Below are positions 1 through 64,000 of a stretch of 64,000 nucleotides of DNA, piece by piece. A program made the translations under genes and the position numbers. The stretch spans positions 1 through 64,000 of the forward strand of contig JAUSFL010000008.1 in the NCBI GenBank assembly GCA_030649735.1, in the 5' to 3' direction. The notes below the pieces were generated by a model that was given only the letters and a program-made list of their open reading frames with translations, was not told the DNA's origin and did not search any database. Each line of letters starts with the position of its first letter. Position 1 is the first letter of the stretch. Source of the DNA: Candidatus Iainarchaeum sp. (GTDB taxonomy: Archaea > Iainarchaeota > Iainarchaeia > Iainarchaeales > UBA10191).

Positions 1-198
1 GTTTTCTGAAAGAACTGCAATTCCGCCTTGCGGCGTTTTATAGAAAGAGCGGTTTTTTCCAGAATGCGCAAGCCTATTCCTTAAGGCCCAGCCTGGCTTT
101 CCCATTTTTTCAAAAAGTTCAGCAGCCAAATGCGGCTTTGGCTTTCTTAAAATTTGATTCTTTACAATTTTTCTCAAAGGCATTTTTTTTAAGGCCAT
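1..198 (-). CDS. partial CDS (N-terminal part, runs off left edge), hypothetical basic protein MALKKMPLRKIVKNQILRKPKPHLAAELFEKMGKPGWALRNRLAH...
   Basis: Open frame from ATG at 198 to the window edge; not in the ORF track because it is truncated. Confidence 0.5.
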   Translation of the reverse strand, partial: MALKKMPLRKIVKNQILRKPKPHLAAELFEKMGKPGWALRNRLAHSGKNRSFYKTPQGGIAVLSEN

Positions 199-202
199 AA
201 TT

Positions 203-874
203 TTACTCGGCTGTCATTTTTTTTATGGTTTCAAACATTTCCAAGTCTGCATTGACTTCAGAGAGCTTTTTTGAAATGTCTTTTATTTTGTCTTCTGAAA
301 TTCCAGTCCTGAACTCTTGCACTTCATCCAGGTGCTTTGCCAATCGATTGCCTGAATTCTTGTAAACTATTGAATTCTGGACTGTTTCAGAAAGCTGTTT
401 TCTATAATCCAAATTGTTCACGAACATTTCAACCATTGCCTTGTATTTTTTGTCAGAAATTAGTTCTGCCGGAAGCTTCACTTTCTCGGCGTCATCCCTA
501 TAGTCCTTGTCTGTGATTTTTTTTCCGACATGCTTCCAGTAAGTCGGGCTCGCAAGCTTTTTTGCGTGAAGCTTCAAATGATAGACTTTTGCGTCACCAT
601 TGGCTTTCTTCCAGTCCTTTAGTTTCCTTTCAAACTGGTCTTTTAGGACTACAGAATCCTGCATTAACTGCTGCACGCGCGGCTTTGAGGGATAAATTAG
701 CTTTGGGAAAGAATCCTTGCTTTCTGAAGAAAACCTTGCGACTCCGCCTTTTTGAAAGTACCTTTTCAAGGCATTGATGCGCGAGTCTTCCTTAGCGTTC
801 AAAAACCCGGCTCCCTTGTATTTTTCCGCAAAAGCGGCTATTGAACTGATAATTTCAGGCATGCAGTAACACAA
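203..874 (-). CDS. hypothetical protein, Lys-rich, helical
   Basis: 223 aa ORF; no family recognised. Confidence 0.7.
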   Translation of the reverse strand: MCYCMPEIISSIAAFAEKYKGAGFLNAKEDSRINALKRYFQKGGVARFSSESKDSFPKLIYPSKPRVQQLMQDSVVLKDQFERKLKDWKKANGDAKVYHLKLHAKKLASPTYWKHVGKKITDKDYRDDAEKVKLPAELISDKKYKAMVEMFVNNLDYRKQLSETVQNSIVYKNSGNRLAKHLDEVQEFRTGISEDKIKDISKKLSEVNADLEMFETIKKMTAE

Positions 875-941
875 GCTGAAACAGGTTAAAAATGTTTTTG
901 CATTATTTATTGCTTAATTAAAACAATTTGAAGGAATTTTC

Positions 942-1280
942 ATGTTTCCAGGAAAAATAAACCCGCGGCAAATGCAGGCAATGATGAAGCAAATGGGCAT
1001 TCAGACAGAAGACATTCCTGCAAAGCGCGTAATTATTGAAACTTCTGGAAAGCGAATTGTAATAGAGCCTGCCTCTGTGAACTGCATGATAGTTCAGGGC
1101 CAGAAAACCTATACTGTGAACGGCACTGAAAGCACTGAAGCCATTGAGCAGGAAATCTCGCTGGAAGACATTGAAATGGTTGCTGAACAGGCTGGAGTTC
1201 ACAAAGAAGTCGCGGAAAAAGCCTTGAAGGAAACAAAAGGCGACATTGCTGAAGCAATATTAAAATTAAAGAAAGACTGA
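942..1280 (+). CDS. nac: nascent polypeptide-associated complex protein (archaeal NAC, C-terminal UBA)
   Basis: MFPGKINPRQMQAMMKQMGI...VIEPASV start and C-terminal UBA-like segment EQAGVHKEVAEKALKETKGDIAEAILKL are typical of archaeal NAC. Confidence 0.95.
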   Translation: MFPGKINPRQMQAMMKQMGIQTEDIPAKRVIIETSGKRIVIEPASVNCMIVQGQKTYTVNGTESTEAIEQEISLEDIEMVAEQAGVHKEVAEKALKETKGDIAEAILKLKKD

Positions 1281-1283
1281 ATT

Positions 1284-2666
1284 TTAGCTTTCCATTCCTT
1301 GCACTTGGATTATTTTGCCTCTTTGCACTTGAATTTGCATGCTGAAGTTGATGTCTTGCCCTATCGAATGGCCTGGCTTTCCAATAACTTGGAATGAATT
1401 AGAGTCTACTGGAAGGCTTGCGTTCAAGTCTTTAATGAACACTGAGCTTAAGTCAGTGTTTGCTGGCTGGAATGTTTCAATGGCAATTCCTTTGGGCTTG
1501 AAAAAGCCCTGCAGGTAATCAAAGGATTCTTGAGAATTCTCTGCTGTCAAGTTCAGGTCTAGGAAGAACTGAGATTCTGGTGCTTGGATTGAAATCTGGC
1601 TCTTTTTAAAGCTTGATTCCATTAATTGCCGGATGATTCCATTCTCCAATGCGTTCAAGTCTGAATTGTCATTTGCCAATGCGTCAATTGTGAAATTGTT
1701 TTCTCCCTTTCCAATCTCGAAAGAATTCAAGTCTTTAAGATTGGCGCTTTCAATCCTGTCTTTCACAATGTTCAAGTCATAATTTGAGTCGACTGCAGTG
1801 ACTGAAAAAGTGATGCTTTTCCCAAGCGCGGGCACTATTGCAGAGTTTATTTTGAAGTCTGAAAAATTCAACTGTGATTTTAGCGAGTTTTCATCAATGT
1901 AATTGCCGTACTTCATTGTTCCCTGCGCGAAAAGTTTTCTGTCCAATGAAGTCACTTTTGCGATTGCGTTTTCAAAAAAGCTCTTGGGCAGCGCTGTCTG
2001 GTTTGAAACCTCAAACACTTGCGGATTTCCCGCAATGTCGTTTGCAATGTTCACTTTTAATGAAACGCTTAGCAAGTCCCCTGTTTCAGTGCCCACGGAA
2101 ACAAAGGCCGCTGTCAGCTTTTGCTTTGGAGTGTAGTTCTTGTCAATGTTAAAGTCCGAGTTTGTTACGCTGATTTGCGCGGGCAGTTCAATAAGCGCTG
2201 TCCCAATGCTTTGAATGCCGGTCATCAAAACTGATTTTTCTTGAATGCTGGCGAAAACTTCGCTCGACTTTGCGTTAGGCGCTAAAGAAAGCGTCATTTT
2301 GTAAGTCATTGTCGCTCCAGGGTTTCCAACATAGCTTGCGTTAACAAGCCCGCGGATTCCGGGAATTTGCGCGATTTCAGAGTCAATCTTTGAAGGGTTT
2401 GTTTCCTTGGTTTGGCCCGCAATTATCAATTCAGGCAATACTTCAATCACTTTGGCGTCAAAATTCTTGCTTTCAAAATCCAGTCCCGGAATTTGCGGGT
2501 CGCTTGGGTTTGAAGGATTTGGGTTTGATGGCTCTTGCGGGTTTAATGCGCCTGAAAAAAGCAGGGCTATTGTAGAGCCGGCAAACATTACTATTACCAC
2601 TGCCACGAAAATGACTGCGCTGTTTTTTCGTTTTTTTTCGCCAGTTGTTTGTTCCAAGAAACACAC
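1284..2666 (-). CDS. hypothetical membrane-anchored exported protein
   Basis: N-terminal TM (SAVIFVAVVIVMFAGSTIALLF), Pro/Asn-rich linker, extracellular domain. Confidence 0.7.
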   Translation of the reverse strand: MCFLEQTTGEKKRKNSAVIFVAVVIVMFAGSTIALLFSGALNPQEPSNPNPSNPSDPQIPGLDFESKNFDAKVIEVLPELIIAGQTKETNPSKIDSEIAQIPGIRGLVNASYVGNPGATMTYKMTLSLAPNAKSSEVFASIQEKSVLMTGIQSIGTALIELPAQISVTNSDFNIDKNYTPKQKLTAAFVSVGTETGDLLSVSLKVNIANDIAGNPQVFEVSNQTALPKSFFENAIAKVTSLDRKLFAQGTMKYGNYIDENSLKSQLNFSDFKINSAIVPALGKSITFSVTAVDSNYDLNIVKDRIESANLKDLNSFEIGKGENNFTIDALANDNSDLNALENGIIRQLMESSFKKSQISIQAPESQFFLDLNLTAENSQESFDYLQGFFKPKGIAIETFQPANTDLSSVFIKDLNASLPVDSNSFQVIGKPGHSIGQDINFSMQIQVQRGKIIQVQGMES

Positions 2667-2777
2667 CTTTTTACGAATAATTTAATGCAAATGGTTAAAA
2701 TAGTTAGTTTTCACGTTAATTAGATACATTTGATTGAAAGCAATAAAAAGCTGTTTTTTTAGAAAGGTGAAGGACTA

Positions 2778-3557
2778 ATGCAAAAAGGCGAAATAGTATT
2801 GTTGGAATTGACTGGAAGAGAGCTTGAGAGCGGAAAGGTTTTTGAAACCTCTAATGCCGAAGTTGCAAAAAAGGAAGGAGTTTTTTCAGAAACCGCGCGC
2901 TATGCTCCAAACCCTGTTGTTGTCGGAAAGGGAAGAATGATTCAAGGCGTTGAGGAAGAATTATTGAAAATGAATGTTGGCGAGGAAAAGAAAATAATTT
3001 TAGAGCCTTCAATGGCTTTTGGGGACAGGAAGCCAGAATTGGTTGGCATTGTTCCATTGAAAGAATTCACTGCAAGAAAGCTTCAGCCTTTTCCTGGATT
3101 GATTGTTGACGTTAATGGAAATGCGGGAAGGGTTCAAAGCGTTTCAGGCGGCAGAGTGAGAGTTGACTTTAACTCTGACTTGGCCGGAAAAACTGTAGAA
3201 TACGAGCTAAAAATTGTGAAAAAGCTTGAAACTCCGGTAGAAAAGGCAAAAGCGATTATGGGAAAGCTTTTAGGCCTGAAGCTTGAAGAGCTCGAGGCAG
3301 AATTCAAGGCCGAAGGCGGAGAATTGGAGATTGAATTGCCTGAAAGCATTGAAAAAATGAAGGAAATTATTTTGATGAAGCAGTTTTTGAAGAAAGAACT
3401 GGCTGAAGACATTCCTGAAGCAAAGAAAATCAGCTTTAAGGGCACTCCAGTCATTGAAGGGCCTGCTGGTCCTGACCATTCAGCAGAGCAGGAAGGGCAC
3501 TCTCACGAAGGACATGACCACTCTCACGAGGGTTATGAGCACGCCCATAAGCACTAA
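2778..3557 (+). CDS. FKBP-type peptidyl-prolyl cis-trans isomerase (SlyD-like) with His-rich C-terminal tail
   Basis: GKVFETSNAEVAKKEG...PVVVGKGRMIQGVEEELLKMNVGEEKKIILEPSMAFGDRKPELV; tail HSHEGHDHSHEGYEHAHKH. Confidence 0.92.
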   Translation: MQKGEIVLLELTGRELESGKVFETSNAEVAKKEGVFSETARYAPNPVVVGKGRMIQGVEEELLKMNVGEEKKIILEPSMAFGDRKPELVGIVPLKEFTARKLQPFPGLIVDVNGNAGRVQSVSGGRVRVDFNSDLAGKTVEYELKIVKKLETPVEKAKAIMGKLLGLKLEELEAEFKAEGGELEIELPESIEKMKEIILMKQFLKKELAEDIPEAKKISFKGTPVIEGPAGPDHSAEQEGHSHEGHDHSHEGYEHAHKH

Positions 3558-3593
3558 AACCAGCATTTTTTGGACGTTAGGGCTGGTTTTTTA
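3558..3593 (+). terminator. hairpin plus U-tract terminator after FKBP gene
   Basis: AACCAGC...GCTGGTT inverted repeat (3558-3588) followed by TTTT. Confidence 0.6.
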
Positions 3594-3670
3594 AACATTT
3601 CTTTCTTAAATTTTAATTGATAGGTTAACTAAACTGTTTTTTAGCTTTTATTTAAGTTGGTGGTTTTAGT

Positions 3671-4306
3671 TTGAGCAAAAATAGTACTGAAAGCATGCAT
3701 ACTGGAACAACCACTGTCGGTGTTTTGGGAAAGGATGCCGTGGTTTTGGCGGCAGACATGAAGGCAACTTTGGGCAATATTGCTTCAGACACTAATGTCA
3801 CTAAAGTCTACAAAATCAATGACAAGGCGGCAATCACTATTGCCGGCGGAGTCGGGGATGCCTTGACTGTAGTGCGGTTTTTGAAAAGCCATGCAAAGCT
3901 TTTTGAGATTGAAAGGGAGAATGTAATGACTCCAAAGGCAATAATCACTTTTCTTTCAAACATCTTGAACAGCAACAGGTATTATCCATTCCAGGTATTT
4001 TTCATTATTGGCGGGTTTAATGGAAAGCCCGAACTTTACACTTCAGACCTTGTCGGCGGCTTTAATGAAGTTGACAAGTTCACTAGCACTGGCTCTGGCT
4101 TTGAGCTGGCTTATGGCTTTTTGGAAGACCAATTTAAGGAAGCGCTTTCAACTGAAAAGGCAATTGAATTGGCTGTCAAGGCAGTGAAAGTCGCAAAAAA
4201 GCGCGACATTTACACTGGCGGAGACGGCGTTAAAGTATTGGTCATTTCAAAAGACGGGGTCAAAGAACTAGGCAAGAAAGAAGTTGAAAAATACTTGGGC
4301 ACTTAA
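3671..4306 (+). CDS. psmB: proteasome subunit beta
   Basis: HTGTTTVGVLGKDAVVLAADMKATLGN...: mature N-terminal Thr, proteasome beta fold. Confidence 0.95.
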   Translation: MSKNSTESMHTGTTTVGVLGKDAVVLAADMKATLGNIASDTNVTKVYKINDKAAITIAGGVGDALTVVRFLKSHAKLFEIERENVMTPKAIITFLSNILNSNRYYPFQVFFIIGGFNGKPELYTSDLVGGFNEVDKFTSTGSGFELAYGFLEDQFKEALSTEKAIELAVKAVKVAKKRDIYTGGDGVKVLVISKDGVKELGKKEVEKYLGT

Positions 4307-4399
4307 AACCAGCAATATGAAAAATTATTCTTTTTCACGATTCTAAAAACCCTCATTCTAAATTAGGCAATTAGATGGGTTAGTAACCAATTAAACATA

Positions 4400-6292
4400 A
4401 TGGTCTTTATGACTACAGATTTGATAAAGCAAATTAAAGAAACAGTAATGAACAATGTTCCAGAAAGCGCCAAAGTCACTTCAGTGGACATTGAAGGGCC
4501 GGAAGTGGCAATTTACACTAAAAACCCGCGGGCTTTTTTCGAGAACGAAAACTTAGTGGCTAAAGTGGCTTTTGAATTAAAAAAGCGCGTGAACATTCGA
4601 ACAGACAAGAGCCTTTTGATGGAAGCCGACTTGGCTGAAAAGAAAATCAAGGAATTGGTTCCGGCAGAGGCAGACATTAGGAAAATTGATTTCAATCCCG
4701 CATTCAGTGAAGTTGTCATTGAAAGCATGAAGCCTGGCCTGGTCATCGGAAAGGAAGGAGTGACAAGCAAGAGCATTATTTTAGAGACTGGCTGGGTTCC
4801 AAACATAATCCGTTCTCCAACGTCCCCTTCAGAAATACTTAATGGAATAAGGCATCACTTGAGCAAGTATTCTGCAGAAAGGAAAAAAATCCTTCAGGCA
4901 ACTGCGGAAAAAATTTACCGCAATCCGGCAAACCCGAATAAATGGGTCAGGATTACTGCATTAGGCAGTTTTAGGGAAGTTGGCAGAAGTGCAATGCTGG
5001 TTGAAACCCAAGACACCAGGGTTTTATTGGATTGTGGAATAAACCCTGCAAACAATGAAGAGCCTTTTCCAATTCTTGAAGCGCTTCGTTATCCAGTGCA
5101 GGAAATTGACGCTGTAATAATCAGCCACGCTCACTTGGACCACGCCGGCTTTTTGCCTTACTTGTTCAAGCTAGGATACAAAGGGCCTGTTTATTGCACG
5201 CCTCCAACCAGGGATTTAATGGCCTTATTGCAGTTTGACTTCATTGATGTTTTTGTAAAGGAAGGAAAAGAGCCGCCTTATTCTGAAAGAGACGTCAAGG
5301 AAATGATAAAATATTGCATTCCACGCGAGTATCGTGAAGTTACTGACATTGCGCCAGACATGAGGCTTACATTCCATAATGCAGCGCACATTTTAGGCAG
5401 TGCAAGCGTTCACTTGCACATTGGAGAAGGCGCGCACAACCTAGTTTACAGCGCTGATTTAAAGTATGGGTTTACCCGCTTGTTTAACAATATTGACATT
5501 AATTATCCTCGCTTGGAAACCTTAATTTTAGAAAGCACTTATGCTGGAAAAGGCGAAATGCCTGACAGGCAATATTCAGAAGACGCGCTTATCAACATAA
5601 TTCGAGAGACAGTGACTAATGGCGGCAATGTTTTAATTCCCGTATTTTCTGTTGGAAGGGCGCAGGAAATAATGCTTGTAATTGAAGAATACTACCGCAG
5701 GGGCTCTTTGGAAGCAAAAGTCTTTATTGACGGAATGACTAAGGAAGCCTCGGCAATTCATACTGCATATCCTGAATACTTGAGAAAATCAGTCCAGCGG
5801 AGAATTTTGCAGAATGATTCTCCATTCACTTCAGAATTATTCCAGCTTGCAAACCACAAAAACAGGCAGGAAATAATTGACAATGGCGGGGCTGTAATCC
5901 TGGCAAGCTCTGGAATGCTGACTGGCGGAGCATCAGTGGATTATTTCCACAGAATGGCCGCAGACCCAAAAAACACAATGATTTTTGTAGGATACCAGTC
6001 TGAAGGCTCAATGGGAAGAAAAATTCAAGGCGGAGTGAAAACAATTCCAGTAATGGAAAACGGCAGGGCAAAAGCATTGGACATTAAAATGCGCGTTGAA
6101 ACAGTCGAAGGCTTTTCAGGCCATAGTTTTAGGAATGAGCTTTTGGCTTATTTAAGGACTTTAAATCCAAAGCCAAAAAGAGTGCTAGTAAACCATGGAG
6201 ATTCTACAGTAGAGTTTGCGAAATTTATTTCAAACAGATTCCGCATAAACACCACTGCTCCGCGCAATCTTGACGCTTTAAGGCTAAGATAA
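4400..6292 (+). CDS. KH-domain beta-CASP ribonuclease aCPSF1 (FttA transcription termination factor)
   Basis: N-terminal KH segment (GLVIGKEG), metallo-beta-lactamase HAHLDHAG, beta-CASP motifs, C-terminal GFSGHSFRNELLAYL. Confidence 0.95.
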   Translation: MVFMTTDLIKQIKETVMNNVPESAKVTSVDIEGPEVAIYTKNPRAFFENENLVAKVAFELKKRVNIRTDKSLLMEADLAEKKIKELVPAEADIRKIDFNPAFSEVVIESMKPGLVIGKEGVTSKSIILETGWVPNIIRSPTSPSEILNGIRHHLSKYSAERKKILQATAEKIYRNPANPNKWVRITALGSFREVGRSAMLVETQDTRVLLDCGINPANNEEPFPILEALRYPVQEIDAVIISHAHLDHAGFLPYLFKLGYKGPVYCTPPTRDLMALLQFDFIDVFVKEGKEPPYSERDVKEMIKYCIPREYREVTDIAPDMRLTFHNAAHILGSASVHLHIGEGAHNLVYSADLKYGFTRLFNNIDINYPRLETLILESTYAGKGEMPDRQYSEDALINIIRETVTNGGNVLIPVFSVGRAQEIMLVIEEYYRRGSLEAKVFIDGMTKEASAIHTAYPEYLRKSVQRRILQNDSPFTSELFQLANHKNRQEIIDNGGAVILASSGMLTGGASVDYFHRMAADPKNTMIFVGYQSEGSMGRKIQGGVKTIPVMENGRAKALDIKMRVETVEGFSGHSFRNELLAYLRTLNPKPKRVLVNHGDSTVEFAKFISNRFRINTTAPRNLDALRLR

Positions 6293-6587
6293 GCTCAAGC
6301 ACAACTTATTTTTCTAAACAAACCTTAAAAATTACTTATTTTATTTTTAGGCTTCAGCGCTAGAAAGCACTGAAAGGAAATAAAGTATTTCTTAAAAAAA
6401 CAATTTCTTACATAAATAGAGTGCGACTACATAATCGCTATTTTCACCACCACTGACAAAACTTAATGTCTATATAATATCACAAACTATACATAAGTAA
6501 ACAAGTATTTTTCACACTCTTTTTGTTCAAAAAAGCACCTACAAGTGCGTTATGGTTAAGAAAAGCCCAATCCTTGCTCTTCAACCG

Positions 6588-6602
6588 AAAAGTATTTAAA
6601 CC
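6588..6602 (+). promoter_or_regulatory. BRE/TATA-like promoter (CGAAAAGTATTTAAAC)
   Basis: Purine BRE plus TATA-like element about 50 nt upstream of the 46-aa ORF. Confidence 0.5.
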
Positions 6603-6647
6603 CCTGAAGCGTTTTTTGATGTAGTTTTCCAAGCAGGATTGAGAAAG

Positions 6648-6788
6648 ATGATGACTGAAAGAAATTCAACAATTACCCCAAGATTTGAACTTTCCAGAAT
6701 GCTTGGAAAAGGGCTCAAATTACAGGACAATGTGCTTGCTTTCTCAAAAAAAGCAGGCCGGTCAACTAACATTCACCCCATTCAATAA
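6648..6788 (+). CDS. candidate 46-aa small protein MMTERNSTITPRFELSRMLGKGLKLQDNVLAFSKKAGRSTNIHPIQ
   Basis: Promoter-like motif upstream and strong terminator hairpin immediately downstream; read by hand. Confidence 0.45.
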   Translation: MMTERNSTITPRFELSRMLGKGLKLQDNVLAFSKKAGRSTNIHPIQ

Positions 6789-6801
6789 GAGAACAATTGA
6801 G

Positions 6802-6836
6802 CGCGGCATCCCAAATGCCGCGTTCTTCTTTTTTTC
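6802..6836 (+). terminator. terminator hairpin plus T-tract
   Basis: CGCGGCAT-CCCAA-ATGCCGCG perfect 8-bp stem followed by TTCTTCTTTTTTT. Confidence 0.7.
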
Positions 6837-6897
6837 GCGCTTTCAATTGCGAGCCAGTCTTTTTAACTCTTTTCAACAACTTTAATTGTTGGCTTTT

Positions 6898-7383
6898 ATG
6901 ATTGTTTTGATTACTGGAACTCCCGGAACTGGAAAATCCACTGTTGCAAAGGCATTGAAGGCAAGGCTTGGGCAAGGCTGGACAGTAATCAATGACCGCG
7001 AGTTTTGCAAAAAATTCAAGATTGGCTTTTTTGACAAGAAAGCGCAAGAGCTTGAAGTCCCGGTGAAAAAGCTTGAGGCTAAGCTAAAGCAAAAACTCAA
7101 AAAAGAAGGCAGCATAATCTTGGAAGGCCACTTGTTTTGCGAAACAAAAATTCCCGCAGACATTATAGTGCTTTTGCGCACCAGCCCAAAGCTTTTGGAA
7201 ACTCGCTTATTGGGAAAAGGCTATGGCCAGTTGAAGGTTTTGGATAATGTTTTTTGCGAAATGACTGATTACTGCAAAGCCAATGTTTTGAAAAATTTTG
7301 GCAAAAACAAGGTTTTGGAGTTGAATAATGATAAAGGCTTAAAAGAAATTACTGCCAAAATATTAAAGGAAATTAAAAATTGA
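6898..7383 (+). CDS. adenylate kinase family protein AK6/Fap7-like (P-loop kinase)
   Basis: GTPGTGKSTVAKAL Walker A, EGHLFCE, compact about 160 aa AK6-like architecture. Confidence 0.85.
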   Translation: MIVLITGTPGTGKSTVAKALKARLGQGWTVINDREFCKKFKIGFFDKKAQELEVPVKKLEAKLKQKLKKEGSIILEGHLFCETKIPADIIVLLRTSPKLLETRLLGKGYGQLKVLDNVFCEMTDYCKANVLKNFGKNKVLELNNDKGLKEITAKILKEIKN

Positions 7384-7390
7384 CCAAAGG

Positions 7391-8602
7391 TTGTTCTATT
7401 TGAAGTTCAAAATTCTTGCACTAATTGTTCTTTTGGCATTCTCTGGCTTTGCTTTGTCTGAAACTTTAAGCGAGGTTTCCTTAAAACAGGCAAACTTTCA
7501 AGGCCTGGTTGCTGAAGGCCAGGAAGTGCAGCAATGCGCCACTTATGCTTTCCTTAAAGAAGCAATCGCAGAGCAAAAAGGAGTCTTCATTGTTTTTTCA
7601 GCGCACGCCTTGTTTTCTCCAGCAAGCCAAGGCAATGCGAAAGTCAGTGTTTTCCTGAACAATTTTGAAACATTGGCTGAATTCAAGCCAGTTGATTTCC
7701 AGAATGGCTGGGCCAGAGTGGAAGTTCCAATCAATGGATTGCTTGAAAAAAATTCCTTGAAAGTCTGCGCGAAAACAACAAGCAGCATTACAAAAGTTGA
7801 AGTATTGGATGATTCAACAATCGGCTATTATAAAATGCCAAAATTCGAGCTTAAAAAAGCAGTTTCTGAAACCAGGCCGATAATTGGAAGAGAATTGGAA
7901 ATCACTTTGACTGCGACAAACATTGGAAGCGAGGCGGCAACTGCAAAAATCAGTTACTGGAACATTGAACTAAACATTGCGCAAATCACGCGCGGAGACT
8001 CTGAATTCAATGGAATAATCCAGCCAGGCCAAAGCGTTACAATGCGTTATTTTGTAAAGCCAAAGTATGCGGTCCAAATGGACTTGGCTTCAGCAATCCT
8101 TGAGTTTGACAATATTTTTGGGGAAAAGCAGACTGTTTATTCAAACAGGCCGACAATTTGGGTCCAAGAGCCAGAATTCAAGGTAAAGGCCTTTTACAGC
8201 ATTACAGAGCAAAAGGCATTCCAGCCAGGCCAAAGCACAACCTTGGTTTTGACTGCAAGGAATGAAGGCGTCAATGACTTGGAAAACATCAGCATTAAAG
8301 TCGTAAAGCCTGAAGGACTGATTGTTTCAAAAGACAGTTTTGAAAACATCAGCTTAAAGGCAGGCGCTTCAAAAACTTTTGAAATTTCAGCATCCAGCCT
8401 GGAAGAAGGCATTCTGCAAATTGGCTGCAGTGTGGAATATTCTGACTACAAGGTAGTGAACACAAAATGCGCCCCATTAAACATTGAGTTCGAAAAGCCA
8501 AAGCAAAACAACCTCTTGATTTTTGCAATAGTTCTTTTGATTGTTGGAGCGATAATTTATGCTTTCATTTACAGGCCTGAAAAGAAAAAAGCAGAAAAAT
8601 GA
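7391..8602 (+). CDS. exported CARDB/NEW1-like protein with C-terminal TM anchor
   Basis: N-terminal signal peptide, beta-rich repeats, C-terminal TM LLIFAIVLLIVGAIIYAFIY plus basic stop. Confidence 0.6.
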   Translation: MFYLKFKILALIVLLAFSGFALSETLSEVSLKQANFQGLVAEGQEVQQCATYAFLKEAIAEQKGVFIVFSAHALFSPASQGNAKVSVFLNNFETLAEFKPVDFQNGWARVEVPINGLLEKNSLKVCAKTTSSITKVEVLDDSTIGYYKMPKFELKKAVSETRPIIGRELEITLTATNIGSEAATAKISYWNIELNIAQITRGDSEFNGIIQPGQSVTMRYFVKPKYAVQMDLASAILEFDNIFGEKQTVYSNRPTIWVQEPEFKVKAFYSITEQKAFQPGQSTTLVLTARNEGVNDLENISIKVVKPEGLIVSKDSFENISLKAGASKTFEISASSLEEGILQIGCSVEYSDYKVVNTKCAPLNIEFEKPKQNNLLIFAIVLLIVGAIIYAFIYRPEKKKAEK

Positions 8603-8605
8603 TTT

Positions 8606-9739
8606 TTAGCCCTTTAGTTTTTTGAAAATTTTCAAGCCCAGGCTATAGTCTGTGATTATTGCCTTTTGAGGGCAGACTTCCTGGCAGCAAAAGCACTTGA
8701 TGCATTTGCTGTAATCAAAAACCGGCTTTTTTGTCTTGAAATCAATCGCGCCCGCAGGGCATGCTTCAAAGCATTTTCCGCAAGAAATGCACTTTTCACT
8801 GATCAATGCCGGCTTTTTGTTGAAGAACTTTCTCAAAAGTTTAGCCAAAAAATTGATTCTTGAAAGCCCATAATTGAAAGCCTTTGAAGGCTTGAAATCC
8901 TTCACTATTGGAAAATCCCCTGCTTTAAAGTCTCCAAGCAATTGAATTCTGTCAAACTCTTCCAAACCCAGTTTTTTTGCAAAAGCAAGCAAGGAAATTT
9001 TTTCAGGCCGTATTCCAACGCTTTGCACTGCAATAAAATCCAATGCAATCGCGCTTTCTGAAGCCAAAATTGCTCCAATTTGTTTTGGACTTCCCGCGCT
9101 TGGGCCTTCGCCCTCCATTCCAAAAACAGCGTCCATTATTGAAAGATTTGGCTTCACAATGCTGTGCAAGTCCAAAAGCATTTTGCTAAAGGAGTCGCTG
9201 TCTGGAAACTTCAAGTGATACTCGCCCTTGATTCTTTTAGGCACGCAGCCATAGCAGTTTTTCACTGCGCCAGTGAATCCAGTGAAAATGTGGGTTTTTA
9301 GCTTTGGCAAGTTGATTATAACGTCAAAATCATTGAGTTTTCTTGAAATAAACAGTTTTTTTGCGGCAAAGCCTGTTTTTGTCTTGGTTTCAACTGGCTC
9401 GGAAAGCTCAACAAGCCTTGCGCCGGTTTCCTTGCAAACTTGGGCAAAGCCAGCAGTTTCAGCGGATTTTTCAAAGCCAGAAACCGCGGGCGAATCGCCA
9501 ATAAAGACTTTGGCGCCTTGTTTTTTGCAAAGCAAAGCCACGGCCTTTACGATTGAAGGATGAGTTGTAACGCATTCTTCAGGCTTGCGGGACTCCAAAA
9601 GATTCACTTTCAAAAGAACCTTTTGGCCTTTCTTGACAAACTTTCCAAAACCACCCAAAGCATCAACTGCCTTTTTCACTGCTGCTTGGACTTGCTTTTC
9701 ATCATAGCTTAGGCATTTGATCATTGAAACTTTAACCAT
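8606..9739 (-). CDS. DUF362 domain protein with C-terminal 2x[4Fe-4S] ferredoxin domain
   Basis: KVNLLESRKPEECVTTHPSIVKA..., INLPKLKTH, CISCGKCFEACP and CIKCFCCQEVCP. Confidence 0.92.
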   Translation of the reverse strand: MVKVSMIKCLSYDEKQVQAAVKKAVDALGGFGKFVKKGQKVLLKVNLLESRKPEECVTTHPSIVKAVALLCKKQGAKVFIGDSPAVSGFEKSAETAGFAQVCKETGARLVELSEPVETKTKTGFAAKKLFISRKLNDFDVIINLPKLKTHIFTGFTGAVKNCYGCVPKRIKGEYHLKFPDSDSFSKMLLDLHSIVKPNLSIMDAVFGMEGEGPSAGSPKQIGAILASESAIALDFIAVQSVGIRPEKISLLAFAKKLGLEEFDRIQLLGDFKAGDFPIVKDFKPSKAFNYGLSRINFLAKLLRKFFNKKPALISEKCISCGKCFEACPAGAIDFKTKKPVFDYSKCIKCFCCQEVCPQKAIITDYSLGLKIFKKLKG

Positions 9740-9809
9740 AAAAAATTAAGGAAGCGAATTGTTTAACAAAATGAGTTGTTTTGTCGACTGGAAATTTGGC
9801 CTCAAAGCG

Positions 9810-9820
9810 TTTATAAATTA
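9810..9820 (+). promoter_or_regulatory. TATA-like element TTTATAAATTA upstream of candidate ncRNA
   Basis: AT-rich TATA box about 25-35 nt upstream of the start of a closed RNA fold. Confidence 0.45.
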
Positions 9821-9844
9821 GGAAAGCGTATTTTATTGAAATAA

Positions 9845-10050
9845 TTCGTGGACTTAAATTCACTTCAAGGCTGAAAGTGCTGGTTGTGAAAAATCAGGTT
9901 CGCGAACAACAAAAGTTATTCTCAAGAGGGCTACCGCAGGGCATGCGGAATGTAACGCTTATGGACTCGCAACAATAGTTGTGTGAAGGAAGTAAGAAAC
10001 CCGCACTCATTCAAGGGCGAGGGCATGTCACAAGATTCTTCAAGCACGAA
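9845..10050 (+). ncRNA. candidate structured non-coding RNA, about 206 nt, family not identified
   Basis: Terminal helix TTCGTG(9845-50)/CACGAA(10045-50) extended by CTT/AAG; internal hairpins CACTT..AAGTG, CCGCA-GGGCA-TGCGG, CAAC-AATA-GTTG; locally GC-richer; no ORF in the track. Confidence 0.55.
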
Positions 10051-10096
10051 AGTAATTTTCCAAAAATCATTTTGAAATATTGCGGGAAAGAAAAGC

Positions 10097-10474
10097 ATGC
10101 GTTACGAGCACAGTGAAGAATGGACTTTGCGGGCAAAGGAAATTGCCAAGATTTTAGGCATGGATTACATTGACTTGGAAAGGATTGCGTGCGTTAAAAG
10201 CCAAGGCTCAAAGTCAAGGCGGACTATTGCAAGAATTCACACTATTGGGAAGGTAATGCAGCTTGGAATGCAGCAAAAGCCATTTTACACAATAGAGTTG
10301 ATTACTGAGCATTTTGACAAGCAGGAAAGGCAATATCAGGACAGGACAATAGTTCACGAGTTAATGCACATTCCAGAAGGATTCAAGGGCGGCTTTCGTC
10401 AGCATAGGCCTTTTGTGACGCAAAAAACAGTTGAAGCAATGTTCCAAAAGCTTAAGGAACAGACAAGAATTTAG
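10097..10474 (+). CDS. putative metallopeptidase (COG4900-like zincin)
   Basis: IVHELMHIPEGFKGGFRQHRPFVT: HExxH-type zincin motif. Confidence 0.8.
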   Translation: MRYEHSEEWTLRAKEIAKILGMDYIDLERIACVKSQGSKSRRTIARIHTIGKVMQLGMQQKPFYTIELITEHFDKQERQYQDRTIVHELMHIPEGFKGGFRQHRPFVTQKTVEAMFQKLKEQTRI

Positions 10475-10488
10475 AAAAAGGAAAAAGA

Positions 10489-10578
10489 TTATTTCTTTGA
10501 AAAAACCAACCCAATAAAAGCCATTGCAAGCAATCCTGCAAACAAAACATCCTTGTACAAAAACACTAATTCATTCAT
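10489..10578 (-). CDS. candidate 29-aa single-TM microprotein MNELVFLYKDVLFAGLLAMAFIGLVFSKK
   Basis: Start overlaps the stop of the HxlR gene (ATGA); hydrophobic core. Confidence 0.5.
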   Translation of the reverse strand: MNELVFLYKDVLFAGLLAMAFIGLVFSKK

Positions 10579-10889
10579 TGAACCCACTCCTTCAGGTTTT
10601 GTATGATATTTTCGAGCTTTTCAGCTTTGTCTGTCAAATGATATTCTGTCTTCACTGGCGTTCCCAAGACCAAGCTCTTGTTCAAAAGCCCGCCTTTTTC
10701 CAAATCCTTCAAGCGCATTGAAAGAATTCGCGGGTTTAGCGTTGGAACATCACTCAAAAGCTGGTTGAATCTTCGCTTTCCCCTATTTTGCATTAAAGAG
10801 TCTAAAATCAAGAGATTGTATTTTTTTCCAACCAGTTGAAGCGCTCTTTCCAGCGAATTTGCTTTTTCCAGAGTTTTAGCCATTTTCAC
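10575..10889 (-). CDS. HxlR-family winged-helix transcriptional regulator
   Basis: LVGKKYNLLILDSLMQNRGKRRFNQLLSDVPTLNPRILSMRLKDLEKGGLL...EYHLTDKAEKL. Confidence 0.9.
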   Translation of the reverse strand: MKMAKTLEKANSLERALQLVGKKYNLLILDSLMQNRGKRRFNQLLSDVPTLNPRILSMRLKDLEKGGLLNKSLVLGTPVKTEYHLTDKAEKLENIIQNLKEWVQ

Positions 10890-10897
10890 ACCAAATA

Positions 10898-10923
10898 AAG
10901 TATACTTAGTATAGTTAGTAACC
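10898..10923. promoter_or_regulatory. candidate HxlR operator
   Basis: Palindrome AGTATACT and adjacent near-direct repeats TATACTTAG TATAGTTAG upstream of the regulator. Confidence 0.4.
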
Positions 10924-10982
10924 TTTTTAAAGCTAATTGTTTAAATAAAGTTAAGTCGTTAGTTTAAAAGAGAGGCAAAAAA

Positions 10983-11246
10983 ATGGATTGGATTGAATTC
11001 GTAAGCAAGCATTCTGGAAGCCCGTTCGCGCCAAAAATGCGCCACCATAATATCCGCGGGATAGAGCTTTCAGCGAGCTTTTCGCGCATAGAGCAGAAGA
11101 TAGAGCAGAAAGTGGGCAGTTCAGCAAGCACCCTGGTTCAATGGCTAAGGGCCACAGAGCAAAAAATATCTTTGGATGATGCCTTAAAGTTTGACAGAAA
11201 ACTGCCTAAACTTTTAGTTGCGCAAAAAAACCAGCACCAGAGCTGA
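10983..11246 (+). CDS. hypothetical protein (87 aa)
   Basis: ORF with upstream purine-rich leader. Confidence 0.55.
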   Translation: MDWIEFVSKHSGSPFAPKMRHHNIRGIELSASFSRIEQKIEQKVGSSASTLVQWLRATEQKISLDDALKFDRKLPKLLVAQKNQHQS

Positions 11247-11282
11247 AAAAAGCAAAACCCCCCAATAGCTAAAACTGCTTTT

Positions 11283-11816
11283 TTATAAATCATTCAGGAT
11301 TCTTATAGCGGATAGCACTTTGCTTTTGGTTTTTCTTGAAGCTTTCAACCCATCAAGCTCTTCCAAAAATGCAAGCAATTCTTTCCTTTCAATGTCTGCC
11401 TGGTTCAAAACCAGCAAGTATGCAAAGTAACGTTTTTCAAAAATCGGATTTTTTTCAGGGAATTCTGCCATTAATGCCTTTGAAACCTGAGAGTGAATCA
11501 AGTCAAGCTCTTTTTGGGTCCTGCGCTTTCTGCTTTCGACTCTCCTCTTCAGCTTTTCCTTCAATACCTTAACATGCTTTTCAATTTTTTCCTTCACCAT
11601 TCTCTCGATTTTTCCAGAGACTTTTGGAATCTGCTTTTCAACATTCAATTCAACCAAAAGCCCTGCTTCAGCCTCTGAAAGCCCCAAGTCTTTCATTGTT
11701 TGCATTATTTCCTCAAACCCATAGCCGGCGCTCACCATTTCTTCAAGAATGTCCGCAAATGACGCGAAAGGGTCATTGTCCCGGTTTTTTGAATCCTCTT
11801 TAGTCATGTTACTCAC
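11283..11816 (-). CDS. hypothetical coiled-coil protein
   Basis: 177 aa; overlaps start/stop with the SemiSWEET gene. Confidence 0.65.
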   Translation of the reverse strand: MSNMTKEDSKNRDNDPFASFADILEEMVSAGYGFEEIMQTMKDLGLSEAEAGLLVELNVEKQIPKVSGKIERMVKEKIEKHVKVLKEKLKRRVESRKRRTQKELDLIHSQVSKALMAEFPEKNPIFEKRYFAYLLVLNQADIERKELLAFLEELDGLKASRKTKSKVLSAIRILNDL

Positions 11817-12106
11817 TTTAATGCCTTTTTGGGTTTAAAATGATGCGCAAAGACCTCAAATCTTAGCTTTAAGGAAATTAGGATCACTGCCATGAGCAGT
11901 TCAATTGACATTGTTGCAATTATTGGAATGTCGTTGGTGAAAATCCCGTAAGAAACCCATAATGAAACCCCAAGGATATAAATTGAGTTCCAGACAAATG
12001 AAATGTCTTTTGTGGACTTTGTCTGCCATGATTTTATTATTTGCGGCAGCAAGGAAACAGCGACAATCACGCCCGCTGCATATCCTGTCAATTCTATTGC
12101 GGTCAT
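11813..12106 (-). CDS. SemiSWEET/PQ-loop transporter-like protein
   Basis: LPQIIKSWQTKSTKDISFVWNSIYILGVSLWVSYGI: PQ-loop motif. Confidence 0.88.
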   Translation of the reverse strand: MTAIELTGYAAGVIVAVSLLPQIIKSWQTKSTKDISFVWNSIYILGVSLWVSYGIFTNDIPIIATMSIELLMAVILISLKLRFEVFAHHFKPKKALK

Positions 12107-12229
12107 TCAATAATCAAGGAAAGCAAACAATAAAAATTGTTTTGCAATGTTGTACCAACAGTATTCTGTTTGGAATATTTCTTTCAAAAAAATATTATTT
12201 TTATACTTTTCCCTGCTCTTTTTGCTAGC

Positions 12230-13408
12230 ATGCAAGCCATTACGCAATTCATTGAAATCCCAGAGCTGAAGCTTTGCAGCGGAAAAAGCCTGAAGGACAT
12301 CAAGGTTGCCTTTGAGTCTTTGGGAAATTTGTCTCCAGAAAAGGACAATGCAGTCCTGGTTTTTCACGCGCTTTCAGGAAGCGCTCACATTTCCGGCGAA
12401 AACAATGAATTTGGCAAGCACTGCAAGTACTGGATTAGCGAAAACCATGTTGGATGGTGGAATGATTTTGTCGGAAACAGCCTTCTTGTTGACAGTGGAA
12501 AAAACTTTGTAGTTTGCATGAACATTCTTGGAGGCTGCTATGGGACTACTGGGCCAGGCAGCATTGACAAAAAGACCGGCAGGCCTTTTGCAAGCAATTT
12601 TCCTGAAATTGAAGTTGAAGACATGGCAAGGCTGCAAAAGCTGGTTTTGGAAAAGCTTGGAATTGAAAGGCTCAAGGCAGTGATTGGCAGTTCTTTGGGC
12701 GGCTATCTTGCATTGGAGTTTGCAATGCTTTTTGGAGATTCAGTCCAAAAAGTTGTTTTGATTGGAAGCGCTGCAAAAACTTCGAACTTGAACACTTTGC
12801 ACAATTTGGAGCAGATTTTTGCAATAGAAAACGACCCAAACTACAACAAAGGCGAGTATTATGAAGGAAAGCACCCTGACAATGGGTTAATGCTTGCGAG
12901 AATGATTGCTGTCAAGACTTACTTGGACATTGACACTATTGCAGAGAGAGCGCGTTCTGAAACAGTCAGTCCGAGCGATTACGTTTACAATTACAATCTT
13001 TCAACTCCAGTCGAGTCTTACATGTTCCACCAGGCGAAAAAGTTCGTGAAGCGCTTTGACGCCAATTCTTATTTGGCAATTACAAAGGCAATCCAAAAAT
13101 TCAATCTTTTCCAAAAGTACGGCAATGGCTCTTTAGAGAATGCGTTTTCCAAACTTTCTAAACAACTGCAGTTTTTGGTTGTTTCAATAGACTCTGACGT
13201 GTGCTTTTTCACTGAAGAGCAGGAAGCGCTGTTCAACGCGCTGCAAGCCAACAATATTGAATGCGAGTTTGAGCTAGTGCATTCAAATAAGGGCCATGAC
13301 TCTTTCCTTTTAGAGCCTGAAAAATACTCTTTCTTGAAGGAATTCCTTGAAAGGGAATGCAAGGCGATTGAAGAAATTAAAGCAAAAGCCCAAGTCCAGC
13401 TTGAATGA
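12230..13408 (+). CDS. metX: homoserine O-acetyltransferase (alpha/beta hydrolase)
   Basis: WWNDFVGNSLLVDSGKNFVVCMNILGGCYGTTGPGSI, GSSLGGYLALEFA, C-terminal GHDSFLLEPEKY. Confidence 0.93.
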   Translation: MQAITQFIEIPELKLCSGKSLKDIKVAFESLGNLSPEKDNAVLVFHALSGSAHISGENNEFGKHCKYWISENHVGWWNDFVGNSLLVDSGKNFVVCMNILGGCYGTTGPGSIDKKTGRPFASNFPEIEVEDMARLQKLVLEKLGIERLKAVIGSSLGGYLALEFAMLFGDSVQKVVLIGSAAKTSNLNTLHNLEQIFAIENDPNYNKGEYYEGKHPDNGLMLARMIAVKTYLDIDTIAERARSETVSPSDYVYNYNLSTPVESYMFHQAKKFVKRFDANSYLAITKAIQKFNLFQKYGNGSLENAFSKLSKQLQFLVVSIDSDVCFFTEEQEALFNALQANNIECEFELVHSNKGHDSFLLEPEKYSFLKEFLERECKAIEEIKAKAQVQLE

Positions 13409-13409
13409 A

Positions 13410-13781
13410 TCACTTCATTTTGAGCTCAAACCATTCGACTTTCTTTTCCTCAACCAATTGCCTGATGCGCTTTTGCTTTTCTGAAAGCTGGCTTTTGCTT
13501 GCCTTGAACTCGCAAAAAACAATTTTATCATCTTCAAAAGCCACTCCATCGATTGGGTTTCCCAAAAACCTGAATGAGTCTGGATTGTAAGGAAACTGTT
13601 CAGACAATGGAATCCAGTTTTCTGACATTTTTCCGTATTTGACGCTTTGGGAGCTTTTCTCGAACTGCAGCCTTGAAAGCTCTTCCTTTAATTCGCCTGC
13701 CTCTTTCCAGAAAAGCCATGCAATGACCCCTAAGGTCAGAATCAGCGCAGCCAAAAGAATTTCAATCATTTCAAAAACCAC
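13410..13781 (-). CDS. Holliday junction resolvase-related endonuclease-like protein, membrane anchored
   Basis: N-terminal TM plus NPIDGVAFEDDKIVFCEFKASKSQLSEKQKRIRQLVEEKKVEW (PF10107-like). Confidence 0.8.
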   Translation of the reverse strand: MVFEMIEILLAALILTLGVIAWLFWKEAGELKEELSRLQFEKSSQSVKYGKMSENWIPLSEQFPYNPDSFRFLGNPIDGVAFEDDKIVFCEFKASKSQLSEKQKRIRQLVEEKKVEWFELKMK

Positions 13782-13819
13782 GCATTACAAATAAATAAAC
13801 CAAGCGCTTTAATGATTGA

Positions 13820-14020
13820 ATGAATTGCGCAATTTGCGGAAAGCCGGCAACAAAGATTAACGCCCAAGGCGCGCCTGCTTGCTCAACGCATGCCCGGCAA
13901 AGCGTGAAAGCCCCGGAATGCCCTAACTGCAAAGTTGAAATGACAATCAGGAAGGGAAAGTTCGGTAGCTTTTGGGGCTGCAAGGCATTCCCGATGTGCG
14001 ATGGAATCAGGAAAATCTAA
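13820..14020 (+). CDS. topoisomerase-type zinc-finger protein
   Basis: CAICGKPATKINAQGAPACSTHARQ and CPNCKVEMTIRKGKFGSFWGCKAFPMCDGIRKI. Confidence 0.75.
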   Translation: MNCAICGKPATKINAQGAPACSTHARQSVKAPECPNCKVEMTIRKGKFGSFWGCKAFPMCDGIRKI

Positions 14021-14673
14021 TGCTCTTTTTCATTCTGGCGCTCTTCTTCCATCATTTGGGTTTCCAATTCAATGATCATTTCGGTTATTGCCTCTTTTTC
14101 TTTTTCAGGATAGAATCTTTCAATGCGCTTTTTATTCTTGACAAGCCCAAAATTAACAATGCTTGACTCGTCAATTCTTCCATTTTTGTTAAGCCTGAAT
14201 TCAACCCAGCACGGCCGGTTTATGCTTTTCAAGAACATGTTTGTGATATAACTTCCGCTTTTGGTGATTTCCCACTTTTTTGGAATCGCGTGCACGCGCC
14301 TTGCAGTAATTGGCCTTTTAAATTCTAAAAGAGTCCTGTCTTTTCGCATTCTCAATGATGCTGGAGTGAATTGCTTGAAAATCCTTGAATGGCTTCCCGG
14401 AACTCTCTCTGCAGCGCGCAGCATTGCGTCAATGGTTATTGGCAATTCCTTGTTTTTGTCTTTGCTCCAGCGCCTGTTTTTCAGCCAGGCTTCAACAATC
14501 AGGCGTTTAGTGCGAAAGCTTGGATTGTAGCCTTTTTTTTGCGCTTTTCCGATCGCTAAAACAATCCGGTCTGAAACTAGGCCTCGGTTCACTGCCTCGC
14601 GGTAGTTTGAATGAATGTTTTTTGCCTGCTGCCTTAAAGCGGCAATTCTTGGGTTTCTTTTAGGAATTGGCAT
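14017..14673 (-). CDS. hypothetical basic protein
   Basis: 218 aa ORF. Confidence 0.65.
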   Translation of the reverse strand: MPIPKRNPRIAALRQQAKNIHSNYREAVNRGLVSDRIVLAIGKAQKKGYNPSFRTKRLIVEAWLKNRRWSKDKNKELPITIDAMLRAAERVPGSHSRIFKQFTPASLRMRKDRTLLEFKRPITARRVHAIPKKWEITKSGSYITNMFLKSINRPCWVEFRLNKNGRIDESSIVNFGLVKNKKRIERFYPEKEKEAITEMIIELETQMMEEERQNEKEH

Positions 14674-15281
14674 TTTTTCAACTTCACTTTGAAAGAATAA
14701 TGGCTTTGCAAAATATAAAACTTCTTCGAGCGTTGCAAAGCTTTTTTATTTCCAAAAAACCTGTATTTTTAATGCCTGCCAAGCCAATTGTGAAAAAGCC
14801 AAAGCCAGTAATAGTTCATTTGGGGAATGTTGGAGACAGCTTTGCTGCAAAAACTCGCGCTTACTCCAAAAGATTTCCAAACGCGCGCTTTGTTGGAATT
14901 GACATTAAATCCCAAATTTCTACAGTCAAGAATTGGAGGCAAATAAAAGCAGGGTTTGCTGAAGGCTTGAAAAAACTGCGGAACAATTCTGTTTCTGTAA
15001 TTAGCTCTGACATGGCCTTGGGGTATTATCCTGAAAGGAACAAAATCCAATATTCTGAAGAAACAATCCATTTGGCTTTTAGGAAGCTAAAGAAAGGCGG
15101 AAAATTATATGCTGCCGTGCATCCTGAAAGCTCAGGCATTCTTTCAGCAATTGCGCGGCTTGCCGGCTTTTCCCAAGTGAGAACAAGGCCTTTCACCAAA
15201 ATAGAGTATGAGCGGACTAGTTGGACAAGCGCGTTCAGGGAAAAAGGCCACTCTTTAGTTCAAATGGAAATTATAAAATAA
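14667..15281 (+). CDS. SAM-dependent methyltransferase-like protein (true start possibly nearer 14772)
   Basis: VIVHLGNVGDSF..FVGIDIKSQ...VISSDMALGYYPERNKIQYSEETIHLAFRKLKKGGKLYAAV: Rossmann MTase pattern. Confidence 0.7.
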   Translation: MAFFQLHFERIMALQNIKLLRALQSFFISKKPVFLMPAKPIVKKPKPVIVHLGNVGDSFAAKTRAYSKRFPNARFVGIDIKSQISTVKNWRQIKAGFAEGLKKLRNNSVSVISSDMALGYYPERNKIQYSEETIHLAFRKLKKGGKLYAAVHPESSGILSAIARLAGFSQVRTRPFTKIEYERTSWTSAFREKGHSLVQMEIIK

Positions 15282-15311
15282 AAAACTTCGAAAAGGCATG
15301 CTTGTTTTTGT

Positions 15312-15746
15312 CTATTGTTTTTTGAAATCTAAAGCCAGCGAATTAATGCAGTATCTTTTTCCATTGGGTTTTGGTCCATCCTCAAAAACATGCCCCAAAT
15401 GAGACCCGCATTTGGCGCACAATGCCTCAATCCTTGTCATTCCGTGAGAAAAGTCAGTATTTAATTCAATGCTTTCTTGCATTACAATGTCTGAAAAGCT
15501 CAGCCAACCGCTTCCAGAGTCAAACTTGCTTTCGGACTTGAACAAAGGGTTGCCGCAAGCCCTGCAGTAGTAAATTCCCTTTTCCTTGTTGTGCAATAGT
15601 TTTCCTGAAAACGCAGGCTCTGTGTGCTTTTCCCGCAATACCGTGAACTCTTCTTGGGAAAGAGCTTTCTTCCAATCTTTAGCAGGCTTTACAATCTTTT
15701 TCATAATAAAATCCATGCCTTGAAGTAAAATAATCTTTTGGGGCAA
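15312..15746 (-). CDS. msrB: peptide-methionine (R)-S-oxide reductase
   Basis: YYCRACGNPLFKSESKFDSGSGWLSF...GSHLGHVFEDGPKPNGKRYCINSLALDF. Confidence 0.97.
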   Translation of the reverse strand: MPQKIILLQGMDFIMKKIVKPAKDWKKALSQEEFTVLREKHTEPAFSGKLLHNKEKGIYYCRACGNPLFKSESKFDSGSGWLSFSDIVMQESIELNTDFSHGMTRIEALCAKCGSHLGHVFEDGPKPNGKRYCINSLALDFKKQ

Positions 15747-15788
15747 AACTCAATGATTGCCTTGCCAAAGGGCAGCGGAAGAAAAAGC

Positions 15789-16115
15789 CTATCTGCTTTT
15801 GCCGGCTTTTTTCTGCTGCTTTGAGTCAAAAATCCAAACCACAAAATCTTCATTGTCCTTGGCAATCTTTTTTGAATCGACCAAGTAGTCAAAAATCACG
15901 CAAAAAGTCTGGTACATCATTTTCTTGGGCAATGATTCCCACAATGCCTTCTTCTTGAAAAGCCCGCTGTTTGCCAGCACAAAATCCTCAACCATTAAAA
16001 TCGTGTCAAGCCTAGGGTAATGCAAGACATTCACTGAAGCCAAAGACTCTGCCAAAAAAAAACACCAGTATATACTAGTATATACCTTGCTTTTATTTCT
16101 TTCTTCAATTGCCAA
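15789..16115 (-). CDS. hypothetical winged-helix-like protein (start likely internal)
   Basis: LHYPRLDTILMVEDFVLANSGLFKKKALWESLPKKMMYQTFCVIFDYLVDSKKIAKDNEDFVVWIF resembles a wHTH fold. Confidence 0.6.
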   Translation of the reverse strand: MAIEERNKSKVYTSIYWCFFLAESLASVNVLHYPRLDTILMVEDFVLANSGLFKKKALWESLPKKMMYQTFCVIFDYLVDSKKIAKDNEDFVVWIFDSKQQKKAGKSR

Positions 16116-16154
16116 ACCGACTGTTTTTTATTTGCAAAAGCAGTAATTTGAAAA

Positions 16155-16667
16155 ATGCCAAAACCAAACTTGATTGCCAGGGGCCTTGCAAGAAGAAAAT
16201 ACGGCCTTTTTGGAAGACTAGTCAAGGCAAGGCCAAAACCAGAACTGCCGCTTTCTCAAGGCGCGATTGAAAAAAAATTAAAGGCTGAAATTAAGGGCCT
16301 TGAAAAATTATCAAAGCATTCTGAATTCGGCAAAAGCCTGCGTGAAAAAAACTCCCTGCTGTTTGCAGTAAAAAACAAGGCGAAAGCAGTTGAAAAAAGG
16401 CTTCAGGCTGCAAGGACCGAAGTCTTGAAAATAATTGCGCAGCAAAAGCGCTTGCTGAAAATCAAGGGGCATTCTCAAATTGGAATAAAGTTCAGGATCA
16501 GGCTAACGCGGATTTCCACAGTAAGGCTTGACCAATTAAGGCATGAAATCCAGCAATTAAAGGATGAATTGGCCGCCAATAAAGAGCAGGAAAAAAGCCT
16601 GATTAGCTCGCTTCGCGAGGATTTTGCGGAAAGAAAAAAACTCAGCGTATTTTTAAGGCAAGTTTAA
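16155..16667 (+). CDS. hypothetical basic coiled-coil protein
   Basis: 170 aa ORF. Confidence 0.6.
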   Translation: MPKPNLIARGLARRKYGLFGRLVKARPKPELPLSQGAIEKKLKAEIKGLEKLSKHSEFGKSLREKNSLLFAVKNKAKAVEKRLQAARTEVLKIIAQQKRLLKIKGHSQIGIKFRIRLTRISTVRLDQLRHEIQQLKDELAANKEQEKSLISSLREDFAERKKLSVFLRQV

Positions 16668-16693
16668 AATCCACTGAGTGCGTTATTCTTTTC

Positions 16694-17899
16694 ATGGGCA
16701 AGCCGTCAAGAAGACAGTCAAGAATTCAGAGAAACCAGGCAAAACAGGCAAAGCCAGGCATTGTTCGGCCAGGATTTTTCGCAAGGAACAAAAAAAAGGC
16801 GATTGTTTTTGGAACTGCCACTGCATTGGCTTTGGGGGGATTTGCGGGAGTCAAGGGAGTCAATGCATTAAGGTTTGCAAAATGGAAGCAAAACCAAAGC
16901 CTTACTGTAATGCTTGGAAGCCACCAGCATTCGACAGACGTCATTCCGTTGGCAAATGCCCTCGAAAAAGCAAGGCAGTCGGGAAGGCCTTTTGATTTTC
17001 TGGTTTTGGAAAACTCTGCAATAAGAGCTGGAGAAAGGAAAGAGAAGGAAAGAGTCTACAACAAGCACTGTGCCCAGGTAAGGCAAATGTTTGCTAGAGA
17101 ACTTGAGCAAGGCAACATTGCTCCAATCACAGAGTTCTTGAGGCAGAAAGGCGCTTTCAAGGGCAGTCCAGAACAAGTAAGCCATGGAAATGCATTGATA
17201 GCCTATGCAGCAAAGTATGGCTTGAGAATAAAGCTTGGGGAAGAATACTCGAGGCGCGAGTTTGAGAGAGCAGAAGCCCTCAGTGGCAAGCAAATGCAAT
17301 TGCTTGGAGAGAGCAAGGAAAACCTTCCAACAAGCGCTGTTTTGGAAAAGGCAAGGCAGGTCATAATTGCAGAGAAAAATTACCTGCGCTTGAGAAACCA
17401 GGCTTTGGCAAACATTACCTCTCGCGCTGCCGCAGAATTAAGGAAAGAAAATCCCGTGTTGAGAAGCCGTGAATTGAAAGGCGCAGTGCAGGCGGGCCTT
17501 GGGCATTTTGGCGTTGTTGAAGAAATCAAAAGAAAAGGCATTAAAGGAATGAAAGTTGACGTAATTGTCGACTTGTCCAAAGAGCGCTTTAAAAGAATTC
17601 CAGCAGGAACAAAGGGAGTTTTTTCAATTCCAGCAACAGACTTGCTTGCAGAATCAAGGGCCAAAGGCCAGAATGCAACTCCAGAACAAGTTGCATTGAC
17701 TTTTTTGATAGAGCCAATTTACAGGGGAGCAGTCAATGCTGGAGACTCAAAGCAGGCTGTCTGGATAGCACAGCAGGCTTTCAGGCAAACTCCGCAAAAT
17801 GCTTCAATGATTCTGTCACAGGTGCAAGGCCTTACGGGTCAGCCAAGGGTAATCAAAATTATGGAATTAATGACTGGGCAGAAAACAGTAATCCAGTAA
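16694..17899 (+). CDS. hypothetical membrane-anchored protein, possible TIKI/TraB/EreA-like domain
   Basis: Basic N-terminus, TM, then VMLGSHQHSTDVIPLANALEKARQSGRPFDFLVLENSA. Confidence 0.6.
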   Translation: MGKPSRRQSRIQRNQAKQAKPGIVRPGFFARNKKKAIVFGTATALALGGFAGVKGVNALRFAKWKQNQSLTVMLGSHQHSTDVIPLANALEKARQSGRPFDFLVLENSAIRAGERKEKERVYNKHCAQVRQMFARELEQGNIAPITEFLRQKGAFKGSPEQVSHGNALIAYAAKYGLRIKLGEEYSRREFERAEALSGKQMQLLGESKENLPTSAVLEKARQVIIAEKNYLRLRNQALANITSRAAAELRKENPVLRSRELKGAVQAGLGHFGVVEEIKRKGIKGMKVDVIVDLSKERFKRIPAGTKGVFSIPATDLLAESRAKGQNATPEQVALTFLIEPIYRGAVNAGDSKQAVWIAQQAFRQTPQNASMILSQVQGLTGQPRVIKIMELMTGQKTVIQ

Positions 17900-17905
17900 G
17901 CAATT

Positions 17906-18415
17906 TCACTTTAGTTCCTTAAGCTTGCTTTCGAAAGGATTTGGCACTAAATCAGTATGGAATTTTTCTGAAACCTTGCCTGTTATTTTGTCAAGTTCAA
18001 ACCAGGCTTCTGTTAAATAGCTTAAGGCTTCAATCTTATACTTTAATGCCTCTTCCTTTATTGTCCAAAACTCTTCCTCTGGAATTTCCTTAATGCCTAA
18101 TTCTTTCTTTATTGAATTCACGAGCTTTTCAGAAACTTCGGCATTGCCAAAACCATTGCCCTTGCTTGTTGTTATTGAAGAATTTTCAGTGCTTTCATCA
18201 AAGCAGACAACCACTGAAGAGATTGATTTCTTTGCAAGCAATGGAATAAATTCGATTTTTTTCCTGAAAGAAACCACAACCCGCTTGTTGCCGCTTAAGA
18301 CCTTGACGCTGTCAAAAAATTCTGGCCTGAAGTCAGCCTCGTACTTTTTAACTGCCTCAACAGCCAGTTGGATTATTTGCTGCCTTTTCAACTTCAGCAA
18401 TTCAGAAACTTTCAT
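17906..18415 (-). CDS. hypothetical protein
   Basis: 169 aa ORF. Confidence 0.6.
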   Translation of the reverse strand: MKVSELLKLKRQQIIQLAVEAVKKYEADFRPEFFDSVKVLSGNKRVVVSFRKKIEFIPLLAKKSISSVVVCFDESTENSSITTSKGNGFGNAEVSEKLVNSIKKELGIKEIPEEEFWTIKEEALKYKIEALSYLTEAWFELDKITGKVSEKFHTDLVPNPFESKLKELK

Positions 18416-18514
18416 AATTCATGAAGAGAATTTTCAAAAATAAAAGGATTACTTCGACATAATTGATTGGGGGTTGTTGGTAAAGTTCTTTAATTCCTAA
18501 AACATTAATTTTGC

Positions 18515-19264
18515 ATGGGTTTAGATGGAATTTTCTCAAAAATAGCCAAATTCAAAAGAAAGGCATTTTTGCCAATAACTGCCCAGGGAGATTCAGGGCC
18601 CTTGGACTCTAAATTTTCGGGAATTCCATTCCTTGAAGAGGGAGAAAAATGGCCTGTTTGCCCAAACTGTAAAAAACCAATGCAGTTGTTCTTGCAGTTA
18701 AACCTGGATGAAGCGAAAAAACAAACAAAACAAGACTGTGGTTCTGGGCTTTTCCAATTGTTCTATTGCACTTCAGACACTGAACCGCGTTGTGACACAG
18801 TCTGCGATGGCAATGTTCCTGAAGGAACATGCGAGCTTGTAAGGGTAATAATTCCTAAAGGAAAACCGCAAAACATTGTAGTGCCTAAATTGGAGCCGAA
18901 CCAAATAAAACCAGTAAAAATCACTGGCTGGATGGAAGTTGAAGAATTTCCTTCAGGCACTGAAATTCAAGAACTTAACCTTGATGAAAAAATAGCAGAA
19001 GATTATGAGCTAATAGAGAAAATTGATGATGAAAATAACACAATCCAGCAAAAAGACAAGCTCGGCGGCTGGCCATTCTGGATACAATCCCCGTGGCTTT
19101 TAGAATGCAAAAAGTGCGGAAAGCCAATGCAATTATTCTTTCAATTGTGCTCGCAAGCAATTCCAGAAGCCAGCCTTGATTACTTCTTCTGCGATGGAAT
19201 CGGGTACATTTTCCAATGCCCGCAGCACAAGGAAGAAGTGGTTTTCTTTTATCAGGAAAGCTAA
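18515..19264 (+). CDS. DUF1963 (YwqG-like) protein
   Basis: DSKFSGIPFLEEGEKWPVCPNCKKPMQLFLQLNLDE ... CKKCGKPMQLFFQLCS. Confidence 0.8.
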   Translation: MGLDGIFSKIAKFKRKAFLPITAQGDSGPLDSKFSGIPFLEEGEKWPVCPNCKKPMQLFLQLNLDEAKKQTKQDCGSGLFQLFYCTSDTEPRCDTVCDGNVPEGTCELVRVIIPKGKPQNIVVPKLEPNQIKPVKITGWMEVEEFPSGTEIQELNLDEKIAEDYELIEKIDDENNTIQQKDKLGGWPFWIQSPWLLECKKCGKPMQLFFQLCSQAIPEASLDYFFCDGIGYIFQCPQHKEEVVFFYQES

Positions 19265-19310
19265 AAGCTCAAAACCCTTAAAAAATTGAAGCGCACAACA
19301 CAGAACTTGT

Positions 19311-19370
19311 ACATAATCAAAATCCAACATTAAACAACTGGTTTACTAAAAAGATGGGAAGGAACAACTT
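19311..19370. repeat. dispersed about 60-nt repeat, copy 1
   Basis: acataatcaaaatccaacattaaacaactggtttactaaaaagatgggaaggaacaactt; matches 25811-25870. Confidence 0.7.
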
Positions 19371-19390
19371 CAAAATAGTGAAAATTGGTA

Positions 19391-20707
19391 TTAACTGAAG
19401 GCAGCCTTAATTTCAGGAATTTCCATCAAAATGGATTCTGCTATTTTGTTGTCAAGGAAAAAAGAATCGCCAGTTAGGAATGGCTCATTAAGCGGGAATG
19501 GCTTCACGGCATGGCCGCCCAAATTCAATAAAAAAGCCTGGTTGAAAACCACTCCTGTTTTGGAATATATTTGGCTTAAGTCGCTTAAATCGCCTTCAAA
19601 ACGCGAATGCGACCCGGTTTTTGTGGAATTCTGTAATTCAGTGAACAATTTGCTGGTTTTTTCAATGTCAAGCTGGAAAATTTTTGCTTTAGGGTTTTTC
19701 ATAACAAACTTGCGCAAGCTTGTGACTGATTTGTCAGGGGCTGAAGCAAGGAGTAATAAATTGTGCGGGAGTTGATCAATTACGTTTTTTCGCAATGCAT
19801 CATCCAATGGCAAAACAGCAAAAAACCCAGAAAGGTCTAGAATGCCTAAAAATGCAGATTTGGAGTCTTTGTTGAATACAAATGCAAATCTGTCAACAGC
19901 GCTTGAAATTTCAGGCTCTGGGCCTTTGAGATATTGGAGCGGCTCAAAAAGCTTCTCTAATTCCAAAAATTTAGGGTCTGTTTTTTTCATGCTGAAATTG
20001 TTTTTAGCCCCAAACCCATCAGAATGAATCTCAGTGTCTTTTCCACCTACCCAAACATTGAAATAACAAAAATCCCCGCAATTAGAATCTGGCCCAAAGT
20101 CAGCGGCTAAATCTTTCTTAATTGAAACTTTCTCTGCCGGAACTTGCTTTGCAATTTTAATTGCTTTCTCAAAAAGGTCTTCAATTGTCTTTTTGTCAAC
20201 AATAATTTGATTTTTGCTGTGGAAAATTCCAGCCCGATCAAGGGTGAATGCTTTTCTTGTATGCTCACATTCGCCTCTTCTTCTAGTGCCTTCGCTGAAA
20301 GAAATAAAATCTCCAGCGTTCCCGCGACTTTTCCTAAGCTCTTCAATGCTTAAAATTCCAGAATTCTCAAGAGCTTCAACAATCTTGAAGAATGAAGGAA
20401 CTGCCTTTCCTTCAGAAAGCAAAAAGTAGATATTTTGCTCTGAAAAACCCTCTAGAAAAATGCAGGCATAACTCATTTCTTTTAAAGTATTCTCGATTGG
20501 CTTTTCACTTGTTTTTGAAGACAATGCTATTTTTCCTAAATTTGAAAACAAGCTTTCAGACTGTTTTTTCTCAAGAATTCCGCAAGATGAAATCCCAAAA
20601 TAAGAAAGTCCGGCCCAGCTTTCTTGGTTTATTTCAAGCAAACTTTTTCTGTAAGCGCTAGAATTATCGCCAGCAACTCCAAATTGTGAATAAAAAACCA
20701 CTCTCAA
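19391..20707 (-). CDS. hypothetical protein
   Basis: 438 aa ORF. Confidence 0.7.
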   Translation of the reverse strand: MRVVFYSQFGVAGDNSSAYRKSLLEINQESWAGLSYFGISSCGILEKKQSESLFSNLGKIALSSKTSEKPIENTLKEMSYACIFLEGFSEQNIYFLLSEGKAVPSFFKIVEALENSGILSIEELRKSRGNAGDFISFSEGTRRRGECEHTRKAFTLDRAGIFHSKNQIIVDKKTIEDLFEKAIKIAKQVPAEKVSIKKDLAADFGPDSNCGDFCYFNVWVGGKDTEIHSDGFGAKNNFSMKKTDPKFLELEKLFEPLQYLKGPEPEISSAVDRFAFVFNKDSKSAFLGILDLSGFFAVLPLDDALRKNVIDQLPHNLLLLASAPDKSVTSLRKFVMKNPKAKIFQLDIEKTSKLFTELQNSTKTGSHSRFEGDLSDLSQIYSKTGVVFNQAFLLNLGGHAVKPFPLNEPFLTGDSFFLDNKIAESILMEIPEIKAAFS

Positions 20708-20788
20708 GTTTCAGCACCTTAAACTACTTACTGAAAAGCAGGACTTTGGCATTAATATTTTTTTCTTTTCAAAAACCAATGCTTTTTT

Positions 20789-20995
20789 ATGCGAAAGAGC
20801 CATAACTTACAAATGAACAAAGCAGAAGTCAAGGCAGGGGATTCAAGGCAAGCCGCCTTTATTGCCCAAGTTGTTTTCAAGCAAACCCAGCAAAGCGCTT
20901 CAAGAATCATTGGCCAATTGCACGGCTTGACTGGCAAAGCAAGGGCAGTAAAAATGATGGAGTTAATGACTGGCCAAAAGACAGTAATTCAATAG
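20789..20995 (+). pseudogene. partial paralogue of the C-terminus of the 16694-17899 protein
   Basis: AGDSRQAAFIAQVVFKQTQQSASRIIGQLHGLTGKARAVKMMELMTGQKTVIQ vs AGDSKQAVWIAQQAFRQTPQNASMILSQVQGLTGQPRVIKIMELMTGQKTVIQ. Confidence 0.65.
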
Positions 20996-21001
20996 GCTGT
21001 T

Positions 21002-21583
21002 TCATTTTACTTTCAAATCATTCACTTTGTTGAACAATTCTTCCAAAAACTCGTGCACTGCCAAAAGCTTTTCGTCAATTGGAATTCTTGCATTGCTTTT
21101 TTCCGAAAGCCTTGCCTTAATTTTTAGCAATTCTTCTATTCTTTTAAGGTCTTGCCTAAAGCCGCTGGTTTTTTCGCCTTTCAAGTACAAAATGCCGCGA
21201 AGGATTTTCTTCAGGCTTTGAGGGATTGAATTGAACAATTCACGCTTTTCAAAAAACCCGGTATCCAAGAAAGCATGCCTGTACTGTATTAAAAACAGCA
21301 TTAGCTCGCGCTCTATTTCAAGCCTTAATTCTTTCTTGTCAAACTTGATTTTTTCAAGGCAGTTCTTGCCTGCCAAAAGCCTTGCTGTCAATGCAATCTG
21401 GAAAAGATAGTAAGGCATTGAATCAGTTGTTTTCTTTAGTTCATCCAAAGTCAAGATTGTCGTGAAAACTTTGGGATTGAATATTTTCTTGGCTTTCAAG
21501 GCATTTTTAAGCCTGAAGCTTTTCAGGACAATGAAATGCTTTTTTCTGAAAGTCCCGTATTCAAGAACGCATTCTGCATTCAC
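21002..21583 (-). CDS. hypothetical helical protein
   Basis: 193 aa ORF; N-terminal end overlaps the AHSA1 gene antisense, so the start is uncertain. Confidence 0.6.
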   Translation of the reverse strand: MNAECVLEYGTFRKKHFIVLKSFRLKNALKAKKIFNPKVFTTILTLDELKKTTDSMPYYLFQIALTARLLAGKNCLEKIKFDKKELRLEIERELMLFLIQYRHAFLDTGFFEKRELFNSIPQSLKKILRGILYLKGEKTSGFRQDLKRIEELLKIKARLSEKSNARIPIDEKLLAVHEFLEELFNKVNDLKVK

Positions 21584-21890
21584 GGGAGAAAAAGTCTCAA
21601 TTAGTCCAAAGCTTGGCGGAAAAATAGAAGCATACGGCGGCTACATAACTGGAATTAATTTGGAACTAATTCCTGAAAAAAAGATAGTTCAAACTTGGCG
21701 CGCCAGCGACTGGTCTGAAGGCTTGGAGTCTAAAGTGATTTTTGAATTCGCGGAAGCCGCAAATAGAAAAACAACATTGGTTTTTACTCACTCCGGAATT
21801 CCAGCCGAACAATTCGAAGAAATCAAGAAAGGCTGGCAGCAATGGTACTGGAAGCCGCTCAAAAAGCATTGGAAAAAAATGCAAAAATGA
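21519..21890 (+). CDS. AHSA1/SRPBCC-domain protein, apparently truncated at the N-terminus
   Basis: HSAFTGEKVSISPKLGGKIEAYGGYITGINLELIPEKKIVQTWRASDWSEGLESKVIFEF...GIPAEQFEEIKKGWQQWYWKPLKKHW. Confidence 0.8.
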   Translation, partial: LFRTMKCFFLKVPYSRTHSAFTGEKVSISPKLGGKIEAYGGYITGINLELIPEKKIVQTWRASDWSEGLESKVIFEFAEAANRKTTLVFTHSGIPAEQFEEIKKGWQQWYWKPLKKHWKKMQK

Positions 21891-21897
21891 TTCTTTC

Positions 21898-23175
21898 TCA
21901 AATGAAGAATTTGAAAAAGAACCACTGGATTTGGGCAATAAAATCGTGCATTTGCACTGTAATGCCGCCAGACTTTAATTGATTTTTTGCTTCAGCAGCC
22001 TGGTCTGAAGCCTTGCTGATTGCATTCACCGCATTTTCAGTAATAGTGATTGTTCCGCGCGTTTGAGCAACTGGCGAAGTTGAAACCACGGTTTGGTTGA
22101 TTATTTTTACAAAGTATTTTTGGTCAGCGCCAGAGTTTGGCTTGTAAATAACGTCATAAACTCCATCGCCAAGTATTATGATTGAGGACGGCACTGTAAA
22201 GCTTGAAGAATCTCCTGAAGAGCATTCAACAAACATTTCCCTGAAAAATCCTGAAATGTCATAATCACAGTCTGCATTAACATTGCATGCAGGGCAGACT
22301 TGGCAATTATTGGCTGCTTTTTCGCAAGCAAGGCCTGTTTGTGGAGGGCCATTGCAGTAAAAGCCTGCCTTGCTGCCATTTACGCTAGTAGTGGCTGAAG
22401 CAGTTGGGTGAAAGCTCTTGCAGGATTCATTGCTAAAGTCAGTGTATCCAACACAGGTTTTTCCAAAGCTCTTGCAAACTTTATTGCCGGTGTTTTTTGA
22501 AGAGTCTGTTGAAGAAACAACGCAGTAAGTTTTTCCATTCACGATTTTGCAATCTGTTGGCTCGGCTTGTATTGGCGCCGGTTTTGGCTGGTCATTAACT
22601 GGCTGGGAATTGTTGAAAAAGAAAACCCCGTTCTGGCTTGAAATTTGAGAAGCCTGAACTCCCATGCAAGTTGCCAATTGGGTTGTTGTTTGAGAATTGC
22701 AGGGGGCATTTGCCACGCAATTAGTTGCCTGCCATTTATTGCAGCCTGGAGAGGAAGAGTCTGGAACGCATTTTTGAAAAGCAAAAGCGCTAGCGCAAGA
22801 AACTTGGTTTAATGCACAGTCATTGTAAGAACAAGAGGGGGCTTGGCCTCCAACAACAACAGGGCCTGATTCAAGATAGGTTGTATTGCTGCAGCGCACT
22901 TGATTTGCAGGGCCTGAGTGAGAAACCTGGCAAACAATGCTGCCAGTCTGTCCCGGAGTGTTGTTAGTGCATGACGTATTGTTTCCAAAAGTTGCTGTGC
23001 CGGTAATAGTCATTGCAAGCTTGCAAAAAGTCTGGCCTGCATTGACTGCATTACAGTTCACTTGGCCTTGGTTTTTGAAAACACACTGGTAATTTGCAGA
23101 GCTTGCGGAAACTGCAAAAAAGCTTAAAATCAGCAAAGAAATTAATAAAAATTGAAACTTATTCAAACAAAACAC
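21898..23175 (-). CDS. secreted Cys-rich protein
   Basis: Signal peptide FLLISLLILSFFAVSASSA, many Cys, Asn/Thr-rich. Confidence 0.7.
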   Translation of the reverse strand: MFCLNKFQFLLISLLILSFFAVSASSANYQCVFKNQGQVNCNAVNAGQTFCKLAMTITGTATFGNNTSCTNNTPGQTGSIVCQVSHSGPANQVRCSNTTYLESGPVVVGGQAPSCSYNDCALNQVSCASAFAFQKCVPDSSSPGCNKWQATNCVANAPCNSQTTTQLATCMGVQASQISSQNGVFFFNNSQPVNDQPKPAPIQAEPTDCKIVNGKTYCVVSSTDSSKNTGNKVCKSFGKTCVGYTDFSNESCKSFHPTASATTSVNGSKAGFYCNGPPQTGLACEKAANNCQVCPACNVNADCDYDISGFFREMFVECSSGDSSSFTVPSSIIILGDGVYDVIYKPNSGADQKYFVKIINQTVVSTSPVAQTRGTITITENAVNAISKASDQAAEAKNQLKSGGITVQMHDFIAQIQWFFFKFFI

Positions 23176-23323
23176 CCCTCACTTTTAACAATGCATTCTA
23201 AAAGTTTAATAATTCCTCGGTTTTAAAGCACAAAAACACTCAATGATTAAACATAATTTAGATTTTAATTCAAAAACCCAAGAAAAGCCAATAATATAAA
23301 TAAAGAAAAGCACTACTTTTTGC

Positions 23324-23773
23324 ATGCCAGTAAACCGCTTGCGGAACAAGACCATTCGAAAAGCCACAAGAACAGTTAACACTGGCTTTGTTTTAAGGAA
23401 TGCCGGCAAAGGAAGCGCTTTTGCAGGCTTGGGTGCCGGAACAATGGCAATGCTTGAAAAAAGAAACCCAGTGCCTTTGGCAATTGCAGGCGGAGCAGGA
23501 GTTGGAACCGGGCTTCTATTGAACAAGATTGCGGGCAGAATTGAAGGAAAAATTGCGGCAAGGCTTGTTGGAAAGCCAAGGGCTGCAGCCTTAATTGCGC
23601 AAAACGCCAAAGACCTTGCCTTGAAAACAATGCTTGAAACACTCTCAAAAATAGATTACAGGAAAGTCAGCAAAACACAAAAAGAAGCATTGAGAAAATT
23701 GCTGCTTGGAACAGCAGACGCTACAGAAACAAACGTGGCGATTCGAATACTGAAAAAGCACTTGCCGCAATGA
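23324..23773 (+). CDS. hypothetical small basic protein with Gly-rich hydrophobic segment
   Basis: 149 aa ORF. Confidence 0.6.
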   Translation: MPVNRLRNKTIRKATRTVNTGFVLRNAGKGSAFAGLGAGTMAMLEKRNPVPLAIAGGAGVGTGLLLNKIAGRIEGKIAARLVGKPRAAALIAQNAKDLALKTMLETLSKIDYRKVSKTQKEALRKLLLGTADATETNVAIRILKKHLPQ

Positions 23774-23824
23774 GACGAAATTTCTGAGGCAAGTTTTTTA
23801 ATTCTGAAAAGCATAGGTTTTATC

Positions 23825-24154
23825 ATGGCTTCTTTCAGGCAACCAAGGAAAGTTCGAAGCGTGCGTAAAAACCCCGCGCAATTAATTCCCATTAAGCCCT
23901 TGTCAAGCCGAATTCCTTTAGCAATGCAGTCAGAGGTTAACCGATTGGAAAATCAAATAAGGCACTTGGAAGAAATGGGCTTGGATGCTGGCAGTTACAA
24001 GAATGCGCTATTGCGTGTCAAGGCAAATATTGAATTGCAAAAATCAAAAATGAGAAAACTCGCAAAACCTAGCGATGTTTTACGGGTGAAAAATGGAATT
24101 GCGCAAGCGCTTAACCGAATACTTGCTGAAAGAGCCAAGAACGAAGGCAAGTAA
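23825..24154 (+). CDS. hypothetical basic protein
   Basis: 109 aa ORF; end overlaps next ORF. Confidence 0.55.
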   Translation: MASFRQPRKVRSVRKNPAQLIPIKPLSSRIPLAMQSEVNRLENQIRHLEEMGLDAGSYKNALLRVKANIELQKSKMRKLAKPSDVLRVKNGIAQALNRILAERAKNEGK

Positions 24155-24593
24155 AAAACAATTGCCGGATGTGAAATTCCTGAGAGCTACTGATTTTAAG
24201 AAAAAGTTTACGTCGCTTGTTACTAAAACAGACAAGGAAGTTCTTATTCGTTGGGTTGTTGTTTGTGCTCGCCGCGTTCTTCCATACTTTGAGAAAAAGT
24301 ACCATAAAGACAAAAGGCCTAGAGTGGCTTTAGAAACAGCAAAGAAATGGTTGAAGGGTGGCTATGCAAAAGTTCCCTTTAAGGAAATTCGCAAGGCTTC
24401 TTTAGACGCTCACGCTGCAGCACGCGCAGCGCCAGAAAACAGCCAGGCAAGGTTTGCTGCAAGGGCTTGTGGGCAAGCTGTTGCAACAGTTCATGTAAAG
24501 ACTCATGCACTAGGGCCGGTTTACTACATTGGAAAGTTCAAGCCTAAAGAAATCGAATGGCAAATGAAGCTGCTTGAAAAATTTGCGGCTTAA
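24093..24593 (+). CDS. putative immunity protein (Imm5-like) (true start may be downstream of 24093)
   Basis: IRWVVVCARRVLPYFEKKYHKDKRPRVALETAKKWLKGG...DAHAAARAAP...AARACGQAVATVHVKTHALGPVYYIGK matches my recollection of the Imm5-like family. Confidence 0.7.
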   Translation: MELRKRLTEYLLKEPRTKASKKQLPDVKFLRATDFKKKFTSLVTKTDKEVLIRWVVVCARRVLPYFEKKYHKDKRPRVALETAKKWLKGGYAKVPFKEIRKASLDAHAAARAAPENSQARFAARACGQAVATVHVKTHALGPVYYIGKFKPKEIEWQMKLLEKFAA

Positions 24594-25312
24594 TCGCTGT
24601 CTGTGTGGTATAAATTTCTGTAAATAGTTTGAGAATTTCCTTCATTAATTATTCCCAGTTCTGCATTAAAATTAGTAAAATATTGCTTATTTTTATCTAC
24701 TAAGGAAGAATAAGTTATTTTGCCGTTTAAGTCAATAATATTGCTAGTTATTTGAGCCCGCCCGAAAGAAACACTCCGAGTTGATAATATAATATCTGAG
24801 TCTTGCGGGAATATTGTAAAGTTGATTGGTTGTTCTCCACTATTATAACTGTTTTTGTTTTTTAAATTAAGAAAATTTGAATTCAATACTAATTTTGAGT
24901 TAGCGAAAACAAAAGCGGGGAATTTTCCTATATTTTTTGCATAAAATATGATCCTCATGTTTTTGTCTGATTGACTTTTGAAAAATTCGTTAATATATTT
25001 AGCGCAGGTAGAGTCATCCATTTCAACCGCACTTAAAAAACACTCGTGCCGTCCATCTGAAAAGGAATTAAACCGTACGCTGGCAAAACTGTAATTGTTA
25101 ATGGGCAATTGAAATTGGTAAGTTATTTTTGAAATTTCCAGCCACGGCCGATTTTCAGAATCAAATTGATTCTGAAGAATATTGACTTGGTCTTGAGTCT
25201 GAAGATTTGTCCAAACAGTACAAATCAGGACGCCAACAGTCAAAACTGCAATAATGTTATTTGGGTCTTGAAGCCAGTTAATGACTTTTCTTTTTGCTGA
25301 TTGACTAGGCAT
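24590..25312 (-). CDS. hypothetical membrane protein, single N-terminal TM
   Basis: NNIIAVLTVGVLICTVWTNLQ TM; 240 aa. Confidence 0.65.
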   Translation of the reverse strand: MPSQSAKRKVINWLQDPNNIIAVLTVGVLICTVWTNLQTQDQVNILQNQFDSENRPWLEISKITYQFQLPINNYSFASVRFNSFSDGRHECFLSAVEMDDSTCAKYINEFFKSQSDKNMRIIFYAKNIGKFPAFVFANSKLVLNSNFLNLKNKNSYNSGEQPINFTIFPQDSDIILSTRSVSFGRAQITSNIIDLNGKITYSSLVDKNKQYFTNFNAELGIINEGNSQTIYRNLYHTDSD

Positions 25313-25358
25313 GGTGATTACTTAACAAAAAACTATAATTTCTTAGCTTAAAAAACAA

Positions 25359-25383
25359 CCCAATATTCAACATAATTATTGGG
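25359..25383 (-). terminator. terminator-like hairpin
   Basis: CCCAATA-N11-TATTGGG followed on the minus strand by TTGTTTTTT. Confidence 0.5.
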
Positions 25384-25469
25384 TAAAAATTTGAAGAATT
25401 TGGAGCATTCTCATTTCTTCAATCCGCTTACTACTTGAGGAAGCCTTTTTGGAATTTGATGAAATTATA

Positions 25470-25757
25470 TTAGAAAGGCTTAGCAACTTTCGCCTCATCT
25501 ACAATTATTTTATGGGAGAGAATCACAGATTTTACTTGTTCATGGAATTTCGTCATAGAAATATTTCCATTGCGAGCATTTGATAGTGCAAGAAACCCCT
25601 CTTCTTTGCTAAGATTTAAGCCCAATGCCATCGCACCCATATTGAAGCCAAGCTGTACTTTTAACTCTTCTGAAAGATCGTTCCAATTGTTCACTTGCGT
25701 GAAACGCAGAACTTGCTCACAAGCATGTTTAGTAAACTCTTCTTTTGTCAGCGCCAT
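25470..25757 (-). CDS. hypothetical protein (95 aa)
   Basis: ORF MALTKEEFTKHACEQVLRF... Confidence 0.6.
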   Translation of the reverse strand: MALTKEEFTKHACEQVLRFTQVNNWNDLSEELKVQLGFNMGAMALGLNLSKEEGFLALSNARNGNISMTKFHEQVKSVILSHKIIVDEAKVAKPF

Positions 25758-25810
25758 TTATGAATTGGGTAATATTTCTTTATAAAAGAAGTCCGCCAGA
25801 CTAAAATTAT

Positions 25811-25870
25811 ACATAACCAAAATGCAACCTTAACCAACTGGTTTACTAAGAAAATAGGAAAGAACAAATT
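25811..25870. repeat. dispersed about 60-nt repeat, copy 2
   Basis: acataaccaaaatgcaaccttaaccaactggtttactaagaaaataggaaagaacaaatt; about 10 mismatches to copy 1 by eye. Confidence 0.7.
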
Positions 25871-26022
25871 CATTCTGGAAACGCGCCAAAATACGTCTAA
25901 TTGCTAATTCTTGCAACCCTAAAGCGACCGTAGAGAACTCTATTTTTCGCGCGTTCGTCGATTCTCTACATTTTACCCCATTCTAGCGCAAGCCCCGAAC
26001 CCCCCTAAGACCCCTATTTTGA

Positions 26023-26042
26023 GGTATAATCATCATTATACC
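26023..26042. repeat. perfect inverted repeat GGTATAAT-CATC-ATTATACC
   Basis: 8-bp arms, 4-nt loop. Confidence 0.7.
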
Positions 26043-26114
26043 GAGTCCCATAGAGGGGAGTTTTTCAAAAAGCCTTGTTTTTTTGAAATGCGGTAAAACA
26101 CCAAAATAGTGGAA

Positions 26115-26132
26115 TTTTCGCGCGCGCGAAAA
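26115..26132. repeat. 18-bp perfect palindrome TTTTCGCGCGCGCGAAAA
   Basis: (CG)5 core flanked by T4/A4. Confidence 0.8.
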
Positions 26133-26189
26133 AAAGCCGAGAGCGGCTCAAAATGGCTTGAAAATGGCTTCGTAAGATGGCTTTGAAAG

Positions 26190-26618
26190 ATGGCTCTGTT
26201 ATGTAGTTGGTGTGGTTTTTGGGAAAGTTTTAAATTCCAAAAATGCCTGCTAAACTGCATGCTCAAGCGCGCAGGAAACTGGCTCAAAACCCAAAAGCAC
26301 AAATTCAAGTCTTTGCGGGAAATTCAAAAACAAATTGGGCAAGTAAGAACTGAAAATGGAGTAGTAATTGGTCTGAAAGATGGTGGTTCAGTTCCGGCAG
26401 TAAAAATGCTCAACCTAGCAATTCATGCAAGTTATTTGCCAGCGAAAACGCGCAGGAACGAAATAATCAAATGGGTTAATCAAATTAAACTACATTTGAT
26501 TGCTTCAGAAGCATCAAAAATCCCTAGACCCCCATATCAAGAAAAAATGAGGGAAATTAATGCGTATGCGGAGCAGCTTGTTGCTGAATCTTTGCGGATG
26601 GCTGACTTGAAAAGTTAG
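26190..26618 (+). CDS. hypothetical small basic protein (start uncertain; an alternative overlapping ORF MPAKLHAQARRKLAQ... exists)
   Basis: 142 aa ORF; stop codon TAG lies inside the repeat AGTTAGGCACTACAA. Confidence 0.45.
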   Translation: MALLCSWCGFWESFKFQKCLLNCMLKRAGNWLKTQKHKFKSLREIQKQIGQVRTENGVVIGLKDGGSVPAVKMLNLAIHASYLPAKTRRNEIIKWVNQIKLHLIASEASKIPRPPYQEKMREINAYAEQLVAESLRMADLKS

Positions 26619-26752
26619 GCACTACAAATTTGCGGAGCATTGTTTTGAAAGAAAATAATTAGGCACTACATTTTTTAAAACTTTAAAACCCAAAAAATTA
26701 AAGAAATGAGAGAGTTTATTGCTCCGCAAATTGAGTTATGTAGTTGTGTGGG
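26613..26752. repeat. inverted-repeat intergenic element
   Basis: ACTACAAATTTGCGGAGCA (26622-26640 area) vs TTGCTCCGCAAATTGAGTTATGTAGT (26719-26745 area); second TTAGGCACTACA at 26659. Confidence 0.65.
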
Positions 26753-26803
26753 GGTTGGGAAGAATTTTTATATTCGCAAAACTTAAATAATTAGGTTGTT
26801 TTT

Positions 26804-27163
26804 TTGGGAAAGCCAAGTTTAAACAGAAAGCGTTTTGAGCGTTTAGGAGTTAAAGTTTCCAAAGCTTCTAAAGTTAAGCACCCGCAAGTTTTTCCAGTGA
26901 AAATACTGCTTGAATCAAGGCTTGCCTTCATTGAAAAGATAGAGAAAGAAAAAGGGCTGCCAGAGGCATTAAGTGCCTGCAAGGGGCTTTTAGAATCTAT
27001 TTCCTTTAGGCGAATAAAACCGGGTGAAGATTTTTCATCACGAAAAAAAAAGCTTCCAAGATTGCCTTTCTCTCGCGAAGAGCTTCTTTTCATGCGTTTT
27101 AAACTAAAGCAAAAATTAACGCAATTGGAAAGAGCAAGCGGCTTAAAGGCCAGAAAGAGTTAG
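26804..27163 (+). CDS. hypothetical small basic protein
   Basis: 119 aa ORF (TTG start); stop inside the repeat AGTTAGGTACTACAA. Confidence 0.5.
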   Translation: MGKPSLNRKRFERLGVKVSKASKVKHPQVFPVKILLESRLAFIEKIEKEKGLPEALSACKGLLESISFRRIKPGEDFSSRKKKLPRLPFSREELLFMRFKLKQKLTQLERASGLKARKS

Positions 27164-27240
27164 GTACTACAATTTTTAAAGCCCGGAAAATTTGAGAAAC
27201 GAAAAAATATTGCTCCGCAAAAAAAGAGCAATTATGTATG
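27158..27240. repeat. second copy of the intergenic element
   Basis: AGTTAGGTACTACAATTTTTAAA ... TTGCTCCGCAAA ... TTATGTATG. Confidence 0.6.
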
Positions 27241-27329
27241 TTGCTTGGCGTAAATTGTTAGCAATCTAAATCCCGCATTAAAGCAATGGTTTGTTTTGTT
27301 AATTGAAAATTCTTAAATTCTAGTATGAT

Positions 27330-27607
27330 TTATTTAGTTGAGCCAGAAGCCAACTAGTGGACAGTTCGGTTGTCCTGGAAAGGATGTGACCATAAAAGCC
27401 TCTGTAAAGCATTCGGCTATAAATGCAATGACTGGACTATAACTCACTGCATGAAATCTGTGCTTTGTTAAGCGTTTTATGGCGCGTAGAAGATAACCTT
27501 AAAGTTTGAAGGCAGGTTAAGAACGACGCCTGAAAGCAACTTGAGGAACTTTCTACACCGAGTCCAGAAAATGTCGGTTTCTGGTTTTATACTTTAAAGG
27601 TCAAAGA
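27330..27607 (+). ncRNA. candidate structured RNA or cis-regulatory leader upstream of Lys-rich small protein
   Basis: Hairpins AGTTG-N10-CAACT (27336-27355) and GGACA-N7-TGTCC (27359-27375); long-range CTGGACT(27432-38)/AGTCCAG(27561-67); competing CCAGAAA(27564-70)/TTTCTGG(27578-84) plus TTTT. Confidence 0.6.
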
Positions 27608-27766
27608 ATGGTCAAGAAAAAAAAGCTTTCAAAAAAGCCAGTGAAAAAAACTGTCAAGCAAAAAAAAGCAGTTTCTAAAAAATACGCTGGCCGCAAGCCA
27701 AGCAAGAAAGGCAAAGAGTCCAAAGTCAAAAAATTGAAAAAGCTCTTCTCTAAGAAAAAGCGCTAG
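27608..27766 (+). CDS. Lys-rich small basic protein (52 aa) MVKKKKLSKKPVKKTVKQKKAVSKKYAGRKPSKKGKESKVKKLKKLFSKKKR
   Basis: Read by hand; ATG to TAG, extremely basic. Confidence 0.6.
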   Translation: MVKKKKLSKKPVKKTVKQKKAVSKKYAGRKPSKKGKESKVKKLKKLFSKKKR

Positions 27767-27845
27767 CTGTCTTCCAACTGCCTGTTTTTGAATAAAAGCC
27801 AACAGCAAGCCTCATTAACCACTTTAACAGCAGTCTGTACAAGAG

Positions 27846-28040
27846 TTGGATTTTATGCCTTTGATTGAGAGAAAAAGCCAAGACATGATTAATTGGGAAA
27901 GCTGGCAAAAGCACTTGAACAAGAAGTTTGGAGTCAAGGAAGACGAGTTTTTGGAAAAGGCCGAAGAGCCAAAAGAAGCAGAGACCGAAAGCCAGGAAGA
28001 AATTGTTTCCTTGGAGTTTTTGGAAAAGCCAGTTGAGTGA
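27846..28040 (+). CDS. hypothetical acidic protein (64 aa)
   Basis: Overlaps start of next gene (GTGA). Confidence 0.55.
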   Translation: MDFMPLIERKSQDMINWESWQKHLNKKFGVKEDEFLEKAEEPKEAETESQEEIVSLEFLEKPVE

Positions 28041-30088
28041 AGCAAGTGCCTGCAAAAGCAAGAAAAGCAAAGCCTAAAAAAGCAAGATTGCCATATCTTT
28101 CAATAGCTTTAATTTTATTGGCAGTGATTGTTTTGGCTGGATTGTTTTCATTTGATTTCCTGAAAAATTACAAAATCAAGGAATTTACAGCAGGCGACAA
28201 TTCTTTTTCTTTCAGCTATCCGGAATTCAAGGGCTGGGAAGTTTCCGGACCGCAAAGCCCTGAAGAGGTTGTTCCGGCAACTAATTGGACTTTTTTCCTT
28301 AACAATCCGACAAAAATCAATTTTGAGTTTGCTCCGCAATTCACGGTTTCAAAGCATGCTTTTACTGGCGGAGACTACAAGCATCCTTTTCCGTCAATTT
28401 CAAAAAGCCCTAATGGTTACTCGTTCAATATCGAGCCCTCAGACCCTAACAAAGTATTAGTTTACGGGAAAGATTACTCATATTACATTAATTCTGTAGA
28501 CTTCAACAAAATCACGTTTTATGCGCAAGATTTCTCATTAGCCATTGTCTTGTCTTCAGTTTCTGAAAAAGACGGTTTTTCAAGAAAGAAGTTTTTTGAA
28601 GAAATAATCAAGAGCTTCAAGGCTGGGGGAAATCAAGCGAATGGAAAATTGGTTTACTCTGATTCTGGTTTTGTTCCAATGAACTCTTCAGGTAGAACCA
28701 TGCCTGTCGAGAGTTTTGAAGGAATTATTGAATTATCTGATGATTTGGGAATTAGTTATTTTGCCTTGGTTCTTGACAAAAATTCTCCAAGCAATCTTGG
28801 CCCTGATGCTAATCCAACTGTTAATGAATGGAATAAACGCCTCGGATTGCGAGATTCAAGGCATAATTTGTTTTCTTCCAGTGACGAATTGCTGAAAAGC
28901 CTTGTTGGAAAGCGCGTGAAAATTGAAGGAATACTAAACGAGAGCAATATGGCTCCAGGCCGGTTTATTATTACAAAATCAATTTGGCTGGTTTCTGAAG
29001 GAAATTCCAGCCCTCAAGAGTTTGAAGTGCGCGCAAGCTTTTTGCAAGATTTGTATTATGGCCTTGAAATTGTCAGGCTTTCAGACAACAAGGTAATCCA
29101 AACCATCAGCGTGAGAAATGCCGTTGATTTGACAAAGCCCGGCGTTGTTGAGTTGATTGACTTGAACAATGACGGATTTAAGGACTTGCGGGTTATTGGC
29201 GGCTATGATGGGAAAAAGCCATTGTATAAAGTGTGGTATTTTGACACTAAAACCCAGTCTTTTGTTTGGCTAGAGCAAAAGCAAGACCCTGTCTTGAGAA
29301 TGCCAGTCCGCCCTAATGTTGTCTTGAACTTGTGGCATTTCACTTTCGATCCTGATGACAAAAACAGGTTTGGTTTTGAAGTCAGCATTGACGGCCAAAG
29401 AGTAGAAAGCCAGATGTTGGGAAATGACGACTCGCTAACCGCCTTTCTGATTTTGACTGAAGGAAAGCACAAGCTTTTGGCAGTTAGTTATTCTGGAGAC
29501 AGTAATTTTAACGGCGCTTTTGGAAGGGGAATTGCTTTCAAGAAAGAAATTGAAATAAATGTTCAAGAAGGAAAAATGAATTCTTTGGATTTTTTTTACG
29601 CTTCTGCCATAAAAGGCCAAATGGTAACGAAAACAATCAGCCGCCCGTATTTTGACTTTGTGCTTTCAAGCGACAGCCTTCCTTCGGATTCGCCAATTCC
29701 AATCAGGGGCGGGCATCAGCAAGGCCAGGAGGCTGTTTTGACTAAAACTTCTCCAAATTTTGTTCTCGAGCCTCCAGTCGGAAGCGATTATACTGCGGCT
29801 CCTGCAATGAAAGTTTTGGCTTTTTTTGACGGAAAAGATGCATTGGCTTCAAACTTTGCATTGACTCTTTCCAAAGGCCCCCATGTTTTAAAGGCTGAAG
29901 GAATTTACGTTGAATTCAATGAAACAGACTATTTTGAGGCTTTCTTTTCTCTTACAGATGAAGCAACTTACAATTACGTTTACTTGGATTTTATGCCTTT
30001 GAGAAGCACTAGTGAAGACTACCGCAAGGTTTTCGCAAGCTCTTTTTCTTTTAGGATTGCGCAGCAGCAGGCAAGGTTTTACCAGTAA
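28037..30088 (+). CDS. hypothetical large membrane-anchored extracytoplasmic protein
   Basis: N-terminal TM LSIALILLAVIVLAGLFSF; FG-GAP-like segment VELIDLNNDGFKDLRVIGG. Confidence 0.7.
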   Translation: MKQVPAKARKAKPKKARLPYLSIALILLAVIVLAGLFSFDFLKNYKIKEFTAGDNSFSFSYPEFKGWEVSGPQSPEEVVPATNWTFFLNNPTKINFEFAPQFTVSKHAFTGGDYKHPFPSISKSPNGYSFNIEPSDPNKVLVYGKDYSYYINSVDFNKITFYAQDFSLAIVLSSVSEKDGFSRKKFFEEIIKSFKAGGNQANGKLVYSDSGFVPMNSSGRTMPVESFEGIIELSDDLGISYFALVLDKNSPSNLGPDANPTVNEWNKRLGLRDSRHNLFSSSDELLKSLVGKRVKIEGILNESNMAPGRFIITKSIWLVSEGNSSPQEFEVRASFLQDLYYGLEIVRLSDNKVIQTISVRNAVDLTKPGVVELIDLNNDGFKDLRVIGGYDGKKPLYKVWYFDTKTQSFVWLEQKQDPVLRMPVRPNVVLNLWHFTFDPDDKNRFGFEVSIDGQRVESQMLGNDDSLTAFLILTEGKHKLLAVSYSGDSNFNGAFGRGIAFKKEIEINVQEGKMNSLDFFYASAIKGQMVTKTISRPYFDFVLSSDSLPSDSPIPIRGGHQQGQEAVLTKTSPNFVLEPPVGSDYTAAPAMKVLAFFDGKDALASNFALTLSKGPHVLKAEGIYVEFNETDYFEAFFSLTDEATYNYVYLDFMPLRSTSEDYRKVFASSFSFRIAQQQARFYQ

Positions 30089-30146
30089 CCAAAACCAGAG
30101 TTATGTATAGAAACTCTTTTATTTTTTTGAAAGTTTTTGTTTTTTC

Positions 30147-30245
30147 ATGAATGCAAAGACTTTCCTGGTTTCAAACATTATAGGCAATTTTTTCGCTTTG
30201 CTTGCGGCAAGGTTGGTAATTGCAAAGTTTTCAGGCAAGGCTTGA
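30147..30245 (+). CDS. candidate 32-aa microprotein MNAKTFLVSNIIGNFFALLAARLVIAKFSGKA
   Basis: Amphipathic/hydrophobic; ATG to TGA in an intergenic gap. Confidence 0.35.
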   Translation: MNAKTFLVSNIIGNFFALLAARLVIAKFSGKA

Positions 30246-30326
30246 AGTTTGAATTCTGCCCTGGAAAGGTTTATTAACTCAAATTCTTTTGATTTGTGTG
30301 CCTTTTAACTAACGGTGGTAACTCCC

Positions 30327-30395
30327 ATGAGAATTCGAAGATCAAAATCCATTGTAATAGCTTCAAGCTATCCTCCATTGATTTTGAGAGCTTAA
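30327..30395 (+). CDS. candidate 22-aa microprotein MRIRRSKSIVIASSYPPLILRA
   Basis: SD-like GGTGGT about 8 nt upstream; TATA-like GGTTTATTAAC at about 30268. Confidence 0.3.
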   Translation: MRIRRSKSIVIASSYPPLILRA

Positions 30396-30964
30396 ATTTT
30401 TGAGTTTTTCAAAATTTGCTTTTTTGTTTCAGGCTTTGCTTTATTGGCGTAATAGTCCAGGACTTCTTTTCCAGTCCATGCTTTTGCATCGCTTGCCTTA
30501 AAGCCAAGCAATTTAACGTATTTTTCCAGGACTTTTTCGCTTGGCGCCTCAATTTCCAAGAATGTTGGAATGCCCTTAAAAGTGTCGAATTCAAAGTGCG
30601 TTTTTTCAATGTTGTAGGAAAGCCTGTGCTTTTTTGAAATTTTTTCAAGCCTTAATCCAATGCTTTCGAGGATTTTTTGAGTTCTTGAAAAGTCTGGCAC
30701 ATTGACTTCGATTTCTTCGGAAATTTTGGCTTTTGCTTTGGAAACGCGCTTTTTAAAGGTCAATTCAACTATTTTGCCTTTTTTCCTGAGCCTTAGCATG
30801 CTTTTTTGGTTGTGGAGTTTTCTGCCTGGAAAGTCGTAAAAGAATGCAGTCACTTTTTCGTCAAGGTTTTTTTTCGCACCTAATGCCTTTAATTTTTTGA
30901 CTAGCCTTGGCGTGTTGACTTCAAGGATTTTTGCCTCAATTTCGCGCATTGAAAGTATTGACAA
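30392..30964 (-). CDS. CYTH domain protein / class IV adenylate cyclase (CyaB-like)
   Basis: EIEAKILEVN, MLRLRKKGKIVELTFKKRV, EFDTFKGIPTFLEIEAPSEK. Confidence 0.92.
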   Translation of the reverse strand: MSILSMREIEAKILEVNTPRLVKKLKALGAKKNLDEKVTAFFYDFPGRKLHNQKSMLRLRKKGKIVELTFKKRVSKAKAKISEEIEVNVPDFSRTQKILESIGLRLEKISKKHRLSYNIEKTHFEFDTFKGIPTFLEIEAPSEKVLEKYVKLLGFKASDAKAWTGKEVLDYYANKAKPETKKQILKNSKI

Positions 30965-30995
30965 GGTTTATATTTAAAAATGCCTTTATTTTTCC

Positions 30996-31641
30996 CATGG
31001 CTGACTCTTTGGACAAGTCCGAAAAGAAACTCGAGCAAAAAATTGAGAAAAAAGTAGAGGCTAAAGTCGAGAAGGATTTGGAGAAAAAATGGGCTGTGAA
31101 GAATTCTGACCTAAAGCACGAAATGCCGAAAAACGAGGTTGGAATTTTAATTCATGACTATGATTTTTTGTTTTCTGACTTTGACCCTCGGCCTTTGGCC
31201 CAAAGGGCGATTTCTGACGACTTTTTGCGCGAGGTGAGAAAATTCACTTTTGAGGAAAGCCCCGGAATTGCTGAACTGCGTTTTTTGGTTCCTGCCGGAG
31301 TTCGTAACAGCAATTCTGAAGCAATAATCAAGAAGCGCTTGAGAGACCACTTCAAAAAGCATTTTTTGGAATTTGAGAAAGAACAAAAGAAAGTTGTTGG
31401 GCTTGGCCTTTTAGGTTTTTTTTCAGGCCTTGGATTGACCGTGGCTGCCGGAGTTTTGGTTTACCATTTTGCTGAAAGCAACCTTGCTGCCGCAATTCTT
31501 ATTTCTCTATTGGAACCTGCCGGCTGGTTTATTTTTTGGACTGGTTTGGATAGTTTGATTCATGAGTCCAAAGTGCTCTTTCCCGTGCTTGACTTTTACA
31601 AGCGCATGAGCAAGGCGGATATTGTATTTGACTCTTACTAA
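30996..31641 (+). CDS. hypothetical membrane protein
   Basis: Charged coiled-coil N-terminus, two TM helices. Confidence 0.65.
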
Positions 31642-31653
31642 AGGTGTTGTTTT

Positions 31654-31986
31654 TTGGAACTTGTTGCATTGCTTGAATTTCTTGCAGGAATCACGGGCTT
31701 TTTGATGTCTATTGCTTATTTTCCCCAGGCTTGGAAGATTTTTAATAACAAAAGTGCTGAGGATGTTTCAATAATTTCTTATGTAATTTTTGCTGTTGGC
31801 ACTTGGATTTGGCTTTTGTGGGGGTTTTTTTCTGGCTCTTTCACTGTGATTGTTGGCTTTGCTTTTGGGGCTTTAGGCTCAACTTTGGTTTTGGCTTTGA
31901 GCATTTATTACAGGTTTGTCAAGCCACCACGCCATAGAATTTGCGTTCCAAAAAAAACATTTGTAAAAAAGCCTGCAAAGCATTAA
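31654..31986 (+). CDS. SemiSWEET/PQ-loop protein (second copy in window)
   Basis: GITGFLMSIAYFPQAWKIFNNKSAEDVSIISYVIFAVGTWIWLLWG. Confidence 0.9.
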   Translation: MELVALLEFLAGITGFLMSIAYFPQAWKIFNNKSAEDVSIISYVIFAVGTWIWLLWGFFSGSFTVIVGFAFGALGSTLVLALSIYYRFVKPPRHRICVPKKTFVKKPAKH

Positions 31987-32047
31987 ATACTTGCAAGGAA
32001 TTAATTATTAGGAAAGGAAAAACTTTCTTTTTCGTGGTTTTTGGAGT

Positions 32048-32545
32048 TTGGTGGATTTAATGGCTAAGGTGAAGAATGAATTTCCTGAATCTGAGTTAGT
32101 GCGCAGGACTTTCATGATTCGCGAAATGGACTTGCCGCCTCAAGTCCAGCTTACGCGGCGTTCAATGCTGCGCTGGTTTGCCTTGGCTTCTGGAATGATT
32201 TCTGAAAAGGAATCCCGCTCCACAGTGCTTGAGGTTTTGGATGCTTTGTTTTACTTTCAATTCCAGAAAAAGCAGGATCCTACTGCTCAGGAAGTGATCA
32301 AGTACATTAAGGAAAAGCACGGCAAGATTGTTTCTGAAAAGCTCTTGCGCTATCATTTGAACAGGTTGATTTTGCTTAATCTTTTGCAGAGGAAATCAAG
32401 CCGTTATTTCTTCAATCCTTCCCCTTACGCGGAGCGCAAGGATTTGAAGGCTTCCTTTAATTATTGGATTCGCGAGCATTTGGAAAAGTCCTTGAAAGAC
32501 TGTGAATTTGTGCTTGGAAAACTGCAGGATAATTACAGCAAGTGA
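32048..32545 (+). CDS. hypothetical winged-helix-like protein
   Basis: TAQEVIKYIKEKHGKIVSEKLLRYHLNRLILLNLLQRKSSRYFFNP. Confidence 0.65.
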   Translation: MVDLMAKVKNEFPESELVRRTFMIREMDLPPQVQLTRRSMLRWFALASGMISEKESRSTVLEVLDALFYFQFQKKQDPTAQEVIKYIKEKHGKIVSEKLLRYHLNRLILLNLLQRKSSRYFFNPSPYAERKDLKASFNYWIREHLEKSLKDCEFVLGKLQDNYSK

Positions 32546-32551
32546 TGAAGA

Positions 32552-32926
32552 ATGCCTGGTTTGGGAAGCGTTTTTTTAAGGCCTGGAAGAAAAATGCAGC
32601 CAAAGCAGCCCCTGTTCAATAATAAGCCTAAAGCCTTGCCTGTTCAAAAGGCACGCGCGCCCGCGGCTGCAAGACCTATTTTGCGGGCTCGAATAAATTC
32701 TCAAAAGCGCCGGCTTCTTTCGCGAGAAGAGCAAATCAGGAATTCTGCAGTTCGTGCTGAACGAGCCGCAATAATCCGCAGAGTTAATGTTCCGTTCGAG
32801 CAAAGGCTTGCGAGAGTTGCTGCAGATGTTAAAGCAAGAAAATTGTCTTTTGATAATGGAGCTAAAATAATTGACAGGATTAATTTGCAGAGGGAAATTG
32901 CATTGAGGAGATTGGGCTTGAAATGA
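32552..32926 (+). CDS. hypothetical Arg-rich protein
   Basis: 124 aa ORF. Confidence 0.55.
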   Translation: MPGLGSVFLRPGRKMQPKQPLFNNKPKALPVQKARAPAAARPILRARINSQKRRLLSREEQIRNSAVRAERAAIIRRVNVPFEQRLARVAADVKARKLSFDNGAKIIDRINLQREIALRRLGLK

Positions 32927-32927
32927 C

Positions 32928-33728
32928 TTATTCCCAAACCACGCTTGCGTATCCTACAACGCTTGTTTTGTCTTTTGTGGCGCGCGCTGAAGTGTAATAA
33001 TCGAGCAGTTTGGCCTTTAACTTTTTTTCTTTGGCAAATTCTAAAAGCGCTGTAATGCCAGCGTATCCGCAGATTGAAAGGTCGTTTTCAAACACCAGGT
33101 CAAAAAAACCCTCAACACGATTATGTAGTATTTGTTCTATTGCTTCGTCGTCTTTTTTTTTCGCGCTTTCTTCAGTTTCAAAATGCGTGAAATCGCTGCT
33201 TGCAATAAGCCCAAAGTCGAATTGCTTATGCAGTTCGGCAAGTGCCTGCCCGAGCTTTTTTAAGACTTGCAGGTCTTGCCCTGCAATGCAAACAACCACT
33301 AGTTTGAAGTCTGTCCCGAATTTTTTTTGCAGTAAAATCAGCTGCATTTCTGCAGAATGCTCTTGCAAATGCGCTTTTTCGTCAGATTTGGCTTCAGGCA
33401 CTAATTCAATCAGCCTTTCCGCAAGTTCTTTGTTGATTTCGTTCATTCCTTGAATTGTTTGCCATTCGCCGGCTGGATAGATGCTTATTTTCTCTCCAAG
33501 GCCTGTGTGATTTGGACAGAGAATTATGTAGTTGCTGCTTTTTCTTAGGCTGTTAATGCTTTTTCCTGCAATTTCTCCGCTGTAAATCAGGCCCGCGTGC
33601 GCTGAAATGCAAGCTATTGCTTTTCCTTCTGTTTCTGGCTTTGGAATGTTTTTTGCCAGCTGCTTTTCCAGCAATGCTTTAGAATTAGGGTAAAACAGGC
33701 CTTGCACTGCAGGCTGTCTAATTGCCAT
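32928..33728 (-). CDS. MEMO1 family protein (AmmeMemoRadiSam system protein B)
   Basis: IRQPAVQGLFYP...ISAHAGLIYSGEIAGKS..LCPNHTGLG...SSDFTHFE. Confidence 0.93.
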   Translation of the reverse strand: MAIRQPAVQGLFYPNSKALLEKQLAKNIPKPETEGKAIACISAHAGLIYSGEIAGKSINSLRKSSNYIILCPNHTGLGEKISIYPAGEWQTIQGMNEINKELAERLIELVPEAKSDEKAHLQEHSAEMQLILLQKKFGTDFKLVVVCIAGQDLQVLKKLGQALAELHKQFDFGLIASSDFTHFETEESAKKKDDEAIEQILHNRVEGFFDLVFENDLSICGYAGITALLEFAKEKKLKAKLLDYYTSARATKDKTSVVGYASVVWE

Positions 33729-33730
33729 TT

Positions 33731-34552
33731 TTACTCACCAGGCTTTGAGAATGACGGCCTTGGCCTGCTGCTAGAGCTGCCAAAGCTTCTTCCTCTTCCA
33801 AAGCGGCCTCTGCCAAACCTTGATTGTTTTGCCTCGGCTGCTTCCTGCTCTGCCTTGATGTCGTCTTCAGTAAGCTTGTATTCAAAGTCTTCGATCTTTT
33901 TGTCGAATTGCTCGTCTTTGGTTATCAATTCTTTTGCCTTCAAAACTTCCCTGGCCAAAAGCCAGTAAACTAGCGCAAGGCTTTTTCTTCCCTTGTTGTT
34001 TGCAGGAACAACCAGGTCAATGTTTTTTGTTGAATTGTTTGTTGAGCAGATTCCAATGACTATAGCCTTGGTCCTGCCTGCTTCGCTGATTGATTGGCTG
34101 TCGCTTTCAGGCTCTGTTGCAATTATCAATCGCGGCTCGAAAAAATCAGTGTGGTTTGCGTTAGTGAAAGTGCCTGGAACAAACCTGCTTGTGAAAGCCC
34201 TTGCGCCAATGGCTTCAGCGAATCTTTCGCTCGGGGTTTTTCCATAAAGCCTTCTTGCAACAACCGCAATCTTTTCTGCGGGAATTCTTGCAATGAATTG
34301 TGCGGCAATCCTGATTCTCTCGTCAAGCGTTTGGACGTCAAGGACGCTTAGTCCGTCAGGGCGCATTTTGTAAATGTATTTTTTCATGTCGCCTGACTTG
34401 AAGCGCGTTCCGATATGAGCTCCGCTTTTCAGGTACTTGTCTGCCCCAACCAATAGGTTTTGGCCGGCAATTTGCAATTGCTCTTCAATGATTACTTCTT
34501 TTTCCTGCGGGATTTCTGTGTCTTTTTTCATCAAACTGTTCACCAAACTCAA
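33731..34552 (-). CDS. rpsB: 30S ribosomal protein S2
   Basis: [44 protein letters not shown], archaeal S2, Gly/Arg/Ser-rich tail. Confidence 0.97.
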
Positions 34553-34758
34553 ATTTTGTATTTCATTATATCGTCGATTGCTTCAACATGGCTGAAGATT
34601 GTCCTTCTGCAGCAGTAGCGCGTTATTCCCAAGTCGTCAAGCACTTTTTCAGGCTTTTCCTTGTTGTTTTGGGTTCTTTTCACGTATTCTTCGAAAACTT
34701 CAGAAACAAGTTTTCCGCAACTAAAGCACCTTACTGGAATAATCATATTCTCTTTCAC
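34549..34758 (-). CDS. rpoN: DNA-directed RNA polymerase subunit N
   Basis: [21 protein letters not shown]...[18 protein letters not shown]. Confidence 0.97.
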
Positions 34759-34771
34759 CTTCTTTTTTCAG

Positions 34772-35203
34772 TCATCTGAAAGACAGTTGTTTTTTTGCGC
34801 GGGCTCCTCTTCCCAGCGGTTTTTTTGATTCTTTTCTTCTTGCATCGTCAACAAGCAAGTTTCGGTCATACTTTAAGAGTTTTTCCTTGAGTTTTTTTTC
34901 CCCGTAATAATTCACTAGAGCTTTTGCGATTGCAGTTCTGGCTGAAAGCGCTTGCGCCATTGCGCCGCCGCCTTGAATGTTGATGTCAATGTCGACTTCA
35001 GCGTTTAATGGCTCTATTATTTCCAATGGCTCATTGATTAATTCTCGAATGTACCTGCTTCCGTAAACATTCAAGTTCATCCTGTTGATTCGGATTGTTC
35101 CTTTTCCTTTCCGTATTACAGCGCGTGCGATTGCTGTCTTTTTCTTTGACTTTGATGTAATGCCTTTGGCTTTTTTCTTTTTCTTAGCAACTTCTGCAGT
35201 CAT
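34772..35203 (-). CDS. rpsI: 30S ribosomal protein S9
   Basis: C-terminal LLVDDARRKESKKPLGRGARAKKQLSFR. Confidence 0.97.
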   Translation of the reverse strand: MTAEVAKKKKKAKGITSKSKKKTAIARAVIRKGKGTIRINRMNLNVYGSRYIRELINEPLEIIEPLNAEVDIDINIQGGGAMAQALSARTAIAKALVNYYGEKKLKEKLLKYDRNLLVDDARRKESKKPLGRGARAKKQLSFR

Positions 35204-35213
35204 GTTTGATCAC

Positions 35214-35639
35214 TTAAAATTTTGCCCCTTGAATTCTGGAGATTTCCCCAATTGTCATTGATTTTTTGAAATTGTCTTTTTTTGCGTTCTCGATTGTTTC
35301 TGCCTTTTCGTTTTTTAGCGCTGCCGGAACTCCGACCCAAACGCGAAGGTTTCCGAAGGCTTTTCTTCCGCGAGTGCTGTATTTTGGAAGCATGTTCCTT
35401 ACTGCAGAGCGAATCATGCGGTCTGGCATTCTGGAAATGTGCGGGCCTTTTGTTGGATTGCTTTTTGGCGCCCTTGCGAGCTTTACGCGGACTTTTTCAA
35501 GAATGAATGGCTTGCTGCCTGACATTACTGCCTTTTCTGCATTGACTATTTCGACTTTTTCCCCGGAAAGGAGCGTTTTTGCGACTTTGCTTGCCATTCT
35601 TCCAAGGACAAGCCCTTCTGCATTGATTATTATTGCCAT
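35214..35639 (-). CDS. rplM: 50S ribosomal protein L13
   Basis: LVLGRMASKVAKTLLSGEKVEIVNAEKAVMSG... Confidence 0.96.
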   Translation of the reverse strand: MAIIINAEGLVLGRMASKVAKTLLSGEKVEIVNAEKAVMSGSKPFILEKVRVKLARAPKSNPTKGPHISRMPDRMIRSAVRNMLPKYSTRGRKAFGNLRVWVGVPAALKNEKAETIENAKKDNFKKSMTIGEISRIQGAKF

Positions 35640-35657
35640 TTTTTCATCAACTCAATT

Positions 35658-36026
35658 TTATGCCGTAATCATTAATTTTGAAGCCGTGAATTTTTTTCCA
35701 AGGGCTTCTTTCAAGAGCATTGCGCTTCCTTTTTTTTCTTCGATTGCTTTTTTTGCGCTTGCCGAATAGCTTAATGCAATTACTTCGAGCTTTGCCTCGA
35801 TTTTTTTGTTTCCCAAAACTTTTCCCGGAACAACCATTGTTTTTTCAGGGAATTTTCCGCTCAAGAACTCAAGCTTTGAAGCGTTGACGTTAATCCTTTG
35901 CCTTGTTGGAAGCGCGATTTTGTCTGCGACTGCCTTCCAGACTGCCTGCTTTTCAGCTTTTGCCTTTTTTTTAAGCTTGTCTATGAGCATTTTGGTGCTT
36001 TGCTTTGTTGGTCCTGTTCTCTTCAT
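35658..36026 (-). CDS. rpl18e: 50S ribosomal protein L18e
   Basis: RQRINVNASKLEFLSGKFPEKTMVVPGKVLGNKKIEAKLEVIALSYSASA. Confidence 0.93.
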   Translation of the reverse strand: MKRTGPTKQSTKMLIDKLKKKAKAEKQAVWKAVADKIALPTRQRINVNASKLEFLSGKFPEKTMVVPGKVLGNKKIEAKLEVIALSYSASAKKAIEEKKGSAMLLKEALGKKFTASKLMITA

Positions 36027-36070
36027 TTCATTTCACTTTTTTTTGGCTGGTAATTTTGTAAGCGAGTTTT

Positions 36071-36182
36071 GCAGGGGAAGGGATTTGAACCCTTGAAGGC
36101 ACTAAGCCACAGGATCGCTAACCCATTTTTGTTCCCTTATAGGGCTTAAGTCCTGCCCCTTTGGCCGCTCGGGAACCCCTGC
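36071..36182 (-). tRNA. tRNA-Leu (anticodon TAA) with apparent 29-nt intron at 36116-36144
   Basis: Acceptor GCAGGGG/CCCCTGC, anticodon stem CAGGA/TCCTG, loop CTTAAG before intron, long variable arm TGTGGCTTAGTGCC, T-arm AAGGGTTCAAATCCCTT. Confidence 0.85.
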
Positions 36183-36237
36183 AAGTATAATATTTTTCGA
36201 ACGTGCTTTTTATAACACCCTTGTTTTTTTCTCCCAA

Positions 36238-36999
36238 TCATTCCTTTAATGAATTAATGCTTTTTTTGAATTCCGAAACTTTTTCTTTCAATGCCTCAAT
36301 TGCGTGGAGCGCGACTTCTTCGCTGTCTGATTGCCCGTGGCTTTCAATGAAGAACACAAAGTTTTCAGGGTCTGTTTCCAGCTTGATGTGGCCTTTGTCG
36401 CAGTAGTTTACGCAGGCCTTGCATGCATTGCACTTTAAGGCGTCTGTAATCACGATTTTTTTTGCCTTGACTTCCAGGATGTTTTTTGGGCAGTGCTTTA
36501 CGCAGTCTTCGCAGGCATTGCATTCTTTGTCCACTGTTATAGTGTGGGTGTTCCTGTAGCCTACTATTGCAGGCTGCCATTTTGAGTGCTCTTTGCCAGT
36601 GCTTATTGTCGCAATCAATTCCATTTTCACTCTTTGCCCCTTGTTTAATTTCACGAGCGGGACTTTTTTGCCTATGATTTCGACTGAAGGGTCTGCGCTT
36701 TTGATGTCTTTTCCATAGACTGTGCAAGGGCCTTCCTTGTCTAGAGTGAATTTTGCTGTTTCGTTCTTTTTGTAGTCTTTCAAGTCTGCCTTGATTGGAA
36801 TCATTCCAATCCTGTGCGCGAGAAATTCGTCAAACATTACTGAATTGTTTTCAAAGAAAGTGACTTCTTCGATTGCAAGTGTTGGAACTTCAAGCATTAT
36901 TGCTCTCCTGAAAGAGTTCATTAATTCCGGAGTTGCCCCCTTGATTAGGAGTTTTAGCAAATTTCCTTTCTTTTCCAATTGTTTGACTTCAAGATTCAT
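36238..36999 (-). CDS. rpoD: DNA-directed RNA polymerase subunit D with two [4Fe-4S] cluster motifs
   Basis: TPELMNSFRRAIMLEVPTLAIEEVTFFENNS; CNACEDCVKHCP and CNACKACVNYC. Confidence 0.97.
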   Translation of the reverse strand: MNLEVKQLEKKGNLLKLLIKGATPELMNSFRRAIMLEVPTLAIEEVTFFENNSVMFDEFLAHRIGMIPIKADLKDYKKNETAKFTLDKEGPCTVYGKDIKSADPSVEIIGKKVPLVKLNKGQRVKMELIATISTGKEHSKWQPAIVGYRNTHTITVDKECNACEDCVKHCPKNILEVKAKKIVITDALKCNACKACVNYCDKGHIKLETDPENFVFFIESHGQSDSEEVALHAIEALKEKVSEFKKSINSLKE

Positions 37000-37017
37000 G
37001 CATTTTCTCTCCTTTGA

Positions 37018-37404
37018 TTAATGTTTTTTGCCCCTGTCTCTTTTTCTTTTCCTGCAGCCGTCGTGCGGAACTGGAGTCACGTTTTCTATTGTCCTGATTC
37101 TCATTCCCATTCTTGTAAGCATTCTGATTGCGGCTTCAGCCCCTGGTCCAGGGCTTTTTGACCTTAAGCCTCCTTGGCCTCTTACGCGCACTTCAACTTC
37201 TGAAATTCCTTTTTCGCGGGCTTTTTGCGCGACTACTTCCGCGACTTTCATTGCGGCGTAAGGCGAGGCTTCCTTGTGCTGTGCCTTGACCACGATTCCG
37301 CCAGAGCATTTTGCTATTGTTTCAGCGCCTGTAATGTCTGTGAGCAGAATGATTGTGTCATTGTGCGAGGCGTAAATGTGGATTATCCCGTTCTTTGAAG
37401 CCAT
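37018..37404 (-). CDS. rpsK: 30S ribosomal protein S11
   Basis: GIIHIYASHNDTIILLTDITGAETIAKCSGG...TPVPHDGCRKRKRDRGK. Confidence 0.97.
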   Translation of the reverse strand: MASKNGIIHIYASHNDTIILLTDITGAETIAKCSGGIVVKAQHKEASPYAAMKVAEVVAQKAREKGISEVEVRVRGQGGLRSKSPGPGAEAAIRMLTRMGMRIRTIENVTPVPHDGCRKRKRDRGKKH

Positions 37405-38006
37405 TACTTTTCACCTTCTGCTTTTTCTTCAATTACTTTTTCTATAGCTTCTTCAGTCGCTGCTGATTCTTCAAAGTCTTTCTTCAAGTCTTTTTTTCCT
37501 TTCTTTTCCTGTTCTGGAGTCAATAGCTTCATTGGCTCTTTATAGTATGCCACTGTTGATTCCAGGTCTTTTGGAATGATGTATCCCGGAGTTGAGGCCT
37601 TTTTTCCGTTGACTGAAATTTTGCCGTGCGTTATGAATTGCCTGGCTTGCTTTGCAGTCAGTGAAAGGTTTTTCCTCATGACTATTGTCTGCAGCCTTCT
37701 TTCAAGCAAGGATTCAATCTTTAATCCCAGAATGTCATCGATTGTCGCGTTTGTTTTCAAAAGCCCTATTCTTGCAAGGCTGTTGATTAATTCTTTTTCG
37801 CGCTTTGCCCTTTCTTCAATGCTTAATGCCAGCATTTTCCTGGCATTCTGCCTCTTTTGGCGCAAAAATGTTTCTGCCTTCCAGATTTCACGCATGTTTT
37901 TCAGGCCGTAAGTGGCTTTTAATTTTCTGTCTTTCCCAAGCCTTTCCAAGTCCCAGACTTTTCTTGGCTTTTCGAAAGTTTTTCTTCTCTTTTTAGGGTC
38001 TCCCAT
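37404..38006 (-). CDS. rpsD: 30S ribosomal protein S4
   Basis: S4 domain LERRLQTIVMRKNLSLTAKQARQFITHGKISVNGKK. Confidence 0.96.
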   Translation of the reverse strand: MGDPKKRRKTFEKPRKVWDLERLGKDRKLKATYGLKNMREIWKAETFLRQKRQNARKMLALSIEERAKREKELINSLARIGLLKTNATIDDILGLKIESLLERRLQTIVMRKNLSLTAKQARQFITHGKISVNGKKASTPGYIIPKDLESTVAYYKEPMKLLTPEQEKKGKKDLKKDFEESAATEEAIEKVIEEKAEGEK

Positions 38007-38021
38007 TCAAATTACACCTTT

Positions 38022-38546
38022 TTATTTTTTCTTCTCTTCTTTTGCGCCTGCTGCCGGCTTGGCTGGGCCTGCCGCGGTTTTTGCGTCTTTCTTCATTACT
38101 CCGACAGTTGCTCCGCGCTTTCTGAAAGAGCTTCTGGTTCTTTGTCCCCTGACTGGAAGCCCGTACATGTGCCTTACTCCGCGGTATGATTTTATGCGTT
38201 TCATTCTTTCAAGGTCTTTTCTCAAGTCAAAGTCGAGGTCAACCATTACGTGATGAATGTCAGTTCCTGTTTCAATGTCTTTTTGGCGGTTGAATGTCCA
38301 TTTTGGAATCCCGAATTTTTGCGGGCTTTGTATGATTTCTTCAAGCTTTGAGTCCATGTTTTCCTGCAGGTTTCCCAATTGCATGTCAAATGGCACTTTG
38401 GTGTTTTTTTCGAAAACATATGCTATGCTTCTTGCCATCCTGTGGCTTATTCCCTTTATTTTCATCAAGGCCCTGTAGATTGGAAGCCTTCCGTCAAGGT
38501 CTTTGTTGACTATTCTTACAATCAGCCTTAGTTCCTGCTCTTGCAT
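38022..38546 (-). CDS. rpsM: 30S ribosomal protein S13
   Basis: LIVRIVNKDLDGRLPIYRALMKIKGISHRMARSI...KSYRGVRHMYGLPVRGQRTRSSFRKRG. Confidence 0.97.
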   Translation of the reverse strand: MQEQELRLIVRIVNKDLDGRLPIYRALMKIKGISHRMARSIAYVFEKNTKVPFDMQLGNLQENMDSKLEEIIQSPQKFGIPKWTFNRQKDIETGTDIHHVMVDLDFDLRKDLERMKRIKSYRGVRHMYGLPVRGQRTRSSFRKRGATVGVMKKDAKTAAGPAKPAAGAKEEKKK

Positions 38547-38547
38547 T

Positions 38548-38775
38548 TTACATTCCTTCCTTTAGTGCTTTTGTTATTTCTTCCCTTGAAGCATTCCTCA
38601 ACTCAACTTTGGATGCCGTGGGAAACAAGTGCCTTGCGTTGCATTTTTTCTTTTTGACTGTTATGCCTTCAATTGTCGGCTGTCCTTTTGCATCGACTTG
38701 TATGACTATTACTTTTTGGCCTGCATTGCGGCCTGTCCTTAAAACGCAAATTCTTCCTTCTTCAATCAATGCCAT
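38548..38775 (-). CDS. rpl14e: 50S ribosomal protein L14e
   Basis: GRICVLRTGRNAGQKVIVIQVDAKGQPTIEG...KKKCNARHLFPT. Confidence 0.92.
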   Translation of the reverse strand: MALIEEGRICVLRTGRNAGQKVIVIQVDAKGQPTIEGITVKKKKCNARHLFPTASKVELRNASREEITKALKEGM

Positions 38776-38789
38776 AATTTCACCGTTTT

Positions 38790-39260
38790 TTATTTTTGGA
38801 TTTTTTCAAGGAATTTTTCAATGAGGTTTATTGTTGAATTTTCGTCAAGCCTGTCAATGTTCAGCATCAGGTCCAGCTCTTCTGGAACAAATGCTTCTGT
38901 CCCAAAGATTGTCTTGGCGCTTTTTTCAAGGCTTTGCTGTTCTTCTTCAATCAGTTCCAGCGCTGAAGCGACAGGGATTTTTTCAAGCTCTGCAATGCTT
39001 TTTGCGCGGCTTCTTTTGGCGGAGTTCAAGAACACTTTGACTGATTTTTGAACCTGCTTTCCTGCAATCATGCTGTCTGTGACGAATTTTCCTTTTTTTT
39101 CCTCCTCTTGGATCCTTTGCTTTAATTCTTCCCATCCTTTTTCTTTCATTATTTTTTCAGCGTCTTCCTTTCCAAAATGCCTCAGCCCAAACCTTAATGC
39201 AATTGTCTTGCACAATTTTTTGGTCTGTGTGCCTGGAAATGCTGTTATGATAAGAATCAT
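38790..39260 (-). CDS. cmk: cytidylate kinase-like protein (divergent P-loop)
   Basis: Position in superoperon; ILIITAFPGTQTKKLCKTIALRFGLRHF. Confidence 0.7.
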   Translation of the reverse strand: MILIITAFPGTQTKKLCKTIALRFGLRHFGKEDAEKIMKEKGWEELKQRIQEEEKKGKFVTDSMIAGKQVQKSVKVFLNSAKRSRAKSIAELEKIPVASALELIEEEQQSLEKSAKTIFGTEAFVPEELDLMLNIDRLDENSTINLIEKFLEKIQK

Positions 39261-39275
39261 TTCAAACCTCGGTTT

Positions 39276-39611
39276 TCACTTCATTTTCTTCATTGTCTGG
39301 TTCACGAATTTTTTGAGGCTTAAGTCAACGTTTTGGATGTTTTTTGAGTTTTGCTTTACCATTATTGCCTCGTCAATGACTTTGCGCCTGCATCTAGAGC
39401 AGAGCTTTCCGCCGAAAATCGCGCTTGGCCTTTTTTCTGTCTTGCTCATGGCTGCGAGCATTGCCTTGCTTTTTCCGTGCGGCACTCCATGCAATTGCTT
39501 CTTGCATAGGATGCATGTCCTTTTTTTTGTTTTCTTGACTTGCTGGCCGACTCGCACCTTTCCTGAAATTGTCCGAAAGAACTTTTTTCTCTTCATTTTT
39601 GCGCTTGCCAT
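39276..39611 (-). CDS. rpl34e: 50S ribosomal protein L34e
   Basis: CILCKKQLHGVPHGKSKAMLAAMSKTEKRPSAIFGGKLCSRCRRKVIDEA. Confidence 0.92.
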   Translation of the reverse strand: MASAKMKRKKFFRTISGKVRVGQQVKKTKKRTCILCKKQLHGVPHGKSKAMLAAMSKTEKRPSAIFGGKLCSRCRRKVIDEAIMVKQNSKNIQNVDLSLKKFVNQTMKKMK

Positions 39612-39612
39612 T

Positions 39613-40080
39613 TCAAATCATTCCTTTTTCTTCCAATTTTCCTATAATAAAATTCAATGCCAGTGAAATAATTGCTCCTGAAACAAAGTATAGCTTTAAC
39701 CAGCCCCATTTTGCGCCGAGCAGTGGAATGTCCCAAGGCAAATGGACCAAGTAACCTGAATCTCCGTAATAAATCCTTATTAGCGTGAATGGCGGCAAGA
39801 ATATTATCAGGCTGATAATCATTTGTTTCGGAAGGTTTTTGAACTGTTCTCCCATGTCCGCCATTACCTGCTTTTGCAGTTCTTCGGCTTCTTTTTTCGA
39901 GTGTTCATCGCCTTTTTTCATCAGCTCCATTGCTTTCTTGTTTTTTTCCTGAATGCTCCTTTGCAATTGCCTTGTTTTTTTCCAGTTGAGGAATTTTATC
40001 TGCACAATGATTGAAACTGCCCCTAATATTGCCGCAAACATGATTATGTCAATTGTTGGGCTGATTATTTGAAAGCTCAA
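39613..40080 (-). CDS. EMC3/TMCO1-family (DUF106) membrane insertase-like protein
   Basis: Location next to secY; KKAMELMKKGDEHSKKEAEELQKQVMADMGEQFKNLPKQMIISLIIFLPPF. Confidence 0.9.
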   Translation of the reverse strand: MSFQIISPTIDIIMFAAILGAVSIIVQIKFLNWKKTRQLQRSIQEKNKKAMELMKKGDEHSKKEAEELQKQVMADMGEQFKNLPKQMIISLIIFLPPFTLIRIYYGDSGYLVHLPWDIPLLGAKWGWLKLYFVSGAIISLALNFIIGKLEEKGMI

Positions 40081-40093
40081 TCATTCACCTTTT

Positions 40094-41473
40094 TTATTTC
40101 CCCAAAAATCCCCGCAATAGAGGGTTCATTTCTGCAACCTGCTCTTTTGCTACTTCTTCGTAAAGCCTGTAAACTATTCCGACAGTGAGCAGTATTCCGG
40201 TTCCTGAAACCAGCGCTCCGGTAATTATGTCCGCAAAGCCTGCAAGAAGCCCGACAATTATTGATCCTAGTATTGTAATTGGGGGAATGTACCTGTTCAG
40301 TACTCCTTCAATGATTCTTGGATCGCGCCGAAATCCAGGAATGTACATTCCTGACTTTTGCAATTGGTTGGAAACATTTTCAGTGCTTTGGCCGCCGAGT
40401 TCCACCCAGAATTTTCCAAAAATAACGCATAGTACGACCAGCACTGAAATAAACACTGCGGCGTGCAATACTTCAAACAGCACTTTTTGGCTTGGCCCTA
40501 AAATGAGCAGTGCTTCAAGAATGCTGTAGCTGTCAACGCGCGGCACGCTAGTCATCCAGCTAATGCCGCCCACAATTGTCCCAAGTATTCCTGCCTTTAT
40601 GATTGATGCCATTATTTGAATGTTTGCAAAGAGAGCGCCGGCTAGGATGACTGGCATATTGCTTACGTAAAGCAGTTTCACTGGATACCTGCCCCCAAAT
40701 CCCTTGGGGCCCATGGCTATTGGAATGTTAACGTGCATTCCTTCCGCGAAAGTGACTGCAACAAATATTAGTATTGCAAACACTATGGGAATTATCAGCG
40801 TCAATGCAATAATGACTTTTCCTGAAACAATGTTTTCGAAAATTTGCCAAAGCATTGCCCTTGCTCCCGGAATTGGCGGAGAGAACACTTGCCAGAAGAA
40901 TCCTTGCGCGACTCCTGCCGCAATGAACAGGCCGACTCCGGACCCTATTCCGTACTTGCTTACTATTTCATCCATGTACATTACAATGATTGCGCCAATC
41001 ACGATTTGCGCGAAAACTATCAAAAACATGCCGTCGTTTGGGGTTATGAGGCTTGGAACTATTCCAAATCCAGTGTATGCTCCTGCTTCAAAGAATGCGA
41101 CAACAATTGTCAATACTTTTTGAATGCTTGAAAATTTTGCCCTTTGCTTTGGGTCTGTCAAGTCCATTTTGACAAAGCCGCCGCCGACAAGCAATTGCAA
41201 AACAATTGACGCAAGCACTATTGGCCCAATTCCCAAAGTCATTATTGTTCCCATATGGCTTGCGAGCAGGTCTTGGTAGATTCGCAGCTGCTCGAAGCTT
41301 CCTGACTGTATTCCGATGACTGGGATTGCCCCTAAAATGTAAAACAAAACCAGGATTGCGGCTGTCCAAAGAAGCCTTTTCTTGAAGCTTTGCTTTTGCT
41401 CTGGAGTCTTGACTTCTGGAATGAATCTTGAAAGAGATTCTATTGCGTCCAAAATTCCCATTCTATTGCTCAC
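40094..41473 (-). CDS. secY: protein translocase subunit SecY
   Basis: Multi-TM; RIYQDLLASHMGTIMTLGIGPIVLASIVLQLLVG; IPGFRRDPRIIEGVLNRYIPPI. Confidence 0.97.
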   Translation of the reverse strand: MSNRMGILDAIESLSRFIPEVKTPEQKQSFKKRLLWTAAILVLFYILGAIPVIGIQSGSFEQLRIYQDLLASHMGTIMTLGIGPIVLASIVLQLLVGGGFVKMDLTDPKQRAKFSSIQKVLTIVVAFFEAGAYTGFGIVPSLITPNDGMFLIVFAQIVIGAIIVMYMDEIVSKYGIGSGVGLFIAAGVAQGFFWQVFSPPIPGARAMLWQIFENIVSGKVIIALTLIIPIVFAILIFVAVTFAEGMHVNIPIAMGPKGFGGRYPVKLLYVSNMPVILAGALFANIQIMASIIKAGILGTIVGGISWMTSVPRVDSYSILEALLILGPSQKVLFEVLHAAVFISVLVVLCVIFGKFWVELGGQSTENVSNQLQKSGMYIPGFRRDPRIIEGVLNRYIPPITILGSIIVGLLAGFADIITGALVSGTGILLTVGIVYRLYEEVAKEQVAEMNPLLRGFLGK

Positions 41474-41915
41474 CCTTGCTTTGTGCTTTGGCTTTTTTTA
41501 ATTCAATGCTTCCGCCAGCGTGCTTTATGCTTTCAGCTGCGTTTTCAGTGGCCTTGATATTTTTCAAAACCAGTTTCTCTTTTAACTCTTTGTTTCCGAA
41601 AACTCTTGCAATTCTTGCTGTTTTTCCGTCAATTATGATTTTTCCATCCTCTCTTTTGGCTTTTTTCTTCAGGATCAATTGCTCAAGCCTGCTTTCCAGG
41701 TCTTCAAGGCTTATTGCCTTTCCAAAAAATTTTTTGGACTTTAATTTTACCTTGTTTCCAAAATGGTCAAGAAAGCTGGAGTACTTGTGCTTGTGGCCGC
41801 CTGCGTTTCCAGTGCCGCCCCTGCATCCGGCTCCGCGCCTGTTTTTTGTGTTGCCGCCGCCGTGCGTCCTGTTTCCGCGCATTTTGTTTTTTTTCTTTCT
41901 ATGCCTTACAACCAT
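41463..41915 (-). CDS. rplO: 50S ribosomal protein L15
   Basis: MVVRHRKKKNKMRGNRTHGGGNTKNRRGAGCRGGTGNAGGHKHKYS. Confidence 0.97.
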   Translation of the reverse strand: MVVRHRKKKNKMRGNRTHGGGNTKNRRGAGCRGGTGNAGGHKHKYSSFLDHFGNKVKLKSKKFFGKAISLEDLESRLEQLILKKKAKREDGKIIIDGKTARIARVFGNKELKEKLVLKNIKATENAAESIKHAGGSIELKKAKAQSKGEQ

Positions 41916-41931
41916 TTCAAACCACTTTCTT

Positions 41932-42393
41932 TTACATCATTCTTTCAATAAGCTCGTTTATTTTTTCTTTGCGGTTCCCAAGCGCGCCGCCGACAGTGAA
42001 TGGCTTTTTGATTCCTTGCCTTTCAAAGCCTTTTTTTGGAGGCGCCAATCTAAACACTGGCTTTATTTCAAGCTTTCTCAAGTTGGCTTTTCCCGCAATC
42101 AATTCTTTCGCCAATGCGTCAAAGCCAGAGATTTTTTTGCCTTTCAAGAACTCTAAAGTCAATCGCTTGTTGCCTGCAATTCTTCCGCGCTTTTCCAAAA
42201 GCTTTGCGAGAGTTTTTTCGTTGATTTGCCCGAAAGTCGAATAATCCTGCACTTTTTGGATCATTCCTTTTGTCGAGTCGTTTTCTGGAAGCAGAACTGC
42301 CTGGTTGCATACTTTAAGGTTGAGCATTCTGAAAGTGTCCTTGATGTCCCATTTGACGTCAATGCTTCCCCTGATTCTTACAAGCGCAATCAT
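41932..42393 (-). CDS. rpmD: 50S ribosomal protein L30
   Basis: IALVRIRGSIDVKWDIKDTFRMLNLKVCNQAVLLPEN. Confidence 0.95.
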   Translation of the reverse strand: MIALVRIRGSIDVKWDIKDTFRMLNLKVCNQAVLLPENDSTKGMIQKVQDYSTFGQINEKTLAKLLEKRGRIAGNKRLTLEFLKGKKISGFDALAKELIAGKANLRKLEIKPVFRLAPPKKGFERQGIKKPFTVGGALGNRKEKINELIERMM

Positions 42394-43136
42394 TGCATTT
42401 CCCTCTTTTCAAGTTTTTGCCTTAGCTCGTCTGACACTTTCACATTGCTTGTGTTCCGTAAGGCGTCAACTGCTGCCTGTATGAAATTCAATTTTGTTCC
42501 AGTGCTTCCCCTGCTTTGGCACCAAACGTCAGTTACGCCGCCGAATTTTAAGACATCCTTGATGTTGTTTCCGCAGACTAGGCCTGTTCCTTTAGGCGCT
42601 GGAAGCAGTATTACTCTTACTGAAGCGCTTTTTCCCATTGTCTTGAATGGAATGCTGTGGTTTGTTGAGCAGCCGCATTCCCAGCTTCCGCAGCCTTTTT
42701 TGACTGTGATTAAATTCATTTTTGCGGCTGAAGTCGCTTTTTTTATTGCTGGCATTCTTTCCTTGTCTTTTGCAATTCCCAGTCCAACATGCCCGTAATG
42801 GTCTCCGACAAGCACTGATGCCCTGAAGCTGAAGCTTCTTCCTTGCCTTGTGACTCTTGTGGTTTTTCTGAATTCAACAAGCTTTTCCGCCAAGTCTGGA
42901 AGCAATGAATCAATGATTTCAGGCTCTAAAAGCGGGAGGTTTTTTTCCGCAAGCTGGTCAAAGCTTGTTATTTCATTCTTGATTATCATTCGTCCCAAGT
43001 CTGTTTTTGGAATCCAGTCTATCAAGGCCTTTTCTTTCCTTTGCTTTTCCCTGCTTTCCATGAATTCCTGCCTTTCGGCATTTTCCTGGGGGGTTCTTTT
43101 CCTTCTAGGGCTTCTTGCATTATTTCTTACAGGCAT
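42390..43136 (-). CDS. rpsE: 30S ribosomal protein S5
   Basis: TRQGRSFSFRASVLVGDHYGHVGLGIAKDKERMPAIKKATSAAKMNLI. Confidence 0.97.
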   Translation of the reverse strand: MPVRNNARSPRRKRTPQENAERQEFMESREKQRKEKALIDWIPKTDLGRMIIKNEITSFDQLAEKNLPLLEPEIIDSLLPDLAEKLVEFRKTTRVTRQGRSFSFRASVLVGDHYGHVGLGIAKDKERMPAIKKATSAAKMNLITVKKGCGSWECGCSTNHSIPFKTMGKSASVRVILLPAPKGTGLVCGNNIKDVLKFGGVTDVWCQSRGSTGTKLNFIQAAVDALRNTSNVKVSDELRQKLEKREMQ

Positions 43137-43154
43137 TTAATTTTCACCATTCTT

Positions 43155-43736
43155 TCACTTGAATTTTTCCTCGATTGTTTTTTTTGCTTTTTCAAAGTAT
43201 TCAGGGATTTTTTTCGGGTCTTGCCCTGTTGAGTAGTATTTTGAGAATTGCTTTTTTGCATCTTCCGGGGAAAGTTTTCCCGCAAAGTCTGCAATGTGCT
43301 TTCCTGAAATCCTTTCAATTGGAGGAAATGCTTTTTCATTGGCTGGAATTTTCAATCCTGCATCTATTGCGCCTTTTAATGCCGCAAAGCATCTGCTTCC
43401 TTGAATCGTGCTTGTCAACCCAACGTCCAGTATTGCTTCCTTCACTCCGTTCTTAAGGCCTTTTTTTGCGCATAGGAATCCAGTCAAGTATGCTGCCGGA
43501 AGATTCGAGTTTGCCGCCTTCCAGCCGTACTCTTCAAGCTCTTTGGAAACCGCTGTAGCCAAAGTAATGTCTCCTTCTGGCTTGAATTCTATTAATTGCG
43601 CGGAATAATTCTTGTTGAAACCGCGAACAACAAGCCTTGTCTTCTTGCTTTTCAAAAGCTGCAGGCGCTTTGCAAAGTCTGTTTTTCCTTCCCTTCTTCG
43701 CCTGAATTTTGTCTCAAATGTTGTCTTGCTTGCCAT
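43155..43736 (-). CDS. rplR: 50S ribosomal protein L18
   Basis: FRRRREGKTDFAKRLQLLKSKKTRLVVRGFNKNYSAQLIEF. Confidence 0.95.
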   Translation of the reverse strand: MASKTTFETKFRRRREGKTDFAKRLQLLKSKKTRLVVRGFNKNYSAQLIEFKPEGDITLATAVSKELEEYGWKAANSNLPAAYLTGFLCAKKGLKNGVKEAILDVGLTSTIQGSRCFAALKGAIDAGLKIPANEKAFPPIERISGKHIADFAGKLSPEDAKKQFSKYYSTGQDPKKIPEYFEKAKKTIEEKFK

Positions 43737-43747
43737 TTTGCTTCACC

Positions 43748-44221
43748 TTAGTCTTCTTTAGCTTTTGCTGTTTTGCTTGTTGCTGTTCCTTTCACTGCTT
43801 CTTCAAGCTGTTTTCTTCCCTTGAAGTAATTTCCTTTGATAAGCTTGTAGAATTTCTTGTACTGCCCTTCAGGAATTTCGCCTTTGGCTTTTAACTCAGT
43901 GAGTTTTTTCCTCAAGGCACGCACTCTTTTAATCCATGATTCGCGGGTTTTCATTCTTGCCTTTTGGGTTCCTTTTCTTTTTCCCTTTCCTTTTTTCCTG
44001 CCTTTTCTTTTCTGCGCCTGCAAAATCCTTGCAGTTCCGCGGCTGTGGAAGTTTTCGTGCTTTTTCTTGATTGTTGCGCTTTTGATGAGTGCCTTGACGT
44101 CTTCTGTTGTAATTGCTTCCTTCACTTTTGCGCCTTGCGCTTGGTCAATCCATACTTTGGACTGCCCGCAATTCAGCAGTTTTGCCGCAATTCTTCTAAC
44201 GCTTTGTATTCTCACTTTCAT
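43748..44221 (-). CDS. rpl19e: 50S ribosomal protein L19e
   Basis: QSVRRIAAKLLNCGQSKVWIDQAQ...HSRGTARILQAQKRKGRKKGKGKRKGTQKARMKTRESWIKRVRALRK. Confidence 0.96.
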   Translation of the reverse strand: MKVRIQSVRRIAAKLLNCGQSKVWIDQAQGAKVKEAITTEDVKALIKSATIKKKHENFHSRGTARILQAQKRKGRKKGKGKRKGTQKARMKTRESWIKRVRALRKKLTELKAKGEIPEGQYKKFYKLIKGNYFKGRKQLEEAVKGTATSKTAKAKED

Positions 44222-44225
44222 TCAC

Positions 44226-44912
44226 CTAATAATTCAAAACATGGATTCCCAAATTGTTTGCTTGCTTTACAATTTCCCTTCTTTTCTTCTGGCCCACTGT
44301 CCCCAAAATCCTGACTGCAGTGTTTTCTTTTTGCACGCCTGCCAATTGCTTTGGGTTTGCAACAAGCACTTCCTTGAATCCTGAAGGATGAATGCTTTTT
44401 GTCTCGGCGAGCGATCCATACCCTGGCCTTGGGCTTGCGCCGTTTTCTTTTTTTCTTTTAGTGTCAATTCCGCGAGGCTTTCTCCATTTGCCGAATTTTT
44501 CAATATTGTGCCTTCTGATGTTTTCGCAGCCGAATTTTCCCCTGAAGACTGGAAGCCTGTTTTTTTCCTTTATTTTGTCCCTTAGGCTTTTCACTGCATC
44601 GCTTTTTCTGACTTTCATCAAGGCTACTTTTTCCTTGGGCTTCTTTTTCTTGGCTTCTTTTTTTCCTGCTTCTGAGTCTTTCTTTGCAGTCAATTTTCCT
44701 GTTTTTACCGCTGGCTTTGCGGGCGCTTTTGCTTCAGCGTGCTTGTGGCCGACGGGATCTTGCTTTTCGCTTTGCGCGTGCTCGTGTTCCGCATGCTCGT
44801 GAACGTGACTGTGCAGTTCTTCATTGTGTTCGCGGCTGTGGCCTTCGTGCTCTTTTGGAACATGGTCTTTTTCCGCTTCTTTGTCAATGTGCTTTTTTTC
44901 AGTGGTTGCCAT
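44226..44912 (-). CDS. rpl32e: 50S ribosomal protein L32e with His-rich N-terminal extension
   Basis: L32e core PVFRGKFGCENIRRHNIEKFGKWRKPRGIDTKRK; N-term HEGHSREHNEELHSHVHEHAEHEHAQ. Confidence 0.93.
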   Translation of the reverse strand: MATTEKKHIDKEAEKDHVPKEHEGHSREHNEELHSHVHEHAEHEHAQSEKQDPVGHKHAEAKAPAKPAVKTGKLTAKKDSEAGKKEAKKKKPKEKVALMKVRKSDAVKSLRDKIKEKNRLPVFRGKFGCENIRRHNIEKFGKWRKPRGIDTKRKKENGASPRPGYGSLAETKSIHPSGFKEVLVANPKQLAGVQKENTAVRILGTVGQKKRREIVKQANNLGIHVLNY

Positions 44913-45442
44913 TATTTATCGCCTTTGCTTGTTATGAATATTCCGTCTTGGAAAACTCTTCTGTCCTTGTCTTTTAAGCGTGTCAATTGCTCAATGTTTG
45001 CCGCTGTCTGCCCGACTTCTTCCTTGCTTGTTCCTTTCACTGTAATGTCTTTTCCCTTGATTTCAACAGTTGTTTTTCCCACGATTTTTGCGGCCCTTGC
45101 TTTTTTGCTTCCTAAAAAATTCATTATTTCAACTGTGTTTTCTTTTTTTACGGCTGTTAGTGGAAAGTGCGCGTAAACTATTGCGAGCTTGTAAACGTAT
45201 TCTTTCTGGCTTCCTTCAATCATGTTGTTCAAGTGCGCTTCAATGGAGTTCATCAATTTTTTCTCTTTTTTTGAGTCTTTTTCAGCGCTGATTTTGATTT
45301 TGCTTCCTTCGGCTTTGAAGCTGATTCCCAGTGCCCTGAACTCTTTTGACACTTCGCCTTTTGGGCCTTTTACTGTGACCTTGTTTCCCTGAATGTGGGC
45401 TTGGGTTCCTTGAGGCAATTCAATTATTGATTCCATAAACAT
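44912..45442 (-). CDS. rplF: 50S ribosomal protein L6
   Basis: IIELPQGTQAHIQGNKVTVKGPKGEVSKEF. Confidence 0.96.
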   Translation of the reverse strand: MFMESIIELPQGTQAHIQGNKVTVKGPKGEVSKEFRALGISFKAEGSKIKISAEKDSKKEKKLMNSIEAHLNNMIEGSQKEYVYKLAIVYAHFPLTAVKKENTVEIMNFLGSKKARAAKIVGKTTVEIKGKDITVKGTSKEEVGQTAANIEQLTRLKDKDRRVFQDGIFITSKGDK

Positions 45443-45460
45443 GCACTATTTTTTCTTTTT

Positions 45461-45856
45461 TCAGTAGACAAAGGCAAGTAGCCTTCCTCCGGTGTTTTGC
45501 TTTTTTGCTTCCCTGTGCGTTATTACTCCTTTTGGGGTTGTGACTATCAGGATTCCAATGTCCCTTGAAGGCAGGTATCTTTTCTCGAATTTTTCGAACT
45601 CTTCCTTTTTGACTGCGTAGCGTGGCTTTATTGCCTTGCATTCGTTGATTTTTCCTTCAAGCATTACTTTGACTTGCGCGTGGTTGTTTTGGTCTTTTGC
45701 TGGCTCAAATCCTTTAATGTAGCCTTGGTCTTTCATTACTTTTAAGACTGCATTGAGCAGTTTGCTGGCTGGCTTGAGCGTGCATTCTTTCTTTGCGGTC
45801 TTTTCCTGATTTTTCATGTTTATTAGCGCGTCTGCTAATGGATCTGACATTGTCAT
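45461..45856 (-). CDS. rpsH: 30S ribosomal protein S8
   Basis: [16 protein letters not shown]...[37 protein letters not shown]. Confidence 0.97.
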
Positions 45857-45865
45857 TTTTTCACC

Positions 45866-46024
45866 TTAACTGTATTTTTTGAACCCCAATTGCTCTGCAA
45901 CGTCCTTGAAGCAACGCCTGCAAAGGTTAATTCCGTACTTGTGAATCATGCCCTTGTTGTTGTGGCAGATTTTGCAGTAAATGTGCTTTTTTGTCCTTTT
46001 TTTCTTTGGTCCTGTATTATTCAT
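45866..46024 (-). CDS. rpsN: 30S ribosomal protein S14 (zinc ribbon)
   Basis: MNNTGPKKKRTKKHIYCKICHNNKGMIHKYGINLCRRCFKDVAEQLGFKKYS, read by hand; coordinates consistent with frame. Confidence 0.92.
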   Translation of the reverse strand: MNNTGPKKKRTKKHIYCKICHNNKGMIHKYGINLCRRCFKDVAEQLGFKKYS

Positions 46025-46533
46025 GCTACTTCAACCCCGAAAGTTTGCCTTATGAATTCCATGGCTTCCTCTTTTTTCACAGCGTGCTTTGAGATTTTTT
46101 TTGTCTTGAACATTCTGCGTTTAATCCTGTATCCTGGCTTTTCCAAAGTGACTAGGACGTCAAATCCTTTCATTCCTAATTTTGGATCGTACTTTGCGCC
46201 TGGCAAGTCAATGTATTCCTTGATTCCAAAGCCAAAGTTGCCTAGCGCGTCAAAGCTTGCTGCCTTGAGCTTTTTTTCCTTTGCCGCGAATGCTGTTTTC
46301 AAGAATTCCAACGCCTTTTTTCCGCGGATTGTGACTTTCACTCCGATTGGAAGCCCTTCCCTGATTCCCCAAGTCGGCTGCTTTATTTTGCAGATTGTCT
46401 GGATTGGCTTTTTGCCAGTGATTCTTTTGAGTATTTCCTCTGCTTTTTTGAGCTCGTCGCCGGCCTGGCCTACTCCAATGTTGAGGGTGATTTTTTCAAC
46501 CCTGACGTTTTGCATTCTATTGGTCAACTTCAT
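46021..46533 (-). CDS. rplE: 50S ribosomal protein L5
   Basis: VEKITLNIGVGQAGDELKKAEEILKRITGKKPIQT. Confidence 0.97.
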   Translation of the reverse strand: MKLTNRMQNVRVEKITLNIGVGQAGDELKKAEEILKRITGKKPIQTICKIKQPTWGIREGLPIGVKVTIRGKKALEFLKTAFAAKEKKLKAASFDALGNFGFGIKEYIDLPGAKYDPKLGMKGFDVLVTLEKPGYRIKRRMFKTKKISKHAVKKEEAMEFIRQTFGVEVA

Positions 46534-47255
46534 TCACCTTTGAAAACTTCAATTTCCGCTTTTTCCTTTCCAATGACCAGGATGTTTTTTTCAGTTGTCT
46601 GGAATTCTTCGCTTCCGGAATTCAACTGCAAAATGCGCTCTTTTGTCAATGTGCCCGGAATTATTTCCGCGACTTTTGCTGTTTTTCCAACGTGCTTTCC
46701 TGCAATTAGCAGCACTGTGCTTCCTTCCTGTAGTTTGAGCTCTTGAATTATCTTGTTTTCTGGCACTTGCGTCTTGACGCTGTCGCCTGGCTTCAAGTCT
46801 GTTTTTGCAAGAATGAAGTTTCTTCCGTCACTGCTTGAAAGCATTATTTTTCCGCCTTTCATTGCCTTTTTTGACATGATTCTTGCAATCTTGAAGTTTT
46901 TTCCTGCGGGAAGCTCGCGAATTACAAGCCTTCCATTAGTGTCTATAAGAACCCTGAATGATTTTTTCAATTCTTTAATCTCAATAATGTCAAACAGCCC
47001 GATTGGAAAATTTCTTTCTTTCCTTACAATTCCGTCAACTTCAATTTGGCTGTTGTTGAGCAGGAATTTGATTTCTTTCGTGTTTTTGACAATTTTCATT
47101 ATGTCCCTTAGCGCAAACCCTAAAGGGACGCTTAATTTTTTCGCGTGAGTTCCCGGCCTGTAGGCTATTGTCCAGTTTTTTGTCTTGCGCGGCATGAAGT
47201 GCGATTTTGGGGCGCTTAGTGTCTTTTGCTGTTTTGAACCTTGCTTTTTTGCCAT
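46530..47255 (-). CDS. rps4e: 30S ribosomal protein S4e
   Basis: YRPGTHAKKLSVPLGFALRDIMKIVKNTKEIKFLLNNSQIEVDGIVRKERNFPIGLFDII. Confidence 0.96.
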   Translation of the reverse strand: MAKKQGSKQQKTLSAPKSHFMPRKTKNWTIAYRPGTHAKKLSVPLGFALRDIMKIVKNTKEIKFLLNNSQIEVDGIVRKERNFPIGLFDIIEIKELKKSFRVLIDTNGRLVIRELPAGKNFKIARIMSKKAMKGGKIMLSSSDGRNFILAKTDLKPGDSVKTQVPENKIIQELKLQEGSTVLLIAGKHVGKTAKVAEIIPGTLTKERILQLNSGSEEFQTTEKNILVIGKEKAEIEVFKGE

Positions 47256-47259
47256 TTTC

Positions 47260-47631
47260 TCACTTTCCCTTCTTTGCAGGCTTTGGTTTTTTCTGCTTCA
47301 GTCTTTTGTCGTCATTCCTGTCAATTTCTGTAACTATCAAGTTTGAAGCGTTGATTCCCAATGGCTTTTCTGTGCCGTCGCTTTTTTTTACTTTGATTCC
47401 GTCAATGAAGACCCTGAACTTGTGCCTGTCAATGCCCGTGACTTTTCCATTGGCTTTGGTGTGCTCTCCGCGCATTACTTTGACAGTGTCGCCTTTTTTT
47501 ACTGTGATGTTTCTTAAGCCGAGCTCTTTTCGCAATTCCTTGCTCAAGTGCGCCTTGACGAATTTTTTCCTGTCTTTCAGGCTTGCTGAAAGCATTTCTT
47601 TCCTTTGCTTTTTAGGCTTTTTTGACACCAT
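47260..47631 (-). CDS. rplX: 50S ribosomal protein L24
   Basis: GLRNITVKKGDTVKVMRGEHTKANGKVTGID. Confidence 0.95.
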   Translation of the reverse strand: MVSKKPKKQRKEMLSASLKDRKKFVKAHLSKELRKELGLRNITVKKGDTVKVMRGEHTKANGKVTGIDRHKFRVFIDGIKVKKSDGTEKPLGINASNLIVTEIDRNDDKRLKQKKPKPAKKGK

Positions 47632-47664
47632 CTTAATTCACCAATATATCAACTTATATAATAT

Positions 47665-48063
47665 TCAAATTACTGCAGTTGCGAGCCCAGCTACTTTTGC
47701 CCAGCGTTCTCCAACTTCTTTTGCGACTACTCCTTTCACTTCGCTTGCTTTTGGAAGGCCTTTTTCATCCACTAGGACCACTGCGTTGTCTTCGAATTTA
47801 ATGCGTGTTCCGTCAGGCCTTTTGTACTCTTTCTTGACTCGGACTACAACTGCCCTTTCGATTTTTTTCTTGATTTCCGGCTTTCCCTTGCTTACCACGA
47901 CATTCACCATGTCTGCAATTCCTGCAGCCGGCTTTTGCCTGTATTTTGTATGGTGCCCGAAAACAGTGATTATGTAGACCTCTTTTGCTCCGCTGTTGTC
48001 AGTGCAAACGCAGGTTGTGTTCTGGTTCAGTGTTTTTGTTATTGAAGCGCTGATTGGTTTCAT
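47665..48063 (-). CDS. rplN: 50S ribosomal protein L14
   Basis: TTCVCTDNSGAKEVYIITVFGHHTKYRQKPAAGIADMVNVVVSKGKP. Confidence 0.97.
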   Translation of the reverse strand: MKPISASITKTLNQNTTCVCTDNSGAKEVYIITVFGHHTKYRQKPAAGIADMVNVVVSKGKPEIKKKIERAVVVRVKKEYKRPDGTRIKFEDNAVVLVDEKGLPKASEVKGVVAKEVGERWAKVAGLATAVI

Positions 48064-48440
48064 TGCTTTTCACCTTTTATTGCCGCTGTTTTTATTTTCT
48101 TGTCGGGCTTTTTTGCCATTGATTCTTTCTTTTCTTCCGGCCTTTCGGCGCGCTTGTCAATGCTCATGATTGTGAAGTTTTTTGTCTTGCTTAATTTTCT
48201 TGTTTCCCCGACTGTTACAATGTCTCCTTCTTTGGCGTTCATGCAGCCCGGATTGTGTGCCGCAATCTTTGACTTGACTTTCTTGTATCTCTCGTACTTT
48301 TTCACGAAATGCACCACTTCTCTTTCTACTTTGATTGTCTTTGGGGCTTTTGCCGAGACTACTTTGCCAGTAAAGACATTTCCCCTTACCTTGACATTGC
48401 CGTGAACATAGCATTTTTCATCATTGCATTCTTGCGCCAT
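48060..48440 (-). CDS. rpsQ: 30S ribosomal protein S17
   Basis: GNVKVRGNVFTGKVVSAKAPKTIKVEREVVHFVKKYERYKKVKSKIAAHNPGCMNAKEGDIV. Confidence 0.97.
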   Translation of the reverse strand: MAQECNDEKCYVHGNVKVRGNVFTGKVVSAKAPKTIKVEREVVHFVKKYERYKKVKSKIAAHNPGCMNAKEGDIVTVGETRKLSKTKNFTIMSIDKRAERPEEKKESMAKKPDKKIKTAAIKGEKQ

Positions 48441-48443
48441 TTT

Positions 48444-48749
48444 TTACACCATTGCCTTCATTTTTTTCGCGAGAGCTTTTATTCGGTCTTCGGGCCTGAA
48501 TTCAATCAGTTCTCCGGAAATCCGCGCTTTTTTTCCCGCAATTTCAAACTCAAAAATGTTTCCTTTCTTTTCCACCTTTTTCATTCCGTTTTTTGTTTCA
48601 ATCTCGAATGTTTTTTTCGTTTCCCACAGCAATCTTCCGCTGAGTCCTTTTTTTGAAGGGTCTTTGCTTTCCGCAATCCTGACTTGCAGTCCATTAAGCT
48701 CGTGCATTGGAAGCAATTCCGCACAAAGCCCAAAATCATGCTCCTTCAA
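48444..48749 (-). CDS. rnp1: ribonuclease P protein component 1 (Rpp29/POP4)
   Basis: LSGRLLWETKKTFEIETKNGMKKVEKKGNIFEFEI; position between S17 and SUI1. Confidence 0.9.
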   Translation of the reverse strand: MKEHDFGLCAELLPMHELNGLQVRIAESKDPSKKGLSGRLLWETKKTFEIETKNGMKKVEKKGNIFEFEIAGKKARISGELIEFRPEDRIKALAKKMKAMV

Positions 48750-49044
48750 TCAATTCCTCCTTGTATCCTTGCTGTTTAAGCATTTCTTTGACTTTCTTTC
48801 GATGGTCGCCTTGCAATTCAATGGTTTTGTCCTTTAAGGTTCCGCCGCAGGCAAGCTTTTTTTTCAAAAGCTTCTCTAGCTCTTTGGCTTTTTCCTTGTC
48901 GTCAAAACCGCTTACTGTTGTCACGATTTTCTTGAAGCTTGTTCGCATCAGCCTTATTTTGATTTTTTGCGTTTCTTTCTCGATTTCAACGCAAACGCAA
49001 AGGCTTTTCGGCAAGCCGCAAGTCTGGCATATTTCCTCGACCAT
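48736..49044 (-). CDS. translation initiation factor SUI1/eIF1-like
   Basis: CQTCGLPKSLCVCVEIEKETQKIKIRLMRTSFKKIVTTVSGFDDK...LACGGTLKDKTIELQGDHRKKVKEMLKQQGY. Confidence 0.95.
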   Translation of the reverse strand: MVEEICQTCGLPKSLCVCVEIEKETQKIKIRLMRTSFKKIVTTVSGFDDKEKAKELEKLLKKKLACGGTLKDKTIELQGDHRKKVKEMLKQQGYKEELIEGA

Positions 49045-49287
49045 TTACTTTTTTGCCTCCGTTTTTTTGCTTGCGTTTTGCAAACTTTTAGTCTGCTTTT
49101 CCTGAATGATTGTCAAGCATCTTGCAATGTCCCTGCGCAGGTTTCCTATTGTTGCGGGCTTTTCAGGCCTTGTTCCAGAGCTTTTAATGCTTCTTTCTTT
49201 CGCGAGCTTTGCCTTTAACTCTGCTGCCTTGTCCTCTAGCTCTTGCACTCCAAGGCCCCTGAACTGCGAGATTTTTTTCTTAGTCAT
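49045..49287 (-). CDS. rpmC: 50S ribosomal protein L29
   Basis: LEDKAAELKAKLAKERSIKSSGTRPEKPATIGNLRRDIARCLTIIQEK. Confidence 0.93.
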   Translation of the reverse strand: MTKKKISQFRGLGVQELEDKAAELKAKLAKERSIKSSGTRPEKPATIGNLRRDIARCLTIIQEKQTKSLQNASKKTEAKK

Positions 49288-50264
49288 TTTTCTTCACTTT
49301 TTTCTTTTGCTTCTTTTTCATGCTCTTTGTGGACTTCTTTCTTTTCAGAATGCTCTTTTTTCTCGTGCTCTTTGTGCGCTGGAGCCTCTTTCTTTTCTTC
49401 CTTGTGAACGTGAGTTTCGTGTTCCTTGTGTGAATGCGCTTCATGCTCTTTTTTTTCATGAGTGTTAGATTGTGCTTCTTTCTTTTCTGAGTGCTCTTTT
49501 TTCTCCACTGTTTTCTTTTTTTCCTCTTGCTTGTCTTCTGCTTTGACTTTTTCAGTCTCGAATTCTAAAGGCTTTGTTATTGTCCCTTCGGTTTTTGTTG
49601 AGAGCGCTTCTTCCGCCTTTTTTGTCGCGTTTTCTATCGCTTCCTGCCTTTTTGCAAAAAGCTCTTTCAAGTTTATCTTGTCAGGGAATACTGTGTCTGG
49701 ATGCACTATGCGCAGTTTTATTCCAATCGCGCCGTATTTTGGGTATGCTGTGACTTTGGCGTAATCGACAAGCTTTACCTGGTCTCCGGTTTTTTTCATG
49801 TATCCTGTCGCAATCCTTTGCTTTCTTTTTCTTTCTCCTTTTCCGCCCAATGCTCCTGCAAGCACTAATTCCACTCCTTGCGCGCCTTTCATTGAAATGT
49901 CATGCACTACTTTGTAGGCAATGCTTCTCCAGCTGTATCCGCGCTCTAAAAGCATTTTCAGCCTGTCTGCTGTTGCCTTGGCGTCAAGTTCTGGAACTTT
50001 GATTTCTTGGATTTCCAATTGCGGGTTTTCAATCTTGAATTTTTCCCCAAGCTCGAGAGTTAAGCGTTTTATGTTTTGCCCGCTTTTTCCGATTGCAAGC
50101 CCCGGGTGCGTTACATTAACTATGATTCTAGTGACTAGTGGAGTTTTCACTATGTCAAGCTTTGTGAATCCTGCCCTGTCCATGTTCTTTCGGATGTAGT
50201 TTTCTAGCTCGATTTTTTTCATGTTTTGCTGAATAAAGGTTCTTTCAATCAAGTTTTTCACCAT
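49284..50264 (-). CDS. rpsC: 30S ribosomal protein S3 with long His/Glu/Lys-rich C-terminal tail
   Basis: KH-domain core plus tail EHEAHSHKEHETHVHKEEKKEAPAHKEHEKKEHSEKKEVHKEHEKEAKE. Confidence 0.96.
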   Translation of the reverse strand: MVKNLIERTFIQQNMKKIELENYIRKNMDRAGFTKLDIVKTPLVTRIIVNVTHPGLAIGKSGQNIKRLTLELGEKFKIENPQLEIQEIKVPELDAKATADRLKMLLERGYSWRSIAYKVVHDISMKGAQGVELVLAGALGGKGERKRKQRIATGYMKKTGDQVKLVDYAKVTAYPKYGAIGIKLRIVHPDTVFPDKINLKELFAKRQEAIENATKKAEEALSTKTEGTITKPLEFETEKVKAEDKQEEKKKTVEKKEHSEKKEAQSNTHEKKEHEAHSHKEHETHVHKEEKKEAPAHKEHEKKEHSEKKEVHKEHEKEAKEKSEEK

Positions 50265-50265
50265 T

Positions 50266-50754
50266 TTATGCCGCGTTTTCCCTTGCTATTACTTCCAAAT
50301 GTGCCGCTTTTTTAACGTGGGTTTTTCCTGAAATTTTTCCCTGCTTTTGATGGCTTGTCCTTCCAACGCCTTTGCTTGCAAAAGCATGAATGATTATCAA
50401 ATTTTCTGCGTTAAGCCCTTTGTAGTCTGCGTTTGCTTTCAATTGCTCTAAAAGCTCGACCCATTTTGTCGCGCATCTTTTAGGGTATCTTCCTGTTTTT
50501 GTGTGGCTTATTGCGTCTCCTTTCCTGTGCGGGACTTCCTTGTTGTAGCGCCTTAAAGGCAAGTGCCTTGTTTTTTCAGCGACTGCCTTCAGGAATTGTA
50601 TTGCCCACGCGACTCTTTTGCCCTTGATTTCACGGCTTATTTCAGTGCTGTACTTCAGGCTTACTGGCGCGTTGTTTGCTATGGCCTTGGCTATTGTTTT
50701 TTCAGTGCCGAGAGAGAATTGAACATTGTAATTTTTCTTGCTCATTCCAATCAT
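50266..50754 (-). CDS. rplV: 50S ribosomal protein L22
   Basis: VSLKYSTEISREIKGKRVAWAIQFLKAVAEKTRHLPLRRYNKEVPHRKG. Confidence 0.96.
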   Translation of the reverse strand: MIGMSKKNYNVQFSLGTEKTIAKAIANNAPVSLKYSTEISREIKGKRVAWAIQFLKAVAEKTRHLPLRRYNKEVPHRKGDAISHTKTGRYPKRCATKWVELLEQLKANADYKGLNAENLIIIHAFASKGVGRTSHQKQGKISGKTHVKKAAHLEVIARENAA

Positions 50755-51152
50755 CCTCTTGCGTTAACTGCTGTGGAGCTTCTTGTTGCTCCAATTCCTG
50801 CCTTTCCGTGCTGTAAGCGTTTTCTTGTTTGCGAGAATTCCCCTAAAGTGTGCCCTATCATTTCGTCCTTTGCTTCCATTAAAATGAACTCGTGGCCGTT
50901 GTATATTGCAAACTTTAATCCAACAAACTTTGGCAGAATGATTGCTTCTCTTTTGTGGGTCCTGATTGATTTTGGCTCTTTTCCAGCCAGTTTTTCTTTC
51001 AATGCCTTGTCAACGCGTTTCATTAATGGGGAGTCAGTTCCGCGAAGAAGGCTTCTTCTTCTCCTGGATTTCGCGATTTTCGCGAATTCTTCATTTGACA
51101 TTTCCTTTAACTCGCCTAGAGTTTTTCCCTTGTAATTGAATTCTTTAGCCAA
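50751..51152 (-). CDS. rpsS: 30S ribosomal protein S19
   Basis: IRTHKREAIILPKFVGLKFAIYNGHEFILMEAKDEMIGHTLGEFSQTRK. Confidence 0.97.
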   Translation of the reverse strand: MAKEFNYKGKTLGELKEMSNEEFAKIAKSRRRRSLLRGTDSPLMKRVDKALKEKLAGKEPKSIRTHKREAIILPKFVGLKFAIYNGHEFILMEAKDEMIGHTLGEFSQTRKRLQHGKAGIGATRSSTAVNARG

Positions 51153-51165
51153 TTTTTCACCTTGA

Positions 51166-51888
51166 TTATTTCTTTAATCTTCCTGTTCTTTTGCTTGCAA
51201 TTGCCCCGACTTTTCTTCCAGGAGGAGCATGCCTTGAAGTAGACTTTGACTTTCCTGCGTGATGCTGGCCTCCGCCGAATGGATGGCTTAAAGGATTCAT
51301 TGCGACTCCTCTCACGCTTGGGTACTTGTGGTGCTTTGCGCGCATTTTGTGGAATGCAGCCCCTGCCTTTACCAATGGCTTTTCGCCTCTTCCGCTTCCT
51401 GCTCCGCACCCGATTGTTGCCCTGCAGCCTGGATTTAATTGCACTGTTTGGCCTGAAGGCAGTTTTACAAAAACTGTCTTGCTGTCTTTTGTCATTACCA
51501 GCCCGTACAGTCCGGAGCTTTTTATCAAGACTCCGCCATCGCCTGGTGTTTTTTCAACGCAAAATACTGGGGCTCCTTCAACAATTTCTCTTAATGGAAG
51601 CACGTTTCCGACACTCAATGCGGCTTTTTTTCCAAGCTCTATGTTTTGCCCCACGCTTAATCCTTCAGCAGCCAGCATTACGACTTCTTTGCCGTTTTCG
51701 AAATTTACTTTTGCCAATACTCCGCTGTGCAATTGGTCAATGAATAATTCTGAAACTCTTCCCCTGATTAATTCAGCGTCTTTAACGTCGTTTAATGTCA
51801 AGTATCCACTCTTGGCTTTGGCGTTCATTGACGCCTTGTAGGTTGGAGAACCTTTTCCTGCCCTTTGAGTCCTTGTTCTTTGCGCCAT
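51166..51888 (-). CDS. rplB: 50S ribosomal protein L2
   Basis: RTQRAGKGSPTYKA...AMNPLSHPFGGGQHHAGKSKSTSRHAPPGRKVGAIASKRTGRLKK. Confidence 0.97.
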   Translation of the reverse strand: MAQRTRTQRAGKGSPTYKASMNAKAKSGYLTLNDVKDAELIRGRVSELFIDQLHSGVLAKVNFENGKEVVMLAAEGLSVGQNIELGKKAALSVGNVLPLREIVEGAPVFCVEKTPGDGGVLIKSSGLYGLVMTKDSKTVFVKLPSGQTVQLNPGCRATIGCGAGSGRGEKPLVKAGAAFHKMRAKHHKYPSVRGVAMNPLSHPFGGGQHHAGKSKSTSRHAPPGRKVGAIASKRTGRLKK

Positions 51889-51894
51889 AAAATA

Positions 51895-52386
51895 TTACAC
51901 TACTCCAAGCTTTGTCGCCAATTCTTGGGCCTTGAATGCCTTTCCTAATTTAACAATTGCCTTTTTCCTGCCTTGATTGTCCCTTAATGTCTGCACGCTT
52001 TCTACTTTTACTGCATAAAGCTTTTCTATTGCAGTCCTGATGTCTATTTTTGATGCTTTTTGGTTTACAATGAATGTGATTTTGTTTTGCGCTTCAATCG
52101 CGCCGACTGCCTTTTCTGAAATTAATGGAAAAATCAATACTTCATTCAATTCCATTCCAGACTCTGTTTTTTCATGGCTTGCTTTTGGGACAAAGATTGC
52201 CTTTTCTTTCTTGGTCTCTTTTTTCTCGGCTGCTGCCTTTTTTGAACTTACTGCCTCTTCGCTCCAAATGTCTTCCTTTTCCGCCTTTGCAGCGTCTTTC
52301 TTCAATTTTGCAGCCTTTGGCTGGTTTGAAGCCTTGCTTTTCAAGTCTGCTTTTGCGCCTTTTGAAGTGTAGTCTTTTTCAGTCAT
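51895..52386 (-). CDS. rplW: 50S ribosomal protein L23 with Lys/Ala/Glu-rich N-terminal extension
   Basis: C-terminal core LIFPLISEKAVGAIEAQNKITFIVNQKASKIDIRTAIEKLYAVKVESVQTL. Confidence 0.95.
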   Translation of the reverse strand: MTEKDYTSKGAKADLKSKASNQPKAAKLKKDAAKAEKEDIWSEEAVSSKKAAAEKKETKKEKAIFVPKASHEKTESGMELNEVLIFPLISEKAVGAIEAQNKITFIVNQKASKIDIRTAIEKLYAVKVESVQTLRDNQGRKKAIVKLGKAFKAQELATKLGVV

Positions 52387-53189
52387 TGCAATTCCTTCAA
52401 TGCTTTTTCAGTAATAATCGTCAATCTTCCCGCATTGGTTCCTGGAGCCAATTGCTCAGCGTTCAATAATTTTGCTGCAACAACGTCAACGCCTTCAAAA
52501 TTCCTTGCCGCTTTTTCGACAGTTGTTTTTGATTTTGAAACAATAATAAGCAGGCTTTTTCTTTTTTTGTACCTTCTTCCCCTTGACTTTCCTTTTCCTG
52601 CCCTTATTTGCTTTTTTGACTTTGCTTTTTCAATGTCTTGCATTACTCCAAGGCTTTCCAATACTTTTGCGACTTCTTTTGACTTTAGCAATTCTTCAAA
52701 CTTGTCTTCAATGATTATTGGAGTTTCCTTGATGATTGATTCGTCAAAAACATGCCCTCTTTTTTTCACGATTTCCTTGTCAGCGATTGCTGCAAGCGCT
52801 GAATGAGTTGCCTTTTGCTTTTCTTTCTTGTTAATGCTTTCCTGCAATACTCTCATGCTTTTTGGAGGATGCGCTTTAGGGCCTCCAACAACTCCGGCAA
52901 TTCCTGCAACTCTTCCGTAAAGCAAGAATCTCCTGTTTCTCAAGCGTGGCTTTCTTGCCCTTCCAGTATTGATTGTTCTCATTGGAGTCGGGTAATGCCT
53001 TGCTCCAATGTATTCTGCAGTGTTAGTTCTGCCTGCGCGAGGGTTTGCCCCATAGCTTTTCCGCTTTGCAGAGCGGATTGCCAATACTGCTCTTTTGATT
53101 AGATTAAAGTCAACTTCTTCATTGAATGCTTCAGGCAATTCAACGTGCTTTAATGCCTTGCCTTCTAGTGAAAAAACGCTTGCTTTCAT
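52383..53189 (-). CDS. rplD: 50S ribosomal protein L4
   Basis: LIKRAVLAIRSAKRKSYGANPRAGRTNTAEYIGARHYPTPMRTINTGRARKPR. Confidence 0.96.
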   Translation of the reverse strand: MKASVFSLEGKALKHVELPEAFNEEVDFNLIKRAVLAIRSAKRKSYGANPRAGRTNTAEYIGARHYPTPMRTINTGRARKPRLRNRRFLLYGRVAGIAGVVGGPKAHPPKSMRVLQESINKKEKQKATHSALAAIADKEIVKKRGHVFDESIIKETPIIIEDKFEELLKSKEVAKVLESLGVMQDIEKAKSKKQIRAGKGKSRGRRYKKRKSLLIIVSKSKTTVEKAARNFEGVDVVAAKLLNAEQLAPGTNAGRLTIITEKALKELQ

Positions 53190-54196
53190 AATGCCACACC
53201 TGTGCTTGGCTGTGTGCTGAAGCTTTCAATAGGTCCAATCTTCCACTTGCTTTCCAGAGTCTTTCTTGCAGGCTCCCTTAATGCAATAAGCCTTTTCACA
53301 ATGCCTGGAGTGCTTCCGGCAATCAAAATGAAATCATTCCTCAAGTCTCCGTAATCCTCAAATCCTGCTGAAGGATTGATTTTCTTGAAATCGCTTGAAA
53401 TTAGCAAAACTTTCTTGTTGAATTCCACGCGCGCGTGGTATCCGTGCTGTCCTGCCCTTGCGACAGTGAACATGATGGAGCTTGGATTCCAAGGCCCGTA
53501 AGTTCCAGGCTTTCTGTGGTATTTTCCTTTTCTTCCAAAAACCTTGACTCCAAATCTTTTTACTGGGCCTGTAGTCCCAAATCCTTTAGTGACTGCCTTG
53601 ACATCAACAAACTGGCTGTCCTTGAAAACATCCTGTGCTTTCAATTCTTGCCCTAGCTTTGATTTTGCAAAATTGAATTGCTCTTCTGGAGTCCCGCTTA
53701 ACGCAATTTCTGAAATTGCAGGCTTTTTCTTGCCCATTGTGGTCATTGCAGGATTAGTATGAACTAATAAGTGAACTTCTGAAATTTCTGATTTTCTAGC
53801 TTCCAAGTCCTCGATTTTGTGCTCTTTTTTCTTTTTTGCAAAGCTTTGCTGCCTTCTTGCCAAGTTCTTGTCAAGCTTTGCAGTCAAGACTTCGCCCAAA
53901 ACATGGCTTCCGTAAGAGTCTTTAGTGTAGGCCCTTACTCCAAAAACCTTTAATGGAGGGCATTCGAGCACAGTGCAGGGAATTTGCATTGTCATTCCTT
54001 TCTTGTGGGATTTTGCATGGTCGTTTTTTGCCATTACGTGAACCATGCCTGCCTTGTAGCCGAAAAAATTCAATGGCTTAACGCCTTCAATTTTTGAGAC
54101 AGTCTTAAAGCTAGTGAAGACTGGAGTTTCCTTTAGAGCGCGCTTTCTTGGATAGAAAGCCATGCTTCCTTCTCTTGGCTTGTGCTTTTTTCCCAT
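53186..54196 (-). CDS. rplC: 50S ribosomal protein L3
   Basis: EGVKPLNFFGYKAGMVHVMAKNDHAKSHKKGMTMQIPCTVLECPPLKVFGVRAYTKDSYGSHVLGE. Confidence 0.97.
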   Translation of the reverse strand: MGKKHKPREGSMAFYPRKRALKETPVFTSFKTVSKIEGVKPLNFFGYKAGMVHVMAKNDHAKSHKKGMTMQIPCTVLECPPLKVFGVRAYTKDSYGSHVLGEVLTAKLDKNLARRQQSFAKKKKEHKIEDLEARKSEISEVHLLVHTNPAMTTMGKKKPAISEIALSGTPEEQFNFAKSKLGQELKAQDVFKDSQFVDVKAVTKGFGTTGPVKRFGVKVFGRKGKYHRKPGTYGPWNPSSIMFTVARAGQHGYHARVEFNKKVLLISSDFKKINPSAGFEDYGDLRNDFILIAGSTPGIVKRLIALREPARKTLESKWKIGPIESFSTQPSTGVAL

Positions 54197-54419
54197 TAAA
54201 TTTCACGTGGTTGGTGTTAAAGCTGTTTTTAGAGCATCGGCATTAGGGTGCCGAAACAAAAAAATGCTTTTTGGTGGCTAAATTTTTACTGAAAAAGGAC
54301 CAGCGTTAAAACACTGGGCTTTTTGCATTTCCAGATGAAAAAACTCTCCTGGAAGTGTGCTTTATTACCTTAATATTTCAGGAAAAAGTATTTAAAGGGA
54401 AAGGTCGCTTTGCCTTTCC
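54197..54419 (-). promoter_or_regulatory. leader and promoter region of the ribosomal-protein superoperon with three hairpins
   Basis: TCGGCA..TGCCGA (54237-54254), CCAGcG..CaCTGG (54300-54317), TTCCAG..CTGGAA (54329-54354), TATA-like TTTAAATA near 54388-54396, GGAAAGG..CCTTTCC (54398-54419). Confidence 0.55.
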
Positions 54420-54469
54420 AGAACTCCTTAAAAACTACTTGGCATTTCCGCTCTTATTCTCAATTATTT

Positions 54470-55981
54470 TCATGGCCCCTCGCGGCCTGTGCTAATGCAG
54501 ATCGCATTGCACGCTCCTGGATTTTGGCAAGAATCTATTGTTGAAGGATTATTGTCATTGCACTCTGAGCTTGAAAAACAGTAAGGAGTTGTGCAGTTTC
54601 CATTGCAGACTACTTGAGTTGGTTGGCAATTTCTTCCAATATTTATTTCGGCAGAGTAAATATTCTGTATTTCGCTTAGCGAGAGCTGCCGCCCGTAAAT
54701 TTTTAAGTTATCTATTCTTCCATTAAATGTTCCGCTGAATGGAATGCTTCCTGACTGGTATGCCCCGTAAGTTGTTCCAATAAGCAAGTCTCTAGTTGCA
54801 GTTACGTCAATTTTTGGAGTGTTCTCATCGTAATCAGTCCAACTATTTGGGTAGGTTACAGTGTAATTCCTCAAGCCGCCGTCAATTATTGTAATGATTT
54901 TTATTGAATCAGCAGCTCTTTCGACAGTATAAGCCAAGTGGTGCCAGTTTCCGTCCATCCAACTGCCGCCTAAGTTTCCGAGCCAAGCACTGAATGCCTG
55001 GTTTGGCGGAGGGCTTATTGGCGAAGTGTGCCTTATGTCTCCGTCAGTAACATAAAACCTGTCCCTGTAAATTCCGAAGCCCGGGCCCACATCATAATAT
55101 GCATTTGCAAGCACTGCCTGCTGTAAAGTGTCGCCAGTGTTCAATGCCTTTGCCCAAAGCATTACTGTAAAGTTTGTGTTTTTTCCAAAGTTCAGGCTTT
55201 CGTTTCCTTGGATTTTTGGAATTTTGACATAGCTATTTGCTCGCCTGTCAATCACAAGCACTTTTCCCCTGACTGGATCGTTTTCTATGGCTGCGCTTCC
55301 AACAATTATTCCGTTGTTTCCAAGCCCTGACTTGTCCAGCACGTCAGTTTCAAAAGGCAAGAATAGTCTCAAATCGCTTGTGCATTTTGAAGTGTCAAAT
55401 GACTTGCAGTCTGTGCTGCATCCTAAAGTCCCGCTAATAAATCCTTGGGTCTGGCAAGTCTGTCCGCTAAGATCATTGCTGTCACAGACTTCGATGCCTT
55501 GCTTTATTCCATCGCCGCATTTGAAATTGTAGCATTCTGAAGTGTCAAACTGGCAGTCTTTGCAATATAGACCTCCGCCATCAAATCCCAGGTCTTTGCA
55601 AAGCTTTCCGCCAAGATTTGTACTGTCGCATTGCTCATTTTCGTCAATTATTTCATTGCCGCAAACTGCTTGAGTACTGCATGCTCCCAGGCAGCATCTT
55701 GAAGTGTCGCTTGCTGAAGTCCAGTCTTGCGAGCAGTTTTCTTTTTCATTGCATGTAATTCCATTTTGCTCTTGGCAGGTTTTCAGTGTTTGCTGGCAGT
55801 CTTGAGAGCAAGTGTATTGGTCTTCTCCTTGTTCGCAAACTCTGTTTCCGCAATATGCTGGCGGGTTAACGCATCCTGAAATCAAAATTAAGACGCTAGC
55901 AAACAATAACACAAATAATGCTTTTTTCAAAACCCACCAACTCCTTTTTAGGAAAATTAAATATTTAAAGCTGAAATGCAC
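54470..55981 (-). CDS. lipoprotein-like surface protein with Cys-rich repeats and LamG (concanavalin-like) domain
   Basis: LILISGCVNPP lipobox; CGNRVCEQGEDQYTCSQDC; LRLFLPFETDVLDKSGLGNNGIIVGSA...NFTVMLWAKA...RIDNLKIYGRQLSLSEIQNIY; C-terminal Cys repeat. Confidence 0.85.
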   Translation of the reverse strand: MHFSFKYLIFLKRSWWVLKKALFVLLFASVLILISGCVNPPAYCGNRVCEQGEDQYTCSQDCQQTLKTCQEQNGITCNEKENCSQDWTSASDTSRCCLGACSTQAVCGNEIIDENEQCDSTNLGGKLCKDLGFDGGGLYCKDCQFDTSECYNFKCGDGIKQGIEVCDSNDLSGQTCQTQGFISGTLGCSTDCKSFDTSKCTSDLRLFLPFETDVLDKSGLGNNGIIVGSAAIENDPVRGKVLVIDRRANSYVKIPKIQGNESLNFGKNTNFTVMLWAKALNTGDTLQQAVLANAYYDVGPGFGIYRDRFYVTDGDIRHTSPISPPPNQAFSAWLGNLGGSWMDGNWHHLAYTVERAADSIKIITIIDGGLRNYTVTYPNSWTDYDENTPKIDVTATRDLLIGTTYGAYQSGSIPFSGTFNGRIDNLKIYGRQLSLSEIQNIYSAEINIGRNCQPTQVVCNGNCTTPYCFSSSECNDNNPSTIDSCQNPGACNAICISTGREGP

Positions 55982-55993
55982 AGCAGAAGCAAT

Positions 55994-58432
55994 TTATTTT
56001 GCTTCCACTGTCTCGCTAACCTTAAACCTATACCCAGGCAGCATGAAATATGCAGTTCCATCAGCAACCCTGGCAATTGCTCCAGTGTCATCGTATGCTT
56101 TTGCATAGTATGAGTCTGGAGTGTCGCTCCTTAGGTTCAATGCCTGGATGTTTGTTTCGGCAATTCTTTGGACTTGGTAGTTATATCCTGACAAATTTGC
56201 GTTAGGCAATGTTATCAAGCTGCCATCACCGTATTTTGTTGAAATATGCGTTTTCCATTCAATATTTCCATTGGCTTGTCCATTGCCTTGCGCTCCAGAA
56301 TCTATGTAAAATTCTGCAACATAAAAAGTGTTGTCTGCTGCATCTCCACCAAATGCTGCATCATCTGGCCTGTAGTATTTTGTTTCTGGCATTGCATCTT
56401 CTCCAGCATCAGTTCCGTCAAACACTATTTTTTTGTTGAGCTGTGTTATAAATTCTTGGTTTGCCATTACTAGCCATAGTTTGCTGTCCCCTTCTCTGAC
56501 TTGCAAGGCATACTTGAAGGTTTGCGAGTTTGCGCCTTCTAATTTGAAAGCCTCTCCTCTTGGATCCCAAACTTGTCCATCAGTGTAGTAGACATATCCA
56601 TAACCTGGCGAGGTTGTGTTAAAGTCTCCAATGTACGCCAATGAATCTGCGCTTCTGGTTGTTGAGTTCTTCAAGAATTGGATTTTTCCGCTTGTTGAAA
56701 GCCAGACAAAATTTGGCCCTCGTCCAGTTATGTTGTAAGTCACTCCGTCAACACTAAGACCGCTTGGGTTTCCCAATTGCCTTATGCCTGCCACTATTAT
56801 TGAATTGCTGTCTATAATCCATTGTCTTCCGTTAATGATGTTTCCGCTGTTGACTTTAAAGTTAGTATCTGTTTTGTCGACTTGGTAGTTGATTGTTTTG
56901 CCGTCGAAAGTGAATGCCTGCCACTGGTCGTCTGAGGCATCGCCCTTGTAAACCATTGGGATTGAATGCGATACTCCGTCAAGGTCGGCATATCCTATTT
57001 GCTCTCTTCCGATTTTAATTTCTGTGACTTGCTGGGCTGGCCCAAATCCATTGAAGGTTATGCTGTATTTTCCGCCAGTAAATTGTGCTGTTTGGCTGCC
57101 ATCCAATGCTTTTGCGTCAGTCCATCTTTGGTTGGAATTGCTGATTTCAATTCCAGTCAAGGCATCGTTGGCTATAATTAATTTTGCTTTCCAATCGTAA
57201 ATTCCAGTAGTGTTGTTTGGGTCGTAAGGGAATCCTTTATTGTTGAAAATTGTCATTACTGGTTGGCTCAAGTCTGATTCTTTTCCTAAAACAAGCTGTT
57301 CATTTCCGGCCGAATCCAGTTTGAGCGATATGACTGAGTATAATTTTCCAAGTAATGGAATGTTTCGGTTAGTTCCTGGAGTTATTGCATTGAAAGCAAC
57401 AACATACTTGAATGCTCCAGCATCAATGTCCAATGCCATTCTTTCAACGTCTGATGCTGTATTGAATCTTGGGTTTGCCGCAAGAACAAGTTTTTCTCCA
57501 TCAAGCAAACTAGTCAATTCTGTTTTGGTTAAAGTTTTATTGAATCCTGCTTCTAAAGGAGTTGTTGCAGAAATCAAATTGTCGCTTAAAGTGACTTTAG
57601 AGCTTGTTTGAACGCAGTCTTGCGGGCAGTTTGAAGTGTCTTCTGTTGCTTCGCAAACGCTGTTTCCGCAAATTACTTCCCTAATGTATTCTTTTCCGTC
57701 CTTGGAATAGCTTTCAAAAACGCTTGATCCTCCAATGCTTCCATCTCCTGAAAGATAGCTTAATTTCAGCACGCAGGCTCCTGAATTGTAAACATTCCTT
57801 TGGAAGTAATACCTGCAGTTTGTTCCTTGATTATAGTCAATGCCTTCAGAGCACACCGGCTCGCCGTAAGTTGCCAGGTGGATGTTAAAGCAATTGTCAA
57901 AGCCCGAAGCTAGTTGGGCACTGTTTAATTGTCCTTTTCCATCCTTGAAGTTTGCCCAAACCCTGTGGCTGTCTCCGCCAGCTCCAATGTCAAATGACGG
58001 CGCTGAATATTGCTGGGTTTGGATTTTTTCCAATACTACTATAAAATTCTGATTTTCTTTAAGAACTATTTCAATTTCTTTTTTTGGGTAATATCCATCC
58101 AGGCTTACATTGGCCAAGTAAGTGTCTGGCTCAAGCACGAATGTCGCGCTTCCTTCAGAGTCTGTGCTTCTTTGATCTGTTGGCCCATAGTTAACTCCGT
58201 CAACTTCAATCATTGCGCCCGCAAGCGGATTTCCGTCAACATCTTTTGCCATGAATTTTAATTCAAAAGTCTGCTGTGTGCAATCTTGTGCGCAGTATGT
58301 TGGAAGGCTTGAATTGTCTTCAAGGCCTTGCTCGCAAATATTGTCTCCACAGACTGGATTGGGCGGGTTTACGCATCCAGAAATCAATATTATTCCGACA
58401 GCAAACAGTAATGCAAATAGAACTTTTTTCAA
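55994..58432 (-). CDS. large lipoprotein-like surface protein (Cys-rich repeats, CarboxypepD-reg-like segment, beta-rich domains)
   Basis: IILISGCVNPPNPVCGDNICEQG; GNPLAGAMIEVDGVNYGPTDQRSTDSEGSATFVLEPDTYLANVSLDGYYPKK; CGNSVCEATEDTSNCPQDC. Confidence 0.8.
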   Translation of the reverse strand: MKKVLFALLFAVGIILISGCVNPPNPVCGDNICEQGLEDNSSLPTYCAQDCTQQTFELKFMAKDVDGNPLAGAMIEVDGVNYGPTDQRSTDSEGSATFVLEPDTYLANVSLDGYYPKKEIEIVLKENQNFIVVLEKIQTQQYSAPSFDIGAGGDSHRVWANFKDGKGQLNSAQLASGFDNCFNIHLATYGEPVCSEGIDYNQGTNCRYYFQRNVYNSGACVLKLSYLSGDGSIGGSSVFESYSKDGKEYIREVICGNSVCEATEDTSNCPQDCVQTSSKVTLSDNLISATTPLEAGFNKTLTKTELTSLLDGEKLVLAANPRFNTASDVERMALDIDAGAFKYVVAFNAITPGTNRNIPLLGKLYSVISLKLDSAGNEQLVLGKESDLSQPVMTIFNNKGFPYDPNNTTGIYDWKAKLIIANDALTGIEISNSNQRWTDAKALDGSQTAQFTGGKYSITFNGFGPAQQVTEIKIGREQIGYADLDGVSHSIPMVYKGDASDDQWQAFTFDGKTINYQVDKTDTNFKVNSGNIINGRQWIIDSNSIIVAGIRQLGNPSGLSVDGVTYNITGRGPNFVWLSTSGKIQFLKNSTTRSADSLAYIGDFNTTSPGYGYVYYTDGQVWDPRGEAFKLEGANSQTFKYALQVREGDSKLWLVMANQEFITQLNKKIVFDGTDAGEDAMPETKYYRPDDAAFGGDAADNTFYVAEFYIDSGAQGNGQANGNIEWKTHISTKYGDGSLITLPNANLSGYNYQVQRIAETNIQALNLRSDTPDSYYAKAYDDTGAIARVADGTAYFMLPGYRFKVSETVEAK

Positions 58433-58517
58433 AACCCACCAACTCCTCTATAAAAATAATCCTTGAAACAAGAAGCGGTTAAGGAGTATATTAACTTTTT
58501 GTGCGGCTTTTAAGCGC

Positions 58518-60854
58518 TTAAAGGTTTGCCGGCAAATCAGTTTGCGGTTCCTTGATTGCCGATTTTACTTTAATCAGGATTGCGGCCTGTATCAGGAACA
58601 CAATTACTGCTCCGGGAATTTCGAAAAGCCTTGCCGCAATCAAAGGCGCTATCATGAAAGTTGCCGCAATGAAAATTATAAGCAAGTACTTGAGCTTTGA
58701 CTTTTGGGTCTGCATGAAATGGTTTGTTATTACTGTAGTAAAAACTAGCATTGTTATTGCAGCCAATATCAGGAAGTACAAAAATCCATTCTCTGCTGTC
58801 GCCTGCTTTCCTGCAATGCTTTCAATTTTTTTGGATTCTATTGGCAGTCCGGGAATCACGTTGATTATTGGCTTTCTTACTGTGAATTCTCCGCTGATTT
58901 TTTGGCCTTCAAATGATATTTGGAAGAAAGTCTTGCCGTACTTGTCTACCTTGAACACAAATTCTCCATTTGAGTTTGGCTGCAGCACTTGGGTGTTGCC
59001 GTCAGGCGTGGCAAGCAATAATGTCGCGTTTTTTATTGTGTTCTGGTTTTCGTCCTTTACTGAGATTATTTGATAGTCTCCAACATCAACCACTTGGCTA
59101 AAAACTGCCTTTGGAGGCTGTTTTTTCGCTGGAGGCAGTATTACCGGCTTGTTAGTGTCTTTTTTTGGTGGTGGCACTGGTGGAGTAATTCCCCCGCCTG
59201 GTGGATTTCCGCCTCCCCCTCCTCCGCCCCCACCGCCGCCTGGAGGTTGTGTTATTGTATTGTTTACGCAGGTTGAACTGCAAGTTCCCGGGCTAGTGCA
59301 AGAATCTGATGTGGAAGGATTGCTGTCGTCGCATTCTGCGCCTGAAGAGCAGTAAGGAGTTGTGCAATTGTGGTTGCAGAGTATTTGGTTTCCAGTGCAA
59401 GTAGGGTCTGTTGGGGAATTGACGCACAGCGCATTGCACAATCCTGCATTAGTGCAAATGTCCAATGTTAAAGGATTATTGTCATTACATTGTGAACTCA
59501 AAGTGCATGTTGGGGTAATGCAGCTTCCAGTGCACAGGATTTTTCCCGCAGTGCAAGTAATTAAAGTGTGAGTGCAGGAAGCAGTGCAAGAGCTTGGGTT
59601 ATTGCAAACGTCAATAGTGTTTGCGTTGCTGTCATTGCACGCTGAATTTGAATCGCATGCTGGAACTATGCAGTTTCCGCTGCAAGACAATTGAGGCAGG
59701 ACACAGATTGCCTGGTTTGTTTTGGCAGGCAGGTTCGCGCTTAAATTGCTTTCATTGCCTACATTGTCTAATGCGCTGATTTGGAAGTTGTAGTCTGTGT
59801 TTGGCGTTAAGCCAGTTACCTTGTATGTTATTGCCGGCTTGTTGACTTTTGTCACTAGCGCTCCGTTAGAGTATATCCTGTAAGCGTTCAAGTCTGTTTC
59901 AAAGTTTGCGTTCCATGCTAGAGTGACGCTGTTTGAGTCTTTTGTTGAAACCCTAAAGTTTGCCGGGGTGTTTGGCGCATTATTGTCTGCTGAAATCGGG
60001 TCTGTTTTAATTGTTAGAATGCCGCTTCTTGGGCTTTCGTTTTGAGTATGGTCTAGCGCTGTGATTTGGAAATTATAATCAGTGTTTTGCGTCAAGCCAA
60101 TTGCAGTATAGGTTACTGTTGGCTTGTTGACCTTAATCAAAAAAACATTGTTTTTGTAAATTTTGTAAGAGTTCAGGTCTGTTTCAGGGTTTGCGTTCCA
60201 TGCAAGGCTTATGCTGTTTGTGGTGTTGGCTGTAGAGCGAAAGTTTGTTGGGGTGTTTGGCGCATTGGTGTCTGTTGTTGTCTGGCAGTATGAATTGCAA
60301 GATCTTGGCTGAATGCAAGTTTGGCCTGCACTGCAGTTTGAATCCTGAAAGCACGCTATTGCATGGCCGCAGGTTGAAACTGACCCATTGGTTACTGTAA
60401 ATGCAATTGGCTGGCCTGAATTGTTTGAAAGCTGTGCATTGACAATGCTTATTCCGCTGAAATAGTTGGTGTCTGCATGAAATGTCAGTGTTGCCAGAGT
60501 TCCATTTGCTGTAATCCCCCCAGTAGCCATGCGCACGCAAGTTAATTTTGAAACAAGGCCAGAACCGACTTGCCAAATGCTTGAGTCAGTGCACCAAACG
60601 TCAGTTCCGACAATCCCTATAATATTTGCAAATCTTGCGTTCTGGAATGAAATAACGCTTCCATTGTACTGCACGTCAAATTGGAAGCCGTAAAGATTGC
60701 TGATGCTTTCTGCGGAAATGTTCACGTCAAAGTTGGAATTCAATGACGCAATGCCGTTTGCTGGCTGGACCAAGAGCTTTTGCGCGCTTACAAGCGCGGC
60801 TGGTAGAAGAAAACAAAGCAGAATTGCAGTTAAAAACAATGAAGCCTTTCGCAT
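58518..60854 (-). CDS. cohesin-domain surface protein: signal peptide, cohesin, 2x FN3, 3x Cys-rich repeat, Gly/Pro linker, C-terminal TM helices
   Basis: LLVQPANGIASLNSNFDVNISAESISNLYGFQFDVQYNGSVISFQNARF... cohesin-like; two about 90-aa FN3 repeats; TM segments LYFLILAAITMLVFTTVI, YLLIIFIAATFMIAPLIAA, AVIVFLIQAAILI. Confidence 0.85.
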   Translation of the reverse strand: MRKASLFLTAILLCFLLPAALVSAQKLLVQPANGIASLNSNFDVNISAESISNLYGFQFDVQYNGSVISFQNARFANIIGIVGTDVWCTDSSIWQVGSGLVSKLTCVRMATGGITANGTLATLTFHADTNYFSGISIVNAQLSNNSGQPIAFTVTNGSVSTCGHAIACFQDSNCSAGQTCIQPRSCNSYCQTTTDTNAPNTPTNFRSTANTTNSISLAWNANPETDLNSYKIYKNNVFLIKVNKPTVTYTAIGLTQNTDYNFQITALDHTQNESPRSGILTIKTDPISADNNAPNTPANFRVSTKDSNSVTLAWNANFETDLNAYRIYSNGALVTKVNKPAITYKVTGLTPNTDYNFQISALDNVGNESNLSANLPAKTNQAICVLPQLSCSGNCIVPACDSNSACNDSNANTIDVCNNPSSCTASCTHTLITCTAGKILCTGSCITPTCTLSSQCNDNNPLTLDICTNAGLCNALCVNSPTDPTCTGNQILCNHNCTTPYCSSGAECDDSNPSTSDSCTSPGTCSSTCVNNTITQPPGGGGGGGGGGGNPPGGGITPPVPPPKKDTNKPVILPPAKKQPPKAVFSQVVDVGDYQIISVKDENQNTIKNATLLLATPDGNTQVLQPNSNGEFVFKVDKYGKTFFQISFEGQKISGEFTVRKPIINVIPGLPIESKKIESIAGKQATAENGFLYFLILAAITMLVFTTVITNHFMQTQKSKLKYLLIIFIAATFMIAPLIAARLFEIPGAVIVFLIQAAILIKVKSAIKEPQTDLPANL

Positions 60855-60898
60855 AATATACCTAATTTAGAAAGCTCTTTGCCTATTTATACTTTTTC

Positions 60899-63019
60899 TC
60901 AGCATGCTGTTCCAAAATGCTTTGCAACTTCCTGCAGGTCTTGGATGTTGACTCCGTCATTTCCTATAATGTCTGCTGGGTCTCCTGTTGTATTGCCTAA
61001 GCGCAGGCTGACAAAGACCAGGTCAAACACGTCAACTTTTAAGTCCAAGGTTAAGTCAAAGCAGGTTCTTGCCGGGATTGGAGTGTGGGTGCAGTTTGCA
61101 GTGCAATTGCTTGGATTATTGCAAGTGTCTGTTGTCAAAGAATTGCTGTCGTTGCAGGCTGCATTGCTAGAGCAGGCTGGAGTAATGCAAGAGCTGCTGC
61201 ACAATATTTGCGGCAAAACACAAGAAGGTAAACTGCCAGAATACTCGAAAGCGCCAATGTCTGGAGAATCAATTATTGGGTTTCCTGCATAGTCGCTTGT
61301 CAAGCCCACGTCAGTTCCTGCATTGATTGCCTGGCTGCCTTGCTTTAGCTGGAAGTCTCCTGGATTTCTGAAGCTTCCGCTTGCATTAATTAATTGCGGG
61401 TCAGCAAGCCAGGAGTTGGAGTCGCCAGACTTTACAACCCAATCAGCATAGTTTGTCGAGTCTTTTCCAAGCCAGCGGAACTTGTTGTTTCCGCTTAAAG
61501 TGTCTGGCCAGTACAAGTTGTTGCTGATTTTAATTAAATTATTGCTAGTGACTGCAGGCATTGGGGTGTAATAGAAATTTCCACCGCTTTTTGGATTTAG
61601 CGTTATATTATTCTTTGCGGTAAACCCAATTCCTCCAGGCAAGTGAGGATAATAAATTTTAGAACTTGGCGGGTTTTCGTATCTTCCCAAATCTGCCCAG
61701 AAAATTCCCCCAGCAACATCATGGAATACATTGTTGTAAATTGCTGCAGGCACTTCCCCGCCATCTCCTTTGCCGCGAATTGCATAGCCTACTCCAAGGG
61801 TTTCCGGATTGTTTTTTGTGCCAATGTTGCTGAAAATATTATTATAAATTTGCCAATTGTTTGAGCGCGAGCCAAAGTTTGCAGCATTAGTTCCATGCTT
61901 TGCAACTCCGTAATGCAAGTGTGCGCCTTCATCATCATTTAAGTTTGTAAAACTGTTGCGGCGAATTGTTACGTTTTCCATTTTTCCAGTCGAGCCCATG
62001 TAATCAATTACTCCATCGCCATGCCAGTCGTGAATATTAGAATCTTCAATAAGCAGGTTTGACATGTTTTGCCCGCCGATTGCATGCGCGTCATTATTTC
62101 CAAAAATATTGTAGTGGCGCTGTTCTCCACTGTAGATTTCAACTTTACTGAATGTCCAGTTATTGTGAGCTGCTCCGCCGCCGTAAATTGCATAGCTTCC
62201 GCAGGTTACATCGTGAATTTTCACGTTTTCAATTAGGATGTTGTCAGTGCTTGCTCCTTGCGCATAAACTGCAGTGTAATTCCCGAATGCAATTTCGCTG
62301 TCAATGATTGAGATATTTGAGGTTGGTGTTGGGTTTGGGTCTGTGGCTTTTACCAATCGAATTCCGCCGTCATTTCCAGAGCCTCCAAAAAGCCTTAGGT
62401 TTCTGTATTCAATGAAATCACTTCCCCGGTTATACCAGGAGGCAGTCCAATTCCAGTAAATGTCATCCAATTTTCCAAGTGGATTGACATACATTATTCT
62501 TGCATTTGCGTCAATCCATGCGCTGCCGTCAGTATTTGCAACTTCGCTTGGAGTATTTACATTATTGTAAGACCGCAATAAAATTGGAGAATTTGCGGGG
62601 TCGCCCTGCCAAAAATAAGCACCGCCGTATCCTCCAGTTGGCGCTGAAAAGCTTCCGTCATGCAAATCAGTGAATGACGCTTTCAGCATCTTTCTTGCTG
62701 CAATAATAACTCCTGGATTGTTTGGGCAGTTTCCGCGGATTATAATATGCTTGTCGGCAGTGCCGCTTGCAAGCGTTTGGTTAGAGCCATAATTGAAATC
62801 CACTGGATAAATGAAGGTTCCGCAAATGTAAAGAGTGTCGCCCGCCTTAACGCCGCTAGCGCCCCACACAATTTTTTGAAAGCCGTCAAAAGCAGTTTCA
62901 AAACTAGTTCCGTTTTCTGTTGCATTCTCAAATTGGGTTGCAGGCCTTACAAACCAGTCTGTCGCAAAAGCAAAGCCTGAAAGAAAAAGTAATGCAACAA
63001 TCGCAAATGCAAATCGCAT
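60899..63019 (-). CDS. secreted right-handed parallel beta-helix protein with Cys-rich repeat and C-terminal dockerin-like domain
   Basis: Signal peptide; pectate-lyase-like beta-helix; CFDLTLDLKVDVFDLVFVSLRLGNTTGDPADIIGNDGVNIQDLQEVAKHFGTAC = two degenerate dockerin Ca loops. Confidence 0.85.
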   Translation of the reverse strand: MRFAFAIVALLFLSGFAFATDWFVRPATQFENATENGTSFETAFDGFQKIVWGASGVKAGDTLYICGTFIYPVDFNYGSNQTLASGTADKHIIIRGNCPNNPGVIIAARKMLKASFTDLHDGSFSAPTGGYGGAYFWQGDPANSPILLRSYNNVNTPSEVANTDGSAWIDANARIMYVNPLGKLDDIYWNWTASWYNRGSDFIEYRNLRLFGGSGNDGGIRLVKATDPNPTPTSNISIIDSEIAFGNYTAVYAQGASTDNILIENVKIHDVTCGSYAIYGGGAAHNNWTFSKVEIYSGEQRHYNIFGNNDAHAIGGQNMSNLLIEDSNIHDWHGDGVIDYMGSTGKMENVTIRRNSFTNLNDDEGAHLHYGVAKHGTNAANFGSRSNNWQIYNNIFSNIGTKNNPETLGVGYAIRGKGDGGEVPAAIYNNVFHDVAGGIFWADLGRYENPPSSKIYYPHLPGGIGFTAKNNITLNPKSGGNFYYTPMPAVTSNNLIKISNNLYWPDTLSGNNKFRWLGKDSTNYADWVVKSGDSNSWLADPQLINASGSFRNPGDFQLKQGSQAINAGTDVGLTSDYAGNPIIDSPDIGAFEYSGSLPSCVLPQILCSSSCITPACSSNAACNDSNSLTTDTCNNPSNCTANCTHTPIPARTCFDLTLDLKVDVFDLVFVSLRLGNTTGDPADIIGNDGVNIQDLQEVAKHFGTAC

Positions 63020-63080
63020 GGCAACAAATAGAAATTCAGAATATTTAAGGTTTTTTAATTAAGAAAGCAATTGGCCGGAA

Positions 63081-63845
63081 TTATCTCTTTTTCTTTGCAA
63101 AGACCTTGTCGAGGTTTCTTGCCAAGTCCAGCACTTCAACCGGGATTGCAATGACTACTGTGTTGCTTGAAGTTGGCCCGAGGCCGTCCAAGGTCTGCAA
63201 AGTCCTGAGTTGCATTGCTCCGGGGCTTTTTGCCATTACTGAGGCTGCCTTTGCCAGGTTTTCCGAGGCCATTCTGTCTCCCTCGGACTTTATGATTGTG
63301 GCCCTTTTTTCCCTTTCACTGGAAGCCTGCCTGCTCATAAGCCTTTTCAAGTCTTCAGGCATGTCAATGTCTTGCAGCTTGATGTCTGTGACTTCAATGC
63401 CCCAGTTTTTTGAGGCTTCTTCAACAATTTGCTCAATGTCTTTTCCAATGCGCTCTCTTTCGCCAAGCACTTGGTCAAGGGTCATGCTGCCTACAACATC
63501 CCTTAATGCTGTCTGCGCGTATTGTGAAACAGCGTACTGGAAGTCCTGCACTTTAATGATTGCGGTTGCAGCGTCAACAACCTTGAAGTAGACCACTCCG
63601 TTAATGTTCATTGGAACATTGTCTTTTGAGATCACTTGCTGTCTTGGAATGTCAATTGTCAGAATTCTCATGTCTATTTTGTGCACTATGTCAAATATTG
63701 GGACCACAAAATTCAGCCCTGGTTGCAAGGTTCCCTTGTATCTTCCAAGCCTGAATTTCACCCCGGTTTCCCACTGGTTGACAATGCGAATGCTTGCAAG
63801 GATTATGACAATTATTACAATTAGCAAAATTATTTCCAGAACCAT
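63081..63845 (-). CDS. stomatin/prohibitin (SPFH) family slipin
   Basis: IRIVNQWETGVKFRLGRYKGTLQPGLNFVVPIFDIVHKIDMRILTIDIPRQQVISKDNVPMNINGVVYFKVVD. Confidence 0.95.
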   Translation of the reverse strand: MVLEIILLIVIIVIILASIRIVNQWETGVKFRLGRYKGTLQPGLNFVVPIFDIVHKIDMRILTIDIPRQQVISKDNVPMNINGVVYFKVVDAATAIIKVQDFQYAVSQYAQTALRDVVGSMTLDQVLGERERIGKDIEQIVEEASKNWGIEVTDIKLQDIDMPEDLKRLMSRQASSEREKRATIIKSEGDRMASENLAKAASVMAKSPGAMQLRTLQTLDGLGPTSSNTVVIAIPVEVLDLARNLDKVFAKKKR

Positions 63846-63922
63846 ATTCTCTGAATGAATTTTGAGAAGTAATGCTTAAAAAGCGTTTCTTTTGGCTTTA
63901 AAAAAAGAAAAAGGGCAAGACT

Positions 63923-64000
63923 TAGTTTCTTGCCGCAATGTTTGCAAAGAATTTCCTGGCTTTTGCGAAAAAGCCGGCTTTTTTTGCCTTGAATTTGGCT
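63923..64000 (-). CDS. partial CDS (C-terminus only) ...AKFKAKKAGFFAKARKFFANIAARN
   Basis: Open frame from the right edge to TAA at 63923. Confidence 0.5.

What the first reader, a model, noticed from the sequence alone, without database searches (positions are those of the whole stretch)
58518..63019. Adjacent cohesin-like and dockerin-like proteins: a compact archaeal cell-surface cohesin-dockerin system
The 58518-60854 protein starts with a cohesin-like domain (LLVQPANGIASLNSNFDVNISAESISNLYGFQFDVQYNGSVISFQNARF...), then two FN3 domains, three Cys-rich repeats, a Gly/Pro linker and C-terminal TM helices. That is a plausible membrane-anchored scaffold. The next gene on the same strand (60899-63019) is a secreted parallel beta-helix (pectate-lyase-like) protein. 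It ends in DLTLDLKVDVFD...DIIGNDGVNIQD, two loops with dockerin Ca-binding spacing. Cohesin and dockerin modules are established interaction partners in bacterial cellulosomes, and such modules are known in a few archaea. A scaffold and its client side by side in a small archaeal genome suggests a one-receptor/one-client surface complex for polysaccharide binding, degradation or host attachment.
Basis: partly seen in the sequence, partly recalled or inferred. Interest (0 to 1): 0.82.

Follow-up and report, generated by a model that had tools for sequence, protein, structure and literature searches.

The report
Cellulosome-like surface display in a Diapherotrites archaeon
A tiny, uncultured archaeon appears to carry a cellulosome-like "plug and socket" system, with 4 membrane-anchored sockets and at least 21 secreted proteins bearing matching plugs, several of them predicted sugar-polymer-degrading enzymes, so that it could hold its enzymes on its own surface.

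Summary
In detail: 58518-60854(-) encodes a signal peptide, one cohesin, two FN3 domains, three Cys repeats and C-terminal TM helices. 60899-63019(-) encodes a secreted beta-helix protein ending in a two-loop dockerin. Pfam alone is borderline for the cohesin and silent for the dockerin; profiles from the same genome and its relatives are decisive, also with the window sequence left out. The "one receptor / one client" reading is wrong. The 1.28-Mb Diapherotrites (DPANN) genome encodes 4 single-cohesin proteins, all with a C-terminal TM helix, and 21 dockerin proteins in two classes, none (of 20 complete) with a C-terminal TM helix. Clients include GH10, GH18, GH39, GH88, heparinase II/III, an SASA esterase and many beta-helix/LamG proteins. 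The pair is duplicated elsewhere in the genome. Cohesin and dockerin co-occur across 86 other genomes of the phylum (P = 8e-4) and independently across 371 genomes of a Nanoarchaeota-type DPANN phylum (P = 7e-10). Best reading: cell-surface enzyme display on monovalent cohesin anchors, without a multi-cohesin scaffoldin. Archaeal cohesin-dockerin pairs are known; I found no report of one in Diapherotrites or other DPANN. Binding, specificity and substrates are inferred, not shown.

The parts
58518..60854 (-). Cohesin anchor protein, 778 aa: signal peptide, cohesin, 2 FN3, 3 Cys repeats, Gly/Pro linker, C-terminal TM helices
60366..60785 (-). Cohesin domain (residues 24-163), with the Cys pair (WCTDSS...LTCVRM) typical of the large-type cohesins here
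59733..60272 (-). Two FN3 domains (residues about 195-286 and 296-374)
59250..59705 (-). Three Cys-rich repeats (about residues 384-535), shared with clients and with the lipoprotein at 54470-55981
58572..58784 (-). C-terminal TM helices (residues 691-761), the membrane anchor
   Evidence: hydropathy
60899..63019 (-). Secreted right-handed beta-helix client, 706 aa, signal peptide, no C-terminal TM; upstream gene of the pair
60902..61069 (-). Class A dockerin (CFDLTLDLKVDVFDLVFVSLRLGNTTGDPADIIGNDGVNIQDLQEVAKHFGTAC), two F-hand loops flanked by terminal Cys
61076..61222 (-). One Cys-rich repeat (residues 600-648), 71% identical to one in the cohesin protein
55994..58432 (-). Neighbouring predicted lipoprotein (LISGC lipobox-like), CarboxypepD_reg domain; probably same surface-gene cluster, no cohesin or dockerin
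54470..55981 (-). Neighbouring predicted lipoprotein with LamG domain and the same Cys-rich repeat; no cohesin or dockerin

Best explanation
A cell-surface protein-display system of the cohesin-dockerin kind. Four proteins, each with a signal peptide, ONE cohesin near the N-terminus and a C-terminal TM helix, stand on the cell membrane as sockets. At least 21 secreted proteins without a C-terminal membrane anchor (GH10, GH18, GH39, GH88, heparinase II/III-type lyase, SASA-type esterase, PHB-depolymerase-like esterase, beta-helix, LamG and Ig-type proteins) carry one dockerin at one end as a plug and are thereby retained at the surface, where they bind and cut polysaccharides. The pair in the window is one socket gene directly downstream of one client gene. 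Shown here: homology, domain architecture, membrane/secreted partition, paralogous gene pair, co-occurrence across two DPANN phyla. Inferred: physical binding, Ca dependence, which dockerin class fits which cohesin, enzyme substrates, benefit to the cell.
For: Homology with window sequences left out and against PDB. 21 full dockerins and exactly 4 cohesins in the genome. All 4 cohesin proteins have a C-terminal TM helix and 0 of 20 dockerin proteins with a complete C-terminus do (P = 9e-5); all 18 with a visible N-terminus have a signal-peptide-like segment. Client enzymes; GH10 and GH18 keep catalytic-type motifs (WDLVNEP/ITELD; DGITMDWE; sequences). Second beta-helix-dockerin + cohesin pair at C24, cohesin proteins 47% identical over 285 aa. 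Co-occurrence: 3 of the 4 cohesin-bearing relatives have dockerins versus 3 of 82 others (P = 8e-4); in 371 other DPANN genomes 9 hold both against 0.7 expected (P = 7e-10). A dockerin gene directly upstream of a cohesin gene recurs in G018 and G316, G378, G379. G013 is a single-contig, 99% complete genome with 3 cohesins and 2 dockerins, so this is not a binning artefact. Specific archaeal cohesin-dockerin bonds have been verified elsewhere (reported in PMC9012536).
Against: No binding data. Loop position 3 of the dockerins is often Thr, Lys or Ile rather than the canonical Asn/Asp, so Ca affinity, especially of class B loop 1, is uncertain. With 4 socket genes for 21 clients, the clients would compete unless sockets are abundant. 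Three dockerin-positive relatives (61% and 63% complete, and one weak hit) lack a cohesin, 7 of 16 dockerin-positive genomes in the second phylum lack one, and the same-genus G001 (81% complete) has neither. AlphaFold models without an alignment were too poor to use (pLDDT 41 and 53).
Confidence: 0.8

Rival explanations
1. Adhesion rather than digestion: the cohesin-dockerin pairs assemble adhesive surface patches (beta-helix, LamG, FN3, Ig domains) for attachment to particles or a host cell, with enzymes a minor cargo.
For: Most class A clients are large beta-helix, LamG, FN3 or Ig-type proteins without an assigned catalytic domain; DPANN are often cell-associated (established knowledge); dockerins in giant proteins have been read as possible adhesins in Omnitrophota (PMC10066038).
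Against: Six clients match enzyme families in Pfam (GH10, GH18, GH39, GH88, heparinase II/III, SASA) and others weakly match PHB depolymerase; several carry the dockerin directly after the signal peptide.
Confidence: 0.3
2. In trans: the dockerin proteins are released and bind cohesins of other cells, or the cohesins capture dockerin proteins of neighbours, so the system links two species.
For: Cohesins and dockerins are found in other microbes; some genomes hold only one of the two families.
Against: Genome-level co-occurrence and repeated gene adjacency within the same genome favour self-pairing.
Confidence: 0.1
3. Both modules are present but do not bind each other: the dockerin acts as a terminal stabilising or Ca-binding module and the cohesin as a generic beta-sandwich.
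For: Window cohesin and dockerin are weak or silent against Pfam; position 3 of the Ca loops is degenerate; isolated dockerins exist in some genomes.
Against: Profiles hit specifically cohesins and dockerins; membrane/secreted complementarity; co-occurrence in two separate phyla.
Confidence: 0.1

Closest known systems
Archaeal non-cellulosomal cohesin-dockerin modules (Archaeoglobus fulgidus; Methanosarcina; ANME archaea, Chadwick et al. 2022 PMC9012536; Peer et al. 2009, cited there)
   Same: Archaeal cohesin and dockerin modules on extracellular proteins; earlier archaeal examples lack multi-cohesin scaffoldins; specific archaeal binding has been verified.
   Different: Here a DPANN archaeon of 1.28 Mb has 21 dockerins on carbohydrate-active enzymes and beta-helix or LamG proteins; common ANME clients are transporter substrate-binding and S-layer proteins, and some ANME have scaffoldins with up to 5 cohesins.
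Single-cohesin cell-surface anchoring proteins of Clostridium cellulosomes (OlpA/OlpC type; own knowledge)
   Same: One cohesin per anchored surface protein, retaining dockerin-bearing enzymes directly on the cell.
   Different: Anchor is a C-terminal TM helix, not SLH repeats; no polyvalent scaffoldin was found in this genome.
GC-type dockerin (NCBIfam NF041540)
   Same: Two F-hand loops; a class B dockerin matches at 18 bits, E 0.0024; Cys near the start and at the end (the latter for the family from memory).
   Different: Below the family cut-off (29 bits); class A does not match; partner cohesins are present here.
Cellulosome-like proteins of reduced-genome CPR bacteria (Shapirobacterales, Roizmanbacterium; PMC9123182)
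   Same: Cohesins, dockerins and GH/PL enzymes in a small-genome lineage.
   Different: Those are bacteria; the present case is a DPANN archaeon.

Membership tests
Cohesin (PF00963) | Score over the curated cut-off or clear homology to cohesins | tested here: met
   24.6 bits over cut-off, 21.0 under it; 3 sister domains at 28-34 bits; profile to PDB cohesin 3l8q 1.3e-13; 132 bits with the window left out
Cohesin (PF00963) | Nine-stranded jelly-roll fold | tested here: inconclusive
   Single-sequence AlphaFold2 model all-beta but pLDDT 41
Cohesin (PF00963) | Binds a dockerin | not testable with these tools
   needs ITC or pulldown
Dockerin type I (PF00404) | Match to the Pfam family model | tested here: not met
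   Window protein: no hit at E<=1. Five other regions of the genome match, four over cut-off, three of those four being dockerins of the family described here and one a divergent C47 protein; the window dockerin is 56-74% identical to those of most class A clients
Dockerin (broad sense) | Two F-hand loops with ligand residues at loop positions 1, 5, 9, 12 and a following helix | tested here: met
   Asp/Asn (one Glu) at positions 1, 5 and 12 of both loops in all 26 sequences; position 9 Asp/Asn in 24 of 26 in each loop; position 3 degenerate; helices in the low-confidence model
Dockerin (broad sense) | Homology to solved dockerins | tested here: met
   5lxv_B 1.8e-7, 2y3n_B 8.6e-6, 2b59_B 2.6e-5
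Cellulosome | Enzymes bearing dockerins | tested here: met
   GH10, GH18, GH39, GH88, heparinase II/III, SASA
Cellulosome | Scaffoldin with several cohesins and a CBM | tested here: not met
   Exactly 4 cohesins, one per protein; no scaffoldin in the 92.7% complete genome
Cellulosome | Cell-surface anchoring of the complex | tested here: met
   C-terminal TM helix in 4 of 4 cohesin proteins by hydropathy
Cellulosome | Cellulose degradation | not tested
   No dedicated search for cellulases; the identified clients suggest xylan-, chitin- and uronate-type polymers (family-level inference)

The most novel reading that the evidence does not exclude
Some DPANN archaea feed on polysaccharides outside any host by means of a scaffoldin-free, cellulosome-like enzyme display. 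It would rest on a distinct cohesin-dockerin subtype: dockerins whose two ends are closed by a conserved Cys pair (25 of 26 at each end) and cohesins with their own conserved Cys pair. Two dockerin classes would match different sockets, so that cargo is sorted on the cell surface.
Probability: 0.35. Interest if true: 0.8.

Novelty: new variant of a known kind. Interest (0 to 1): 0.62.

Why it matters
DPANN archaea are usually seen as reduced symbionts that depend on others for building blocks. A genome of 1.28 Mb that spends at least 25 genes on four membrane sockets and 21 secreted plug-bearing proteins, several of them predicted polysaccharide-degrading enzymes, suggests an active saccharolytic life. 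It also makes the question 'how do DPANN obtain carbon?' testable with purified proteins, without a culture. The co-occurrence in a second DPANN phylum suggests that such systems are scattered across the superphylum and have been overlooked, partly because Pfam's dockerin model sees only 4 of these 21 dockerins.

Tried and rejected
Pfam and NCBIfam alone: too insensitive for the window dockerin. Single-sequence phmmer of the cohesin against PDB: nothing. Viral contigs: no cohesin relative. Synteny with the sister genome: the contig of the nearest L3 relative (L010) ends just upstream of L3, and the neighbouring SPFH gene has only a distant homologue in G001, so an empty site could not be shown. 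PDB matches for the beta-helix group and for three unassigned clients: none. Contamination as explanation: rejected because the cohesin pair sits on the same 149-kb contig as ribosomal protein L3 and because single-contig G013 has both families. Recent horizontal transfer by composition: the cluster has GC (0.42-0.44) like L3 (0.43) and the window (0.41), so no signal. Naming the exact species: not possible, only Candidatus Diapherotrites by L3 (75% to UBA10036).

Full report
OBSERVATION. Transcription runs from the beta-helix/dockerin gene (60899-63019) into the cohesin gene (58518-60854), 44 nt downstream. Two predicted lipoproteins (55994-58432, 54470-55981) follow, then ribosomal protein L3. 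L3 is 75% identical to that of Candidatus Diapherotrites UBA10036, so the organism is a Diapherotrites (DPANN) archaeon; its assembly G000 has 1,281,898 bases in 51 contigs, 92.7% complete.

COHESIN. Pfam is borderline (24.6 bits, 21.0, cut-off 24.1). Three further cohesins of the genome score 28-34 bits. A profile of the related cohesins without the window sequence scores it 132 bits, and 110 bits with its close paralogue also left out; the best reversed sequence scores 6.6. Against PDB the profile's hits are cellulosomal cohesins (3l8q 1.3e-13).

DOCKERIN. Pfam and NCBIfam do not see the window dockerin. It is 56-74% identical to the dockerins of most class A clients of the genome, scores 85.9 bits against the others' profile and 38.1 with all class A rows removed, and the profile hits solved dockerins. 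In 26 aligned sequences the F-hand positions 1, 5 and 12 are Asp/Asn (one Glu) throughout and position 9 in 24 of 26, while position 3 is degenerate. Cys stands at each end in 25 of 26.

THE GENOME-WIDE SYSTEM. The dockerin profile finds 21 full modules and one remnant (C18:8732), the cohesin profile exactly four cohesins. Dockerins fall in two classes. Class A (13) is found mostly at the C-terminus of beta-helix, LamG, FN3 or Ig-type proteins, once at the N-terminus of a GH39. Class B (8) is found on GH10, GH18, SASA esterase, GH88, heparinase II/III-type lyase and three unassigned proteins. Weak PHB-depolymerase-like matches occur in the two C18 clients. All four cohesin proteins have a signal peptide and a C-terminal TM helix. 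All 18 clients with a visible N-terminus have a signal-peptide-like segment and none of 20 with a complete C-terminus has a TM helix there (P = 9e-5). This is what a socket-and-plug display predicts. TM helices and signal peptides were called by simple hydropathy.

PARALOGOUS PAIR. On C24 a beta-helix/dockerin gene is again directly followed by a cohesin gene on the same strand; the two cohesin proteins are 47% identical over 285 aa. On C13 a small (193 aa) and a large (1038 aa) cohesin gene lie in tandem, as in G018, where a dockerin gene precedes them.

CO-OCCURRENCE. Among 86 other genomes of the phylum, cohesins occur in G013, G015, G018, G041 and dockerins in G013, G015, G018, G068, G055 and weakly G037: P = 8e-4; by genus P = 7e-4 without the own genus. 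The same-genus G001 (81% complete) has neither. In an independent set of 371 genomes of a Nanoarchaeota-type phylum, 17 have cohesins, 16 dockerins, 9 both against 0.7 expected: P = 7e-10. Genomes are related, so these P values are optimistic. A dockerin gene directly before a cohesin gene recurs in G316, G378 and G379. G013, a single contig, carries 3 cohesins and 2 dockerins, so mis-binning is not the cause.

MECHANISM. Most likely, monovalent membrane-anchored cohesins retain secreted dockerin proteins on the surface, to bind and degrade polysaccharides. Direct evidence stops at homology, architecture and co-occurrence; binding, Ca dependence, class specificity and substrates are inferred. 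The terminal Cys pair of the dockerins and the Cys pair of the large-type cohesins suggest disulfide-stabilised modules outside the cell; that too is inference.

COMPARISON. Archaeal cohesin-dockerin modules are known from Archaeoglobus, Methanosarcina and ANME, with verified binding (PMC9012536; a Methanosarcina control genome also matched both families). CPR bacteria have cellulosome-like proteins (PMC9123182). In the open library no paper holds both 'dockerin' and 'Diapherotrites', and the few papers that hold dockerin with DPANN, Nanoarchaeota or Woesearchaeota do not appear to describe such a system in these archaea (those not opened were judged by title and abstract). Subscription papers were not searchable. 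It is not a cellulosome in the strict sense, because no multi-cohesin scaffoldin was found.

VERDICT.

Noticed in passing
54470-63019: A Cys-rich repeat of about 48 residues (C..P..C.G.C..P.C...C.D.N...D.C.N...C...C) is shared, at roughly 44-76% identity, by the cohesin protein, several dockerin clients and the LamG lipoprotein; FN3 domains are likewise shared between socket and client proteins, which points to domain shuffling within the genome.
   Followed up: partly
L041 (G000 C47, dockerin match at C47:30708-30854): A subtilisin-like protein of 1343 aa ends in a divergent dockerin-like region (PF00404 23.7 bits) that does not belong to the two classes described.
   Followed up: no
G000:C18:8732-8806 (L071): A dockerin remnant (25 residues, no full ORF), probably a decayed client gene.
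   Followed up: no
L139:1917-3356 (G316:C11): In a Nanoarchaeota-type DPANN genome a protein carries both a dockerin-like region and a cohesin, a possible adaptor, next to further cohesin and dockerin genes.
   Followed up: partly
L069 (G000:C32:12211-19063): Three class A dockerin clients in tandem; two are homologues of the window beta-helix protein (39-46% identity).
   Followed up: partly
63081-63845: SPFH/Band 7 protein next to the pair; the same-genus genome has only a 26% identical homologue.
   Followed up: partly
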